Positions 1-64,000 of a stretch of DNA of 64,000 nucleotides are shown here, in pieces (position 1 is the first letter of the stretch; every line of letters starts with the position of its first letter). The stretch lies in NCBI RefSeq assembly GCF_002953195.1, contig NZ_CP026377.1, positions 992,001 to 1,056,000 on the forward strand, given 5' to 3'. The notes beneath the pieces are model-generated. The model ran no database searches and was not told where the DNA came from. It worked only from the letters and a program-made list of their open reading frames with translations. The DNA comes from Mixta gaviniae. Lineage in GTDB: Bacteria; Pseudomonadota; Gammaproteobacteria; Enterobacterales; Enterobacteriaceae. The translations under genes and the position numbers were made by a program.

Positions 1-65
1 CACATGATAGCTAACTCCGGCAGGGGATGCACGGTCGAATGAGCAACAGGAGAGCCTCAGGCGCG

Positions 66-413
66 TTACTTTACGTAGGCCAGCAGGCTGAGCGAGTCGC
101 GCGCCAACGCCTTGCATTTTTTATCGTTAGAGACGGCGATGCCGCTGAGATCGCGATAGCTGTCTTCGCCCAACGCCTTCATGTTATAGCTGGCGTAGTT
201 GGTTAAGTCCCAGCGGTTCTGCTGCGCGAAGAAGACCAGCGCCTTACGGATTTGGGCATCAGGCAGGTCCTGATAGCCGCAGTCATTTTTGAGATAGACA
301 AAGACAGCGGTCAGATCCGCCAGATCTTCCGCTTCCGATTCGCTAAGCGCAAAACTGGTGGATGAAAAACCGAGCAGCCCCGACAGCAACAGGGCCTGAA
401 TGCCTTTCTTCAT
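66..413 (-). CDS. yacC: YacC, pilotin-like small periplasmic protein
   Basis: Small exported protein of 115 residues, the same length as E. coli YacC, belonging to the PulS/OutS pilotin-like family; its function is not established. The start at 413 (MKKGIQ) is chosen over two upstream in-frame ATGs because an AAGAGA Shine-Dalgarno lies 6 bases before it and the length then matches the family. A signal peptide covers about residues 1-22, ending SSTSFA before LSESEAED. The mature part keeps the family blocks LADLTAVFV, ALVFFAQQN and the C-terminal LARDSLSLLAYVK. Two cysteines (in KNDCGYQ and KKCKAL) could form a disulfide. There is no lipobox, so it is probably soluble in the periplasm. It is divergent from cueO, as in E. 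coli; speE would be expected beyond the window edge. Confidence 0.9.
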   Translation of the reverse strand: MKKGIQALLLSGLLGFSSTSFALSESEAEDLADLTAVFVYLKNDCGYQDLPDAQIRKALVFFAQQNRWDLTNYASYNMKALGEDSYRDLSGIAVSNDKKCKALARDSLSLLAYVK

Positions 414-452
414 AATCATTCTCTTAAAATTGCAATAACCTGACGTTAGCAC

Positions 453-803
453 AGTTAGGGGCGGTCTTCAGGCCATTTTTACGCTTTGCCGACGTTTGCG
501 GTTAAAAATGGTCTGATTCAGCGTTGTCACAAGGCCATAAAGGAAGAGACAGTGCGCTGTTTCTTATAGCCATCAAGATGCTGAGCGGCCCATCCCTGAG
601 AAAGCAGCCGATGTCTGCTATCGAAAGCAGCCGGGACGGCTATTGCGCGCCTGCGGCGAAGGACGATCTGCCGCAACCTTCTTTTCTCCGACCCGGCAGA
701 AATCCGCGGGAAAGGTGGTTTCCCCCGGGCTAAAAACGTTAAGATTTCCTGACGTGCAATTACTCCCGGGCTCCGCCGCGAGCCCCGTTCAAAGGACGCC
801 GAC
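453..803. other. yacC-cueO divergent intergenic region
   Basis: About 350 bases between the divergent starts, with no supported gene; short open frames here have no start signals or recognisable products. A perfect 6-bp inverted repeat, GGGAAA-GGTGG-TTTCCC, lies at 708-724, about 80 bases before cueO. The word CCCGGGCT occurs twice, near 724 and 767. In E. coli cueO is activated by CueR, so a MerR-type site is expected here, but I could not identify a classical CueR operator with confidence. Confidence 0.5.
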
Positions 804-2381
804 ATGCAACGCCGCGATTTTCTTAAACTTACCGCCGCGCTGAGCGCCGCGGGTCTGCTTCCCGCCTGGTCTGGCCAGGCGCTGGCGCAGGGCCGTCCCG
901 CGCTACCGATTCCCGATCTGCTGACGCCCGATATTCACGGTTCGGTGCGCGTGATTGCGCAGCGCGGCGTAAGCCGCTGGAACGGCAAGGCGGTCAACAG
1001 CTGGGGCTACAATGGCGCACTGCTGGGGCCGGCGATTGAGATGACGCGCGGCAAAACCATCAATGTACAGCTGGAAAACCGCCTGCCGCAGGCGACCACC
1101 GTTCACTGGCACGGGCTGGAAGTGCCGGGCGCGGTGGATGGCGGTCCGCAGGCGATCATCGCGCCCGGCGGTAAGCGCACGGTCGCCATTACGCCCGATC
1201 AGCCTGCAGCCACCTGCTGGTTCCATCCGCACCAGCATGGCGAGACCGGCTATCAGGTAGCGCAGGGGTTGGCCGGGCTGGTGGTGCTGCGCGACGATGA
1301 GTCGGAAAAGCTGCTGCTGCCGAAGCGCTGGGGCGTGGACGATATTCCGGTCATCTTACAAGATAAGCAGCTGACGCCGGACGGTACCGCCATCGATTAC
1401 CAGCTGGATGTCATGCGGGCGGCAGTAGGCTGGTTCGGCAACCTGATGCTGACCAACGGCGTGCCCTCGCCACAGCATGCGGTGCCGCGCGGCTGGCTGC
1501 GTCTGCGCCTGCTGAACGGCTGCAATGCGCGTTCGCTGAACCTTACCGCCAGCGATCGGCGGCCGCTTTACGTGATCGCCAGCGACGGCGGGCTGCTGGC
1601 GGAGCCGGTCAGGGTTGAAACCTTAATGCTGCTGCCCGGCGAACGCTTTGAGGTGCTGGTGGATACCAGCGACGGGCGGGCGTTCGATCTGCAAACCCTG
1701 CCGGTGACGCAGATGGGGATGACGCTGCCTCCGTTTGACGCGCCGCTGTCGCTGCTGCATATCCAGCCGCTGCGGGTTATGGCCAGCGGCACGCTGCCGG
1801 ATAGTCTGGCGACGCTGCCGCCGTTGCCGGCCAGCGATAATCTGCCGCAGCGCTGGCTGCAGCTGATGATGGATCCACAGCTCGATCGGCTGGGGATGCA
1901 GGCGTTACAGCAGCGCTACGGCCAGCAGGCGATGGCGGGGCATACGCCGCCGCAGGCGCCGGGCGGCGCGGCGGCATCTCATCACGCGATGGGCCATGAT
2001 ATGGGCGATATGAAGCCCGCCGCACCCGGCTACGATTTCCGCAATGGCAATAAGATCAACGGCCTCGCGTTTGATATGCACAAACCGGTGTTCGCCGTGA
2101 AGCAGGGCCAACTGGAGAAATGGACCATTTCCGGCGAAGGCGACAGCATGCTGCATCCTTTCCATATTCATGGCGCGCAGTTCCGTATCGTTACTGAAAA
2201 CGGCAAGCCGCCAGCGGCGCATCGTCAGGGCTGGAAAGATACAGTGCATGTTGAGGGATGGCGTAGCGAAGTACTGGTGCGCTTTAACCATACGGCCGAT
2301 GCGCAGCAGCCTTATATGGCGCACTGTCACCTGCTGGAGCATGAGGACACCGGAATGATGCTGGGCTTTACCGTGGCATAG
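804..2381 (+). CDS. cueO: CueO multicopper oxidase (periplasmic Cu(I) oxidase)
   Basis: Periplasmic multicopper oxidase of 525 residues (E. coli CueO 516) that oxidises toxic Cu(I) to Cu(II) using O2. A twin-arginine signal (MQRRDFLKL, then AGLLPAW, ending AQA) exports it folded. Copper ligand motifs are complete: HWHG at 101-104, HPHQH at 141-145, HPFHIH at 451-456 and [12 protein letters not shown] at 507-518, the last giving the type 1 ligands C508, H513 and M518. The segment before the third motif (about 353-410), which in E. coli is a methionine-rich copper-loading region, has only about 7 methionines and is rich in Ala, Pro and Gly instead. It is transcribed away from yacC and followed by a convergent gene. 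Copper control by CueR is expected from E. coli but not shown by a clear site. Confidence 0.96.
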
Positions 2382-2511
2382 TGGCCGGCCAGCAGACCAG
2401 CCTGCCATTTTTCGCCCGCAATTACGCCGCTTAGCTCAGGCCACGAAGGCGAGAGCGGGGCGCAGGGAAGCGTGTCAATCCGCGCATAAAACCCAACCTT
2501 TCCACCTACAG

Positions 2512-2541
2512 CAGGGCGGCTTCAGAGAGAACGCCGCCCTG
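2512..2541. terminator. hairpin between convergent cueO and PLP-enzyme gene
   Basis: CAGGGCGGC (2512-2520) pairs with GCCGCCCTG (2533-2541) across a 12-base loop. It lies between two convergent genes. T-tracts are weak on both sides, so it is a possible bidirectional terminator rather than a strong one. Confidence 0.5.
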
Positions 2542-2566
2542 TTGCTTACTGCATGACGCCGCCGGC

Positions 2567-3850
2567 TTACGCCTGCTCCAGCGCCAGCTTCAGGTCTTCA
2601 ATTAAATCGTCGCTGTTTTCAATGCCGATCGATAGCCGAATGGTCGCTTCGCTGATGCCGATGCGCTGGCGCACCTCGGCAGGTACGCCGGAATGGGTGG
2701 TGCTGCCCGGATGGCTGGCGAGCGATTCCGTTCCGCCCAGGCTGACCGCCAGCTTAAACAGCTGCAGCGCGTTGAGAAAGCGGAACGAGGCGGCTTGCCC
2801 GCCACGAATATCGAAAGAAAAGGTGGAGCCGGCGCCGCTGCTCTGCGCCTGAAACGTTTTCCCGGCGGCGGAGCTGGCATCAAGGAACGACAGATAGTGC
2901 AGCTTTTCCACCTTCTCATGGTCGCGTAAAAAGGTAGCCACCGCCCTGGCGTTTTGGTTGGCCTTCTCCATGCGCAGCGACAGCGTTTCCAGCGAGCGGC
3001 CGAGCATCCAGCTGGAGTGCGGATCGAGCTGGGTGCCGATCGCGCTGCGCAGGGCGCGTACCTGCGTCATCAGCGCTTTGCTGCCCATCGCCGCCCCGGC
3101 GATCAGGTCGGAATGGCCGCCGACATATTTGGTCAGCGAGTAGAGAGAGATATCGGCGCCATGCTCCAGCGGCCGCTGGAACAGCGGGCCAAGCAGCGTA
3201 TTGTCGCAGGCGATGACAGGACGATGGCCCTGCTGCGCGCCGATTTTCTCCGCCACGCGCCGGATAAGGGCGATATCCACCAGGCTATTGGTTGGGTTAG
3301 CGGGGGTTTCAATCAGGATCACCGACACGCGTCCGGCGGCCAGCGCCTGGTCCGCCGCCTGCTGCACTTTCTCTTCATCCAGGCCATCGCTGAAGCCGAC
3401 CGCCGCGACGCCCAGGCGCAGAAAGGTTTTGCTCAGCAATGTTTCGGTGCCGCCGTAGAGCGGCTGCGAATGCAGGATAACATCGCCCGGCTTGACGAAG
3501 GCCAGCAGCGTCGTCGAAATGGCGGACATGCCAGAAGAGAACAGCACGCTGCTTTCGGCGCGTTCATAAACCGCCAGGCGATCTTCGACAATCTCGCTGT
3601 TGGGATGGTTAAAGCGTGAATAGACCAGGCCGCCGGAAGCGCCAGCAGGCGGCTCGCGTCGGCCGGAAACGTAATCAAAAAAGTCGCGGCCATCTTCTGC
3701 GCTGTTAAAGACAAACGTTGAGGTGAGAAACACCGGCGGTTTCACCGCGCCTTCCGACAGCGCGGGATCGTAGCCGTAGTTCAGCATCTGCGTTTCCGGC
3801 TGCAGGGCGCGGCTGCCGATATGGGTTTTTTTAGTATTGGTGTGATTCAT
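2567..3850 (-). CDS. cystathionine gamma-synthase family PLP enzyme
   Basis: Fold-type I PLP enzyme of the Cys/Met metabolism family, 427 residues, somewhat longer than E. coli MetB. Family marks: YSRF at 77-80, the stacking tyrosine in QPLYGG (Y132), the PLP aspartate in ACDNT (D216), and the Schiff-base lysine K241 in [11 protein letters not shown]. Where methionine gamma-lyases carry a catalytic Cys after PLYG, this protein has Gly134, as in cystathionine gamma-synthases, so lyase action on methionine is less likely. The exact substrate cannot be read from sequence; cystathionine or homocysteine synthesis from an activated homoserine, or a related beta/gamma elimination, are the options. 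It occupies the place of gcd in E. coli. A candidate MetJ operator lies about 120 bases upstream. Confidence 0.85.
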
Positions 3851-3969
3851 GGTTTCTCCTGGCGATCCGGCAACGAAATTGCGCTTACGCTACCACATCG
3901 GCTTATGCGCTGATAAATGACTTAACGTTCTAACTTTAAAACCAAATGCATGATTAAATAGCGATTTTT

Positions 3970-3993
3970 AGACGTTTAGCAGTCTGTATGTCT
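3970..3993. promoter_or_regulatory. candidate MetJ operator (three met boxes)
   Basis: Three contiguous 8-base units, AGACGTTT, AGCAGTCT and GTATGTCT, match the met box AGACGTCT at 7, 6 and 5 of 8 positions. MetJ binds tandem met boxes with exactly this 8-base phasing. The site lies in the 238-base gap between the divergent PLP-enzyme gene and hpt, about 120 bases before the PLP-enzyme start. Its regulatory role is inferred. Confidence 0.45.
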
Positions 3994-4088
3994 GCGCGGC
4001 GGCGGGGTATTAGGCGGTCGCGCGGCGGTATTCGGCGCGCAAACTATGATAGACTTCGCTGCTTTCGACAGATGACGAAGCTGAAGCT

Positions 4089-4625
4089 ATGAAACACACC
4101 GTTGAAGTTATGATCTCCGAAGCGGAGATTCGCAATCGTATCGCCGAACTGGGCCAGCAGATCACCGAACATTACCGCGACAGCGGCAGCGATATGATGC
4201 TGGTGGGCCTGCTGCGCGGCTCCTTTATGTTTATGGCGGACCTCTGCCGCACCATCGACGTTTCGCATGAAGTCGACTTTATGACCGCCTCCAGCTACGG
4301 CAGCGGCATGGCGAGCAGCCGCGACGTGAAAATCCTGAAAGATCTGGACGAGGATATCCGTGGTAAGGATGTGCTGATCGTTGAGGACATCATCGATTCC
4401 GGCAACACGCTAAGCAAAGTGCGCGAAATCCTTAGCCTGCGCGAGCCGAAATCGCTGGCGATCTGCACCCTGCTGGATAAGCCGTCGCGCCGCGAAGTCA
4501 ACGTGAACGTCGAATATATCGGCTTCTCTATTCCTGATGAGTTTGTGGTCGGTTACGGCATCGATTATGCGCAGCGCTATCGCCATCTGCCCTATATCGG
4601 CAAAGTGGTAATGCTGGAAGAGTAA
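4089..4625 (+). CDS. hpt: Hypoxanthine phosphoribosyltransferase
   Basis: Purine salvage enzyme that joins hypoxanthine (and guanine less well) to PRPP to give IMP or GMP in the cytoplasm. 178 residues, identical in length to E. coli Hpt and nearly identical in sequence. The PRPP-binding motif [14 protein letters not shown] is at 95-108, with the acidic pair E99 and D100. The family blocks [11 protein letters not shown] and LDKPSRREV are present. The start MKHTVEV matches E. coli exactly. It is divergent from the PLP-enzyme gene and convergent with can, with an inverted repeat between them. Confidence 0.97.
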
Positions 4626-4632
4626 GAATGCA

Positions 4633-4661
4633 CGATTGTGCTGTCAGTGACAGCACAATCG
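4633..4661. repeat. 13-bp perfect inverted repeat between hpt and can
   Basis: CGATTGTGCTGTC (4633-4645) and GACAGCACAATCG (4649-4661) are perfect complements separated by AGT. It begins 7 bases after the hpt stop and lies between convergent genes. There is no T-run on either side, so it may act as a transcript 3'-end stem or a weak bidirectional terminator. Confidence 0.6.
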
Positions 4662-4706
4662 ATTAAAGATAGCCGTTGCGTGACGGGCTATTATGCCGCT
4701 CGCTGA

Positions 4707-5369
4707 TTAGCGATGGGTTTCAGGGTGGTTGAGCAGGTTGGCGATACCGTGGCGGTAACGCTGTTCCAGCAGCTCGCGGCTGGTAGCGGTCACCTGCAGG
4801 TCGCGCAGGCAGCCGTCATGGATACCGTAAACCCAGCCGTGAATCGTCACTTTCTGCCCGCGTTTCCACGCTGACTGCAGAATAGTCGAATGGCCCAGGT
4901 TATAGACCTGCTCCATGACGTTGATTTCGCAAAGCTTATCAAAGCGTTTCTCTGGCGGCAGTTCGCCCAGTAACGAGCTATGCTTGTACCACAAATCGCG
5001 AATGTGCAGCAGCCAGTTGTTGATCAGCCCCAGCTCCGGGTTTTCGACCGCCGCCTGTACGCCGCCGCATCCGTAGTGTCCACAAATGATGATATGTTCC
5101 ACTTCAAGCACTTCTACCGCGTATTGCACCACGGAGAGGCAGTTGAGGTCGGTATGGATCACCAGGTTCGCGACGTTACGATGCACAAACAGCTCGCCGG
5201 GCTCAAGGCCGGTCAGGCGTTCAGCTGGAACGCGGCTGTCGGAGCAGCCGATCCACAGAAAGCGGGGTTTTTGCGCCAGCGCAAGGCGCTCGAAAAAGCC
5301 AGGATCTTCCTCAACCAGTAATTTAGACCATTCGCGGTTGTTGCTGATGAGTGTATCAATATCTTTCAT
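4707..5369 (-). CDS. can: Carbonic anhydrase, beta class
   Basis: Cytoplasmic zinc enzyme that interconverts CO2 and bicarbonate, supplying bicarbonate for carboxylations at ambient CO2. 220 residues, the same as E. coli Can (YadF). Zinc ligands are C42 and D44 (IGCSDSRVP) and H98 and C101 (ICGHYGCGG). The Asp-Arg dyad D44/R46 of the beta class is present. The start MKDIDTL matches E. coli. It is divergent from yadG with about 110 bases between, so it has its own promoter there. Confidence 0.97.
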
Positions 5370-5481
5370 GATGGTTATCGTTCTGTAACAAGCAAAAATG
5401 CGTTGACGTACTATAGGACAACGTCTGGCAATTTCAAACGGTAAAAATAACAGTTAACAAAACAGGGTAAGCAACTTCTCT

Positions 5482-6408
5482 ATGACCTATGCACTGGAAC
5501 TAGAAAAACTCACCAAGACCTATCCCGGCGGCGTGCAGGCGCTGAAAGGGGTCGATCTGGCGGTCGAGGCGGGCGATTTTTACGCGCTGCTGGGGCCGAA
5601 CGGCGCGGGTAAATCGACCACCATCGGCATCATCAGCTCGCTGGTCAACAAAAGCGGCGGACGGGTGCGCGTGTTCGGTTACGACCTGGAAAAAGATGTG
5701 GTCAACGCCAAGCGCCAGCTGGGGCTGGTGCCGCAAGAATTTAACTTTAACCCGTTCGAAACCGTGCTGCAGATCGTCGTCAACCAGGCGGGCTACTATG
5801 GTGTGGAGCGGCGCGACGCGCTGCAGCGCGCGGAGAAGTACCTTACCCAGCTCGATCTCTGGAACAAGCGTAGCGAACGCGCGCGGATGCTCTCCGGCGG
5901 CATGAAACGCCGTCTGATGATTGCGCGCGCGCTGATGCATGAGCCGAAGCTTTTGATCCTTGATGAGCCGACCGCAGGCGTTGATATCGAACTGCGCCGC
6001 TCAATGTGGACCTTTCTCAAAGAACTGAACGCGCAGGGCACCACCATTATCCTGACTACCCACTACCTGGAAGAAGCGGAGATGCTGTGCCGCAATATCG
6101 GCATTATCCAGAGCGGCGAACTGGTGGAAAACACCTCGATGAAAGGGCTGCTGGCGAAGCTGAAGTCAGAGACCTTTATTCTCGATCTGGCGGCGAAAAG
6201 CCCGCTGCCGCGTCTGGAAGGTTTCCAGTACCGGCTGGTCGATACCTCGACGCTGGAGGTCGAAGTGATGCGTGAGCAGGGGTTGAACAGCGTATTCAGC
6301 CAGCTTAGCGCGCAGGGCGTGCAGGTCTTAAGCATGCGCAACAAGGCGAATCGCCTGGAAGAGTTGTTTGTCAGTCTGGTGCAGGGAAAAACGGGAGGTC
6401 ACGCATGA
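5482..6408 (+). CDS. yadG: ABC-2 type exporter, ATP-binding subunit YadG
   Basis: ATPase subunit of a two-gene ABC exporter; 308 residues, as in E. coli YadG. Walker A GPNGAGKST at 38-46, signature LSGGMKRR at 137-144, Walker B LLILDEP at 157-163, and the switch histidine in TTHYLEEAE. The substrate is unknown in E. coli and cannot be told here; the relatives are drug or polysaccharide type exporters. The stop overlaps the yadH start by 4 bases (ATGA), which implies translational coupling in a two-gene operon. Confidence 0.95.
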   Translation: MTYALELEKLTKTYPGGVQALKGVDLAVEAGDFYALLGPNGAGKSTTIGIISSLVNKSGGRVRVFGYDLEKDVVNAKRQLGLVPQEFNFNPFETVLQIVVNQAGYYGVERRDALQRAEKYLTQLDLWNKRSERARMLSGGMKRRLMIARALMHEPKLLILDEPTAGVDIELRRSMWTFLKELNAQGTTIILTTHYLEEAEMLCRNIGIIQSGELVENTSMKGLLAKLKSETFILDLAAKSPLPRLEGFQYRLVDTSTLEVEVMREQGLNSVFSQLSAQGVQVLSMRNKANRLEELFVSLVQGKTGGHA

Positions 6409-7175
6409 CGCACTTATACTGGGTCGCGCTGAAGAGCATCTGGGCGAAAGAGATCAACCGTTTCGCCCGTATCTGGATCCAGACGCTGGTGCCGCCGGTG
6501 ATCACCATGACGCTCTATTTTATTATCTTCGGCAACCTGATCGGTTCGCGTATCGGTGATATGCACGGCTTCAGCTATATGCAGTTTATCGTGCCGGGGC
6601 TGATTATGATGGCGGTGATCACCAACGCCTACGCCAACGTCGCCTCTTCGTTCTTCAGCGCCAAGTTCCAGCGCAATATTGAAGAGCTGCTGGTGGCGCC
6701 GGTGCCGACCCATATCGTGATTGCCGGCTACGTCGGCGGCGGCGTGGCGCGCGGCGTCTGCGTGGGCATTCTGGTGACGGCGGTATCGCTGTTCTTCGTG
6801 CCGTTCCACGTGCATTCCTGGCTGATGGTGGCGGTGACGCTGCTGTTAACCGCGATTATGTTCTCGCTGGCGGGCCTGCTGAATGCGGTTTTTGCGCGCA
6901 CCTTCGACGACATCAGCCTGATCCCGACCTTTGTGCTGACGCCGCTGACCTACCTGGGCGGGGTGTTCTATTCGCTGACGCTGCTGCCGCCGTTCTGGCA
7001 GGCCGTTTCGAAACTGAACCCGGTGGTTTATATGATCAGCGGCTTTCGCTACGGCTTTCTGGGCATTAACGACGTGCCGCTGGTGTTTACGCTCTCGGTG
7101 CTGGTCGCCTTTATCGTGGTGTTTTACATTCTGGCCTGGTCGCTGATCCAGCGCGGGCGCGGTCTGCGCACCTGA
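6405..7175 (+). CDS. yadH: ABC-2 type exporter, permease subunit YadH
   Basis: Inner-membrane permease partner of YadG, 256 residues, ABC-2 family. About six hydrophobic segments are visible (near 25-45, 60-80, 105-130, 140-160, 170-190 and 225-248). The ABC-2 C-terminal signature around PTFVLTPLTYLGGVFY is conserved. It overlaps yadG by 4 bases and is followed within 15 bases by a strong terminator, so yadGH is a closed operon. The transported substrate is unknown. Confidence 0.95.
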   Translation: MTHLYWVALKSIWAKEINRFARIWIQTLVPPVITMTLYFIIFGNLIGSRIGDMHGFSYMQFIVPGLIMMAVITNAYANVASSFFSAKFQRNIEELLVAPVPTHIVIAGYVGGGVARGVCVGILVTAVSLFFVPFHVHSWLMVAVTLLLTAIMFSLAGLLNAVFARTFDDISLIPTFVLTPLTYLGGVFYSLTLLPPFWQAVSKLNPVVYMISGFRYGFLGINDVPLVFTLSVLVAFIVVFYILAWSLIQRGRGLRT

Positions 7176-7188
7176 TACCGACCTGCTG

Positions 7189-7216
7189 AACGCGCTCTCC
7201 GGAGCGCGTTTTTTTT
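7189..7216 (+). terminator. terminator after yadGH
   Basis: AACGCGCTC (7189-7197) pairs with GAGCGCGTT (7202-7210) over a TCCG loop, followed by T8 that starts within the stem end and runs to 7216. Classic rho-independent shape, 13 bases after the yadH stop. Confidence 0.93.
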
Positions 7217-7327
7217 CGCCTGCGTTTTGCTGTCCCGCTGCGGTAAATCTGATAAAGCAATTAGGACGTTTGTTCAGTTTCACGCTTTGTGCCAGACTGT
7301 GCCCTGAGGCAGAGAAAGGCGAACAGA

Positions 7328-7870
7328 ATGACAGAGAGAAGCTGGCGTCAGGATCCGCAGCGGCGCGAACGCATCGCCGAAGCGGCCCTGGAGGTTATCG
7401 TAAAATATGGCGTTGCCGGCACCACCTACCGTAAGGTGGCGGCCGAGGCGGCAGTCCCGCTCAGTGCGGTCAGTTACTATTTCAGTAGCCTTGAAACGCT
7501 GCTTTTCGCCGCATTTAACCAACTTTCGCAACATATTTCCGATCGCTTTTCCGCCCGTATCGCCCAGGCGCGCACCCGGCAGGAGGCGTTCGAGGCGGTG
7601 GTGGCTATCATCTTTGGCGACGCTACCGCCTCATCGCGCACGTTGCTATTGAGCTATGAGCTTTACGGCTTCGCCAGCCGTCGTCCTGAACTGAAACCCG
7701 TGATGCTGGGCTGGATGACGCGTAGCCGCAGCGCGCTGGAGCAGTTCTTCTCCCCGGCGGCGGCGGTGGCGATTGATGCTTTTATCGAAGGTATGATGAT
7801 CCATCGTTCCGTCATGCCGGTGACGCCTGAACTGGTGGCCCGCGCCGTCCGGCTGCTGGCTGACCTGTAG
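7328..7870 (+). CDS. TetR/AcrR family transcriptional regulator
   Basis: DNA-binding repressor-type protein of 180 residues. The start at 7328 (MTERSWRQD) is chosen over an in-frame ATG 39 bases upstream because AAAGG lies 8 bases before it. The N-terminal helix-turn-helix (about residues 15-60: ERIAEAALEVI, GVAGTTYRKVAAEAAV, AVSYYFSSLETLL) is typical of TetR proteins. The C-terminal ligand domain has no recognisable specificity. It is the first gene of a tight same-strand run with a sugar acetyltransferase (34-base gap) and a DUF1349 protein, so it probably controls that run and itself. The run is absent from this site in E. coli, where yadI and yadE stand. Ligand and operator are unknown. 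Confidence 0.85.
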   Translation: MTERSWRQDPQRRERIAEAALEVIVKYGVAGTTYRKVAAEAAVPLSAVSYYFSSLETLLFAAFNQLSQHISDRFSARIAQARTRQEAFEAVVAIIFGDATASSRTLLLSYELYGFASRRPELKPVMLGWMTRSRSALEQFFSPAAAVAIDAFIEGMMIHRSVMPVTPELVARAVRLLADL

Positions 7871-7904
7871 CGTCGTCTTGTCTGAACAGATTAACGGAGG
7901 AAAA

Positions 7905-8459
7905 ATGACCGAAGCGGAAAAAGCGCTGGCAGGGCTGCTCTACGATGCCAACTACGATCCTGCACTGATCGCCGAGCGCGGCGAAGTGAAATATCAGCTA
8001 CAGCAGTATAACCAAACCGATCCGCGCGACCTCGCCGGACGCGACCGGCAGATCAAAGCGCTGCTGGGCCGCACCGGCGAACAGATCCTGATTGAACAGC
8101 CTTTTTACTGCGACTATGGGCGCAATATTGAGGTCGGCGAAAACTTTTACGCCAACGTCAACCTGGTGATCCTTGACTGCGGCAACGTCAAGATTGGCGA
8201 TAACGTCTTTATCGGTCCCGCCGTCGGCATTCATACCGCCGGCCATCCGCTCGACGTCGAGCAGCGCAACCGTGGGCTGGAGTATGCGCGCCCGGTGACC
8301 ATCGGCAATAACGTCTGGATTGGCGCCGGCGTACAGATCCTGCCGGGCGTGACGATTGGCGACAATAGCGTGATCGGCGCCGGCAGCGTGGTGACCAAAG
8401 CGATCCCGGCCGGCGTGGTGGCGGCGGGCAGCCCGTGTCGGGTGCTAAAAACCCTTTAA
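7905..8459 (+). CDS. Sugar O-acetyltransferase (Maa/LacA family)
   Basis: Cytoplasmic acetyltransferase of 184 residues that by family would move acetyl from acetyl-CoA to a hydroxyl of a sugar. It resembles maltose acetyltransferase Maa (183 residues) and LacA. The N-terminal Mac domain (EKALAGLLYDANYDPALIAER) is followed by left-handed beta-helix hexapeptide repeats (IEVGEN, VKIGDN, VTIGNN, VTIGDN, VIGAGS). The catalytic histidine is expected in HTAGHPLD (H114). The start at 7905 is set by GGAGG six bases upstream. The natural acceptor is unknown. Its place behind a TetR gene and before a DUF1349 lectin-like protein suggests a small carbohydrate-linked operon. Confidence 0.85.
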   Translation: MTEAEKALAGLLYDANYDPALIAERGEVKYQLQQYNQTDPRDLAGRDRQIKALLGRTGEQILIEQPFYCDYGRNIEVGENFYANVNLVILDCGNVKIGDNVFIGPAVGIHTAGHPLDVEQRNRGLEYARPVTIGNNVWIGAGVQILPGVTIGDNSVIGAGSVVTKAIPAGVVAAGSPCRVLKTL

Positions 8460-8479
8460 CTTTTTCGTCGAGGTGTGTG

Positions 8480-9052
8480 ATGTCGCAGTTTACCTGGATT
8501 AACCCGCCCGCCGTCTGGCGCGAAACACAGCAGCAGCTCTCGGTAGTCACCGACCAGGGCACCGATTTCTGGCGTGAAACCTGGTACGGCTTTACCCGTT
8601 TCAGCGGCCATTTTTACGGCTGCGAGGCGGAAGGCGATTTTACCTTTCAGGCGCGTATCCGCGCCGATTTCCATACGCTCTACGATCAGGCGGGCATTAT
8701 GCTGCTGGCCGATGAGCAGCAGTGGCTTAAGGCGGGGATTGAATATAACGACGGCCAGCCCGCCATCGGCAGCGTGCTGACCCAGGGCGGATCCGACTGG
8801 GCCACCGGGCCGTTTAACGGCGACGCGCGCGATTTCTGGATGCGGCTCACCCGACGCGGCGACGCGTTGCGGCTGCAGTATTCCGCCGACGGCAAAACCT
8901 GGCCGCTGCTACGGCTGTGCCGCTTCGCCGGCCCGCCGCGCTGTCGCGTTGGGGTGATGTGCTGTACGCCTGAGCGCGCCGGACTGGCGGTCACTTTCAG
9001 TGAAATGCAATTAACGCCGCCTAACGGCAAGGCGCTGCATGATTTAAGCTAA
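8480..9052 (+). CDS. DUF1349 (concanavalin-like fold) protein
   Basis: 190-residue cytoplasmic protein, start at 8480 (MSQFTWINPP) chosen for GAGG six bases upstream; a longer frame from 8435 would run into the previous gene. Visible features fit the DUF1349 family, a concanavalin-A-like jelly roll: GTDFWRETWYGFTRFSGHFY, DQAGIMLLADEQQWLKAGIEY, DFWMRLTRRGDALRLQYS and a DGKTWPLL segment. No signal peptide or membrane segment. Biochemical function is not known for bacterial members; a carbohydrate-binding role is a guess from the fold. It is the third gene of the TetR-acetyltransferase run, with a 20-base gap. Confidence 0.8.
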   Translation: MSQFTWINPPAVWRETQQQLSVVTDQGTDFWRETWYGFTRFSGHFYGCEAEGDFTFQARIRADFHTLYDQAGIMLLADEQQWLKAGIEYNDGQPAIGSVLTQGGSDWATGPFNGDARDFWMRLTRRGDALRLQYSADGKTWPLLRLCRFAGPPRCRVGVMCCTPERAGLAVTFSEMQLTPPNGKALHDLS

Positions 9053-9251
9053 CAGGGCGTTTGGGCAAAGGGTAACGGCGCTAAGGCGAGCCGCGTTAAG
9101 GGCAAGTCACCGCGGGTCGGGCGGGCGAGAGCCATAGCGAGCCGGGTTTAGGGCAAACCATAGCGAGTCGGGCGAGAGCAGGCTTCTCAACGCGGGCAGG
9201 GAACAGCAAAGCCCGGCAAGCGGCATCGGCCAGGCTGAAGCGGAAGAAACA
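9053..9251. other. GC-rich spacer with short imperfect repeats
   Basis: No supported gene. The phrase CCATAGCGAG(C/T)CGGG occurs twice (near 9132 and 9158), and GGGCGAGAGC occurs twice (near 9123 and 9170). A related GGCGAGAGCGGGG lies at about 2449 after cueO. These look like decayed intergenic repeats of unknown kind. Confidence 0.4.
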
Positions 9252-9273
9252 GGCGGGACAGGGTTGTCCCGCC
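9252..9273 (-). terminator. terminator after panD
   Basis: GGCGGGACA (9252-9260) and TGTCCCGCC (9265-9273) pair over a 4-base loop, 6 bases beyond the panD stop. Read on the minus strand it is followed by TGTTTCTT, a partial T-tract. Confidence 0.75.
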
Positions 9274-9279
9274 AATAAA

Positions 9280-9660
9280 TCAGGCAACCTGCACCGGAAC
9301 CGCTTTCGCCAGGCGCTTCATCTGATTGTCGCCTTCAAAGTAGGCCACTTTCGGCTGCCACTGGCGCGCCTCTTCGTCCGGCATCTGCACATAGGAGCAG
9401 ATAATCAAAATATCGCCTTCGCAGGCGCAGCGGGCGGCGGCGCCGTTAACGGAGATAATTTTCGAACCGCGTTCCGCCGCAATGGCGTAAGTAGAGAAGC
9501 GCTGTCCGTTGGTGACGTTATAAATATCGATCGCCTCGTACTGAAGAATGCCGGAGGCGTCGAGGAAGTCCTGATCGATGGCGCAGGACCCTTCGTAATG
9601 CAAGTCAGCCTGGGTGACTTTTACCCGATGCAGCTTGCCTTGCAGCATGGTGCGTACCAT
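9280..9660 (-). CDS. panD: Aspartate 1-decarboxylase (pyruvoyl enzyme)
   Basis: Makes beta-alanine from L-aspartate for pantothenate and CoA synthesis. 126 residues, as E. coli PanD. The precursor self-cleaves between Gly24 and Ser25 in YEGSCAID to give the pyruvoyl cofactor; these residues are intact. Y58 (in RFSTYAIAA) and the C-terminal [11 protein letters not shown] block are conserved. It lies downstream of panC on the same strand with a 69-base gap. E. coli has yadD between panD and panC; it is absent here. In enterobacteria PanZ (elsewhere) promotes the cleavage. Confidence 0.97.
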
Positions 9661-9729
9661 ATCTCTGTTACCTTGTTCCGCAACGAATCAAAAGATGAGC
9701 GACAGTATTCATGGATCGCTGTCGCTTGT

Positions 9730-10584
9730 CTACTGGGTCAGATCGACCGTTTGATTATCGATCAAACGCGCCTTGCCCAGCCAGGCGGCCATCAGGATCA
9801 CCGCGCGCTGGCTGTCGACGTTAAGCGGCAGCAGCGTTTGTGCATCACAGATTGCCAGCCCGTCGGGACGCAACCCTTTCTCGCGCAGCGCCTCTTCGGC
9901 GCTTTCGATAATCTCTTCGGTATGACGCTCGCCGTTGGCCAGCTTCTGTGCCATTTCGCGCATGACCAGGCTTACCGTCGGCGCCAGCTTGCGCTCGTCA
10001 GCGGTGAGGTAGCCGTTGCGCGAGCTGAGCGCCAGGCCATCTTTCGCACGCACCGTCGGCACGCCGATAATATCGATATCGTAGCCCATATCAGCCACCA
10101 TTTTACGGATCAACGCCAGCTGCTGGTAATCCTTCTCGCCGAAGCAGGCGAGGTCGGGCTGCACCAGGTTGAACAGCTTGCTGACGATGGTGGCGACGCC
10201 GCGGAAATGGCCGGGGCGGCTGGCGCCCTCCAGCAGCGTCGACAGGCCCGGCACGTCGACATAGGTCTGGCTATCCAGCCCTTTGGGATAGACATCGGCC
10301 GGGGCGGGCGCAAACACCAGATCCACGCCGCGGCGGTTCAGCTTTTCACAATCTTCCTGCAGAGTGCGCGGGTAGCGCGCCAGATCGTCAGCGCGATCGA
10401 ACTGCATCGGGTTAACGAAGATGCTGACCACCACGATATCGGCGCGCTCGCGCGCCTCATCCACCAGCGTCATATGGCCATCGTGCAGGTTGCCCATGGT
10501 CGGCACCAGCGCGATGCGTTTGCCTTCCTGCCGCCAGCGACGAATTTCACGGCGCAGCATCGGCAGCGTTTCGATAATCAACAC
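9730..10584 (-). CDS. panC: Pantothenate synthetase
   Basis: ATP-dependent condensation of pantoate with beta-alanine to pantothenate in the cytoplasm. 284 residues from a GTG start at 10584 (VLIIETLP, aligned to MLIIETLP in E. coli), with GGAG 7 bases upstream. An upstream in-frame GTG at 10602 overlaps the panB stop by 4 bases but lacks good spacing. Nucleotidyl-transferase motifs are present: [10 protein letters not shown] (HIGH type) and [13 protein letters not shown] (KMSKS type). It follows panB directly, so panB-panC form an operon. Confidence 0.96.
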
Positions 10585-10598
10585 GGATTTTCTCCTGT

Positions 10599-11393
10599 TC
10601 ACTGGAAACTGTGTTCCGCGGCGGGGTAGAGGGCGCTTTCCACTTCCTGTACATACTGGCGCACCGCCGCGCGGATATCGCCCGCTTCAGCAAGGAAGTT
10701 TTTGGCGAATTTGGGGATATGGCCGCCGGTAATGCCGAAGGCGTCATGCATCACCAGAATCTGGCCGTCGGTCACGTTGCCCGCGCCGATGCCGATCACC
10801 GGAATGGTCAGCGCCTCGGTGACGCGCTGCGCCAGCGCCACCGGTACGCACTCCAGCACCATTAGCTGCGCGCCCGCCGCTTCCAGCGCCAGCGCGTCGG
10901 CCAGCAGCCGCTCTGCGGCCTCATCGTCGCGGCCCTGAACTTTGTAGCCGCCGAAAATATTGACCGACTGCGGCGTCAGGCCGAGATGGCCGCATACCGG
11001 CACCGCGCGCTCCGTCAGCATACGCACGCTTTCCGCCAGCCAGGCGCCGCCTTCCAGCTTAACCATATTGGCACCGGCGCGCATCAGGCGGCCCGCGCTT
11101 TCACAGGTCTGCTGCGGCGTGGCGTAGCTCATAAACGGCAGGTCGGCGAGCAGCAGGCAGTGCGGCGCGCCGCGACGCACTGCTGCAGTATGGTAGGCGA
11201 TATCGTCCACCGTGACCGGCAGCGTCGATTCATGTCCCTGCACCGTCATGCCCAGTGAATCGCCGACCAGCATCACCTGGATGCCTTCATCGGCAAACAG
11301 ACGGGCGAAGCTGAAATCATAGGCGGTAATGGAGGCAAACTTTTTGCCGGCCTGCTTCCACTGGCGCAGGTGCGAAATGGTGGTGGGTTTCAT
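10599..11393 (-). CDS. panB: 3-methyl-2-oxobutanoate hydroxymethyltransferase
   Basis: First committed step of pantoate synthesis: transfers hydroxymethyl from methylene-THF to alpha-ketoisovalerate. 264 residues, as E. coli PanB. The Mg-binding aspartate D45 is in [12 protein letters not shown]; the block DLPFMSY and the catalytic glutamate in LECVP are present. First gene of the panBC operon, with the panC ribosome-binding site inside the panB 3' end. The 108 bases upstream separate it from folK on the same strand. Confidence 0.97.
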
Positions 11394-11501
11394 GACAACC
11401 TCAGTATCTACGTTCTGGTGGGCGCAGTGTAAAGGATTGCGAGGGTGAGAGGAAACTTCTTATCGTAACGGCAGGAAGGCGCCAGAAAGGTGACGAAAAG
11501 C

Positions 11502-11981
11502 TTACCAGCGTTGAATGGCGCTGCAGTCGAGTTTCGCTGCGATATCAGCCAGATAGCGGCCATCCGGCAGGCGGGCCTGCGGCGCGATCTCGAGCAGCGG
11601 TACCAGCATAAAGGCGCGGTTCAGCATGTCGTAATGGGGCACCGTCAGACGCGGCGTCTCCAGCATTCGATCGCCAAACAGCATAATATCGAGATCGAGG
11701 GTGCGCGGGCCCCAACGTTCCGCTTTGCGCACGCGCCCCTGCTCCAGTTCGATGCGCTGGGTATGATCAAGCAGCGCCTCCGGCGTCAGCTGCGTATCAA
11801 GCGCCACGGCGGCGTTGAGGTAGTCGGGCTGATCGGGCGGGCCGTAGGGCGGGGTGCGGTAAAACGCCGAGACCGCCGCCCGCCGGGTTTGCGGGATGGC
11901 GGCCAGCGCATCAAGCGCGTTACGCACCTGATGCAGCGGATCGGCGAGGTTGCTGCCTAAGGCCAGATAGACGCGGTTCAT
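11502..11981 (-). CDS. folK: 6-hydroxymethyl-7,8-dihydropterin pyrophosphokinase
   Basis: Folate pathway kinase that transfers pyrophosphate from ATP to hydroxymethyldihydropterin. 159 residues, as E. coli FolK. The pterin pocket and signature RWGPRTLDLDIMLFG with its catalytic aspartates is intact, as are LALGSNL and the arginines of the flexible loop. It lies 37 bases downstream of pcnB on the same strand, the usual enterobacterial pcnB-folK operon; in E. coli the two overlap. Confidence 0.96.
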   Translation of the reverse strand: MNRVYLALGSNLADPLHQVRNALDALAAIPQTRRAAVSAFYRTPPYGPPDQPDYLNAAVALDTQLTPEALLDHTQRIELEQGRVRKAERWGPRTLDLDIMLFGDRMLETPRLTVPHYDMLNRAFMLVPLLEIAPQARLPDGRYLADIAAKLDCSAIQRW

Positions 11982-12018
11982 GCGCGACCCGGAACGCGAA
12001 GGCGCAGAAGCGTCAGCA

Positions 12019-13425
12019 TCATGCGTTGCTGCTGTTGTCGCGGCGCGGCGCGGCAGGGCGCTTGCGCGGACGGCGCTGACGACGGCGCGGCGCCGGATCG
12101 TCGCCGAGGTTTTTCAGCATATGGTTCTGCTGCGGCGGCGCGGCGGCCTGGAACTCGCCCCACCAGTGCGCCAGACGCTGCAGCTCCTGGTTGTTCTCCA
12201 CTTCTGCGCGCAGCGCCAGCAGATCGTAGGCGGCGCGGAACTTCGGATGCTCCATCAGCTTCAGCGCGCGCTTACCGTGACGGCGGGAAATCCGCAGCTG
12301 AAGCTGCCAGATATCGCGCACCAGCGTGGTGATGCGTTTCGGGATCGCCAGCGAACGGCACGCTTCATCCAGCACGTCGTTCATCGCCAGCGCGAAGGCG
12401 TCGTAGTAGGCGAGCCCGCTCTCCTGCGCGATGCGCTGTGCGGTTTCCAGCTGCGGATACCAGAACATGGCGGCGAACAGAAACGCGGGGTTAACACGCA
12501 TCTGATTCTGAATACGCGTATCGGTATTCTTCAGCACCTGCTCCACCATCTTCTCCATCAGGCTATCACCGCGCTCGGTAAAGGCGCGGCTGATCACCGG
12601 AAACAGCGGCTGGAACAGCTGATATTCACGCAACAGCAGATAGGTTGGGTAACCGTAGCCCGCCTGCAGCAGCTTCAGCGCCTCTTCAAACAGACGCGCC
12701 GGCGGAATATCGTTCAGCAGCGTAGCGAGACGCGGGATCGGCTCGGCGGTGGTTTCCGCGATGGTCATCTCCAGCTTGGCGGCGAAGCGCACCACGCGCA
12801 GCATCCTGACCGGATCCTCACGGTAGCGCGTTTCCGGATCGCCAATCAGGCGGATAATGCCCTGTTGCAGATCCTGCAGGCCACCTACATAGTCGCGCAC
12901 GGTAAAGTCCGCCACGCTGTAGTAGAGGCTGTTGATGGTTAAGTCGCGGCGCTGGGCATCATCTTCGATGGTGCCGAAAATGTTGTCGCGCAGCAGCATG
13001 CCGTTCTGGCCGCGCTGGGCGTCAGCATCTTCTTCCGCCTGGTGATGGCCGCGGAAAGTCGCGACTTCGATCACTTCCGGACCGAACATCACATGCGCCA
13101 GACGGAAACGGCGGCCGACCAGACGGCAGTTGCGGAACAGCTTGCGCATTTGCTCCGGCGTCGCGTTGGTGGTGACGTCAAAATCTTTCGGCGCTTTACC
13201 CAGCAGCAGGTCACGGACACCACCGCCCACCAGATATGCCTCATAGCCCGCTTTGTTCAGGCGATAGAGGACTTTCAGGGCGTTTTCGCTAATGTCTTTG
13301 CGCGAGATGTTGTGACTTTCACGAGGGATGACGGTCATCTGCAGTTCGTCTTCCTCAACCTCTGCCGGCGCTGCGTCATCACGACTCAGGACTTTACGGC
13401 AAAAATTAGCTACTCGGGTAAAAAT
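12019..13425 (-). CDS. pcnB: Poly(A) polymerase I, AUU start codon
   Basis: Adds poly(A) tails to RNA 3' ends and so promotes decay and controls plasmid copy number. The first ATG of the frame (13338) would cut off conserved N-terminal sequence. Reading on upstream gives [14 protein letters not shown], nearly identical to E. coli, beginning with ATT at 13423-13425 preceded by GAGGTG. E. coli pcnB is known to start with AUU, so this rare start is conserved; the product is 468 residues (E. coli 465). Polymerase-beta nucleotidyltransferase motifs: [10 protein letters not shown] and DFDVTT. The C-terminus is highly basic ([10 protein letters not shown]), as expected for RNA binding. It lies 37 bases downstream of gluQ. 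Confidence 0.93.
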
Positions 13426-13462
13426 AGGACACCTCGATAATGACGATAATTCGGTGGTAAAA

Positions 13463-14389
13463 TCAGCGGCTAATCATAGCCTGTTGCGACCCATTTGAGA
13501 ATGGTGTTGTCGTTTCGATGGTAGGCAGCGCGTCATTGCGCGGCATTTTCGCCAAATCCCACTGTGCAACGGCCTGTGCCAGCAGCTGTGCTGTTGTTAT
13601 ATCGCGCCACGCTTCCGGCGCGCGTTGTCCCAGAAAACGCAGCGCGTCGATCAGCACCGGACGCGGGTCGCCGGCGGGCAGCGCGGGCGCATGGTTCTGC
13701 TTCGACAGCTTATTGCCGTCATGATTAAGCGCCAGCGGCAAGTGCAGATAGGCCGGCTCCTGCCAGCCAAGCTGCCGCCAGAGGGCGATCTGGCGCACCG
13801 TCGGCGCAATCAGATCCGCGCCGCGCACGATCTCGGTGACGCCCTGAAAATGGTCATCGACCACCACCGCCAGGTTATAGGCGAACAGCCCATCGCGGCG
13901 ATGAATGATGAAATCTTCTTCCGCCAGCGCGTCGTCGGCGTGGATATCGCCGCGCAGCAGATCGTGAAACTGCCTTATCGGCTCACGCTGCCGCAGGCGC
14001 AACGCGGCGTTTTCCGGCCCCAGCTGCAGATCGCGGCAGTGCCCGTCGTAGACGCCGCCGATTTGCTGGATGCGGCTGCGGGTACAGGTACAGTAGTAGC
14101 TCTGCCGGTGCTGACGCAGCCACGCCAGCGCGTCGCGATAGGCGTCATGGCGCTGCGACTGCCATAGCACCTCGCCGTCCCAGTGCAGGCCGTAGTGATC
14201 CAGCTGGCGCAAAATCGCGTCGGCCGCACCGGGCACTTCGCGTGGGGGATCGATATCTTCGATGCGCACCAGCCAGCGGCCGCCCTGCGCGCGGGCGTGC
14301 AAATAGCTGCCAAGCGCGGCAATCAGCGATCCGAAATGGAGTTCACCGGAAGGAGAGGGAGCAAAGCGTCCAGTACAGGGAGTAGACAT
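13463..14389 (-). CDS. gluQ: Glutamyl-queuosine tRNA(Asp) synthetase
   Basis: Truncated glutamyl-tRNA synthetase paralogue that attaches glutamate to queuosine at the wobble position of tRNA-Asp. 308 residues from MSTPCTG at 14389, matching the E. coli length. Class I marks: [15 protein letters not shown] (HIGH type) and the altered KMSKS site KLSKQ. The zinc site of the family is seen in [21 protein letters not shown]. There is no anticodon-binding domain, as usual. A weak Shine-Dalgarno and a hairpin upstream fit its known dependence on read-through from dksA. Longer in-frame starts (to 14443) would enter the hairpin. Confidence 0.94.
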
Positions 14390-14407
14390 CACCGTATTCA
14401 CGTAACT

Positions 14408-14441
14408 GCAGTGGGCGGGATAGTTATCCCGCGCACACTGC
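14408..14441 (-). terminator. hairpin between dksA and gluQ
   Basis: Two nested stems: GCAGTG/CACTGC (14408-14413 with 14436-14441) and GCGGGAT/ATCCCGC (14415-14421 with 14426-14432). It lies in the 67-base dksA-gluQ gap. There is no clear T-tract. A terminator at this place limits gluQ expression in Shigella, so an attenuating role is likely. Confidence 0.6.
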
Positions 14442-14456
14442 ATGGTTCACGTGCCG

Positions 14457-14912
14457 TTAGCCGGCCATCTGTTTTTCGCGGATTTCCGCCAGCGTTTTAC
14501 AGTCGATACACAGATCGGCGGTAGGACGCGCTTCAAGGCGACGGATACCGATTTCAACGCCACAGGATTCGCAGTAGCCGAAATCGTCGTCTTCTACCTT
14601 TTTCAGCGTCTTCTCGATCTTTTTGATCAGTTTACGCTCGCGGTCGCGGTTGCGCAGTTCGAGGCTGAACTCCTCTTCCTGAGCGGCGCGGTCGACCGGA
14701 TCAGGGAAGTTAGCCGCTTCGTCCTGCATATGTGATACCGTACGATCTACTTCATCCCTGAGTTGATTGCGCCACGCTTCAAGGATTTTCCTGAAGTGCG
14801 CCAGCTGGGCTTCGTTCATATACTCTTCGCCCGGTTTCTCCTGGTACGGCTCCACCCCAGCGATGGCGAGAATACTCAGGGACGATGTTTTACGGTTTTG
14901 CCCTTCTTGCAT
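14457..14912 (-). CDS. dksA: RNA polymerase-binding regulator DksA
   Basis: Binds the RNA polymerase secondary channel and, with ppGpp, represses rRNA and ribosomal-protein promoters and activates amino acid genes. 151 residues from MQEGQNRKT at 14912, nearly identical to E. coli. The coiled-coil tip acidic residues D71 and D74 lie in DPVDRAAQ. The four-cysteine zinc finger is C114 and C117 (YCESC) and C135 and C138 (CIDC). An upstream in-frame ATG (14933) is disfavoured by the exact length match. It is followed by gluQ after a hairpin. Confidence 0.97.
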
Positions 14913-15088
14913 GTTGTTTCTCCTGGATAACACGCACTATCGATCCCCAGTGGGGAAAAAAACAGGCCGCTATAAATAACAGAAGCAGTCAAGGTTGGCA
15001 ATTATTCCTGAACGCATCTTGACAAGCCTGTGAGGAACAGCGTATTTAGCGCGACGCTACCTTGTAGCACAGAAAATCGCACTAAATA

Positions 15089-15793
15089 TTACAATGCCAG
15101 TTCCAGTCGCCTTTCCAGCCACATGCCCGTCGGAGATAACTGCGCCTTATAGCAAAGGATCTCTACGCCGCTCTGTTGTGCCTGTGCCAGTTCTTCTGCA
15201 TAACGCGCGTCAATGTGACGTGCGGGGGAAACGTCCTCAATCCCCGAGTGCAGAACGGTAAATAACATAACCGCACGGTCGCCGCGTTGGGCGATAGTGG
15301 CCAGTTCACGCAGGTGTTTCTGGCCGCGCACGGTCACCGCATCCGGAAAGTAGCCTCTCCCTGTCTGCAACAGCGTTACAGATTTCACTTCAATATAGCA
15401 CTCCGGCCTGTTGTCCGCCTGAAGCAGAAAATCGATACGGCTGCGTTCCGCGCCATATTTCACCTCAGCGCGTAAATGCTGATAACCGGACAATTCCGCA
15501 ATGCGCTGCGCGGTCAGCGCTTCGCGCACTAACTGGTTGGCGCGCAGCGTATTGACGCAAATGATATGACCCTGTTGCGTCTCGGTCAGTTCCCAGCTGG
15601 CGGGATATTTGCGCGTCGGGCTGTCGGAAGTGGAATACCAGACGGTATCGCCCGGCGTCGCGCAGCCGGTCATCGCGCCGGTATTGGCGCAGTGCAGGGT
15701 AAAGGTCTCGCCTTCAGGCGTTACCACATCGGCCAGAAAACGCTTATAGCGGCTAATCAAACGCGCCGGACGCAGCGGCGGTGCAAACTTCAT
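15089..15793 (-). CDS. sfsA: Sugar fermentation stimulation protein A
   Basis: 234 residues, same as E. coli SfsA. In E. coli extra copies allow maltose use in a crp* background and the protein binds DNA; its true activity is unsettled. The region [17 protein letters not shown] ... [10 protein letters not shown] has the D-(x)n-E-x-K layout of PD-(D/E)XK nuclease-like folds, and an N-terminal OB-like part precedes it. The start overlaps the thpR stop by 4 bases, so the two are translationally coupled. The 176 bases between sfsA and dksA hold a CCCCAGTGGGG palindrome at about 14952. Confidence 0.93.
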
Positions 15794-16323
15794 GTGGACT
15801 CCTGCAGCGGCCAGCTTTGCAGGCGACGATAGCGGGTGCGCCCCTGGCTGAAAACCGACTCATATAAAGAAAAGTGATCCACCGTAAATCGCCAGTGGAA
15901 ATTGCGCGGCGGCAGCGTTACCGGACGGGTCGCGTTGCGCAGCAGCGTAATATGGGGATGAAATGGCTGCGGGCTTTGATAGCAACCGCTGCGCGCCGCC
16001 TGTGAACGCAGCATGTCCGCCAGCTGCAGCAGCCCGCGCGGCGCCTGGCGGCAGCCGAGCCAGACCACGCCAGGGCGTGGCCAGTGGCCGGCGTCATCCA
16101 AATCGAGGGTGAAGGGGCGTTGTTGAATGCGCCCGGCCAGCTGCTGCAGCCCCTGCGCCTTCTCATCGCTCACGTCGCCCAGAAAGGCCAGCGTCATATG
16201 CAAATTGGCGGCGGCGATCGGGCGGCCCGCCTCTTCGGGAAACTGTTCCGCGCGCCAGCGCACCAGCTGCTGCGGTAAAGGCTCGGGCAAACCGATGCCG
16301 AAAAAGAGACGACGTGCGCTCAT
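15790..16323 (-). CDS. thpR: RNA 2',3'-cyclic phosphodiesterase (LigT family)
   Basis: Member of the 2H phosphoesterase family, 177 residues (E. coli ThpR/LigT 176). The two catalytic HxT motifs are H42-M-T44 (LHMTLAFLG) and H124-I-T126 (HPHITLLRN). It opens 2',3'-cyclic phosphate ends of RNA and can join 2'-5' linked tRNA halves in vitro. It is first gene of a thpR-sfsA pair and is divergent from hrpB with a 76-base gap. Confidence 0.93.
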
Positions 16324-16399
16324 AACACTCTCCGGTAAACAACACAGAGGAATGCTACAATGCGCACCATCAGAAGACCAATGCTGGACGGAGTTTCGT

Positions 16400-18841
16400 T
16401 TGAGTGATTTACCGGTAAGCGCCGTGCTGCCCGAGGTGCTGGCCGCGCTGAAGCAGGCGCCTCAGGTGCTGCTGGCCGCCCCGACGGGTGCGGGCAAATC
16501 GACCTGGCTGCCGCTGCGGCTGTTGCAGCAGGGCGGCTTCGCCGGGCGCATCATTATGCTGGAGCCGCGTCGCCTGGCGGCGCGCAATGTCGCGCAGCGT
16601 CTGGCGGAGCAGTTGGGCGAGGAGCCGGGCGGCCAGGTCGGCTACCGCATGCGCGGCGAAAGCCGCAGTGGGCCCGCGACCCGCCTGGAGGTGGTAACCG
16701 AAGGCATCCTGACGCGCATGCTGCAGCAGGACCCGATGCTGGAAGGGGTATCGCTGGTTATTCTCGATGAGTTTCACGAGCGCAGCCTGCAGGCCGATCT
16801 GGCGCTGGCGCTGTTGCTGGATGTGCAGCAGGGCCTGCGCGACGATCTGCGGTTGCTGATCATGTCCGCCACGCTGGATAACGCGCGTCTCAGCGCGCGC
16901 CTGCCCGACGCGCCGCTTATCGCCTCCGAAGGGCGCAGCTTTCCGGTGGAGCGGCGCTACGCCAGCCTGCCGCCGCAGCTGCGCTTTGATGAGGCGGTGG
17001 CGCGCGAGGTGGCGCAGCTGCTGCGTGCGGAAAGCGGCTCGCTGCTGCTGTTTCTGCCCGGCGTAAGCGAAATCGAACGCGTGAAGAATCAGCTGGCGTC
17101 GCGCGTGGATGACGATACTGAACTCTGTCCGCTCTACGGCGCGCTGCCGCTGGCGGCGCAGCGCCGCGCCATTCTGCCGGCGCCTGTCGGCAAGCGTAAG
17201 GTGGTGCTGGCGACTAACATCGCCGAGACCAGCTTAACCATCGACGGTATCCGGCTGGTGGTGGACAGCGCGCTGGAGCGCGCGGCGCGGTTTGACGTGC
17301 GCAGCGGCGTTACCCGGCTGCAAACTCAGCGCGTCAGCCAGGCGTCGATGACGCAGCGTGCCGGCCGCGCCGGCCGTCTGTCGCCGGGCATCTGCCTGCA
17401 CCTGATCGGTCGCGAACAGGCGGAGCGCGCCGCCGCTCAGAGCGAACCGGAAATTTTACAGAGCGATCTCAGCGCGCTGTGGCTCGATCTGCTGCAGTGG
17501 GGCTGCCGCGACGTCGCGCAGCTGAGCTGGATCGATACGCCGCCGGCACCTGCGCTGCAGGCAGCGCAAACGCTACTGCGTACCCTGGGCGCCATCGACG
17601 GCGAAGGCCGCCTGACCGCAAAAGGGCGCGCGATGGCTGCTTTGGGCAGCGAGCCGCGTCTGGCGGCGCTACTGACCGCTGCTCAAGATAACGACGCGCT
17701 GGCCACCGCCGCGCGTCTTGCGGCGATCCTCGAAGAGCCGCCGCGCCAGGGCAGCCGCAATCTCAGCGATCACCTGTTTACCGCGCACGCCGGCTGGCAG
17801 CAGCGCGCGCGTCAGCTGCAAAAGCGGCTGAACGGCGCGGGCGGCTCGGTCGACGCCGCACTGGCACCGGCGCTGCTGGCGCAGGCGTTTCCCGATCGTA
17901 TTGCACGGCGGCGCGGCGACAGCGGGCGCTATCAGCTGGCGGGCGGCTCGGGAGCGATGCTCGATCACGACGATGCCCTGACGCGTCATGAATGGCTGAT
18001 CGCGCCGCAGCTGCTGCAGACCGACGCGCAGGCCGAGGCGCGCATGCTACTGGCGTTGCCAGTCGATATCGCGGCGCTGCAGCGCGAGGTTCCCGCCCTG
18101 GTGCGCAGCGAAACCGACGTTGAATGGGACGAAGAGAAGGGCACGCTGCGCGCGTGGCAGCGCGATAAAATCGGCGTGCTGGCGCTGAAATCGGCGCCGC
18201 TGGCGAAGCCGGAGGCGGAGGTGCTGCACCCGGCGATGCTGCGCTGGATCCGCGAAAAGGGGCTGGCGACGCTGAACTGGACACCGCAAGCCGTACAGTT
18301 ACGGCTGCGGCTGCAGTGCGCGGCGCAGTGGCTGCCGGAAGAGCGCTGGCCGGCAATGGACGACGACACCCTGCTGGACACGCTGGAAAGCTGGCTGCTG
18401 CCGGAGATGAACGGCGTGCGCGACATGCGTGGGCTGCGCCAGATCAACCTCATCAGCGCATTATTACATTTGCTCACATGGTCGCAACGTCAGCGGCTGG
18501 ATAGTGCGTTGCCAACTCATTACACTGTGCCGACCGGCAGCCGCCTGCCGATTCGCTATGACAGCGAAAAGCCGCCCGCGCTGGCGGTGCGCCTGCAGGA
18601 GATGTTCGGCGAAGCGCAAAATCCGGCGATAGCCGACGGGCGCGTGCCGCTGGTGCTGGAGCTGTTATCCCCCGCGCAGCGGCCGCTGCAAATCACCCGC
18701 GATCTCGCCGCGTTCTGGCAGGGTGCTTATCCGCAGGTGCAGAAAGAGATGAAAGGGCGCTACCCTAAGCACGCCTGGCCCGACGATCCGGCCAGCGCGT
18801 CGCCCACGCGCCGCACCAAAAAATATGCCGCGCCGCAGTAG
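16400..18841 (+). CDS. hrpB: DEAH-box ATP-dependent helicase HrpB (TTG start)
   Basis: 813-residue DExH helicase of the bacterial HrpB family (E. coli 809); its role in the cell is poorly defined. A TTG start at 16400 gives MSDLPVSAVLPEVL, aligned to E. coli MSSLPVAAVLPELL, with GGAG 6 bases upstream. Longer frames to ATG near 16352 or 16127 would enter the divergent thpR promoter or gene. Motifs: Walker A APTGAGKST (27-35), motif II DEFH (123-126), SAT, and motif VI QRAGRAGR. The C-terminal HrpB-specific region is complete. It is followed by mrcB, as in E. coli. Confidence 0.93.
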   Translation: MSDLPVSAVLPEVLAALKQAPQVLLAAPTGAGKSTWLPLRLLQQGGFAGRIIMLEPRRLAARNVAQRLAEQLGEEPGGQVGYRMRGESRSGPATRLEVVTEGILTRMLQQDPMLEGVSLVILDEFHERSLQADLALALLLDVQQGLRDDLRLLIMSATLDNARLSARLPDAPLIASEGRSFPVERRYASLPPQLRFDEAVAREVAQLLRAESGSLLLFLPGVSEIERVKNQLASRVDDDTELCPLYGALPLAAQRRAILPAPVGKRKVVLATNIAETSLTIDGIRLVVDSALERAARFDVRSGVTRLQTQRVSQASMTQRAGRAGRLSPGICLHLIGREQAERAAAQSEPEILQSDLSALWLDLLQWGCRDVAQLSWIDTPPAPALQAAQTLLRTLGAIDGEGRLTAKGRAMAALGSEPRLAALLTAAQDNDALATAARLAAILEEPPRQGSRNLSDHLFTAHAGWQQRARQLQKRLNGAGGSVDAALAPALLAQAFPDRIARRRGDSGRYQLAGGSGAMLDHDDALTRHEWLIAPQLLQTDAQAEARMLLALPVDIAALQREVPALVRSETDVEWDEEKGTLRAWQRDKIGVLALKSAPLAKPEAEVLHPAMLRWIREKGLATLNWTPQAVQLRLRLQCAAQWLPEERWPAMDDDTLLDTLESWLLPEMNGVRDMRGLRQINLISALLHLLTWSQRQRLDSALPTHYTVPTGSRLPIRYDSEKPPALAVRLQEMFGEAQNPAIADGRVPLVLELLSPAQRPLQITRDLAAFWQGAYPQVQKEMKGRYPKHAWPDDPASASPTRRTKKYAAPQ

Positions 18842-18942
18842 CCTGAGCGTATGGCTTTCGGAGGGTTCTGCTTTCCGAAAGCGGGCAGTAAGAACAGAGT
18901 AACCGGCCTTGCCAACAGGCCATCCCTGGAGAAACGAAACGA

Positions 18943-21483
18943 ATGTCTGGGAACGATCGCGAACCTATCGGGCGCAAAGGAAAACAGCCTAAACCGCCAC
19001 GTAAATCGGGCGGCCAGGGTCGCCGCAGGGAAGAGTATAACGACGAACAGAATGATGATTACCAGGAGGAAAGACCGGTGCCACGTAAAGGAAAAGGGCG
19101 GCCGCCGCGCAGCAAAAAAAGAAAGTGGCTGGGATGGCTGATTAAGCTGTTTATTATCGGCGTGCTGGTGATGGCGGCCTACGGGGTCTATCTCGATTCG
19201 CAAATCCGCAGCCGCATCGACGGCAAAGTCTGGCAGTTGCCGGCGGCGGTCTATGGCCGTATGGTCAGCCTTGAACCGGGCATGGCCTATAACAAAAAAG
19301 AGATGATCGCACTGCTGGAAGGCACCCAGTACCGTCAGGTGACGCGTATGACGCGGCCGGGCGAGTTTACCGTGCAGGGCAACAGCATTGAGCTTATTCG
19401 TCGTCCGTTCGATTTCCCTGACAGTAAAGAAGGGCAGATCCGCGCACGTCTGACGTTCAGCAGCGATGCGCTGAGCGAAATCAAAAACCTCGATAACGGA
19501 CGCGACTTCGGCTTTTTCCGTCTCGATCCGCGTCTGATCACCATGCTGCAGTCGCCTAACGGCGAACAGCGGCTGTTTGTGCCGCGCGCGGGCTTCCCCG
19601 ATCTGCTGGTGGATACGTTGATCGCCACCGAGGACCGTCATTTCTACGAGCATGACGGCATCAGCTTCTATTCCATCGGCCGCGCCTTCCTGGCGAATAT
19701 TACCGCCGGACGCGCGGTGCAGGGCGGCAGTACCCTGACGCAGCAGCTGGTGAAGAACCTGTTCCTCACCAACAAGCGTTCGCTATGGCGTAAAGCCAAT
19801 GAAGCCTATATGGCGCTGATTATGGATGCGCGCTACGGCAAAGATCGCATTCTTGAGCTGTACCTGAACGAGGTCTATCTCGGCCAGGCGGGCAACGATC
19901 AGATCCGCGGCTTCCCGCTGGCGAGCCTCTACTACTTCGGCCGTCCTGTGGATGAGCTGAGCCTCGATCAGCAGGCGCTGCTGGTGGGCATGGTGAAAGG
20001 TGCGTCGCTGTATAACCCGTGGCGTAATCCGAAGCTGGCGCTGGAGCGACGCAACCTGGTGCTGCGCCTGCTGCAGCAGCAGAAAGTGATCGACCAGGAG
20101 CTGTATGACATGCTCAGCGCACGTCCGCTCGGCGTGCAGCCGAAAGGCGGCGTGATCACCCCGCAGCCCGCCTTTATGCAGATGGTGCGCGGCGAGCTGC
20201 AGGCGAAGCTGGGCGATAAGGTGAAAGATCTCTCCGGCGTGAAAATCTTCACCACCCTCGATCCGGTATCGCAGGATGCGGCGGAAAAAGCGGTGGAAGA
20301 GGGCATTCCGACGCTGAAGAAACAGCGTGGCCTGAAAGATCTGGAAACCGCGATGGTGATTGTCGATCGCTTCAGCGGTGAAGTACGCGCAATGGTCGGC
20401 GGTGCCGATCCGCAGTTCGCCGGTTACAACCGCGCAATGCAGGCGCGTCGCTCGATCGGTTCTCTGGCGAAGCCGGCGACCTATCTGACGGCGCTGTCAC
20501 AGCCCGACACTTATCGCCTCAACACCTGGATCGCCGATGAGCCTATCGCGCTGAAGATGTCCAACGGTCAGGTGTGGAAACCGCAGAACGACGATCGTCG
20601 CTTCAGCGGCAAGGTGATGCTGGTTGATGCGTTAACCAACTCGATGAACGTGCCGACGGTTAACCTTGGCATGACGCTGGGTCTGGAGAATGTGGTCAAC
20701 ACCTGGACGAAGCTTGGCCTGCCGAAAGATCAGCTGCAGCCGGTGCCGGCGATGCTGCTGGGCGCCCTGAACCTGACGCCGGTGGAAGTGGCGCAGGCGT
20801 TTCAGTCGATCGCCAGCGGCGGCAACCGCGCGCCGCTCTCCGCGGTGCGTTCGGTGATCGCCGAAGATGGCAGCGTGCTGTATCAGAGCTTCCCGCAGGC
20901 GGAACGCGTAGTGCCGGCGCAGGCGGCCTACCTGACACTGTTTACCATGCAGCAGGTGGCCGCGCGTGGCACCGCCCATGCGTTGGGCGCGAAGTTCCCG
21001 AATGCGCATCTGGCGGGTAAAACCGGTACCACCAACAGCCAGGTCGATAGCTGGTTCGCCGGCGTCGACGGCAAAGAGGTGGCGATCACCTGGGTGGGCC
21101 GCGACAACAACCAGCCGACGAAGCTCTACGGTTCGTCAGGCGCGATGCAGCTCTATCGCCGCTATCTGGAGAACCAGTCTCCGATGCCGCTGACGCTGAC
21201 GCCGCCGGAAGATATCGCCTCAATGGCCGTCGATTCCGCTGGCAACTTTGTCTGCAACACCGGCAGCAGCAGCTGGCGCACCTTGCCCGTCTGGACCACT
21301 GACGCTGACGCGCTCTGCCAGCAGCAGATGCAACAGCAGCAGATGCAGCAGATGCAGCAACAGCAGATGGATCAGCAGCAACAGCAGCAACAGCAGCCGC
21401 AGCAGCAGCCGCAGCAGCAGCAGCAGCAGGAAAGCAGCGACGGCGTGGCCGGCTGGATTAAAGATATGTTCGGCGGCAACTGA
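18943..21483 (+). CDS. mrcB: Penicillin-binding protein 1b, bifunctional
   Basis: Class A PBP, 846 residues (E. coli 844), anchored in the inner membrane and making and cross-linking peptidoglycan from lipid II. A basic cytoplasmic tail (1-63) precedes a single membrane helix (about 64-86), the UB2H domain, the GT51 glycosyltransferase (catalytic E230 in [22 protein letters not shown]) and the transpeptidase: SLAK with S507, SMN, and KTG at 693-695. The C-terminal tail at 793-829 has 30 Gln in 37 residues, longer than in E. coli, before the conserved [16 protein letters not shown] at 19078 (codon 46) with AGGAGG 8 bases upstream matches the site where E. coli starts the short gamma form. Confidence 0.97.
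19064..19080 (+). promoter_or_regulatory. mrcB: internal ribosome-binding site and GTG start for short PBP1b
   Basis: AGGAGG (19064-19069), an 8-base spacer and in-frame GTG (19078-19080, codon 46: VPRKGKG). In E. coli the gamma form starts at Met46 (MPRKGKG). The position is the same and the Shine-Dalgarno is perfect, so a short isoform is likely here also. Confidence 0.7.
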
Positions 21484-21818
21484 TACGCCGCCGCGGTAAT
21501 AACGGGCGCGCCGACAGGCGCGCCTTTTTTTTCTTAAATAAATCGCGCGGTGATTAATTTATACCTGTCAGCCGCTTTGCGGATATTTCTGTTATTTATC
21601 GTCGCTGTTAATCAATGTGTTTTTATTTGCTTTGCACTTTTTCTTTGTGTTACTTTTTTTATTGACGGATAAAGGCGAAGGCCTGAATTAGCTTCATTAT
21701 TAAAGCCAAATAAAATAATGGTATTTATTGATGTTAAATAGCGGCAATAACGGCGGTTAATGCCGGGTTTATCGCTGGCGTCGGTCAGTCAGGTTTTATT
21801 TCCCCACCTTGCTCATGA
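21484..21818. other. mrcB-chemoreceptor intergenic region
   Basis: 335 bases, with an AT-rich middle unlike its neighbours. It holds the mrcB terminator, then no gene. A poor candidate for a flagellar sigma-28 promoter is TAAA at 21735 with GCGGTTAA at 21753-21760, one base short of the usual spacing. The AT-rich stretch may mark the edge of the inserted chemoreceptor gene. Confidence 0.45.
21505..21532 (+). terminator. terminator after mrcB
   Basis: GGCGCGCC (21505-21512) pairs with GGCGCGCC (21517-21524) over GACA, followed by eight T. It starts 21 bases after the mrcB stop. Confidence 0.95.
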
Positions 21819-23786
21819 ATGAAAATAGAGTTTATCTTGAGAAGCCTTTTAAAGAATATCAACCTCTCCGCTAAATTAGCGATGCTGGGCATGTTAGCCC
21901 TTATCCTTTTTATTTTGCCCACCGCATTACTCATTAACGAAGGCAATCAGTCGATTGCGGTAAAACGTCTTGAAGCCAGCGGTATCCCGGTAGAAAAGCA
22001 GCTGATCAGGCTGCTGGGGCTGTATCAGCGTCACTGGAACGAAAGTTATCAGATGATAAGCGGTGAAAAAGCGACGGCGACAACGCGTATGGCGATCCGT
22101 AATGAAGCTCAGCAGCTGCACAGCCAGCTGCTTAACACCCTGACGAAAGCAGGAACGAAGGTGGCGCTGCAAAAGATGCAGCAGGTGGTTGAAGAGTGGG
22201 AGACGCTGCAGCGCAGGCTGGATGGGCAGCGGCTATCGCCGGACGAGAACAACCATCTGCATGAGCAGCTGATCGGCACCCTGCTGGATACGGTGTCGGA
22301 TGTGCTGGATTTCTACCAGCTGTCGCTTGACGCCGATCTGATCAGCTATCAACTGATGCTCAGCACCTTTACGCGCATTCCCGACGTGATTGACGGGCTG
22401 GCGCGTGTACGCAGCGAGGGCGTGGCGGTACTGGCGGCGGGAGAGGATAAAAAAGAGACCGGCGCTATGCGTGTCGCTTATCAAATCGAGCAGGCCAGAA
22501 TAACGCTAGCTCTGTTCCGTAAGAATTTCGATAAAGCATTTGCGCTCAATCCTGAATTAAAAAGCAAGGTTGGCATGGATGTGGAATCCAACTGGCAGGA
22601 AGCGTCTGACGTTTTGCAGGTAGCGCAGACTATTTTTAATACGAATCAGGCAACCCATCTGAGCGGCAAAGAATATATGACGCGCTTTACGCATGTGCTG
22701 GATAAATTCGAGTCGCTCGGCAATGAGGCGGCGGATTCATTGCTGGAGCTGCTTAATCAGCAGGCAGACAGCAAACGTCAAACGCAAATATGGCTGGCAG
22801 GATCGTTACTGGCGCTGGTGATATTAATGGTCTTCTTTGCGATTTATATTGTCAGAACGGTAACCAAACCCCTTTATGAGGCTACCGCCATCGCGAAAAA
22901 TGTCGCCTCTGGCGATTTAACGCATCAAATCAACGTGGAAGGAAACAATGAAACCGCCTCGCTGCTGCGCTCGCTGAGCGAGATGACCGGCAGGCTCTCG
23001 ATGCTGGTGTTCTCCATCAAGGAGAACGCCGACCGCATTGCCTGTTCTTCAGAAGAGATCGCCAACGGCAATCAGGACCTCTCTGCGCGCACCGAGCAGC
23101 AGGCCGCGTCTCTGGCGGAAACCGCCGCCAGCATGGAGCAGCTCGCCTCAATCATTAATCAGAATGCGGACAATACGCGCCACGCCGCTGAAATCGCGGA
23201 GGCGGCTACCCGCGCCGCGCTCTCCGGCGGAGAGGCGATGGAATCGGTGCTGACTTCGATGGAGCAGATCACCGCCAGCTCCGGGCAGATTCAGGAGATT
23301 ATCGGCGTGATTGATGGCATCTCTTTCCAGACCAATATTCTGGCGCTGAACGCGGCGGTAGAGGCGGCGCGCGCCGGCGAGCATGGCAAAGGGTTTGCCG
23401 TGGTAGCGGGCGAGGTGCGTGCGCTGGCGCAGCGTTCGGCCACTGCCGCCAGGGAAATCAAGCAGCTGATTGAGCAATCGGTGAACCATTCGGTGCAGGG
23501 CATCAATATGGTGCAGGACGCCCGCGAGAAGGTGAATCAGAGCGTCACGGCGATTGAGCAGACCACGCAGCTGGTTAAAGAGATCTCTACCTCTTCCAAA
23601 GAGCAAAGCGCCGGCGTCTCGCAAATCAATATCGCCGTCAGCCAGATGGACACCACGACGCAGCAGAACGCCACGCTGGTGGAGCAGTCAGCCGCCGCCT
23701 CAGTATCAATGGCGGAGCAGGCGCAGGCACTGCGCGAGACGGTCTCAGTGTTTCGCACGCCTGAAACGGCTATCAGCCGCGTATAA
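21819..23786 (+). CDS. Methyl-accepting chemotaxis protein
   Basis: Transmembrane chemoreceptor of 655 residues. TM1 at about 17-39; a long periplasmic, mostly helical ligand domain (about 40-320); TM2 at about 322-345; HAMP domain starting [19 protein letters not shown]; then the cytoplasmic signalling bundle with the invariant tip [38 protein letters not shown]. The periplasmic part is larger than that of Tar or Tsr, suggesting a double helical bundle. The C-terminus ends [11 protein letters not shown] without the NWETF pentapeptide that tethers CheR/CheB, so adaptation would depend on other receptors. Ligand unknown. It stands alone between mrcB and fhuA, which are neighbours in E. coli. 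Confidence 0.93.
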
Positions 23787-23830
23787 GCGGCGGTCTGCGC
23801 CCGTCAGAAGACGGGTGATTTTCTTTATTT

Positions 23831-23856
23831 GGGCGCGCGCAGGCAGCGCCCTTTTT
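23831..23856 (+). terminator. terminator after chemoreceptor gene
   Basis: GGGCGC (23831-23836) pairs with GCGCCC (23846-23851) over a 9-base loop and is followed by TTTTT to 23856. Confidence 0.85.
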
Positions 23857-23973
23857 GATCTACCGCATAGTGTGCAATCGGTTGGGTTAAACCTCGCCGC
23901 AGCAGGGCTGTCGGCCGCTATTAGCGCTTGCAGAACGAAGATTGTTTCGCATATTATCCAACCACAATAATAA

Positions 23974-23995
23974 GCATAAGAATAATTCTCGTTTA
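23974..23995. promoter_or_regulatory. Fur box before fhuA
   Basis: The dyad AGAAT-A-ATTCT (23979-23989) sits inside GCATAAGAATAATTCTCG, which read on the other strand is the common enterobacterial Fur site CGAGAATTATTCTTATGC. It lies about 40 bases before the fhuA start, so it should cover the promoter and repress the ferrichrome operon in iron-rich cells. Confidence 0.8.
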
Positions 23996-24030
23996 CGTTT
24001 ACATCCCGTTTTTCACTCAGAGAAAAGATA

Positions 24031-26196
24031 ATGGCTAATGCGCGTAAAAATATCCTGGCGGCATCCGCTTCGGCGGGCATGCTGAAGCGGCCGCTGGCGG
24101 CCCTGATTGCCGTTGCCCTGGTAGGCGGCCCGGCGTTTGCCGCTGAAGAAACCCTGGTTGTGGACGCTTCCGCCGCCGCGCCGCAGGAGAGCGCATGGGG
24201 ACCGGCGCCGACCATCGCCGCCAAACAGAGCGCCACCGGCACCAAAACCGATACGCCAATTGAGAAGAACCCGCAGTCGATTTCGGTGGTAACGCGTCAG
24301 GAGATGGATATCCATCAGCCCGCGTCGGTGAAAGAGGTATTGGGCTATACGCCAGGTATTACGGTTTCTACGCGCGGCGCATCAAATACCTACGACGCGG
24401 TTAAAATCCGTGGCTTCGGCTCAGTGAATCAGAATAACTATCTGGATGGCCTCAAGCTTCAGGGCGACTTCTATAACGAAGTGATTATCGATCCTTATAT
24501 GCTTGAGCGCGTAGAACTGCTGCGCGGGCCAACGTCAGTGTTGTATGGCAAGAGCAGCCCTGGTGGAATTATCACCATGGTCAGCAAAAGACCAACCACG
24601 GAACGGTTGCGTGAAGTGCAGTTCAAAATGGGTACCGATAATCTCTGGCAGACCGGCTTTGACTTCAGCGACGCGCTGGATGATGCGGGCGTCTATTCAT
24701 ATAGACTGACTGGCGTAGCGCGCTCCAACGATGATCAGCAGCAGTTTGCTAAACAGAAGCGCTATGCGATCGCCCCCGCTTTTACCTGGCGTCCGGATGA
24801 TAAAACTAACCTGACGCTGCTGGCTAATTTGCAAGACTCACCGGAAACCGGTTACTACGGCTGGTTGCCTAAAGAGGGAACGGTAGAGCCTCTGCCGAAC
24901 GGTTCCCGCTTGCCGGTCGATTTCAACGAAGGCGCGCGTAATAATAGCTACTCGCTGTCGCATAAATTAGTCGGCTATAGCTTCGAGCATGGCTTTAACG
25001 ATACCTTCACGGTACGTCAAAACTTGCGCTACGTAGAAGCGAAAACGTCGCAGAAAAGCCTGTATGGTTTCGGAATCGACGCGACTAATCCTTATCTTTT
25101 GAAGCGTAATACCGTCGTTGATAATGAGAAGCTGCATAACTTTGCGGTTGATACGCAGCTGGAAAGCAAATTTGATACTGCCGCCGTACAACATACGCTG
25201 CTTACCGGCGTCGATTTCCAGCAGATGCGTAATGATATCAACGCTATATTTGGTGTCGGTACCGATCTCGATTTACGTAATCCGATTTATGAAGATTATA
25301 ATTTTGGCGATGCGACGCCTTATCAGCAGAATAAACAGAAGCAAACCGGGCTTTATGTTCAGGATCAGATGGAGTGGAATCACTTTGTTCTGACGGCGGG
25401 CGGACGCTATGACTGGCTGAAGCAGTCGACGCGCGCGTATCAGCAAAACACTTATACCGAGCGCAGCGATCGCCAGTTTACCGGCCGCGTAGGGCTGAAC
25501 TACCTGTTCGATAATGGCATCACGCCTTACGTCAGTTATAGCGAATCGTTTGAGCCTAATTCAGGCGCAGGCTATGCAGGCACCACTTTTAAACCCTCTA
25601 AAGGACGTCAGTATGAAGCGGGTGTAAAATATGTGCCGAAAGATCGCCCGATTGTGTTGACCGCAGCGCTTTATCAGCTAACTAAAACTAACAATCTAAT
25701 GGCTGATCCTGTCAACGCATACAGCTCTATCCAGGGTGGAGAAATTCGTTCGCGCGGCGTAGAGCTGGAAGCAAAAGCCGCCGTTACGCCAAATGTTAAC
25801 GTCACGGCGTCATATACCTATACCGATGCGGAGTACACCAAAGACACCACATTGAAAGGCAATACGCCGGAGCAGGTGCCAGAGCATATGGCGTCGCTGT
25901 GGGGCGATTACACCTTTAACAGCGGACCGCTGAGCGGCCTGACGCTGGGCACCGGCGGCCGTCTTATCGGCTCCAGCTATGGCGATCCGGCGAATAGCTT
26001 TAAGGTCGGCAGCGCGGCCGTAATGGATGCGGTAGTGAAATACGATCTTGGCCGCTTCGGCATGTACGGCTCCAGCATTGCGTTGAACGTCAATAACCTG
26101 CTGGATCGTGAATATGTCGCCAGCTGCTTCCAGACTTACGGCTGCTTCTGGGGTGCCGAGCGCCAGGTGGTGGCTACCGCCACGTTCCGTTTCTAA
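24031..26196 (+). CDS. fhuA: TonB-dependent ferrichrome receptor FhuA
   Basis: Outer-membrane receptor importing ferrichrome iron with TonB energy; in E. coli also a phage (T1, T5, phi80) and colicin M receptor. 721 residues (E. coli 747). A long signal peptide ends at GGPAFA before AEE, followed by a TonB box like TLVVDA. The plug region has NPQSISVVTRQEM and LLRGPTSVLYGKSSPGGIITMVSKRP. The barrel ends in ATATFRF with terminal Phe. A C-terminal cysteine pair CFQTYGC is shared with E. coli. The middle of the gene (about 24.7-25.8 kb) is visibly more AT-rich than its neighbours, which fits exchange of surface-loop alleles under phage pressure. A Fur box is upstream; fhuC, fhuD and fhuB follow. 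Confidence 0.95.
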   Translation: MANARKNILAASASAGMLKRPLAALIAVALVGGPAFAAEETLVVDASAAAPQESAWGPAPTIAAKQSATGTKTDTPIEKNPQSISVVTRQEMDIHQPASVKEVLGYTPGITVSTRGASNTYDAVKIRGFGSVNQNNYLDGLKLQGDFYNEVIIDPYMLERVELLRGPTSVLYGKSSPGGIITMVSKRPTTERLREVQFKMGTDNLWQTGFDFSDALDDAGVYSYRLTGVARSNDDQQQFAKQKRYAIAPAFTWRPDDKTNLTLLANLQDSPETGYYGWLPKEGTVEPLPNGSRLPVDFNEGARNNSYSLSHKLVGYSFEHGFNDTFTVRQNLRYVEAKTSQKSLYGFGIDATNPYLLKRNTVVDNEKLHNFAVDTQLESKFDTAAVQHTLLTGVDFQQMRNDINAIFGVGTDLDLRNPIYEDYNFGDATPYQQNKQKQTGLYVQDQMEWNHFVLTAGGRYDWLKQSTRAYQQNTYTERSDRQFTGRVGLNYLFDNGITPYVSYSESFEPNSGAGYAGTTFKPSKGRQYEAGVKYVPKDRPIVLTAALYQLTKTNNLMADPVNAYSSIQGGEIRSRGVELEAKAAVTPNVNVTASYTYTDAEYTKDTTLKGNTPEQVPEHMASLWGDYTFNSGPLSGLTLGTGGRLIGSSYGDPANSFKVGSAAVMDAVVKYDLGRFGMYGSSIALNVNNLLDREYVASCFQTYGCFWGAERQVVATATFRF

Positions 26197-26248
26197 CTCA
26201 CTCACCTGGGCGCGGCGCAAGCCGCGCCCGTCATCGTTGAAGATAACC

Positions 26249-27043
26249 ATGTCATATCCGTCGCCACAGGAAACAACTTTCTCGCTCGACCGCGTCAGTT
26301 TTCGCGTGCCGGGGCGCACGCTGCTCCATCCTCTCTCGCTGACTTTTCCCGCAGGCAAAGTCACCGGCCTGATCGGCCATAACGGCTCCGGCAAATCCAC
26401 GCTGCTGAAAATGCTCGGTCGCCATCATGCGGCCAGCGAAGGGCGGGTGCTGCTGAACGATAAGCCGGTAGAACACTGGAGCAGCAAAGCGTTCGCCCGT
26501 CAGGTCGCCTATCTGCCGCAGCAGCTGCCTGCGGCGGAGGGGATGACGGTGCGCGAGCTGGTGGCGGTGGGGCGCTATCCCTGGCACGGCGCGCTGGGAC
26601 GCTACGGCGAAGAGGATCGCGAGCGCGTGGAAGAAGCGATCGCGCTGGTGGGGCTGAAACCGTTCGCGCAGCGGCTGGTGGATAGCCTCTCCGGCGGCGA
26701 ACGCCAGCGCGCATGGCTGGCGATGCTGGTGGCGCAAAACAGCCGCTGCCTGCTGCTGGATGAACCGACCTCGGCGCTGGATATCGCGCATCAGGTCGAT
26801 GTGCTGGCGCTGATCCAGCGTCTCAGCCAGCAGCGCGGCTTAACGGTGATCGCGGTGCTGCACGATATCAATATGGCGGCGCGCTACTGCGATCATCTGG
26901 TCGCGCTACGCGCCGGCGAAGTGATCGCGCAGGGCACGCCCGCCGACATCATGCATGGCGAAGTGCTGGAGCGCATCTATAACATTCCCATGGGCATTCT
27001 GCCGCACCCGCAGGGCGGCGCGCCGGTTAGCTTCGTTTACTGA
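26249..27043 (+). CDS. fhuC: Ferric hydroxamate ABC transporter ATPase FhuC
   Basis: Cytoplasmic ATPase of the hydroxamate-siderophore importer, 264 residues (E. coli 265). The start MSYPSPQ at 26249 is chosen because the longer frame would lie within fhuA and E. coli FhuC has a similar N-terminus. Walker A GHNGSGKST, signature LSGGERQRA, Walker B CLLLDEPTSALD, and switch histidine in AVLHDINMA. It begins 52 bases after fhuA and is followed by fhuD after 15 bases, so it belongs to the Fur-controlled fhuACDB operon. Confidence 0.96.
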   Translation: MSYPSPQETTFSLDRVSFRVPGRTLLHPLSLTFPAGKVTGLIGHNGSGKSTLLKMLGRHHAASEGRVLLNDKPVEHWSSKAFARQVAYLPQQLPAAEGMTVRELVAVGRYPWHGALGRYGEEDRERVEEAIALVGLKPFAQRLVDSLSGGERQRAWLAMLVAQNSRCLLLDEPTSALDIAHQVDVLALIQRLSQQRGLTVIAVLHDINMAARYCDHLVALRAGEVIAQGTPADIMHGEVLERIYNIPMGILPHPQGGAPVSFVY

Positions 27044-27058
27044 TACAAGGATGTGGTT

Positions 27059-27934
27059 ATGCTGCCTGTAACTCGTCGCCGCCTGCTTACCGCGATGGCG
27101 CTCTCTCCGCTGCTCTGGCAGCAAACGCTGCGGGCCGAAACGATCGATGCGCGCCGCATTGTCGCCCTTGAGTGGCTGCCGATTGAACTGATGATGGCGC
27201 TGGGCGTCGTGCCGATGGCGGCGGCCGAACTCTTCAACTACCGCGACTGGGTGGGCGAGCCGCAACTGCCCGCCAGCGTGATCGATGTCGGTCTGCGCAC
27301 CGAGCCGAACCTGGAACTGCTGACGCAGCTTCAACCCTCGCTGATTCTCTACTCCAGCGGTTACGGCCCCTCGCCGGAGGTGTTGTCGCGTATCGCGCCC
27401 AGTCAGGGTTTTGCGTTCAACAGCGGCGACGGCAAACCGCTCAGTTCGGCGCGGCGCTCGCTGATGCAGCTGGCGCAGCGCATCGATAAAGTGCCGCAGG
27501 CGCAGGCGCACCTGGCGATGTTCGACCGCTTTATGGCCGATATGCGCGTGCGGCTGGCGCCCTATGCGGCGCGTCCGCTGCTGCTGATGTCACTGATTGA
27601 CAACCGTCACGCGATCGTCTTTGGCCAGGGCAGCCTGTTTCTTGAGGCGCTGCAGCAGCTTGGCCTGCAGAGCGCATGGCAGGGCGAAACCAACTTCTGG
27701 GGCAGCGCCATTATCGGCATTGAACGCCTGGCGGCGGTGCATAATGCCGAAGCCATCTGCTTTTCCCACGGCGACGATGCGCTGATGGCGCAGATTGGCG
27801 CCACAGAACTCTGGCAGTCGCTGCCCTTTGTGCGGCAGCAGCGCTTCCGCCGCGTGCCGACCGTTTGGTTCTACGGCGCCACCCTGTCGGTCATGGAATT
27901 TTGTCGTACGCTCGATCGCTCGCTGGAGGCATGA
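27059..27934 (+). CDS. fhuD: Ferric hydroxamate periplasmic binding protein FhuD
   Basis: Binds ferrichrome and other hydroxamate siderophores in the periplasm and hands them to FhuB. 291 residues (E. coli 296). The start at 27059 (MLPVTRRRLL) has AAGG 8 bases upstream; a GTG 6 bases earlier is possible. The signal sequence has a twin-arginine pattern (TRRRLLTAMA). Conserved blocks include VIDVGLRTEPNLELL, GYGPSPE, WQGETNFWG (with the siderophore-contacting Trp) and VPTVWFYGATLS. The stop overlaps the fhuB start region. Confidence 0.95.
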   Translation: MLPVTRRRLLTAMALSPLLWQQTLRAETIDARRIVALEWLPIELMMALGVVPMAAAELFNYRDWVGEPQLPASVIDVGLRTEPNLELLTQLQPSLILYSSGYGPSPEVLSRIAPSQGFAFNSGDGKPLSSARRSLMQLAQRIDKVPQAQAHLAMFDRFMADMRVRLAPYAARPLLLMSLIDNRHAIVFGQGSLFLEALQQLGLQSAWQGETNFWGSAIIGIERLAAVHNAEAICFSHGDDALMAQIGATELWQSLPFVRQQRFRRVPTVWFYGATLSVMEFCRTLDRSLEA

Positions 27935-29916
27935 TGCGCAGAAGTTGGACTTTTCCGGCGACGCTGCTCGGCGCGCTGTTCCTGGTTGCGCTGGCGCTAA
28001 GCGGGCTCAATCTTACTCATCATCTGCCGCAGCGTCAGTGGTTGCAGGCGTTATGGCAGCCCGATCGCCATGATATCGATCAGATGGTCTTCCACTTTAG
28101 CCTGCTGCCGCGGCTGGCGATCGCGCTGCTGGCAGGTGCCGGCCTCGGGCTGGTGGGGGTGCTGTTCCAGCAGATCCTGCGCAACCCGCTGGCGGAGCCG
28201 ACGACGCTGGGCGTGGCGAGCGGTGCCCAGCTGGGCCTGACGGTGGTGACGCTGTGGGCGCTGCCGGGCGGCCAGATGACGCAGCAGATCGCGGCGATGA
28301 CGGGGGCGGTGCTGATCGGCCTGCTGGTATTCGGCATCGCCTGGGGTAAGCGGCTGTCGCCGGTCACGCTGATCCTCGCCGGGCTGGTGATGAGCCTCTA
28401 CTGCGGCGCGGTGAACCAGATATTCGCTATTTTCAAACACGATCAGCTGCAGAACCTGTTTCTCTGGAGTACCGGCTCGCTAAGTCAGCAGGACTGGAGC
28501 AACGTTACCTTTTTGCTGCCGCGTCTGCTGGCGGGCTTTGTGCTGGCGCTGCTGCTGCGTCGGCCGCTGACGCTGCTGGGGCTGGATGACGGCGTCGCCA
28601 GAAATCTCGGCATGGCGCTGTCGCTGGTGCGGCTGGCGGCGCTGGGGCTGGCGATTATTCTTAGCGCAATGCTGGTCAATGCGGTCGGCATTATCGCCTT
28701 TATCGCGCTGTTTTCGCCGCTGATGGCGAAGCTGCTCGGCGCGCGGCGTCTGTTCAGCCGCATGCTGCTGGCACCGCTGATTGGCGCGCTGCTGCTCTGG
28801 CTGGCGGACCAGTGCGTGATCTGGCTGGCGGATAACTGGCGCGAGATCTCCACCGGCACCTTAACCGCGCTGACCGGCGCGCCGATCCTGCTCTGGCTGC
28901 TGCCGCGGCTGCGCACCGGTGCGGTGCCGCCGCAGCTTAATCAGGGCGACAGCGTACCGGCGGAGCGGCAGCATGTGCTGCTTTGGCTGCTGGCGGCGCT
29001 GGGCGTGCTGCTGCTGCTGGCGACCATGGCGCTTTCGCTGGGGCGCGACGCGCAGGGCTGGCAGTGGGCCAGCGGCGAGCTGTGGCATCAGCTGCAGCCG
29101 TGGCGCGCGCCGCGCATGGCGGCGGCGCTGGCGGCAGGCGTGATGCTCGGCGTGGCGGGCAGCGTGATCCAGCGACTGACCGGTAATCCGATGGCCAGCC
29201 CGGAAGTGCTGGGCATCAGCTCCGGCGCAGCGTGCGGCGTGGTGTTAATGCTGTTTCTGGTCCCGGGCGATGCCTTTGGCTGGCTGCTGCCGGCGGGCAG
29301 CCTCGGCGCGGCGGTGACGCTGCTGCTGATCATGATGGTGGCCGGACGCGGCGGCTTCTCGCCTGAGCGTATGTTGCTGGCGGGGATGGCGTTCAGCACC
29401 GCGTTCACCACCCTGTTGGCGATGCTGCTGGCCAGCGGCGATCCGCGCATGGCGCAGCTGCTGACCTGGATCTCGGGCTCTACCTACGGCGTCGATGCGC
29501 CGCAGGCGCTGCGTACCGCGCTGGTGGCGGTGGTCTTGGTTTGCATCGCGCCTTTCGCCAGCCGCTGGCTGACTATCCTGCCGCTCGGCAGCGCCACCGC
29601 GCGCGCTGTCGGCATGGCGCTGACGCCGGTGCGGCTTTCCCTGCTGCTGCTGGCGGCCGCCCTGACCGCTGCGGCGACGCTGACTATCGGTCCGCTGAGC
29701 TTTGTCGGCCTGATGGCGCCGCATATGGCACGCATGCTGGGCTTCCGGCGCGCGCTGCCGCAGCTGGCGGTCGCCGCGCTGCTCGGTGGGGGATTGATGC
29801 TGGTTGCTGACTGGTGCGGCAGAATGGCGGCGTTTCCGAACCAGATCCCGGCGGGACTGCTGGCGACCTTTATCGGCGCGCCTTATTTTGTCTGGCTGCT
29901 GCGGAAAGCGACATAA
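27934..29916 (+). CDS. fhuB: Ferric hydroxamate permease FhuB
   Basis: Inner-membrane permease of the FecCD family made of two fused homologous halves, about 20 membrane helices, 660 residues, exactly the E. coli length when started at the second of two tandem ATGs (27934); GGAGG lies 4 bases upstream. The first ATG (27931) would give one more residue and is too close to the Shine-Dalgarno. Both halves show the family motifs (RNPLAEPTTLGVASGAQLG; GNPMASPEVLGISSGAACG) and the FhuC contact loops (GVARNLG; RAVGMAL). The start overlaps the fhuD stop by one base. Last gene of the operon. Confidence 0.96.
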   Translation: MRRSWTFPATLLGALFLVALALSGLNLTHHLPQRQWLQALWQPDRHDIDQMVFHFSLLPRLAIALLAGAGLGLVGVLFQQILRNPLAEPTTLGVASGAQLGLTVVTLWALPGGQMTQQIAAMTGAVLIGLLVFGIAWGKRLSPVTLILAGLVMSLYCGAVNQIFAIFKHDQLQNLFLWSTGSLSQQDWSNVTFLLPRLLAGFVLALLLRRPLTLLGLDDGVARNLGMALSLVRLAALGLAIILSAMLVNAVGIIAFIALFSPLMAKLLGARRLFSRMLLAPLIGALLLWLADQCVIWLADNWREISTGTLTALTGAPILLWLLPRLRTGAVPPQLNQGDSVPAERQHVLLWLLAALGVLLLLATMALSLGRDAQGWQWASGELWHQLQPWRAPRMAAALAAGVMLGVAGSVIQRLTGNPMASPEVLGISSGAACGVVLMLFLVPGDAFGWLLPAGSLGAAVTLLLIMMVAGRGGFSPERMLLAGMAFSTAFTTLLAMLLASGDPRMAQLLTWISGSTYGVDAPQALRTALVAVVLVCIAPFASRWLTILPLGSATARAVGMALTPVRLSLLLLAAALTAAATLTIGPLSFVGLMAPHMARMLGFRRALPQLAVAALLGGGLMLVADWCGRMAAFPNQIPAGLLATFIGAPYFVWLLRKAT

Positions 29917-29939
29917 AAAAGCGGGCGCGCTCGCCCGCT
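29915..29939 (-). terminator. terminator after hemL (minus strand)
   Basis: AGCGGGCG (29920-29927) pairs with CGCCCGCT (29932-29939) over CGCT. The A-run at 29915-29920 becomes a T-tract when read on the minus strand, so it ends transcripts from hemL. It lies only 4 bases after the fhuB stop. Confidence 0.8.
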
Positions 29940-29958
29940 GCATGACAGATGATTTGAA

Positions 29959-29981
29959 GGGCGCCGGACGGCGCCCTTTTT
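29959..29981 (+). terminator. terminator after fhuB (plus strand)
   Basis: GGGCGCC (29959-29965) pairs with GGCGCCC (29970-29976) over GGAC, then TTTTT. It ends the fhu operon just before the hemL stop codon. Confidence 0.88.
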
Positions 29982-29991
29982 GTTGCGAGGA

Positions 29992-31272
29992 TCAGAGGCG
30001 TGAGAAGCTGCGACGCGCGGCGTCAACGGTGCGCTGAATGTCTGCTGCGCTGTGCGCCAGTGACATAAAGCCCGCTTCAAACGCCGACGGCGCCAGATAG
30101 ACGCCTTCTTCCAGCATCAGATGGAAGAAGCGCTTAAAGCGCTCAGTATCGCAGCGCGTTACATCGTCATAGCAGGTCACGTCGGCGGCATCGGTAAAGA
30201 ACAGGCCGAACATGCCGCCAACGTGGTTCACCACCAGCGGAATATTTTCCGCCTGCGCCGCTTCGCGCAGCCCCTGCGCCAGCTGCGTGGTTAACCCGTT
30301 CAGGGTGGCATGCGTGCCGGGCTGAGCGATCTCGGTCAGGCAGGCGTAGCCCGCGGCCATGGCGATCGGGTTGCCGGAGAGAGTGCCCGCCTGATAAACC
30401 GGGCCGGTCGGCGCCAGCGCTTCCATTACGTCGCGGCGTCCGCCGAAGGCGCCCACCGGCATGCCGCCGCCGATGATTTTACCGAGGCAGGTAAGATCCG
30501 GCGTCACGCCGTAGTACGCCTGCGCGCCGCCCAGCGCCACGCGGAAGCCGGTCATCACTTCATCAATGATCAGCAGCGCGCCGAACTCATCACACAGCGC
30601 GCGCAGGCCCGGCAGGAAATCGGGCTGCGGTGGAATGCAGTTCATATTGCCCGCCACCGGCTCGACGATAATGCAGGCGATCTCGTGCGGATACTGCTCA
30701 AAAGCGGCGCGGACTGAATCGAGATCGTTATAGGTGCAGGTAAGGGTATGTTTGGCGAAGTCCGCCGGCACGCCCGGCGAGTTCGGCTGGCCGAGGGTCA
30801 GCGCGCCGGATCCCGCTTTAACCAGCAGACAGTCGGCGTGGCCGTGATAACAGCCTTCGAACTTCACGATCTTGTCGCGCTGGGTGAAGCCACGCGCCAG
30901 GCGAATGGCGCTCATGGTCGCTTCGGTGCCGGAGTTCACCATGCGCACCATCTCCATTGACGGCACCAGCTCGCACACCAGCTCCGCCATTTTCACTTCC
31001 ATTTCGGTCGGCGCGCCGAAGCTCAGGCCGCGTTCCGCCGCTTCGATCACCGCATTGCGGATCGCCGGATGGTTGTGGCCCAGCACCATCGGTCCCCAGG
31101 AACCGACGTAGTCGATATAGGCTTTGCCGTCAGCATCGTACAGCCAGGCGCCGTCGGCGCGCTCAATAAACAAGGGGACGCCGCCGACGCCGGTAAAGGC
31201 GCGCACCGGCGAGTTAACGCCGCCGGGAATGGAACGCTGCGCCTGGTGATACAGGTTTTCGGACTTACTCAT
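29992..31272 (-). CDS. hemL: Glutamate-1-semialdehyde 2,1-aminomutase
   Basis: PLP enzyme that converts glutamate-1-semialdehyde to 5-aminolevulinate, the C5-pathway entry to heme. 426 residues, as in E. coli. The PLP lysine is in [19 protein letters not shown] (about K265); the aspartate in [12 protein letters not shown], and the [14 protein letters not shown] phosphate-binding block are present. Start MSKSENLY matches E. coli. It is convergent with fhuB and divergent from clcA. Confidence 0.97.
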
Positions 31273-31431
31273 GAATCGGCTCCTGAATGAGAAAAACCCG
31301 TCTATTCTACGGGAACTGATACGCGCGTTGAAAGGCGCACGCTAAGATTGTTGTTCATGACGGCAGTTTTTGCCCAGGCGCGCGGCGCGGCGTATCATAC
31401 CGGCCTTCATTCACTTTCCGATGCGAGCGTA

Positions 31432-32850
31432 ATGAACGAAACCCCAACTTCCACCGAGCAGCTGCATGTGGTTCCTCTGCGGCGTACCGATTTTCTGCGC
31501 CTGCTGCTGCGCCGTGATAAAACCCCGGTCGCCATTTTAATTGTCGCCGGCATTGTCGGCACCCTGGCGGGCCTGGTGGGCGTCGCCTTTGAAAAAGCGG
31601 TGAATGCGGTACAGGCCTGGCGGCTGAGCGTGGTGGCCACTACCGGCGATCATCTGTGGCTGGCCTTTCCGCTGGCCTTTATATTGTCCGCCGCGCTGGC
31701 GGCCTTCGGCTACTGGCTGGTGCGCCGCTTTGCGCCGGAAGCGGGCGGCTCCGGCATTCCGGAAATTGAAGGCGCGCTGGAGGAGTTGCGGCCGGTGCGC
31801 TGGTGGCGCGTCCTGCCGGTGAAATTTTTCGGCGGCATGGGCACGCTGGGCGCGGGAATGGTATTGGGCAGGGAAGGGCCGACTGTGCAGCTGGGCGGCA
31901 ACGTTGGACGCATGGTGCTGGATCTGTTCCGCATGCGCAGCGCCGAGGCGCGCCACTCGCTACTGGCGACCGGCGCCGCCGCCGGGCTTTCGGCCGCCTT
32001 CAACGCGCCGCTGGCGGGCATCCTGTTTATTATTGAAGAGATGCGCCTGCAGTTTCGCTATAGCCTGATTTCGATTAAGGCGGTGTTTATCGGCGTGATC
32101 ATGTCGAGCATCGTTTTTCGCTATTTCAATGGCGAACAGGCGGTGATCGCCGTCGGCAGGCTCTCCAGCGCGCCGATCAATACGCTGTGGCTCTATCTGG
32201 TGTTGGGGATGCTGTTCGGCATCGTCGGCGTACTGTTTAATGCGCTGATTTTTCGCACGCAGGATCTTTTCCAGCGGCTGCATGGCGGCGTGATGAAAAA
32301 GGCGCTGGCGATCGGCGCGCTGTTGGGTGGAGTGTGCGGCATCCTTGCAGTGATCGAGCCGGAGGCGGCCGGCGGCGGCTTTAGCCTGATCCCCATCGCG
32401 GCGGCGGGGCACTATAGCGTGGGGATGCTGTTGTTTATCTTTATCGCGCGGGTGATCACCACGCTGCTCTGCTTCGGCTCCGGCGCGCCGGGTGGCATTT
32501 TCGCGCCGATGCTGGCGCTCGGCACGCTGCTCGGCACCGCCTTCGGCATGGCGTGCGCTACGCTGCTGCCGGCGCTGACGCTCGATCCTGGCACCTTCGC
32601 CATCGCCGGAATGGGGGCGCTGTTCGCCGCCTCGGTGCGCGCGCCGCTGACCGGCATCGTGCTGGTGCTGGAGATGACCGATAATTATCAGCTGATTCTG
32701 CCGATGATCATTACCTGTCTCGGCGCCACGCTGGTAGCGCAGTTTCTCGGCGGCAAGCCGCTTTACTCCTCACTGCTGGCGCGCACGCTGGCGAAACAGC
32801 AGGCGCAGCAGGAAGCGGAAAAGGCACAGAGTGCGAGGGCCAATGCTTGA
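31432..32850 (+). CDS. clcA: H+/Cl- exchange transporter ClcA
   Basis: CLC-family 2 Cl-/1 H+ antiporter in the inner membrane, involved in extreme acid resistance. 472 residues from [10 protein letters not shown] at 31432 (E. coli 473); an upstream in-frame ATG (31348) would add 28 unrelated residues. The functional residues keep E. coli numbering: S107 in GSGIP, gating glutamate E148 in GREGP, internal proton glutamate E203 in IIEEM, and the [14 protein letters not shown] selectivity block. It is divergent from hemL and followed by erpA, as in E. coli. Confidence 0.96.
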
Positions 32851-32938
32851 TTGCTGTACCAGGCTATTAGATAATATTGACAAGCACGGCCATTTCTGGC
32901 CTGACAGGTTGCGACCTGATTAACTGCGGAGCGTTTCA

Positions 32939-33286
32939 ATGAGTGATGAAGTAGCAGCACTGCCGCTGCAGTTTACCGATGCGGCAGCCAGCAAGGTTAA
33001 AACCCTGATCGCCGACGAAGAGAATCCCGATCTGAAACTGCGCGTCTATATCACCGGCGGCGGCTGCAGCGGTTTCCAGTACGGCTTCACCTTCGACGAT
33101 AAGATCAACGACGGCGATATGACCATTGAGAAATCCGGCGTATCGCTGGTGGTCGATCCGATGAGCCTGCAGTATTTGGTGGGCGGTTCGGTGGATTATA
33201 CCGAGGGTCTGGAAGGTTCTCGTTTTATCGTAACCAACCCCAATGCGAAAACCACCTGCGGCTGCGGTTCGTCGTTCAGCATCTGA
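32939..33286 (+). CDS. erpA: Iron-sulfur cluster insertion protein ErpA
   Basis: A-type Fe-S carrier that delivers clusters to targets such as IspG and IspH; essential for aerobic growth of E. coli. 115 residues. The three ligand cysteines are C43 (GGCSGFQYG), C107 and C109 ([10 protein letters not shown]). GGAGCG lies a few bases before the ATG. It follows clcA after 88 bases and has a strong terminator after it. The E. coli neighbour yadS is missing. Confidence 0.97.
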
Positions 33287-33293
33287 TAAGAAA

Positions 33294-33330
33294 ATGGGCT
33301 TTACCTGTTGGGTAAAGCCCATCTGTTTTT
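33294..33330. terminator. terminator after erpA
   Basis: A 12-bp perfect stem, ATGGGCTTTACC (33294-33305) and GGTAAAGCCCAT (33311-33322), followed by CTGTTTTTT on the plus strand. The A-rich left flank makes some minus-strand activity possible for the convergent small gene. Confidence 0.92.
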
Positions 33331-33338
33331 TGCCGCCG

Positions 33339-33593
33339 TTACCATTCTACGGTAATCAGGCGCGTCTCCTGTTTGATCTTCGCCTCCTTTTCCAGCGTGC
33401 TTAATGTGACTTTCGGTTGAGCGGCAGGCTGCTGCCCGCAGCGTATTGTCGGCTGGCCGCGCACGGTCGCGTGCTGGCCATCTACCTGGCACTGTGTATA
33501 AATCGTCAGCCTGACGTCTATGCTGCCGGAGAGGGTCGCCGCGCAGGCGCCGCCCGTTGCTAATAGCCCGCAGGCAAAAAGCAGAGCTTTCAT
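33339..33593 (-). CDS. small secreted protein, function unknown
   Basis: 84-residue frame with a clear signal peptide (MKALLFACGLLATGGACA before ATL), AAAGC/GAAA-type purine stretch and ACCACC upstream. The mature part starts with a beta-rich GSIDVRLTIYTQCQVDG and has a second Cys in IRCGQQ; the two could pair. The pattern of a Cys in the first strand after a small hydrophobic start recalls the N-terminal part of chaperone-usher or spore-coat-U type subunits, but the protein is far too short for a full subunit. No chaperone or usher gene is nearby. It stands where E. coli has yadS and is transcribed toward erpA. I do not recognise a named family. Confidence 0.6.
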   Translation of the reverse strand: MKALLFACGLLATGGACAATLSGSIDVRLTIYTQCQVDGQHATVRGQPTIRCGQQPAAQPKVTLSTLEKEAKIKQETRLITVEW

Positions 33594-33693
33594 GGTGGTT
33601 TCCCGGTGTAAAAGCGCTTAGCACGCCTGAAGCCGGCGGCGATTATTATTTTGCCGCTCGGTAATATTGCTATCGGTAAAAAGGGAGAAATCT

Positions 33694-34494
33694 TTAGTTA
33701 GCTGGCGTCGTTTGCAGCGTCTGACAGAGCTTTTCCGCCGCCAGAATGCTGCGCGGGCCAGAGCGGCTTAGCCAGTCTTCCGGCAGGGCGATCACCCGGG
33801 CGGCAAGCTGCGGCTGCCAGAAGCGGGCGGTGCGGGCGGCAGCGTCGCGATCGCCGGGCACGATGATCAGATCGGGATGGCGCGTCAGCACCTGCTCACG
33901 GCTTACCTGCGGCCAGGGCACGGCGCTATCGGCGAAGATGTTTTCGCCGCCGCACAGCGCGACCAGCTGGTTTTGCAGCGTATTGCGCGCGGCAGTAAAC
34001 AGCGGCTGCTGGCCAAACTGGAGAAAGACGCGCTGACGCGGCAGGCCGGCATAACGCTGGCGCAGCGCCGTGAAGCGCGCCGCCAGCCGATCGGCGGCGG
34101 CCTGCGCCTGCTGCGGCTGCGGGCTCCATGGGGCGAGCTGACGCAATGCGTCGGGAATGTCATCAATGGTCGCAGGATCAAGCCACATCACCCGCACGCC
34201 CAGCGCGCGTAGCTGATCAATCTGGCGTTGCGGCGTGCCGCCGCGCCAGGCCAGCACCAGATCCGGCTTTAGCGCCAGAATGCGCTCCAGCTTGACGCCC
34301 TGCCAGTTGGCCACCTGCTCAAGCTGTTTCGCCTGCGGCGGATAATCGGACCAGGCGCTGACTGCCACCGGCGTAATGCCGGCGGCAAAGGCGAGTTCGG
34401 TAAGGTGCGGCGCCAGGGTGATGACGCGCGGCGCGGCGGCAACAACGGCCGCGAACAGCCAGAGCGCCAGCAGCGCCAGCAGCCGTTTAGCCAC
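33694..34494 (-). CDS. btuF: Vitamin B12 periplasmic binding protein BtuF
   Basis: Captures cobalamin in the periplasm for BtuCD. 266 residues (E. coli 266). Signal peptide about 1-20 ([20 protein letters not shown]). Conserved marks: [27 protein letters not shown], the helix [17 protein letters not shown], and the C-terminal lobe [14 protein letters not shown]. The start overlaps the mtnN end by 8 bases, as in E. coli, implying coupling. It is second in a mtnN-btuF pair. Confidence 0.95.
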
Positions 34495-35185
34495 GCGCCA
34501 GCTCGCCCAGCAGCGTCTCCACCAGCAGGGAGGACTGCTTCGCCGCCACGCTGAGGAACTCTTCGAAGCTCAGGTGTGATTCCTGATCCGCCACGTCGGA
34601 AATGGCACGGATCACCACGAACGGCGTGGCGAACTGATGACATACGTGGCCGATAGCCGTCGCTTCCATCTCTACTGCAATCGCCTGCGGGAAGGTGGCG
34701 CGAATGCGCGCCAGCGGCTCTGCGCCGTTGATAAAGGCATCGCCGCTCACTACCAGGCCGCGCACCGCATGCAGGTTCAGCTGCGCGATGCAGTTTTCCG
34801 CCGCGGCGATAAGCCTGGCGTCGGCCGGAAAAGCGGCCGGACAGCCCGCCATCTGGCCCGGCTCGTAGCCGAACGCGGTGACGTCGGCGTCGTGATAGCG
34901 CACTTCGTCCGACACCACGATATCGCCAACCTTCAGCGAAGAGGCGAGGCCGCCCGCCGATCCGGTATTGATCACCACGTCCGGACGGCAGCGCTCCAGC
35001 AGCAGCGCGGTACCCATCGCTGCGGAAACTTTGCCGATGCCCGATTTCAACAGCGCGACCTCGACGCCGTTCAGGGTGCCGGTATAAATATCGCAGCCGG
35101 CGATGGAAAGAGTTTCACGGTTTTCGATTTTATCGCGCAGCAGGGTAACTTCCTGCTCCATCGCGCCAATAATGCCTGCTTTCAT
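34487..35185 (-). CDS. mtnN: 5'-methylthioadenosine/S-adenosylhomocysteine nucleosidase
   Basis: Cleaves adenine from MTA and SAH, feeding methionine salvage, relieving SAM by-product inhibition and providing the AI-2 precursor. 232 residues, as E. coli MtnN (Pfs). Catalytic glutamates: E12 in GAMEQEV and E174/E175 region in VEMEATAIG; the general acid D197 in RAISDVAD. Divergent from dgt, with about 100 bases between. Confidence 0.97.
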
Positions 35186-35289
35186 AGAGTTGCTCGCCTG
35201 TAATTAAGGTGGAATTCAGCGTTTGAAGTGTTGCATAGTCTACCACATGCCCGCGGGGAGATGTTTTCATGCAGAAACAAGGGGAATCG

Positions 35290-36780
35290 ATGGAGAAGAT
35301 TAATTTCCGGCAGCGCATCAGCTTTCAACGCCCGTGGAACAGCCGGGAAGCGCCGCAGGGCGAGTACGCGATTACGCGCCATTTTGAAAGCGATCGCGGA
35401 CGCATTATCAATTCCGCCGCCATTCGCCGGCTGCAGCAGAAGACGCAGGTGTTTCCGCTGGAGCGCAACGCCGCGGTACGCTCGCGCCTGACCCATTCGC
35501 TGGAGGTACAGCAGACCGGCCGCTATATCGCCAAAGAGATCCTCGAAACGCTGAAAACGCGCGGCGGGCTGGAGCAGTATGGCCTGCAGGAGCTGGCGGG
35601 CGCCTTTGAAAGCCTGGTCGAGATGGCCTGCCTGCTGCATGACGTCGGCAATCCGCCGTTCGGCCACTTCGGCGAGGCGGCCATCAATGACTGGTTTGAC
35701 GCCAACCTGCCGGCGGAGCTGGTGGATCCGCTGATCGCCGGCGTCGAAGGGGAGGAGCAGCGCGACGCCTTTAGCCAGCTGAATGCGATGATCCGCCAGG
35801 ATCTCTGCCATTTCGAGGGCAATGCGCAGGCGATCCGCCTGGTGCATACGCTGCTGCAGCTGAACCTGACCTACAGCCAGGTCGCCTGCATCCTGAAATA
35901 TACCGCGCCCGCCTGGTGGCAGGGCGAGAAGCCTGCGCAGTTCACTACCCTGATGAAAAAGCCGGGTTTTTATCTCTCCGAACGCCACTATATCGCCGAG
36001 CTGCGCGCTGCTACTCAACTGCAAGAGCATCACCGCTTTCCGCTCACCTGGATTATGGAGGCGGCGGACGATATCTCCTACTGTATCGCCGACCTCGACG
36101 ATGCCGTTGAGAAGGCGATTTTTAACGTCGATACGCTTTATGGCTATCTGGAAAAACAGTGGGGGCCGGTGCGTCCCGGCGACGCCTTCAGCCGCACCAT
36201 CGGCTACGCCTGGCGGGAGGCCAACGGCAAAAAGATACGCGGCCGCAGCGACCAGTTTTTTATGTCGCTGCGCGTCAGCGTGCAGAATGTGCTGGTCAGC
36301 CATGCGGTTAACCGCTTTGTAAATAATCTCGAGGCAATATTTAACGGCGACTTCAATCATGCGCTGCTGGAGGATGAGGGCGAAGAGGGGCGTCTGCTGG
36401 CCTTATTTAAAACCGTCGCCCGCCGCCACGTATTTAATCACTCGGAAGTTGAGCAGCTGGAATTACAGGGCTATCGTGTGATAAAAGGTTTGCTGGATAT
36501 TTATCAGCCGCTGTTAGCGCTTAATTACGAAGCTTTCACCACGCTGATGACGGACGATTTCCTCGCCGGACATCCTATTGAAACCCGACTGTTTCATAAG
36601 CTCTCCGGCAAGCACCGGCGCGCCTACCAGCAGCATATGCGTACGGTTAAGATTGAACATAAATATCAACGGCTGTTGTGGGAGCGTTATTACCGCGCGC
36701 GTCTGATTCAGGATTATATTAGTGGAATGACCGACCTGTACGCCTGGGATGAATACCGGCGCTTAATGGCGGTTGAATAG
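35290..36780 (+). CDS. dgt: Deoxyguanosinetriphosphate triphosphohydrolase
   Basis: HD-domain dGTPase releasing triphosphate from dGTP; 496 residues from [10 protein letters not shown] at 35290 (E. coli 505 from MAQIDFRKKI), with AGGGGA upstream. An ATG at 35269 with its own GGGGAG is an alternative giving 503 residues. Metal-binding HD motif in [13 protein letters not shown], and the earlier histidine in [10 protein letters not shown]. The segment after [10 protein letters not shown] is shorter than in E. coli. The end [15 protein letters not shown] is conserved. As in E. coli, it is divergent from mtnN and precedes degP. Confidence 0.94.
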
Positions 36781-36846
36781 TGAAGTAATAAAAGGAGTTT
36801 TGTAAAGATGCAGAATATTTTTTTACTTTTGCCAAAAAGTTACTGA

Positions 36847-36874
36847 TGAACTTTGCGGTAAAAGATTAATCTCA
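36847..36874 (+). promoter_or_regulatory. candidate sigma-E promoter of degP
   Basis: TGAACTT (36847-36853) and TCTCA (36870-36874) with a 16-base spacer resemble the sigma-E -35 (GGAACTT) and -10 (TCTGA) of E. coli degP, at a similar distance (56 bases) from the start codon. The role is inferred from this match and from the known regulation of degP. Confidence 0.65.
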
Positions 36875-36929
36875 TCAACACCACCCTTGCGATGGTTAGC
36901 TTCATTGATCCGATACGAGTAACAGACGA

Positions 36930-38357
36930 ATGAAAAAAACAACTCTTGTATTAAGCGCGCTGGCGTTGAGCCTGGGCATGGCGATGAGCCCGGCGTATGT
37001 GATGGCGGCTGAAACCGCCTCCTCTTCCACTCAGCAATTACCCAGCCTGGCGCCGATGCTGGAAAAAGTGATGCCCTCCGTAGTGAGCATCAATGTCGAA
37101 GGCAGTACCAGCGTTCGCACGCCGCGCCTGCCGCCGCAGTTCCAACAGTTCTTTGGCGATAACTCGCCGTTCTGTCAGGATGGCTCGCCGTTCCAGAACT
37201 CGCCGATGTGTCAGGGCGCAGCGCCGGGCGGCAACGCCGCGCCGCAGCAAAAATTCCGCGCGCTGGGATCCGGCGTGGTGATCAATGCTGAGAAAGGCTA
37301 TGTGGTGACCAATAACCATGTGGTTGATAACGCGACGAAGATCCAGGTGCAGCTCAGCGACGGACGCCGTTATGACGCGAAAGTGATCGGCAAAGATCCG
37401 CGCTCCGATATCGCGCTGGTGCAGCTGCAAGATTTTAAAAACCTCACCGCCATTAAAATCGCCGACTCCGACAGCCTGCGCGTCGGCGACTACACCGTGG
37501 CGATCGGCAACCCTTACGGCCTCGGCGAAACCGTGACCTCCGGCATTGTCTCCGCACTGGGCCGCAGCGGCCTGAACGTGGAAAACTATGAGAACTTCAT
37601 TCAGACCGACGCCGCCATTAACCGTGGCAACTCCGGTGGCGCGCTGGTGAACCTGAACGGCGAGCTGATCGGCATCAATACCGCGATCCTCGCGCCGGAT
37701 GGCGGCAATATCGGCATCGGTTTCGCCATTCCCAGCAATATGGTGAAAAATCTTACCGCGCAGATGGTGGAGTTCGGCCAGGTGAAACGCGGCGAGCTGG
37801 GCATTATGGGGACCGAGCTGAACTCCGAACTGGCGAAAGCGATGAAGGTCGATGCGCAGCGCGGCGCCTTTGTCAGCCAGGTGCTGCCGAAATCGTCCGC
37901 CGCGAAGGCGGGTATCAAGGCCGGCGACGTAGTGGTTTCCCTGAACAAGAAACAAATTTCCAGCTTTGCCGCTCTGCGCGCCGAAGTCGGCTCGCTGCCG
38001 GTGGGCACTAAGCTGGAGCTGGGCCTGCTGCGCGACGGCAAACCGATGACAGTGACGGTGGAGCTGCAGCAAAGCTCGCAGGATAAAGTGGATTCCGCCA
38101 CCATCTATACCGGTATTGAAGGCGCAGACCTGAGCAACGCGGTAGTCAACGGCCAGAAAGGGGTACGCGTTGACAGCGTTAAGCCGAACAGTGCCGCTGC
38201 GCGTATCGGCCTGAAAAAAGATGATCTGATCCTGGGCGTAAACCAGCAGGCGGTCACTAACCTCGGTGAACTGCGCAAGGTACTGGATACCAAGCCCTCC
38301 GTGCTGGCGCTGAATATCAAACGTGGCGACAGCAGCATTTACCTGCTGATGCAGTAA
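36930..38357 (+). CDS. degP: Periplasmic serine protease/chaperone DegP
   Basis: HtrA-type protease and chaperone that clears misfolded envelope proteins. 475 residues. Signal peptide ends YVMAA before ETAS. Catalytic triad H130 (TNNHVV), D160 (RSDIAL) and S235 (GNSGGA). The LA loop with its cysteine pair C82 and C94 is kept (FCQDGSPFQNSPMCQG). Two PDZ domains follow (about 280-370 and 390-475). A sigma-E-like promoter lies upstream, in line with the known envelope stress control, and a strong terminator follows. Confidence 0.97.
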   Translation: MKKTTLVLSALALSLGMAMSPAYVMAAETASSSTQQLPSLAPMLEKVMPSVVSINVEGSTSVRTPRLPPQFQQFFGDNSPFCQDGSPFQNSPMCQGAAPGGNAAPQQKFRALGSGVVINAEKGYVVTNNHVVDNATKIQVQLSDGRRYDAKVIGKDPRSDIALVQLQDFKNLTAIKIADSDSLRVGDYTVAIGNPYGLGETVTSGIVSALGRSGLNVENYENFIQTDAAINRGNSGGALVNLNGELIGINTAILAPDGGNIGIGFAIPSNMVKNLTAQMVEFGQVKRGELGIMGTELNSELAKAMKVDAQRGAFVSQVLPKSSAAKAGIKAGDVVVSLNKKQISSFAALRAEVGSLPVGTKLELGLLRDGKPMTVTVELQQSSQDKVDSATIYTGIEGADLSNAVVNGQKGVRVDSVKPNSAAARIGLKKDDLILGVNQQAVTNLGELRKVLDTKPSVLALNIKRGDSSIYLLMQ

Positions 38358-38403
38358 CGCGTCCGCGGCCGTCTGGTCGCGCGAACGCCATACCACAGCC
38401 CTA

Positions 38404-38436
38404 CGGCCCGGCGGCCTGCTCGCCGGGCCGTTTTTT
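38404..38436 (+). terminator. terminator after degP
   Basis: CGGCCCGGCG (38404-38413) pairs with CGCCGGGCCG (38421-38430) over 7 bases, followed by six T. Confidence 0.93.
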
Positions 38437-38574
38437 ATGTGCCCGCTTTTCTTTATCGCTTTGTGATATCTGCCGCAAATCTATCAGCCGAAGCGGGGCT
38501 TTGTGCAAATGCACAATGCTTCACCGCAGCGGCCGACGTATGCTGTTTCTCCCCTGTTATGGCTGGAGCTAATG

Positions 38575-39732
38575 ATGGCTAACTATCACCTGGACGCCCG
38601 TCTGGCCCAGGATATCGTGGCGCGCACCATGAAGATTATCGACAGCAACGTCAACGTGATGGACGCGCGCGGCCGCATTATCGGCAGTGGCGATCGGGAG
38701 CGTATCGGCGAACTGCATGAAGGGGCGCTGCTGGCACTGTCGCAGGCGCGCGTCGTGGATATTGATGAAGCCGTAGCGCGTCATCTGCACGGCGTACGGC
38801 CGGGCATCAATCTGCCGCTGCGCATCGCCGGCGAGATTGTCGGGGTGATCGGGTTGACCGGCGATCCGGTTTCGCTGCGCCAGTATGGCGAGCTGGTCTG
38901 CATGACGGCGGAGATGATGCTGGAACAGGGGCGGTTGCTGCATATGCTGGCGCAGGATAGCCGCCTGCGCGAAGAGCTGGTACTGAATCTGATCCGCAGC
39001 GAGACGCTTTCGCCGGCGCTGATGGAGTGGGCGCAGCGGCTGGGGATCGATATCAATCAGCCGCGCGTAGTGGCGGTAGTGGAAGTGGACAGCGGCCAGC
39101 TGGGCGTCGACAGCGCGATGGCGGAGCTGCAGCAGTTGCAAACGCTGTTGACCACGCCGGAGCGCGATAACCTGATCGCCATTGTGTCGCTGACCGAGAT
39201 GGTGGTGCTGAAACCGGCGCTGAATGCCCACGGCCGCTACGATCGGGATGATCACCGGCGCCGCGTTGAGCAGCTGCTGGCACGCATGAAAGAGAGCGGC
39301 CATCTGCGCATCCGCATCGCGCTGGGCAACTACTTCACCGGCGCGGGCAGCATTGCCCGCTCTTACCGCACGGCGCGCACCACCATGGCGGTGGGCAAGC
39401 AGCGTATGCCCGATCAGCGCAGCTATTTTTATCAGGATTTGGTGCTGCCGGTGCTGCTCGACAGCCTGCGCGGCGGCTGGCAGGCCAACGAACTGTCGCG
39501 CCCGCTGCTGAAGCTTAAAACGATGGATAACAATGGTCTGCTGCGCCGTACGCTTATCGCCTGGTTCAGCCATAACGTGCAGCCGTCGGCCACGGCGCGG
39601 GCGCTGTTTATTCATCGCAATACGCTGGAGTACCGGCTAAACCGGATTTCTGAACTGACGGGGCTGAATCTGAACCAGTTTGACGACCGGTTGCTGCTTT
39701 ACGTAGCGCTGCAGCTGGATGATCAGCCCTGA
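38575..39732 (+). CDS. cdaR: Sugar diacid (carbohydrate diacid) regulator CdaR
   Basis: Transcriptional activator of D-glucarate, D-galactarate and glycerate use genes in E. coli. 385 residues, exactly E. coli length, from the second of two tandem ATGs (38575, MANYHLDARL); GGAG lies 6 bases before it. The N-terminal sugar-diacid recognition domain (MKIIDSNVNVMDARGRIIGSGDRERIG) and the C-terminal PucR-type helix-turn-helix (ATARALFIHRNTLEYRLNRI) are intact. None of the target genes lies in this window. Confidence 0.95.
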   Translation: MANYHLDARLAQDIVARTMKIIDSNVNVMDARGRIIGSGDRERIGELHEGALLALSQARVVDIDEAVARHLHGVRPGINLPLRIAGEIVGVIGLTGDPVSLRQYGELVCMTAEMMLEQGRLLHMLAQDSRLREELVLNLIRSETLSPALMEWAQRLGIDINQPRVVAVVEVDSGQLGVDSAMAELQQLQTLLTTPERDNLIAIVSLTEMVVLKPALNAHGRYDRDDHRRRVEQLLARMKESGHLRIRIALGNYFTGAGSIARSYRTARTTMAVGKQRMPDQRSYFYQDLVLPVLLDSLRGGWQANELSRPLLKLKTMDNNGLLRRTLIAWFSHNVQPSATARALFIHRNTLEYRLNRISELTGLNLNQFDDRLLLYVALQLDDQP

Positions 39733-39769
39733 GAAGGGGAACGCCGCGCGCGGCGCGGCGCCATTTCCG

Positions 39770-40162
39770 TTAGCGGCTGTTGCGGGTTAGCTTATCCAGA
39801 TCGGATTCAATTTCCGCGATCTTGTTGGAGACCACGCTCTCCAGATGACGCAGGTCGTCGAGAATTTTGCGCTTCAGATCGATCTCCACCTGATCGCGCT
39901 GGCAGATTTGATCCAGCTCGTCGATCACGTAGCGCAGGTTAGGGCTGATCTCCTGGACTTCCTTATAGCCCTGGCCGAGGCCGTCGGCGACCACGGTTTT
40001 ACGCTGGCGCGGATATTTAAACTTCACGCTTTTGGCAAAGAACTCGCCTTTATCTTTACGGAAGTAAATTTTCAGAATGTCATTATTGGCTTCCTGACGC
40101 AGACTGTAGCGATCGATATCTTCCGGATTAGAAATGCCCAGGCTTTTTAAATTGTCATACAT
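39770..40162 (-). CDS. yaeH: YaeH, DUF3461 protein
   Basis: Cytoplasmic protein of 130 residues (E. coli YaeH 128), very conserved in enterobacteria and without known function. The start MYDNLKSLG at 40162 matches E. coli; the longer frame to 40210 is not supported. Features: basic [15 protein letters not shown] block, then a C-terminal coiled coil from about 88 to 127 ([41 protein letters not shown]). The upstream spacer to dapD holds the tandem repeats. Confidence 0.95.
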
Positions 40163-40474
40163 AACAAAGCTTCCTGTGAACGTGAAATTGGGGCGTCGCA
40201 ACGGTTCCATTACACTTTACGTTGGCCATGAAGACCGCACGGGCTTCCTGCCTGCGCAGGAAAAAGCACCAGTGATCACTGTAGACTTAAACCACAACTT
40301 TCGGGACATCGCGGCGCAGAAATGACTGAGCTGAATTATCGCCTGCGTAAAAAATAAACGCACCTTTAATTTGTTGCGGACGTGAGGGATAAAAGAAAAA
40401 ACGCAGCGGAAAGGCCGGGACGGGTGCAAAGCGCCGGCACAAGCGCAAAACGCAAAGCGCAGAGGCAAGCAGGC

Positions 40475-40573
40475 ACACGAAGGCGGGCCGACAACACGAA
40501 GGCGGGCAGATAACACGAAGGCGGGCCGACAACACGAAGGCAAGCCGATAACACGAAGGTGAGCAGACAACAC
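40475..40573. repeat. 19-bp direct tandem repeat, five copies
   Basis: Copies start at 40475, 40494, 40513, 40532 and 40551, plus a partial one at 40570, with an exact period of 19. Consensus ACACGAAGGCGGGCCGACA. Copies 1 and 3 are identical; copies 2, 4 and 5 differ at a few positions in the second half, while ACACGAAGG is constant. There is no dyad symmetry or spacer, so it is not a CRISPR array. Function unknown. Confidence 0.93.
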
Positions 40574-40663
40574 GGCGCGCGCAAAACGCTGGAGCAGGCT
40601 GATAGCGTGAGGGCAGGGCGGGCAGGCTAACCGGGAAGATGCAGAGCAGCAAAGCAGGGACAG

Positions 40664-40679
40664 GCCCGCCACAGCGGGC
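40664..40679 (-). terminator. hairpin after dapD
   Basis: GCCCGC (40664-40669) and GCGGGC (40674-40679) pair over CACA, 18 bases past the dapD stop on the minus strand. The following T-tract is poor, so a weak terminator at best. Confidence 0.5.
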
Positions 40680-40697
40680 GGGGCGCAGGATCAGTTG

Positions 40698-41525
40698 TTA
40701 CTCATCAATGGTGCGCAGTAGCTCGTTGATGCCAACTTTACCGCGCGTCTTCGCATCGACTTTCTTCACGATCACGGCGCAGTAGAGGCTGTATGCGCCA
40801 TCTTTCGACGGCAGGTTGCCGGAAACCACCACGGAGCCGGCAGGCACGCGGCCATAATGAATTTCGCCGGTTTCCCGATCGTAAATTTTGGTGCTTTGAC
40901 CGATATAAACGCCCATGGAGATCACTGAACCCTCTTCGACGATCACGCCTTCCACGATTTCAGAACGCGCGCCGATAAAGCAGTTATCTTCGATGATGGT
41001 CGGGTTCGCCTGCAGCGGCTCCAGTACGCCGCCGATGCCCACGCCGCCGGAGAGATGCACATTTTTGCCGATCTGCGCGCAGGAACCTACGGTTGCCCAG
41101 GTATCCACCATAGAGCCTTCATCGACAAAGGCGCCGATGTTGACATAGGAAGGCATTAATACGGTGTTGCGGGCGATATGGGCGCCCTGACGCACGGCGG
41201 CCGGCGGCACCACACGGAAGCCCTCTTTCTTGAAGCGCGCTTCGTCATAGTCGGCGAATTTCATCGGTACCTTGTCGTAGAAACGGCTTTCGGCCCCGTC
41301 AATTACCTGATTGTCATTGATGCGGAAAGAGAGCAGCACCGCCTTTTTCAGCCACTGGTGGGTCACCCATTCGCTATCGATCTTCTCAGCGACGCGCAGC
41401 GCGCCGCTGTCGAGCAGGGCGATGACCTGGTTCACCGCGTCGCGCGTTTCCGCATCGACGTTGGCGGGCGTGATGTCTGCGCGTGACTCGAACGCGCGCT
41501 CAATAACACTCTGTAACTGTTGCAT
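40698..41525 (-). CDS. dapD: Tetrahydrodipicolinate N-succinyltransferase
   Basis: Lysine/diaminopimelate pathway enzyme using succinyl-CoA. 275 residues from [12 protein letters not shown] at 41525 (E. coli 274). An in-frame ATG two codons upstream (41531) has better spacing to CAGG and may be the real start; the ATG at 41555 is unlikely. Left-handed beta-helix repeats fill the centre ([45 protein letters not shown]). The N- and C-terminal ends match E. coli. It follows glnD on the same strand. Confidence 0.96.
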
Positions 41526-41626
41526 TTGCATTTTCATCCTGGTTATTGCATTCACCGTTGGGCAAGGACGCAGATCCCCGCTGCTGGCCCGATAGTCTGG
41601 TGAACGACGGTATTAAAAAATCGGGG

Positions 41627-44281
41627 TCACACTTTATCGTTTGGATTAAGGGCCGCTGTCAACCGTTGTTGCAGCTTATGGCGTAAATTGGCGCTCAGCG
41701 CCCGACGCTCGTCGTCGGCGAGAATAAACAGATCCTCTACCCGCTCGCCGATGGTGCTGATGCGTGCGCCGTGCAGCGAGATGCCTAAATCGGCAAACAC
41801 CTCGCCAACCTGCGCCAGCAGGCCGGGACGATCGAGCGCCACCAGCTCCAGCCAGGTGCGTCGATCGTTGAACGAACGCAGAAAACGCACCTCGGTATCG
41901 ACGTTAAAATGCTTCAGCTTTGCCGACTGGCGGCGGGTGCGCGGCGGCGTCCAGCTGGTCTGCGCGATCGCCTGCTCCAGCGCCTGGGTGATCATCTGAT
42001 GACGATCGGGGGCCAGCGGGCTGCCGTCCGGCTCCAGCACGATAAAGGTATCCATCGCCATGCCGTCGCGGCTGGTAAAGATTTGCGCGTCATGTACGCT
42101 GAGGTTACGGCGATCCAGCTCGCCCGCCACCGCGGCGAACAGATAGGGACGGTCGGGACTCCAGATAAAGATCTCCGTGCCGCCGCGCGTCGCCTGCGGG
42201 CTGACCAGCACCAGCGGCTGGCGCAGATCGTGGTTCATCAGATGGCGCGCGTGCCAGGCCAGCTGATTCGGCGTATGGCGCAGGAAGTAGTCGGCGCGGC
42301 AGCGGCTCCAGATTTGATGCAGCGTCTCTTCATTAATGTTGTCCATACGCAGCAGCGCCAGCGCCTGCAGGCGATGATGGCGTACGCGTTCGCGCAGGTC
42401 AGGCGAGTTTTCCATGCCGCGCCGCAGCTGCTTCTCGGTGGCGAAAAACAGCTCGCGCAACAGGCTCTGCTTCCAGCTGTTCCACAGCGTTTCGTTGGTG
42501 GCGCAAATGTCCGCGACGGTCAGGCAGACCAGATAGCGCAGGCGGTTTTCATTTTGCATCACTTCGGCGAACTGCTGGATTACCGCCGGGTCCTGAATGT
42601 CGCGGCGCTGAGCGGTGACCGACATCAGCAGGTGATAGCGCACCAGCCAGGCGACCAGCTGCGCCTCGCGCGAATTTAAGCCGTGCAGCTCGGCGAACGC
42701 CAGCACATCCTGCGCGCCGAGAACCGAGTGGTCGCCGTTGCGGCCCTTGGCGATATCGTGGAACAGCGCCGCGATAAGCAGCAACTCCGGCTGCGGCAGG
42801 CGCGGCCACAGTTCAACGCACAGTGGATGGCGCGAGCGGGTCGACTCGCTGGCGAAGCTTTCCAGCTTCTGCAGCACGCGCACGGTATGCTCATCCACGG
42901 TGTAGGCGTGGAACAGATCGAACTGCATCTGGCCGACGATTTTGCTCCACTGCGGCAGGTAGGCCGACAGTACGCTGTGACGGTGCATCGGCACCAGCGC
43001 ACGGCTTACCGCGCCGGGATGGCGCAGGATGGAGAGAAAATAGCGCCGCGCCTCCGGCAGGTAGCAAAGCGACTGCTGCAGGTTACGGCGCGCGTGGCGC
43101 AGCTGGCGCAGCGTCGAAGAGTAGATGCCTTTGATATTTTCGTTGCGCACCATCACCCAGAACATACGCATGATCGCTTCCGGCTGACGGATAAACAGCG
43201 CATCATCGCGCAGATCGATCAGCGTGCCACGCAGCTGAAAATCTTCATCGATCGGCACCGGCTTATCGGTGGCCTCCAGCGCCAGAATGGCGTCGTCAAA
43301 TAGCTGAAGCAGCATCTGGTTCAGTTCGCCGATGCGCCGCGTGACGCGGAAAAAATCCTTCATCATGCGCTCTACCGGCTCGTTACCGTCGCCCTGGTAG
43401 TTCAGGCGTTGGGCAACAGTCAGCTGGCGATCGAAGAGTAAACGGTTGTCGTAGCGGGGCAGGGTAAGGTGCAGAGCGAAGCGGATGCGCCACAAAAACG
43501 CCTGACATTCATTCAGCTCGTTGCGCTCCGCCTCAGTGAGAAAGCCGAAGCCGACCATCTCATCCAGCGAGGTGGCGCCGAAGTGCCGCCGCGCGACCCA
43601 CAGCAGCGTATGGATATCGCGCAGGCCGCCGGGGCTGCTTTTGATATCCGGCTCCAGGTTGTAGCTGGTGCCGTGATAGCGTTTATGACGCTCCTGCTGC
43701 TCGGCGATTTTCGCCGCGTAAAAGCGGGCGGAGGGCCAGAAGCCGTCGCTGAAGATATGCTTTTGCAGCTCCAGAAACAGCGCCACGTCGCCGATCAGCA
43801 TACGTGATTCGATCAGGTTGGTGGCGACGGTGAGATCGGCAAGCCCTTCCAGCAGGCACTCCTCCAGCGTGCGCACGCTGTGGCCGACCTCCAGCTTCAG
43901 ATCCCAGAGCAGCGTCAGCAGTTCGCTGGTGCGCGCCGCGGCGGCTTCTTCCAGCGGCGCACGGCTCAGTATCAGCACGTCAACGTCGGAAAGCGGGTGC
44001 AGTTCGCCACGGCCGTAGCCGCCCACGGCGACCAGTGCGATCTCCGCTACCTCTTCAAAGCCGTAAAAGCGCCACAGGCGACGCAGCAGGCGATCAATAA
44101 ACAGCGTGCGGGCGTCGATCAGCGTTTCTACCGCTTCGCCGGCGTCGAAGGCGGCGGCGAGACGCAGCTGGAAACTATCGAGCCGCTGTTTGAGCTGCTC
44201 GCGCGTAAGCTGCGCATCGTCCCACTCCGACGGCGAATCCGTCAGGCCACTATGTACTTCGTCGGTTACGCCATTGCTCAT
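41627..44281 (-). CDS. glnD: PII uridylyltransferase/uridylyl-removing enzyme GlnD
   Basis: Glutamine sensor that uridylylates PII (GlnB/GlnK) when glutamine is low and removes UMP when it is high, controlling nitrogen assimilation. 884 residues from MSNGVTDEV at 44281 (E. coli 890); the longer frame to 44428 would cross the map terminator. Nucleotidyltransferase motif [17 protein letters not shown] domain with HDIAKG (uridylyl removal), and two C-terminal ACT domains (about 700-790 and 810-884: [29 protein letters not shown]). The variable N-terminus is the usual weakly conserved part. Confidence 0.95.
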
Positions 44282-44306
44282 GGAAAGATTGCTCCGCTTT
44301 CGCCAT

Positions 44307-44333
44307 AAAAAAAGCCGGCGGGCAGCCGGCTTT
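44307..44333 (-). terminator. terminator after map (minus strand)
   Basis: AAAGCCGGC (44311-44319) pairs with GCCGGCTTT (44325-44333) over GGGCA; the A-run 44307-44313 reads as T7 on the minus strand. It separates map from glnD. Confidence 0.9.
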
Positions 44334-44366
44334 CGCAAATCGCATTCAGACAGGCGCGCTACGCCC

Positions 44367-45161
44367 TCAGGCTTCGTTGACCAGCACTGCCGGAATGGTG
44401 TCGTCTTTACGCAGGGTAAGAATTTCACAGCCGTTATCCGTCACCACAATAGTGTGTTCATACTGCGCGGACAAGCTGCGATCTTTGGTTTTTACCGTCC
44501 AGCCATCTTTCATGCTACGGATGCGGTAGTCGCCGGCGTTAACCATCGGCTCAACGGTGAAGGTCATACCCGGCTGCAGCACCACGCCGCCGTCATCTGC
44601 GTCGTAATGCAGCACCTGCGGCTCTTCATGGAAGCCTTTGCCGATGCCGTGGCCGCAATATTCGCGCACCACGGAGAAATCCTGCGCTTCGACATATTTC
44701 TGGATCTCGCGGCCCAGGGCGCGCAGGCGGATGCCCGGCTTCACCATGCGCAGCGCCAGATAGAGGCTCTCCTGCGTGACGCGGCAGAGGCGCTCGCCCA
44801 GGATGGTCGGTTTGCCGACGATAAACATTTTAGAGGTATCGCCGTGATACTCATCTTTAATCACCGTCACGTCGATATTGACGATGTCGCCCTCTTTCAG
44901 CAGTTTGTCATCGCTGGGAATGCCGTGGCACACCACATCGTTCACGGAAATGCAGACCGATTTCGGGAAGCCGTGATAGCCGAGGCTGGCGGAGACCGCC
45001 TGCTGCGTGTTGACGATGTAGTCGTTGCAAATGCGATCGAGTTCGCCGGTGGAAACGCCCGGTTTCACATGCGATTCGATCATCTCCAGCACCTCGGCGG
45101 CAAGACGGCCCGCGACGCGCATTTTTTCGATTTCTTCTGGGGTTTTAATTGAAATTGCCAT
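44367..45161 (-). CDS. map: Methionine aminopeptidase type I
   Basis: Removes the initiator methionine from nascent proteins; essential. 264 residues, as E. coli Map. Metal ligands: D97 and D108 ([19 protein letters not shown]), H171 ([10 protein letters not shown]), E204 (TVEPMV) and E235 (EHTIVV). Start [10 protein letters not shown] is the same as E. coli. It is divergent from rpsB, the usual enterobacterial arrangement, and ends at a strong terminator. Confidence 0.97.
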
Positions 45162-46253
<1,092 letters not shown>

Positions 46254-46300
46254 TAAGGTTTGCTCTGCTACAGAGCCCTTATCATTCAGATATGATCTGT

Positions 46301-46331
46301 AAGGGGCCGCTTAAGGCCCCTTTATTTTTTT
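46301..46331 (+). terminator. terminator/attenuator between rpsB and tsf
   Basis: AAGGGGCC (46301-46308) and GGCCCCTT (46315-46322) pair over GCTTAA, followed by TATTTTTTT. It probably stops part of the transcripts, lowering tsf relative to rpsB. Confidence 0.9.
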
Positions 46332-46334
46332 CAC

Positions 46335-46472
46335 CGCCGCCCGGTCTGGCTGCGTCAGATCGGGCGGCGAAGCACTCCTGCGAACAGGGGCTGTTGGCCC
46401 GCAGCAAATAAGCGGGCAGGCAGGCTGGTCGCCCTGGCAACGCCGTGGCGGCCGTTCCCGCGCGAGCGGGAA
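46335..46472 (+). other. series of three hairpins in the rpsB-tsf gap
   Basis: First: CGCCGCCCGGTCTG (46335-46348) with CAGATCGGGCGGCG (46356-46369), 14 pairs with one G-T, loop GCTGCGT. Second: GCCCGC (46397-46402) with GCGGGC (46412-46417). Third: TTCCCGC (46455-46461) with GCGGGAA (46466-46472) closing a GCGA tetraloop. None has a T-tract. They lie between the terminator and the tsf ribosome-binding site, and may guard the tsf mRNA 5' end or tune its translation. Confidence 0.6.
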
Positions 46473-46507
46473 GACACCGCAGGCAACAGACAACTGAGGA
46501 AGAGAGA

Positions 46508-47359
46508 ATGGCTGATATTACCGCTGCTCTGGTAAAAGAACTGCGCGAGCGTACTGGCGCGGGCATGATGGAATGTAAAAAAGCGCTGGTTGAAGCGAAT
46601 GGCGACATCGAGCTGGCGATTGACAACATGCGTAAGTCTGGTCAGGCGAAAGCGGCGAAGAAATCTGGCCGCGTTGCTGCTGAAGGCGTGATCCTGACTG
46701 AAGTTTCCGGCAATGTTGGCGTGATCGTTGAGCTGAACTGCGAAACCGACTTCGTTGCTAAAGATGCCGGCTTCCTGGCTTTCGGTAAAGAAGTTATCGC
46801 CGCCGCGACCGCTGAGCGCATCACTGATATCGACGCGCTGAAAGCGAAGTTCGAAGATCAGCGCACCGCGCTGGTAGCGAAAATCGGTGAAAACATCAAC
46901 ATCCGTCGCGTTGCTATCCTGGAAGGCGACGTTGTAGGTTCTTACCTGCACGGCGCGCGTATCGGCGTTCTGGTTTCTGCCACCGGCGCTGACGAAGAGC
47001 TGGTTAAGCACATCGCCATGCACGTTGCAGCCAGCAAGCCGGAATACGTGAAGCCGGAAGACGTACCGGCTGACGTGGTTGCTCGCGAGCATCAGATCCA
47101 GCTGGACATCGCCATGCAGTCTGGCAAGCCGCGCGAAATCGCAGAAAAAATGGTTCAGGGCCGCATGAACAAGTTCACCGGCGAAGTTTCCCTGACCGGT
47201 CAGCACTTCGTGATGGATCCGAGCAAAACCGTTGGTCAGCTGCTGAAAGAGAAAGGCGCCGACGTTATCAACTTCATCCGCTTCGAAGTGGGTGAGGGCA
47301 TTGAGAAAGTCGAAAGCGACTTCGCAGCAGAAGTTGCTGCTATGTCCAAGCAGTCTTAA
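46508..47359 (+). CDS. tsf: Elongation factor Ts
   Basis: Nucleotide exchange factor for EF-Tu; 283 residues, as E. coli. Start [21 protein letters not shown] with GAGGAAGAG upstream; the longer frame from 46445 covers the hairpins and is not coding. The EF-Tu contact motif TDFVAKD (about 81-87) and the coiled-coil region are intact. Highly biased codon use. Followed by a strong terminator. Confidence 0.98.
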
Positions 47360-47370
47360 TGGTCCCGAAA

Positions 47371-47396
47371 GAACCGCCAACCGGCGGTTCTTTTTT
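47371..47396 (+). terminator. terminator after tsf
   Basis: GAACCGCC (47371-47378) pairs with GGCGGTTC (47383-47390) over AACC, then six T. Confidence 0.95.
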
Positions 47397-47512
47397 GTCT
47401 GAGTTCGTCAGCATTTTTCAGTCTCATCCCAATAGCTTTCCTCACCGACTAAGCGGATGATAGATCGGATTTAACTCCCTATTTTCATGATAGCTTCCAG
47501 GAAAAAACGACC

Positions 47513-48238
47513 ATGGCTACCAATGCAAAACCTGTTTATCAACGTATCCTGCTAAAACTGAGCGGCGAAGCGCTGCAGGGCGCCGAAGGTTTCGGCATCG
47601 ACGCGAGCGTACTCGACCGTATGGCTCAGGAAATTAAAGAGCTGGTGGAGCTGGGTATTCAGGTGGGCGTCGTGATTGGTGGAGGCAACCTGTTCCGCGG
47701 CGCCGGTCTGGCGCAGGCGGGCATGAATCGCGTAGTAGGCGACCACATGGGCATGCTGGCGACCGTGATGAACGGCCTGGCGATGCGTGATGCGCTGCAC
47801 CGCGCCTATGTGAACGCGCGCCTGATGTCGGCAATCCCGCTGAATGGCGTGTGCGATAACTACAGCTGGGCGGAAGCCATCAGCCTGCTGCGCAACAATC
47901 GCGTGGTGATCTTTTCCGCCGGCACCGGCAACCCGTTCTTTACGACCGACTCCGCCGCCTGCCTGCGCGGTATTGAAATCGAAGCCGACGTGGTGCTGAA
48001 AGCCACTAAAGTCGACGGCGTCTATTCCGCCGATCCGGTTAAAAGCCCGGACGCGACCCTGTATGATCAGCTCTCCTATCAGGAAGTGCTGGAACGTGAG
48101 CTGAAAGTGATGGATCTGGCCGCCTTTACTCTGGCGCGCGACCATCAGCTGCCGATTCGCGTGTTCAATATGAACAAGCCGGGCGCGCTGCGTCGTGTGG
48201 TAATGGGTGAAAAAGAAGGCACCCTGATTACGCATTAA
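47513..48238 (+). CDS. pyrH: UMP kinase
   Basis: Phosphorylates UMP to UDP; an essential hexameric amino-acid-kinase-fold enzyme, activated by GTP and inhibited by UTP, and in E. coli also a co-repressor at carAB. 241 residues, as E. coli. Motifs: [35 protein letters not shown] and [13 protein letters not shown]. Start at 47513 (MATNAKP) with AGGAAAA upstream. It lies between tsf and frr, as throughout enterobacteria. Confidence 0.97.
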
Positions 48239-48377
48239 TATCCGTCACGGCGTAAAATAGGGTATATTCTGTCTGCGCGGCGTTTAGCGCGTCGCGCACC
48301 GTTCAGGATTACCGACGAATTTTACCGTTTCCTGACACGTCGCCGTGGCAGGTCACACAGAATCCAAGGGTTACAAC

Positions 48378-48935
48378 GTGATTAACGACATCAAAAAAGA
48401 TGCCGATACGCGCATGGAAAAATGCGTTGAGGCGTTCAAAAATAACATCGGCAAAGTACGCACTGGCCGCGCATCACCAGCGCTTCTCGACGGTATCGTA
48501 GTAGAATATTACGGTACGCCGACACCGCTGCGCCAGCTGGCCAACGTTACCGTCGAAGACTCACGCACGCTGAAGATCAACGTGTTTGACCGCTCTCTGG
48601 GTCCGGCTGTTGAGAAAGCGATCATGGCGTCCGATCTCGGTCTGAATCCGAGTTCTGCCGGCACCGACATCCGCGTGCCGCTGCCGCCGCTGACCGAAGA
48701 GCGTCGTAAAGATCTGATCAAGGTTGTGCGCGGCGAAGCTGAGCAGGGCCGCGTATCCGTGCGCAACGTCCGTCGCGATGCTAACGATAAAGCGAAAGCG
48801 CTGCTGAAAGACAAAGCGATCGGCGAAGATGAAGAACGCCGCGCGCAGGATGAAATCCAGAAAATGACCGACGTGTACATCAAGAAAATTGATGCTGCGC
48901 TGGCTGAAAAAGAAACGGAGCTGATGGACTTCTGA
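48378..48935 (+). CDS. frr: Ribosome recycling factor (GTG start)
   Basis: With EF-G, splits post-termination ribosomes; essential. 185 residues from GTG at 48378 ([10 protein letters not shown], with AAGGG upstream), exactly the E. coli length, where the start is also GTG. The three-helix bundle and the signature [26 protein letters not shown] are intact. The upstream ATG at 48345 has no support. A promoter-like TATATT near 48263 may serve frr separately from pyrH. Confidence 0.97.
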
Positions 48936-48953
48936 TCCCATCGCGCTTCTGTG

Positions 48954-49006
48954 AAACGCCGTCCACAGCGTACTGTTATCCAGCCTACGCTGTTTGACGG
49001 CGTTTT
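48954..49006 (+). terminator. long interrupted hairpin after frr
   Basis: AAACGCCGTC (48954-48963) pairs with GACGGCGTTT (48996-49005), and inside it ACAGCGTA (48965-48972) pairs with TACGCTGT (48986-48993). It is followed by TTGCTTTC, a mixed T-tract. Probable terminator between frr and dxr. Confidence 0.75.
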
Positions 49007-49081
49007 GCTTTCTCCCCATTATTGGCGCACTGGCGCATTTCTCTGTAGCGCCGTGTCCGAATTTCTACACAGAGCGGCCTC

Positions 49082-50284
49082 ATGAAGCAACTTACCATTC
49101 TCGGCTCCACCGGATCGATTGGCACTAATACGCTGGCGGTGGTGGCGGCCAATCCTCAGCAGTTCTCCGTTAAGGCGCTGGTCGCCGGATACAATGTCGA
49201 TCTGATGGTCGGGCAGTGCCTGCGTTTCCGCCCCGACTACGCCGCAATGGCCGATGAGGCTTCCGCGCGCCTGCTGCGCCAGCGGCTGCGTGAGGAAGGG
49301 GTGAAAACCGACGTCCTGTTCGGCGAAGAGGCTGCCTGCCAGCTGGCAGCGCTGGACGAGGTGGACCAGGTGATGGCGGCGATCGTCGGCGCGGCGGGTC
49401 TGTTGCCGACGCTGGCCGCCATTCGCGCCGGTAAAACGGTGCTGCTGGCGAATAAAGAATCCCTTGTCACGTGCGGCCGTTTATTTATGGAGGCGGTGAG
49501 CGCCAGCGGCGCGCGTCTGCTGCCCGTCGACAGCGAGCATAATGCCATTTTTCAGAGTTTACCGGCTTCCATCCAGCAACAGTTAGGATACGCTAACCTC
49601 CAGGAGAACGGCATTGAGTCGATCATCCTTACGGGATCTGGTGGACCGTTTCGTGACACGCCGCTCCCGGCGTTGGCTACCGTCACGCCGGAGCAGGCTT
49701 GCGCGCATCCGAACTGGTCGATGGGGCGTAAAATCTCCGTTGACTCCGCCACCATGATGAATAAAGGCCTGGAATACATTGAAGCCCGCTGGCTGTTTAA
49801 TGCAACCGATGCCCAGATGGAAGTGATCCTGCATCCGCAATCGGTGATTCACTCTATGGTGCGCTACCGCGACGGCAGCGTACTGGCGCAGCTGGGATCG
49901 CCGGATATGCGTACGCCGATCGCCCATACGATGGCCTGGCCGCAGCGGGTCGAAGCGGGCGCCACGCCGCTCGACTTTACCCGAATGAAGGCGTTAACCT
50001 TCGCCGAACCTGATTTTAACCGCTATCCCTGCCTGAAACTGGCGATGGATGCGTGCGAGCAGGGGCAGGCGGCGACCACCGCGCTGAATGCGGCCAATGA
50101 GATAGCGGTCGCCGCGTTTCTTAACGCGCAGATTCGCTTTACCGACATTGCCGCGCTCAATACCGCCGTTCTGGCATCGCTTCACTCTGCGGAACCACAA
50201 AGCGTGGACGCGGTGCTGGCGATCGATGCGGAGGCGCGACGGGCGGCGCAGGCGCTGTTACCGCGCTTCTCCGCGGCGGGTTAA
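49082..50284 (+). CDS. dxr: 1-deoxy-D-xylulose 5-phosphate reductoisomerase
   Basis: Second step of the MEP isoprenoid pathway: DXP to MEP with NADPH; target of fosmidomycin. 400 residues (E. coli 398). NADPH motif GSTGSIG at 8-14, metal/substrate region [12 protein letters not shown] (E near 150s) and [32 protein letters not shown]. Start [11 protein letters not shown] as E. coli. It precedes uppS, which uses the IPP this pathway makes, after a 188-base gap with a promoter and attenuator-like hairpin. Confidence 0.97.
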
Positions 50285-50308
50285 TTCGCAGTTTTGCGTG
50301 GTCGCCAT

Positions 50309-50337
50309 TTGTGAGCCCAGGGGGAAACTGGTATAGT
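50309..50337 (+). promoter_or_regulatory. candidate promoter before uppS
   Basis: TTGTGA (50309-50314), 17-base spacer, TATAGT (50332-50337). Four and five of six bases fit the sigma-70 consensus. It lies 25 bases after the dxr stop and about 47 bases before a terminator-like hairpin. Confidence 0.5.
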
Positions 50338-50383
50338 CCCCGGCTCCCGTTTTGCATTTACACACAGCCAGAGCGGTGAACAG

Positions 50384-50407
50384 AGCCGTGGTCGTCACGG
50401 CTTTTTT
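50384..50407 (+). terminator. terminator-like hairpin upstream of uppS
   Basis: AGCCGTG (50384-50390) pairs with CACGGCT (50396-50402) over GTCGT, and T continues to 50407. It lies between dxr and uppS and could end dxr transcripts or attenuate the uppS transcript. Confidence 0.8.
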
Positions 50408-50472
50408 ACGGCCGCACGGGAAATGTATTCAGAAGCCGCTGTATTTCTGATTAAAGGAAATGAATACGCGTT

Positions 50473-51224
50473 ATGTCGTCCGAAACTCAAATAACAACCG
50501 ATGACCAGCAGCGGATACGCCCGCGTCATGTGGCCATCATCATGGATGGCAACGGCCGCTGGGCGAAAAATCAGGGCAAACTTCGTGTCTCCGGTCATAA
50601 AGCGGGAGTGAAATCGGTGCGCCGCGCCGTAAGCTTTGCCGTCAGCAATAAACTGGAAGCACTCACGCTTTATGCCTTCAGTAGCGAGAACTGGTCCCGT
50701 CCGCCGCAGGAAGTGGTGGCGCTGATGGAGCTGTTTGTCTGGGCGCTCGATAGCGAAGTAAAAAGCCTGCATAAACACAATGTTCGCTTAAGAATTATTG
50801 GCGATATCAGCCGTTTTAATTCACGCTTACAGGAGCGCATTCGCCGCGCTGAGGAACTTACTCAACAAAATAATGGATTAACCCTCAACATTGCCGCGAA
50901 TTATGGCGGCCGTTGGGATATTATTCACGGCGTACGACAGATAGCCGAGCAGGTGCAGGAAGGGTTGCTCCGTCCTGACCAGATCGAGGAAACTACGCTG
51001 TCCGGATTTCTCTGTATGCATGATTTGGCACCGGTGGATCTGGTAATAAGGACCGGGGGGAGCATCGCATCAGTAACTTCCTGCTATGGCAAATCGCCTA
51101 CGCGGAGTTTTTCTTTACCGATGTTCTCTGGCCTGATTTTGACGAACAAGTTTTTGAAGGTGCAATGAATGCTTTCTCACATCGTGAGCGTCGATTTGGC
51201 GGCGCAGCACCTGGCGGCGCCTGA
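50473..51224 (+). CDS. uppS: Undecaprenyl diphosphate synthase, apparent -1 frameshift at G6 run
   Basis: Cis-prenyltransferase that makes the C55 lipid carrier for peptidoglycan and O-antigen; essential (ispU in E. coli). The first 196 residues match E. coli, with catalytic Asp in IIMDGNGRW and [10 protein letters not shown]. After LVIRTGG the reading frame departs at the G-run 51055-51060 and would stop at 51168 with 35 foreign residues (231 in all). Shifting back one base at 51060 restores [21 protein letters not shown] up to [13 protein letters not shown] and a stop at 51222-51224, total 250 residues (E. coli 253). The lost part holds the IPP/Mg residues (Arg and Ser of HRIS, Glu of AYAE). 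One G too few in the data, or real slippage, is likelier than a dead gene. Confidence 0.88.
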
Positions 51225-51242
51225 GCGCCCTGGGGGTAACCT

Positions 51243-52100
51243 TTGCTGAAGTCGCGTCTGATTACAGCGTTCATCCTGATCCCTCTGGTGATCGCTGCGC
51301 TTTTCTGGTTACCGCCCTCAGGGTTCGCCATTGCCACGCTTGTGGTATGTATGCTGGCCGCATGGGAGTGGGGCCAGCTTGCCGGCTTTACTTCCCGTCT
51401 TCAACGCATCTGGCTGGCCGTGCTGTGCGGCCTGCTGCTTGCCGTGATGCTCTTCACGCTTCCCCCTTACCAATATGCCGTGCAGCTGCCGCAGTTCAGC
51501 GGTTCGCTTTGGGCTGCGCTCGGCTGGTGGATTGTCGCGCTGCTGCTGGTGCTGACCTATCCCGGCTCCGCCAGCTTCTGGCGACAGTCGCGCGCGCTGC
51601 GCCTGCTGTTCGGCGTGCTGACTATCGTGCCGTTTTTCTTCGGTATGGTGGCGCTGCGTCAGTATCACTACAGCGCGGACCATTTCGCCGGCGCCTGGTG
51701 GCTGCTGTACGTCATGGTGCTGGTGTGGGGCGCCGACTCCGGGGCCTATATGTTTGGCCGTCTGTTCGGCAAGCATAAGCTGGCACCGAAGGTCTCGCCG
51801 GGTAAAACCTGGGAAGGCTTCTTCGGCGGACTGGTCACCGCCGCGCTGATCGCCTGGCTCTTCGGCCTGTGGGCGCCGCTGACGGTGGCGCCGGGCACTT
51901 TGCTGATCAGCTCGATTGTCGCCACGCTGGCTTCCGTGCTGGGCGATCTGACGGAAAGCATGTTCAAGCGCGAAGCGGGCATTAAGGATAGCGGACATCT
52001 GATCCCCGGCCACGGCGGCATTCTCGATCGCATCGATAGCCTGACCGCTGCGGTGCCGGTTTTCGCCTGTTTGCTGCTGCTGGTGTTCAGGACGCTGTAA
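51243..52100 (+). CDS. cdsA: Phosphatidate cytidylyltransferase (TTG start)
   Basis: Inner-membrane enzyme making CDP-diacylglycerol, the precursor of all phospholipids. 285 residues from TTG at 51243 (MLKSRLITAFILIP), same length and start codon as E. coli. About eight membrane segments. The CDP-DAG synthase signature near the C-terminus is complete (SMFKREAGIKDSGHLIPGHGG ILDRIDSL region, about 236-266). It starts 18 bases after the restored uppS stop, so uppS and cdsA are cotranscribed. Confidence 0.97.
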   Translation: MLKSRLITAFILIPLVIAALFWLPPSGFAIATLVVCMLAAWEWGQLAGFTSRLQRIWLAVLCGLLLAVMLFTLPPYQYAVQLPQFSGSLWAALGWWIVALLLVLTYPGSASFWRQSRALRLLFGVLTIVPFFFGMVALRQYHYSADHFAGAWWLLYVMVLVWGADSGAYMFGRLFGKHKLAPKVSPGKTWEGFFGGLVTAALIAWLFGLWAPLTVAPGTLLISSIVATLASVLGDLTESMFKREAGIKDSGHLIPGHGGILDRIDSLTAAVPVFACLLLLVFRTL

Positions 52101-52112
52101 GGACAAGACGCT

Positions 52113-53453
52113 ATGCTGAGCTTTATCTGGAGTCTTGCCGCCTTTATCGTTGCGCTGGGCGTGCTGATCACTGTCCATGAATTCGGCCACTTTTGGGTGG
52201 CGCGCCGCTGCGGAATCAAAGTAGAGCGCTTTTCCGTTGGCTTCGGCAAGGCGCTGTGGCGACGTCGCGATCGGCTCGGCACCGAGTACGTCATCGCACT
52301 GATCCCGCTGGGCGGCTACGTCAAGATGCTGGATGAGCGCGTAGAAAGCGTCGCGCCGGAGCTGCGTCATCAGGCCTTCAACAATAAAACCGTGCTGCAG
52401 CGCGCGGCGGTCATTGCCGCCGGTCCCGTCGCCAACTTCCTCTTCGCGATTTTCGCCTACTGGCTGGTGTTTATTCACGGCGTCCCCGGCGTGCGTCCGG
52501 TGATTGGCGAAATCGTGAACGGTTCGGTAGCGGCGGAAGCGCAAATTTCGCCCGGTATGGAACTTAAAGCCGTTGATGGCATCGAAACGCCTGACTGGGA
52601 TGCTGTACGCATGGCGCTGGTCGGTAAGATTGGCGATAGCGAGGTTATTCTGACGCTGTCGCCTTTCGGCGCGGGGCAGCGCCTGGAAAAACGGGTCGAT
52701 TTGCGCAACTGGCATTTTGAGCCGGACAAGCAGGATCCGGTGTTGGCGCTGGGCATCGCGCCGCGCGGACCGGAGATTGAAACGGTACTGGCGGATGTCC
52801 AGACGAACTCGCCTGCCAGCGCGGCAGGTTTGCAAGCTGGCGACAGGATCGTTAAAGTCGATGGTCAACCGCTGACGGCATGGCGGGATTTCGTTAACCT
52901 GGTGCGTGAACGTCCGGACAAAGCCATCGCGCTGGACGTCGAGCGCCAGGGTGAAACCGTCAGCCTGACGCTGACGCCGACCGCGAAAGGCGCGGAAGGG
53001 TTTGCCGGCGTCGTGCCGCGTGTGCTGCCGCTGCCGGAGGAATACAAAACGGTGCGTCAGTATGGTCCGTTTGCCGCCATCGGCGAGGCCGGGGAGAAAA
53101 CCTGGCAGTTGATGAAGCTGACGGTCGGCATGCTTGGCAAATTGATCACCGGCGATGTTAAGCTGAACAACCTGAGCGGGCCGATTTCTATCGCCCAAGG
53201 CGCCGGGATGTCAGCAGAGTATGGGATGATTTATTACCTGATGTTTCTTGCGCTGATCAGCGTGAATCTCGGTATTATCAATCTTTTCCCGTTACCGGTA
53301 TTAGATGGTGGGCATCTGCTTTTTCTGGCGATTGAAAAAATCAAAGGGAAACCGGTGTCCGAGCGAGTTCAGGACTTCAGTTATCGCATCGGCTCAATTT
53401 TGCTGGTGCTGTTAATGGGGCTTGCACTATTCAATGATTTCTCTCGCCTGTGA
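52113..53453 (+). CDS. rseP: Site-2 protease RseP
   Basis: Intramembrane zinc metalloprotease that cuts RseA after DegS and so releases sigma-E; it also clears signal peptides. 446 residues (E. coli 450). Active site HEFGH (H22, E23, H26) in the first membrane helix and the second motif LPVLDGGHL in the third. Two periplasmic PDZ domains lie between (about 115-310). It starts 12 bases after cdsA and precedes bamA, a substrate pathway partner of the sigma-E response. Confidence 0.97.
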
Positions 53454-53505
53454 TGACCGGAACGTTGTCCAGGCTGGGACGTGTTAGGAAGAACGCATAA
53501 CAACG

Positions 53506-55911
53506 ATGGCGATGAAAAAGTTGCTCATAGCGTCGCTGCTGTTCAGCAGCGCCACCGTTTACGGTGCAGACGGGTTCGTAGTGAAGGACATTCATTTCGA
53601 AGGACTGCAGCGAGTCGCTGTCGGTGCGGCTCTGCTCAGCATGCCGGTGCGTGTTGGTGATACGGTAGATGATGAAGATATCAGTAATACCATTCGCGCC
53701 CTGTTTGCTACCGGGAACTTCGAAGATGTTCAGGTCCTGCGCGACGGCGCCACGCTGATTGTTCAGGTCAAAGAGCGTCCCACCATTGCCAGCATCACTT
53801 TCTCCGGCAACAAGGCGGTGAAAGATGACATGCTCAAACAGAACCTCGAAGCGTCCGGCGTGCGCGTCGGCGAAGCGCTGGATCGCACCACCATCTCCAG
53901 CATCGAAAAAGGGCTGGAGGATTTCTACTATAGCGTCGGCAAATACAGCGCCAGCGTGAAAGCGGTAGTCACGCCGCTGCCGCGTAACCGCGTCGATCTG
54001 AAACTGGTGTTTACCGAAGGCGTTTCGGCGAAAATTCAGCAGATTAACGTGGTCGGCAATAAAGCCTTTAGCTCTGACGAGCTGATCTCGCGCTTCCAGC
54101 TGCGTGATGAGGTGCCGTGGTGGAACCTGGTTGGCGATCGCAAATATCAGAAACAGAAACTGGCCGGCGATTTAGAAACGCTGCGCAGCTTCTATCTCGA
54201 TCGCGGCTACGCCCGTTTCAACATTGATTCTACGCAGGTGAGCCTGACGCCCGATAAAAAAGGCATCTACATCACCATCAACATCCACGAAGGGGATCAG
54301 TACAAACTCTCCGGCGTGGTGGTGAACGGCAGCATGGCGGGGCACTCCGCCGAGATTGAAAGCCTGGCGAAAGTACAGCCGGGCGAGCTGTATAACGGCA
54401 CCAAAGTGACCAAAATGGAAGACAGCATCAAACAGCTGCTCGGCCGTTATGGTTACGCTTATCCGCGCGTGGCGACGCAGCCGGAAATCAATGACGCCGA
54501 TAAGACCGTTAAGCTGCACGTCAACGTCGACGCGGGCAACCGCTACTACGTTCGTAAAGTGCGCTTCGAAGGCAACGATACCTCGAAAGACGCGGTGCTG
54601 CGCCGTGAAATGCGTCAGATGGAAGGTGCATGGCTGGGCAGTAACCTGGTCGAGCAGGGCAAAGAGCGCCTGAACCGTACCGGCTATTTCGAAACCGTCG
54701 ATGTCGATACGCAGCGCGTACCCGGCACCCCGGATCAGGTTGACGTGGTCTACAAGGTGAAAGAGCGTAATACCGGTACCTTTAACTTTGGTATCGGCTA
54801 CGGCACCGAAAGCGGCGTCAGCTTCCAGGTCGGCGTGACCCAGGATAACTGGCTGGGCACCGGTAATACCGTCGGCATCAGCGGCACCAAAAACGACTAC
54901 CAGACTTACGCGGAATTCTCCCTGACCGATCCTTACTTCACGGTGGATGGGGTGAGCCTCGGCGGACGTATTTTCTATAACGACTTTAAAGCGGATGACG
55001 CTGACCTCTCTGACTATACCAACAAGAGTTATGGTCTGGACGGCACGCTCGGCTTCCCGGTCAACGAAAACAATACGCTGCGCGTCGGTCTCGGCTATGT
55101 GCATAACGACCTCTCCAACATGCAGCCGCAGGTGGCGATGTGGCGTTATCTGCGCTCGGTCGATCAGGATCCGTCGCTTTCTGGCGATGCGGAATATTCC
55201 GCCGATGACTTTACCTTCAACTATGGCTGGACGTACAACAACCTGGACCGTGGCTTCTTCCCCACCGCCGGTAACCGTACCAACCTGAACGGGAAAGTCA
55301 CCATTCCGGGATCGGATAACAACTTCTACAAAGTAACGCTGGATACCCAGCAGTACATGCCGATTGACGATGACCACACCTGGATTCTGCTGGGTCGCGG
55401 CCGCGTCGGTTATGGCGATGGCCTGGGCGGCAAAGAGCTGCCGTTCTATGAGAACTTCTACGCCGGCGGCTCCAGCACGGTGCGCGGCTTCCGTTCTAAT
55501 AACATTGGTCCGAAAGCGGCGTATCTCAACGATAACTCGTCGACCTGTTCCGGCAGCCAGAGCCTGTGTAAATCAGACGACGCGGTGGGCGGCAACGCGA
55601 TGGCGGTGGCCAGCCTTGAGCTGATTACCCCGACGCCGTTTATCAGCGAGAAGTATGCCAACTCGGTGCGCACCTCGCTGTTTGTCGACGCCGGTACGGT
55701 ATGGGATACCAACTGGGAAAACACCACGGAAAGCCGTGATGCCGGTATTCCGGACTACAGCGATCCGGGCAATATCCGCATGTCCGCCGGTCTGGCGCTG
55801 CAGTGGATGTCGCCGCTGGGCCCGCTGGTCTTCTCGTACGCCCAGCCGTTCAAGAAATATGATGGAGATAAAGCGGAGCAGTTCCAGTTTAACATTGGTA
55901 AAACCTGGTAA
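53506..55911 (+). CDS. bamA: Outer-membrane assembly factor BamA
   Basis: Omp85 core of the BAM complex that inserts beta-barrels. 801 residues (E. coli 810). Signal peptide 1-20 (identical to E. coli to VYGA). Five POTRA domains (about 21-420) then a 16-strand barrel ending in KTW. The L6 loop motif VRGF is intact. The neighbouring extracellular loop is shorter than in E. coli but keeps the Cys pair (TCSGSQSLC) and KSDDAVGG. Start MAMKKLLIA with GGAAGAA upstream. Likely sigma-E controlled as in E. coli, though I saw no clear promoter. Confidence 0.97.
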
Positions 55912-55954
55912 TCTCCGCGACAGGGAAGTGCAGCTGTTCAGTATCGCACTGTGC

Positions 55955-55984
55955 GCCGGCCGACGGGTTCGCCCGCCGGCTGGC
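55955..55984 (+). other. UUCG-capped hairpin between bamA and skp
   Basis: The arm 55955-55967 pairs with 55972-55984 (11 Watson-Crick pairs, one G-T, one mismatch), closed by G-TTCG-C, the very stable UUCG tetraloop. No T-tract follows, so it is not a standard terminator. It may protect the bamA 3' end or separate bamA and skp levels. Confidence 0.75.
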
Positions 55985-56037
55985 GTATCAGGCAAATCTG
56001 TGTCTTTGACACAAACGTTGATGGTAAGGAGTTAATA

Positions 56038-56535
56038 GTGAAAAAGTTGTTGTGTGCCGCAGGTCTGGGTCTCGCTTTAGCGGTTTCCGCAGGCGTTCAG
56101 GCTGCTGATAAAATTGCCGTGGTAAACGTGTCCAGCATTTTCCAACAGTTACCGCAACGTGCCTCTGTTGCGAAGCAGCTGGAAAACGAGTTTAAAGGCC
56201 GCGCCACCGATCTGCAGGGCCAGGAGCGCGATCTTCAGGCTAAAATGCAGCGTCTGCAGCGTGATGGCTCTACCATGAAGGCCAGCGAGCGCAGCCGCAT
56301 GGAAAAAGACATCATGTCCCAACGCGAAGCGTTCTCTTCAAAAGCGCAGGCTTTCGAGCAGGACAATCGTCGTCGTCAGATGGAAGAGCGTAACAAGCTG
56401 CTGAGCCGTATTCAGGACGCAGTGAAAAAAGTCGCCGACAGCGACGGTTACGACGTCGTCATCGACGCTAACGCGGTAGCTTACGCTTCTAATGCGAAAG
56501 ACATCACGGCTGACGTTCTGAAACAGGTTAAATAA
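56038..56535 (+). CDS. skp: Periplasmic chaperone Skp (GTG start)
   Basis: Trimeric jellyfish-shaped chaperone that carries unfolded outer-membrane proteins to BAM. 165 residues from GTG at 56038 with AAGGAG 6 bases upstream (E. coli 161). Signal peptide ends SAGVQA before [10 protein letters not shown]. The long tentacle helices are seen at about 55-130 with charged heptads ([37 protein letters not shown]). The C-terminal [11 protein letters not shown] is identical to E. coli. It is 3 bases before lpxD. Confidence 0.96.
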
Positions 56536-56538
56536 TCA

Positions 56539-57564
56539 ATGTCTTCAATTCGACTGGCTGATTTAGCCCAGCAGTTGGATGCAGAATTGCACGGAGATGG
56601 CGATATCGCCATCTCCGGCATTGCTTCTATGCACTCCGCCCAAAACGGTCAAATCACTTTTCTCGCCAACAGCCGCTACCGTGAGCAGCTCGCCGAGTGC
56701 CAGGCTTCCGCCGTGGTGCTGACAGAAGCGGATCTGCCGTGGTGCCACAGCGCCGCGCTGGTGGTTAAAAATCCCTATCTGACCTATGCGCGTATGGCGC
56801 AGCTGTTGGATACTACGCCGCAGCCGGCAGAGAACATTGCGCCGGGCGCGGTAATCGACGCCAGCGCCACGCTGGGCAATAACGTCTCCGTCGGCGCAAA
56901 CGCCGTGATCGAATCAGGCGTTGTGCTGGGCGATAACGTCCGCATCGGCGCTGGCTGCTTCGTCGGCAAGAACACCCATATCGGCGCCGGCTCCCGTCTC
57001 TGGGCCAACGTCACTGTCTATCACGACATCCGCATCGGTCAGGATTGCCTGATCCAGTCGGGCACGGTTATCGGCGCAGATGGCTTCGGCTACGCCAACG
57101 ATCGCGGCAACTGGGTAAAAATCCCACAGCTGGGCTCGGTGATTATCGGCGATCGTGTCGAAATCGGCGCTTGCACCACCATCGATCGCGGCGCGCTGGA
57201 TAACACTCAGATCGGTAATGGTGTTATCATTGATAACCAGTGCCAGATTGCACATAACGTGGTGATTGGCGACAATACTGCCGTTGCCGGCGGTGTGATT
57301 ATGGCAGGTAGCCTGAAAATCGGTCGTTACTGTATGATCGGTGGGGCGAGCGTGATTAACGGCCACATGGAAATTTGTGACAAAGTGACCGTCACCGGCA
57401 TGGGAATGGTGATGCGCCCCATCACTGAACCTGGGGTATACTCCTCGGGCATTCCGCTGCAACCTAATAAAACCTGGCGTAAAACTGCAGCGCTGGTGAT
57501 GAATATCGATGAAATGAGCAAACGCTTAAAAGCCATCGAGCGTAAAGTCGGTAAAGACGACTAA
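56539..57564 (+). CDS. lpxD: UDP-3-O-acylglucosamine N-acyltransferase
   Basis: Third step of lipid A synthesis: adds the second 3-hydroxymyristoyl chain from acyl-ACP. 341 residues, as E. coli LpxD. N-terminal uridine-binding domain (1-100), hexapeptide beta-helix (about 105-300), catalytic histidine in [11 protein letters not shown] (about H239), and a C-terminal helix ([13 protein letters not shown]). The gap to skp is only 3 bases, so translation is coupled. Confidence 0.97.
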
Positions 57565-57647
57565 GCGTACATCCATCCCGCGTCTGTCCGGCTTTCATAA
57601 ATAAAACATGCTAAGCAGGGAAGCCAGGCGCCACATAAACTAATTTG

Positions 57648-57683
57648 CGGCCTGCCGATGATCGTCCGGATCGGTGCAGGCCG
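57648..57683 (+). other. hairpin between lpxD and fabZ
   Basis: CGGCCTGC (57648-57655) pairs with GCAGGCCG (57676-57683), with further pairing CGAT/ATCG inside. It lies in the 161-base lpxD-fabZ gap, has no T-tract, and could be a processing or stability element. Confidence 0.55.
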
Positions 57684-57725
57684 TGTTATTGATGCCATCA
57701 GAATTTTTAGGACAGGAAGAGTATT

Positions 57726-58181
57726 TTGACTACTGAAACTCATACTCTGAATATTGAAGAGATTTTAGAACATCTGCCGCACCGTTATCCGTTTTTACTG
57801 GTCGATCGTGTCCTGGATTTCGAAGAGCATAAATATCTGCGCGCCCTGAAGAACGTCTCAGTTAACGAACCGTTTTTCCAGGGGCATTTCCCTGGTAAAC
57901 CGATTTTCCCGGGCGTATTGATTCTGGAAGCGATGGCGCAGGCGACAGGTATTCTGGCGTTTAAAAGCGTGGGCAAACTGGAGCCGGGCGAACTGTATTA
58001 CTTCGCCGGGATCGACGAAGCGCGCTTCAAGCGCCCGGTGGTGCCGGGCGATCAGATGATTATGGAAGTCACCTTCGAGAAAACCCGTCGCGGCCTGACA
58101 CGCTTTAAAGGCGTTGCCACCGTTGACGGCAAAATCGTGTGTGAAGCGACCATGATGTGTGCCCGTAGCCGGGAGGCGTAA
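57726..58181 (+). CDS. fabZ: 3-hydroxyacyl-ACP dehydratase FabZ (TTG start)
   Basis: Fatty acid elongation dehydratase that competes with LpxA for 3-hydroxymyristoyl-ACP and so balances phospholipid and lipid A. 151 residues from TTG at 57726 ([12 protein letters not shown]), same length and start codon as E. coli, with GGAAGAG upstream. Hot-dog fold catalytic pair H54 (FFQGHFPG) and E68 (LILEAM). Ends 4 bases before lpxA. Confidence 0.97.
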
Positions 58182-58184
58182 AAC

Positions 58185-58973
58185 GTGATTGATGCAACCG
58201 CCGTAATTCATCCAAGCTCTATCATCGAAGAGGGCGCCGTTATCGGCGCTCGCGTTCACATTGGCCCGTTTTGCTATATCGGTGCCAACGTGGAGATCGG
58301 TGAGGGCACCGTTCTGAAGTCACATGTGGTGGTCAATGGCCATACCCGCATTGGCAAAGACAATATCATCACCCAGTTCGCCTCTATCGGTGAGGTGAAC
58401 CAGGATCTGAAATATGCGGGCGAGCCGACGCGCGTCGAAATCGGCGATCGCAACAGCATCCGCGAAAGCGTCACCATTCACCGTGGCACGGTGCAGGGCG
58501 GCGGCGTAACGCGCATCGGCAGCGATAACCTGCTGATGGTCAACGCGCATATCGCGCACGACTGCATCATCGGCAACCGCTGCATCTTCGCCAACAACGC
58601 GACGCTCGGCGGTCACGTAACGGTGGATGATTTTGCGATTATCGGCGGTATGACGGCGGTGCATCAGTTCTGCATTATTGGCGCGCATGTCATGGTGGGC
58701 GGCTGTTCCGGCGTGGCGCAGGATGTGCCGCCATACGTTATCGCGCAGGGCAACCACGCGACGCCGTACGGCATCAATATCGAAGGCCTGAAGCGCCGCG
58801 GCTTTAGCAAAGAAGGGCTGCATGCAATCCGTAACGCCTATAAGCTGCTTTACCGCAGCGGAAGAACGCTTGATGAGGTTAAGCCTGAAATCGAAGCGTT
58901 GGCGCAAGAGCATGCTGAAGTTCAGCCGTTTTACGATTTCTTTGCCCGCTCAACGCGGGGTCTGATCCGTTAA
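58185..58973 (+). CDS. lpxA: UDP-N-acetylglucosamine acyltransferase (GTG start)
   Basis: First step of lipid A synthesis: moves 3-hydroxymyristate from ACP to UDP-GlcNAc. 262 residues, as E. coli. GTG start at 58185 with GGGAGG inside the fabZ end, so coupled. Catalytic H125 (AHIAHDC, with H122), and the acyl-length residue region [20 protein letters not shown] are intact. Beta-helix hexapeptides run from 1 to about 190, then a helical C-terminus ending [11 protein letters not shown]. Confidence 0.97.
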
Positions 58974-58976
58974 CCC

Positions 58977-60125
58977 ATGGCTGCTCGTCCCCTAACGATT
59001 GCCCTTGTCGCCGGAGAAACCTCCGGCGATATTCTTGGTGCCGGTCTTATTCGCGCGCTGAAAGCAAAACACCCTGACGCCCGTTTCGTCGGCGTGGCGG
59101 GCCCGCGTATGCAGGCGGAAGGCTGCGAAAGCTGGTACGACATGGAAGAGCTGGCGGTCATGGGCATTGTTGAGGTGCTGGGACGGCTGCGGCGCCTATT
59201 AACGATCCGCCGCGATCTGACCCGCCGTTTCACCGCGCTGAAGCCGGACGTCTTTGTCGGCATCGACGCGCCCGATTTTAACATTACCCTGGAAGGCCGT
59301 CTGAAACAGCGCGGCATCCGCACCATTCATTACGTCAGCCCCTCTGTCTGGGCGTGGCGACAGAAACGGGTATTTAAAATCGGTCGCGCCACCAATCTGG
59401 TGCTGGCGTTCCTGCCATTCGAAAAAGCTTTTTACGATCGCTATGATGTGCCTTGCCGCTTTATCGGCCACACCATGGCGGACGCGATGCCGCTACAGCC
59501 CGATAAAGCAGCGGCGCGTCGTGAGCTGGGGATCGCCGCAGAGGCGCTCTGCCTGGCACTGCTGCCCGGTTCGCGTCGGGCGGAAGTAGAGATGCTCAGC
59601 GCCGATTTTTTGAAAACCGCGATGCTGCTGCGTGAGAAATGGCCGCAGCTGGAGATTGTGGTGCCGCTGGTCAACGCCCAGCGGCGCGCGCAGTTTGAAC
59701 AGATCAAGGCTGAGGTTGCGCCCGATCTGCCGATGCATCTGTTGGATGGCAAAGGCCGCGAGGCGATGGTCGCCAGCGACGCGGCGTTACTGGCCTCCGG
59801 CACCGCCGCGCTGGAGTGCATGCTGGCTAAATGCCCGATGGTGGTCGGCTACCGTATGAAGCCCTTTACCTTCTGGCTGGCCGAGCGGCTGGTGAAAACG
59901 GACTATGTTTCTCTGCCGAACCTGCTGGCCGGGCGCGAGCTGGTGCCTGAGCTGCTGCAGGATGACTGCCAGCCGGCGCGGCTCGCGGCGGCGCTGGAGC
60001 CGCTGCTGGGCGCGGGCGAAACGCGTGAACGCCTGCTGGCGACATTTACCGAACTACACCAGCAGATCCGCTGGAATGCCGATGAACAAGCGGCGCAGGC
60101 CGTACTGGAGTTGGCGAATGGCTGA
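58977..60125 (+). CDS. lpxB: Lipid-A-disaccharide synthase
   Basis: GT19 glycosyltransferase that joins lipid X and UDP-diacyl-GlcN to the tetra-acyl disaccharide at the inner-membrane face. 382 residues, as E. coli LpxB. Motifs: [43 protein letters not shown], and [13 protein letters not shown]. Start MAARPLT 3 bases after lpxA; overlaps rnhB by 8 bases. Confidence 0.97.
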
Positions 60126-60744
60126 ATTTATCTATCCCGACGCGCGGCTGATCGCCGGCGTCGATGAAGTCGGGCGTGGGCCGCTGGTTGGCGCGGTGGT
60201 GACGGCGGCGGTGATCCTTGATCCCGCGCGTCCTATCGTCGGCCTGGCGGATTCCAAAAAGCTCAGCGAGAAGCGCCGGCTGGCGTTGTTCGATGAAATT
60301 AAACAGAACGCGCTGGCCTGGAGCCTGGGGCGCGCCGAGCCGGACGAGATCGACCAGCTCAATATCCTGCATGCCACCATGCTGGCGATGCAGCGCGCCG
60401 TCGCCGCTCTGGCGATACGGCCCGACTATGTGCTGATCGATGGCAACCGCTGCCCCGCGCTGCCGATGCCGTCGATGGCGGTTGTCAAAGGGGATAGCCT
60501 GGTCGCTGAAATCAGCGCCGCCTCTATCCTGGCGAAAGTGACGCGCGACCGCGAAATGGCGGAGCTGGATGCGGTTTTCCCGCAGTATGGCTTTGCGCAG
60601 CATAAAGGTTATCCCACCGCGCAACATCTGGCGATGTTGACAGAACATGGTGCCACGCCGCACCATCGTCGTAGTTTTGCGCCGGTGCGCAATGCGCTCC
60701 TGGATCTTGAAGTAAAGCACCTCACCGCTGAATCTGCGCGCTAA
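60118..60744 (+). CDS. rnhB: Ribonuclease HII
   Basis: Removes ribonucleotides from DNA and RNA of RNA:DNA hybrids. 208 residues from MAEFIYPD at 60118, inside the lpxB end (8-base overlap); E. coli RnhB has 198, and the extra residues are at the C-terminus ([12 protein letters not shown]). Catalytic residues D16 and E17 (GVDEVGRGP), D108 (LIDGNRC) and the [15 protein letters not shown] block with the fourth acidic residue. Longer upstream frames overlap lpxB in another phase and are not coding. Confidence 0.96.
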
Positions 60745-60776
60745 GCGCGCTTTGCTGCAGTTAACCGGAAAGAAAG

Positions 60777-63700
60777 ATGGCCGAACCACGTTTTATTCAT
60801 CTGCGTATCCACAGCGATTATTCAATGATCGACGGACTGGCGAAGACCGGCCCGCTGGTGAAAAAAGCGGCCGCGCTCGGCATGCCGGCGATGGCGATCA
60901 CGGATTTCACCAACCTGTGCGGGCTGGTGAAGTTTTACGGCACGGCGCACGGCGCCGGCATCAAGCCGATCATTGGCGCCGATTTCCTCGTTAATAGCGA
61001 GCTGATGGGGGACGAGCTGACGCAAATCACCGTCCTGGCGATGAACAACACCGGTTACCAGAACCTGACGCTGCTGATCTCACGCGCTTACCAGCGCGGC
61101 TACGGCGTTAACGGGCCGACAATCGATCGCGACTGGCTGGCGGAGTTCAGCGAAGGGCTGATTCTGCTCTCCGGCGGACGCCGCGGCGACGTGGGCCGCA
61201 GCTTGCTGCGTGGCAATCAGTCGCTGGTGGCGCAGTGTCTCGCCTTCTATCAGGAGCATTTTCCCGATCGCTACTATCTGGAGCTGATCCGTACCGGCCG
61301 CCCCGACGAGGAGAGCTATCTGCACGCCGCCGTCGAGTTGGCGATTGCGGAAGGTGTACCGGTGGTGGCGACCAACGAAGTCTGCTTTCTCGATGAAGAC
61401 GATTTTGACGCGCACGAAATTCGCGTTGCGATCCATGACGGCTACACGCTCGACGATCCTAAACGTCCGCGCAATCATAGCCCGCAGCAATATATGCGTA
61501 GCGCGGAGGAGATGTGCGAACTCTTCTCTGACATCCCGGAAGCGCTGGAGAACAGCGTAGAGATCGCGCGCCGCTGCAACGTCACGGTACGGCTTGGCGA
61601 ATATTTCCTGCCGAAATTTCCAACCGGCGAGATGACCACCGAAGATTTTCTGGTGCAGCGCTCGCGCGAAGGGCTGGAGGAGCGTCTGGCGTTTCTGTTT
61701 CCCGATGCGGAAGAGCGGGCGCAGAAGCGGCCACCGTATGATGAACGTCTGGAGATTGAGCTTAACGTTATCAACCAGATGGGATTCCCCGGCTACTTCC
61801 TGATCGTTATGGAGTTTATCCAGTGGTCGAAAGATAACGGTATCCCGGTCGGACCGGGACGCGGTTCGGGCGCCGGTTCGCTGGTGGCCTATGCGCTGAA
61901 GATCACCGACCTCGATCCGCTGGAGTTCGACCTGCTGTTCGAACGCTTCCTCAACCCGGAGCGCGTCTCCATGCCCGACTTCGACGTCGATTTCTGCATG
62001 GAAAAACGCGACCAGGTGATTGAACATGTCGCCGATATGTACGGGCGCGACGCCGTATCGCAGATCATCACCTTCGGCACCATGGCGGCGAAAGCGGTTA
62101 TCCGCGACGTGGGCCGCGTGCTGGGCCATCCTTACGGCTTCGTCGATCGTATCTCGAAGCTGGTGCCGCCCGATCCGGGTATGACCCTGGAAAAAGCGTT
62201 CGCCGCTGAGCCGCAGCTGCCGGAAATTTATGAGGCGGATGAAGAGGTCAGGGCACTGATCGATATGGCGCGTAAGCTGGAAGGCGTCACGCGTAACGCC
62301 GGCAAGCACGCCGGGGGCGTGGTGATCGCGCCGACCAAAATTACCGATTTCGCGCCGCTCTACTGCGATGAAAACGGCAACCACCCGGTTACCCAGTTCG
62401 ATAAAAACGACGTGGAATACGCCGGCCTGGTGAAGTTCGACTTCCTCGGCCTGCGCACCCTGACCATCATTAACTGGGCGCTGGATATGATCAACGCGCG
62501 CCGGGCAAAGCAGGGCGAGGCGCCGATCGATATCGCCGCGATTCCGCTGGAAGATAAAAAAAGTTTTGATATGCTGCAGCGCGCGGAAACCACAGCGGTT
62601 TTCCAGCTTGAATCGCGCGGCATGAAAGATCTGATCAAACGTCTGAAGCCGGACTGCTTCGAGGATATGATCGCGCTGGTGGCGCTGTTCCGTCCTGGCC
62701 CGCTGCAGTCAGGGATGGTCGATAACTTTATCGACCGTAAACATGGACGAGAAGCGATCTCTTATCCCGATATTCAGTGGCAGCATGAGTCGCTGAAGCC
62801 GGTTCTGGAGCCAACCTACGGCATTATCCTTTATCAGGAACAGGTGATGCAGATAGCCCAGGTGCTGGCGGGCTATACGCTCGGCGGCGCAGATATGCTG
62901 CGTCGCGCCATGGGTAAGAAAAAGCCGGAGGAGATGGCCAAACAGCGCTCGGTGTTTAAAGAGGGCGCGGAAAGCATGGGCATCGACGGCGAGCTGTCGA
63001 TGAAAATCTTCGACCTGGTGGAAAAATTCGCCGGTTACGGCTTCAATAAATCACACTCCGCCGCCTATGCGCTGGTCTCTTACCAGACGCTGTGGCTGAA
63101 GGCGCACTATCCGGCCGAGTTTATGGCGGCGGTTATGACCGCCGATATGGACAACACTGAGAAAGTGGTTGGCCTGGTGGATGAGTGCTGGCGCATGGGG
63201 CTGAAGGTGCTGCCGCCGGATATTAACTCCGGCCTCTATCAGTTCCACGTCAACGATGACGGCGAGATCGTTTACGGCATCGGCGCCATCAAAGGCGTCG
63301 GCGAAGGCCCGATTGAAGCGATCATCGAGGCGCGCAATAAGGATGGGTATTTCCGCGAGCTGTTCGATCTCTGCGCGCGCACCGATCCGAAGAAGATCAA
63401 CCGACGCGTGATGGAGAAGCTGATCATGTCGGGCGCCTTCGATCGCCTCGGGCCGCACCGCGCGGCGCTGATGAGCGCGCTGGGCGATGCGCTGAAAGCG
63501 GCGGATCAGCATGCCAAAGCGGAAGCGATCGGGCAGGCGGATATGTTCGGTGTGCTGGCGGAAGAGCCGGAGCAGGTAGAGCAATCCTACGCCAGCATTA
63601 CGCCGTGGCCGGAGCAGGTGCAGCTGGACGGCGAGCGGGAGACGCTGGGGCTTTATCTGACCGGCCACCCCATTAACCAGTACCTGAAAGAGATTGAACG

Positions 63701-64000
63701 CTACGTCGGCGGCGTGCGTTTGAAAGACATGCACCCAACCGATCGCGGTAAAATGACCACCGCGGCCGGTTTGGTGGTGGCGGCCCGCGTTATGGTCACT
63801 AAACGCGGCAACCGTATTGGCATCTGCACGCTGGATGACCGTTCCGGTCGTCTGGAAGTGATGTTGTTCACAGATGCGCTTGATAAATACCAGCAGCTGC
63901 TGGAAAAAGACCGTATCCTGATCGTCAGCGGACAGGTCAGCTTTGATGACTTCAGCGGCGGCCTTAAAATGACCGCCCGTGAAGTTATGGATATCGACGA
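60777..64000 (+). CDS. dnaE: DNA polymerase III alpha subunit (partial, runs off end)
   Basis: Replicative polymerase catalytic subunit. The frame from ATG 60777 ([20 protein letters not shown], with GGAAAGAAAG upstream) is in phase with the last visible codons ([10 protein letters not shown]) 1074 codons later; E. coli DnaE has 1160 residues, so about 85 are missing at the edge. PHP domain at the N-terminus (about 5-270); polymerase catalytic aspartates D401 and D403 in MPDFDVDF; the third is in the [10 protein letters not shown] region (D555 in E. coli). Helix-hairpin-helix and the OB domain start ([19 protein letters not shown]) follow; the tau-binding C-terminus is outside the window. It follows rnhB by 32 bases. 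Confidence 0.97.

Follow-up and report, generated by a model that had tools for sequence, protein, structure and literature searches.

The window, that is, the whole 64,000-nucleotide stretch of DNA that was analysed, corresponds to bases 992001-1056000 of the chromosome of Mixta gaviniae DSM 22758T, a one-contig genome of 4,527,605 bp. It contains uppS, the gene for undecaprenyl diphosphate synthase (UppS), between an upstream open reading frame (ORF) that we take to be dxr and a downstream ORF that is presumably cdsA (Table 1). The genus was recognised from 20 kb of a genus-mate's second contig, which a search of a plasmid collection showed to be 100% identical to Mixta hanseatica NZ_CP082905.1. 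The genus set used for comparison consisted of eight Mixta genomes, namely M. gaviniae itself (G000), M. calida DSM 22759T (G002; 4,308,453 bp), M. hanseatica (G003) and five further Mixta genomes (G001, G004, G005, G006 and G007).

Table 1. Features of the uppS locus of M. gaviniae DSM 22758T (positions in the window)
Feature	Position	Strand	Remarks
Upstream neighbour, open 400-aa ORF	49082..50284	+	Presumably dxr
uppS ORF as deposited, 231 aa	50473..51168	+	UppS-like over residues 1 to about 197, thereafter out of frame
GGGGGG (G6) run, point of frame loss	51055..51060	+	One base shorter than the G7 of M. hanseatica (G003), G001 and G007
UppS remainder, -1 frame	51060..51224	+	Starts GAG CAT CGC; TGA at 51222-51224
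Downstream neighbour, open 285-aa ORF	51243..52100	+	Presumably cdsA

The initial annotation had located a one-base break of the uppS frame in a run of six G, and the deposited sequence confirms it. The run reads GGGGGG, and the translation of the ORF follows UppS as far as LVIRTGG, after which it is unrelated until the stop codon at 51166-51168 is reached. When base 51060 is read a second time, the UppS C-terminus is restored up to its TGA stop. In a profile search of the genome, the PF01255 match was broken into two adjoining pieces, covering model positions 1-173 and 172-219, which differ in frame; the second lies in this restored frame. TIGR00055 matched residues 17-197 of the deposited product with 254 bits, indicating that the N-terminal and central UppS sequence is present. 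All of the 16 NCBIfam matches to the 231-aa product stop at residues 196-199, and the score of NF007596 (358.1) is below its cut-off of 418. The conserved C-terminal EHRISNF region is absent from the main uppS frame and was found in the -1 frame, where the piece running from base 51060 to the stop is a 98% match to the UppS of M. hanseatica.

Alignment via the M. hanseatica orthologue placed the lost part opposite Escherichia coli UppS from E198 on, thus including E198, H199, R200, S202 and E213. We take these residues to have roles in the binding of isopentenyl diphosphate (IPP) and Mg and in catalysis. The intact M. hanseatica orthologue matches E. coli UppS (PDB 1jp3 and others) over residues 3-248 (E. 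coli 4-249, E = 1.1e-130), whereas the deposited M. gaviniae frame lacks everything past the RTGG motif. A second intact uppS would have changed the meaning of the break; none was found, nor any other cis-prenyltransferase, in a PF01255 search of the one-contig genome at E 0.001.

The gene is present in all eight Mixta genomes, to which the comparison of the run was confined, leaving aside 80 named relatives and E. coli matches (5374 of 5426 genomes). M. calida DSM 22759T carries the same G6 as M. gaviniae, which is a new finding, and none of the other six genomes does. At the place of the run, G001, G003 and G007 have G7, and G004, G005 and G006 have GGGGGAGAG (G5-A-G). The G count in relatives, which the initial annotation had proposed as a check, thus yielded an intact frame in all six, with the first stop at codon index 250, i.e. 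at full length. The annotation had also remarked on the two codons directly upstream of the run, ATA and AGG. Both are indeed rare, with frequencies of 2.5 (ATA) and 1.7 (AGG) per 1000 codons of the M. gaviniae ORFs surveyed. However, the pair is present in all eight Mixta genomes, six of which have intact frames, and is therefore not tied to the shift.

Both type strains were sequenced by the same laboratory and described in one paper, at that time as Pantoea calida and Pantoea gaviniae. According to this paper, both genomes were obtained with PacBio RS II, assembled using Canu in the 'pacbio-raw' mode and polished with CLC, at approximately 140-fold coverage for M. gaviniae and 300-fold for M. 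calida. Short reads are not mentioned in the paper, and by its methods both are long-read-only assemblies.

A gene-by-gene comparison was performed for one-base insertions and deletions (indels) in conserved ORFs, covering 0.8 Mb each of M. gaviniae and M. calida and, as controls, 0.78 Mb of M. hanseatica and 0.4 Mb of G001. To pass the main filter, an ORF had to be 150 aa or longer and intact in a third genome. The M. gaviniae ORFs tested numbered 391 with M. hanseatica queries, 362 with M. calida queries and 195 with G001 queries, and those of M. calida 395 with M. hanseatica, 362 with M. gaviniae and 205 with G001 queries. Under this filter, we identified 10 frame-breaking one-base deletions in M. 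gaviniae and 11 in M. calida, with no insertion in either genome. The control M. hanseatica yielded two one-base deletions, three one-base insertions (one of them at uppS, where the missing base of the two type strains shows up as an insertion), one two-base insertion and one eleven-base deletion, and G001 yielded one one-base deletion, two one-base insertions (one again uppS) and one eleven-base deletion.

Several of these deletions were judged by eye to lie upstream of likely true starts and were set aside (4 of the 10 in M. gaviniae and 2 of the 11 in M. calida), leaving six and nine, respectively. The genes concerned are presumably cra, mtnN, gloB and yajQ in M. gaviniae and cra and yajQ in M. 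calida. The indels upstream of cra and yajQ are at the same places in both genomes, and shared indels therefore do occur, though outside genes. All of the 15 remaining events are deletions, which departs from equal odds with a two-sided p of 6e-5 when the shared uppS site is counted twice. Real frameshifts are themselves thought to be deletion-biased, and we therefore also calculated the probability under deletion odds of 0.7 (0.7^15 = 0.005). With a laxer filter, M. gaviniae had 11 one-base deletions and two insertions, one of which was also found in M. calida, and M. calida had 15 one-base deletions, one one-base insertion and one two-base insertion; the corresponding numbers of deletions and insertions were 6 and 6 in M. 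hanseatica and 4 and 2 in G001. A coarser count of broken genes gave 3 of 192 in M. gaviniae, 11 of 197 in M. calida, none of 181 in M. hanseatica and 3 of 183 in G001. In-frame stop counts (17 in M. gaviniae, 22 in M. calida, 46 in M. hanseatica and 18 in G001) had been considered as a yardstick for pseudogenes. They seem to stem mostly from spurious ORFs and extended N-termini, being highest in M. hanseatica, and were therefore dropped with no inference in either direction.

The genes broken in M. gaviniae besides uppS, named by NCBIfam searches of their intact relatives, are clpP, lon, potG, an MFS transporter gene and mlrA (the last below cut-off). The breaks in clpP and lon, both one-base deletions, lie outside the window at approximately 1,283,700 and 1,286,570, i.e. 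3 kb apart, and both genes are intact in M. calida and M. hanseatica. For the nine remaining M. calida events, the intact relatives of four genes besides uppS were searched in the same way. Two of them were named as dnaE, with a one-base deletion at approximately 1,021,490, and mltD; one had no family at E 1e-50, and one had general c-di-GMP phosphodiesterase matches below cut-off. A genuine break in dnaE, which encodes the replicative polymerase, is not credible, and this deletion is almost surely an assembly error. It is hardly credible, either, that clpP and lon, only 3 kb apart, have both been genuinely lost. Both consensus sequences therefore drop bases.

Runs of seven G number only 7 in M. 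calida, compared with 15-26 in each of its seven genus-mates.

Relative to G6 runs, the M. calida assembly contains fewer G7 runs (7 to 140) than six other genomes taken together (132 to 1082, p = 0.02). None of its seven G7 runs touches a C, compared with 59 of 117 in G001, G003, G004, G005 and G006 (p = 0.014), G007 being left out of this comparison; the p value is that of a pattern that was seen first and tested afterwards. Against single genomes, the p values were 0.007 (G001), 0.009 (G004), 0.010 (G005), 0.07 (G003) and 0.14 (G006), and the pattern lends weak support to an error. The uppS run itself touches a C. Since the M. calida assembly is short of G7 and has none beside a C, an error in this genome is easy to believe. 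In M. gaviniae, there is no such shortage (24 G7 to 230 G6, p = 0.58 versus six others), 14 of the 24 G7 runs touch a C, and two G8 runs are present. G7 runs also lie inside long open frames, at least in L233, L236 and L249, and this assembly therefore does not always shorten G7. Universal shortening, which had been considered for M. gaviniae, is thus rejected. Among the G/C runs of seven in the G001 and G003 ORFs, uppS is the sole site with an indel in M. gaviniae or M. calida; the one other such run in each of the two sets is substituted or unaligned, and these are too few for an error rate.

The uppS sequences of M. gaviniae and M. calida differ at only 9 of 768 bases. When the region is divided into bins of 250 bases, the three bins that cover uppS are each 98.8% identical between the two genomes. 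Identity is 89-98% for the six bins lying upstream and 90-94% for the six lying downstream, compared with a genome-wide average identity of 88% given in the type-strain genome paper. This high likeness of approximately 99%, at about 50473-51240 in the window and at the M. calida counterpart, may reflect conservation or local recombination, and would also fit a real state shared by descent or recombination. The six differences upstream of the run are all silent. Of the three downstream, two are silent and one exchanges Phe and Tyr when read in the -1 frame, whereas all three alter the amino acid when read in the 0 frame; the -1 frame therefore appears to be used. This pattern shows purifying selection on the restored reading and speaks against a pseudogene, while fitting both an artefact and recoding.

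We consider it most likely, with a probability of roughly 0.9, that the break in uppS is an assembly error. In the living strain, uppS is very probably intact, one base of its long G run having been lost in the PacBio consensus. The run would likewise have lost a base in the sister genome, which the same laboratory produced in the same way. For M. gaviniae, this would be one of a few sporadic losses. A homopolymer error was also the explanation favoured by the initial annotation. It has gained support from the intact relatives, from the use of PacBio, from the one-sided bias to deletion in the two assemblies and from the sister genome of the same paper, which has the break as well. It is established that the frame is broken, which strains the two genomes represent, how they were sequenced and that one-base deletions predominate one-sidedly in both assemblies; that this particular uppS base is among those lost from the consensus is what we infer. 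Gene-fragmenting indel errors of this kind are known from long-read assemblies (PMC12007338). As in those cases, conserved genes are split here by one-base deletions, many of them at or beside short runs. The error profiles consulted are, however, those of nanopore (MinION) assemblies, whereas the present case concerns PacBio RS II and one site in two sister genomes. With approximately 140-fold coverage, it is not certain that a G7 would be misread.

Because the break is shared, the case is less trivial than the initial annotation supposed: the same base missing in two genomes would also be explained by a single inherited event, i.e. by a real G6. Under this explanation, which we regard as unlikely, M. 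gaviniae and M. calida inherited the G6, present in these two sister genomes and in no other Mixta genome of the set, and their ribosomes slip by -1 on GGG GGG to make the catalytic C-terminus. The shift might occur at perhaps a few percent, which would be enough because little UppS is needed. As judged from the sequence, full pairing is available to a P-site tRNA that moves back by one base from the second GGG, and a single slip of tRNA-Gly would give the full protein; the downstream differences, as read in the -1 frame, also fit. In principle such slippage is possible, because E. coli survives a one-base frameshift in the essential gene rpoB through approximately 5% spontaneous suppression (PMC7022156). 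As in uppS, a frameshift in an essential gene would there be tolerable via ribosome slippage; however, the rpoB case is a +1-nt mutation supported by genetic and proteomic experiments, whereas the base missing from the deposited uppS may well be present in the cell. Several observations argue against this explanation. The zero frame at the run is C GGG GGG and does not conform to the slippery heptamer X XXY YYZ. A Shine-Dalgarno-like TAAGGA ends 2 nt before the run, but it is found in all eight Mixta genomes and therefore represents no special adaptation. A predicted fold at 51061-51130 has a z of -2.03 (7 of 200 shuffles as good), but the counterpart in the intact frame of M. hanseatica, one base on, is about as strong, with a z of -1.63, and a segment starting 3 nt later and 10 nt longer (51064-51143) gave a weak -0.36. 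In this comparison with one genus-mate, no shift-specific downstream stimulatory structure was found. Moreover, a G run reverts easily, and selection should therefore restore the frame. Both assemblies also have unrelated one-base deletions. Among the papers listed in literature searches on ribosomal frameshifting and transcriptional slippage, recoding of uppS is described in no title or abstract opening.

Even less probable, in our view, is a genuinely variable run length, within the population or among mRNAs, through slippage of replication or of RNA polymerase, so that a minority of templates encodes the full protein. In some bacteria, G runs are of variable length; the site concerned is such a run, and it is a G7 in three relatives. 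However, a run of six or seven G is a short one for slippage in replication or transcription, and an essential housekeeping gene is unlikely to serve as a switch. Among works on undecaprenyl and transcriptional slippage, no title or abstract opening was found to concern uppS. A true null, in which another or a split enzyme takes over, had already been called implausible and has the smallest probability of all. Its sole support is the reading of the deposited sequence itself. Against it stand the lack of a second cis-prenyltransferase match noted above, the alignment of the lost part with the E. coli residues E198 to E213, and the conservation of this part in the -1 frame, which has no start codon near its beginning.

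As an artefact, the break matters mainly to users of the two type-strain genomes. One-base breaks in conserved genes of these genomes are probably spurious, and loss of gene function should therefore not be read from either of them. When the genomes of two species were made with shared methods, loss of one and the same base from both can mimic inheritance. If the G6 were real, it would represent an unusual case, in two species, of an essential enzyme made by frameshifting.

In a wider sample of 246 genomes of the family, a UppS match was found in 226, and 223 of these contain one single match, which makes a split uppS unusual and favours an error in the two Mixta genomes. The 20 genomes with no uppS match are all 300-600 kb in size and are perhaps those of insect symbionts in which the wall pathway has been lost or the copy has diverged. 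Judging by the number of matches per genome, uppS is split in three of the 226, namely M. gaviniae, M. calida and G035. The G035 genome (5.1 Mb, one contig, 49% completeness) carries uppS in three pieces (G035:C1:4203031-4203742). The low completeness together with the three UppS pieces suggests that this is probably an error-rich, poor assembly.
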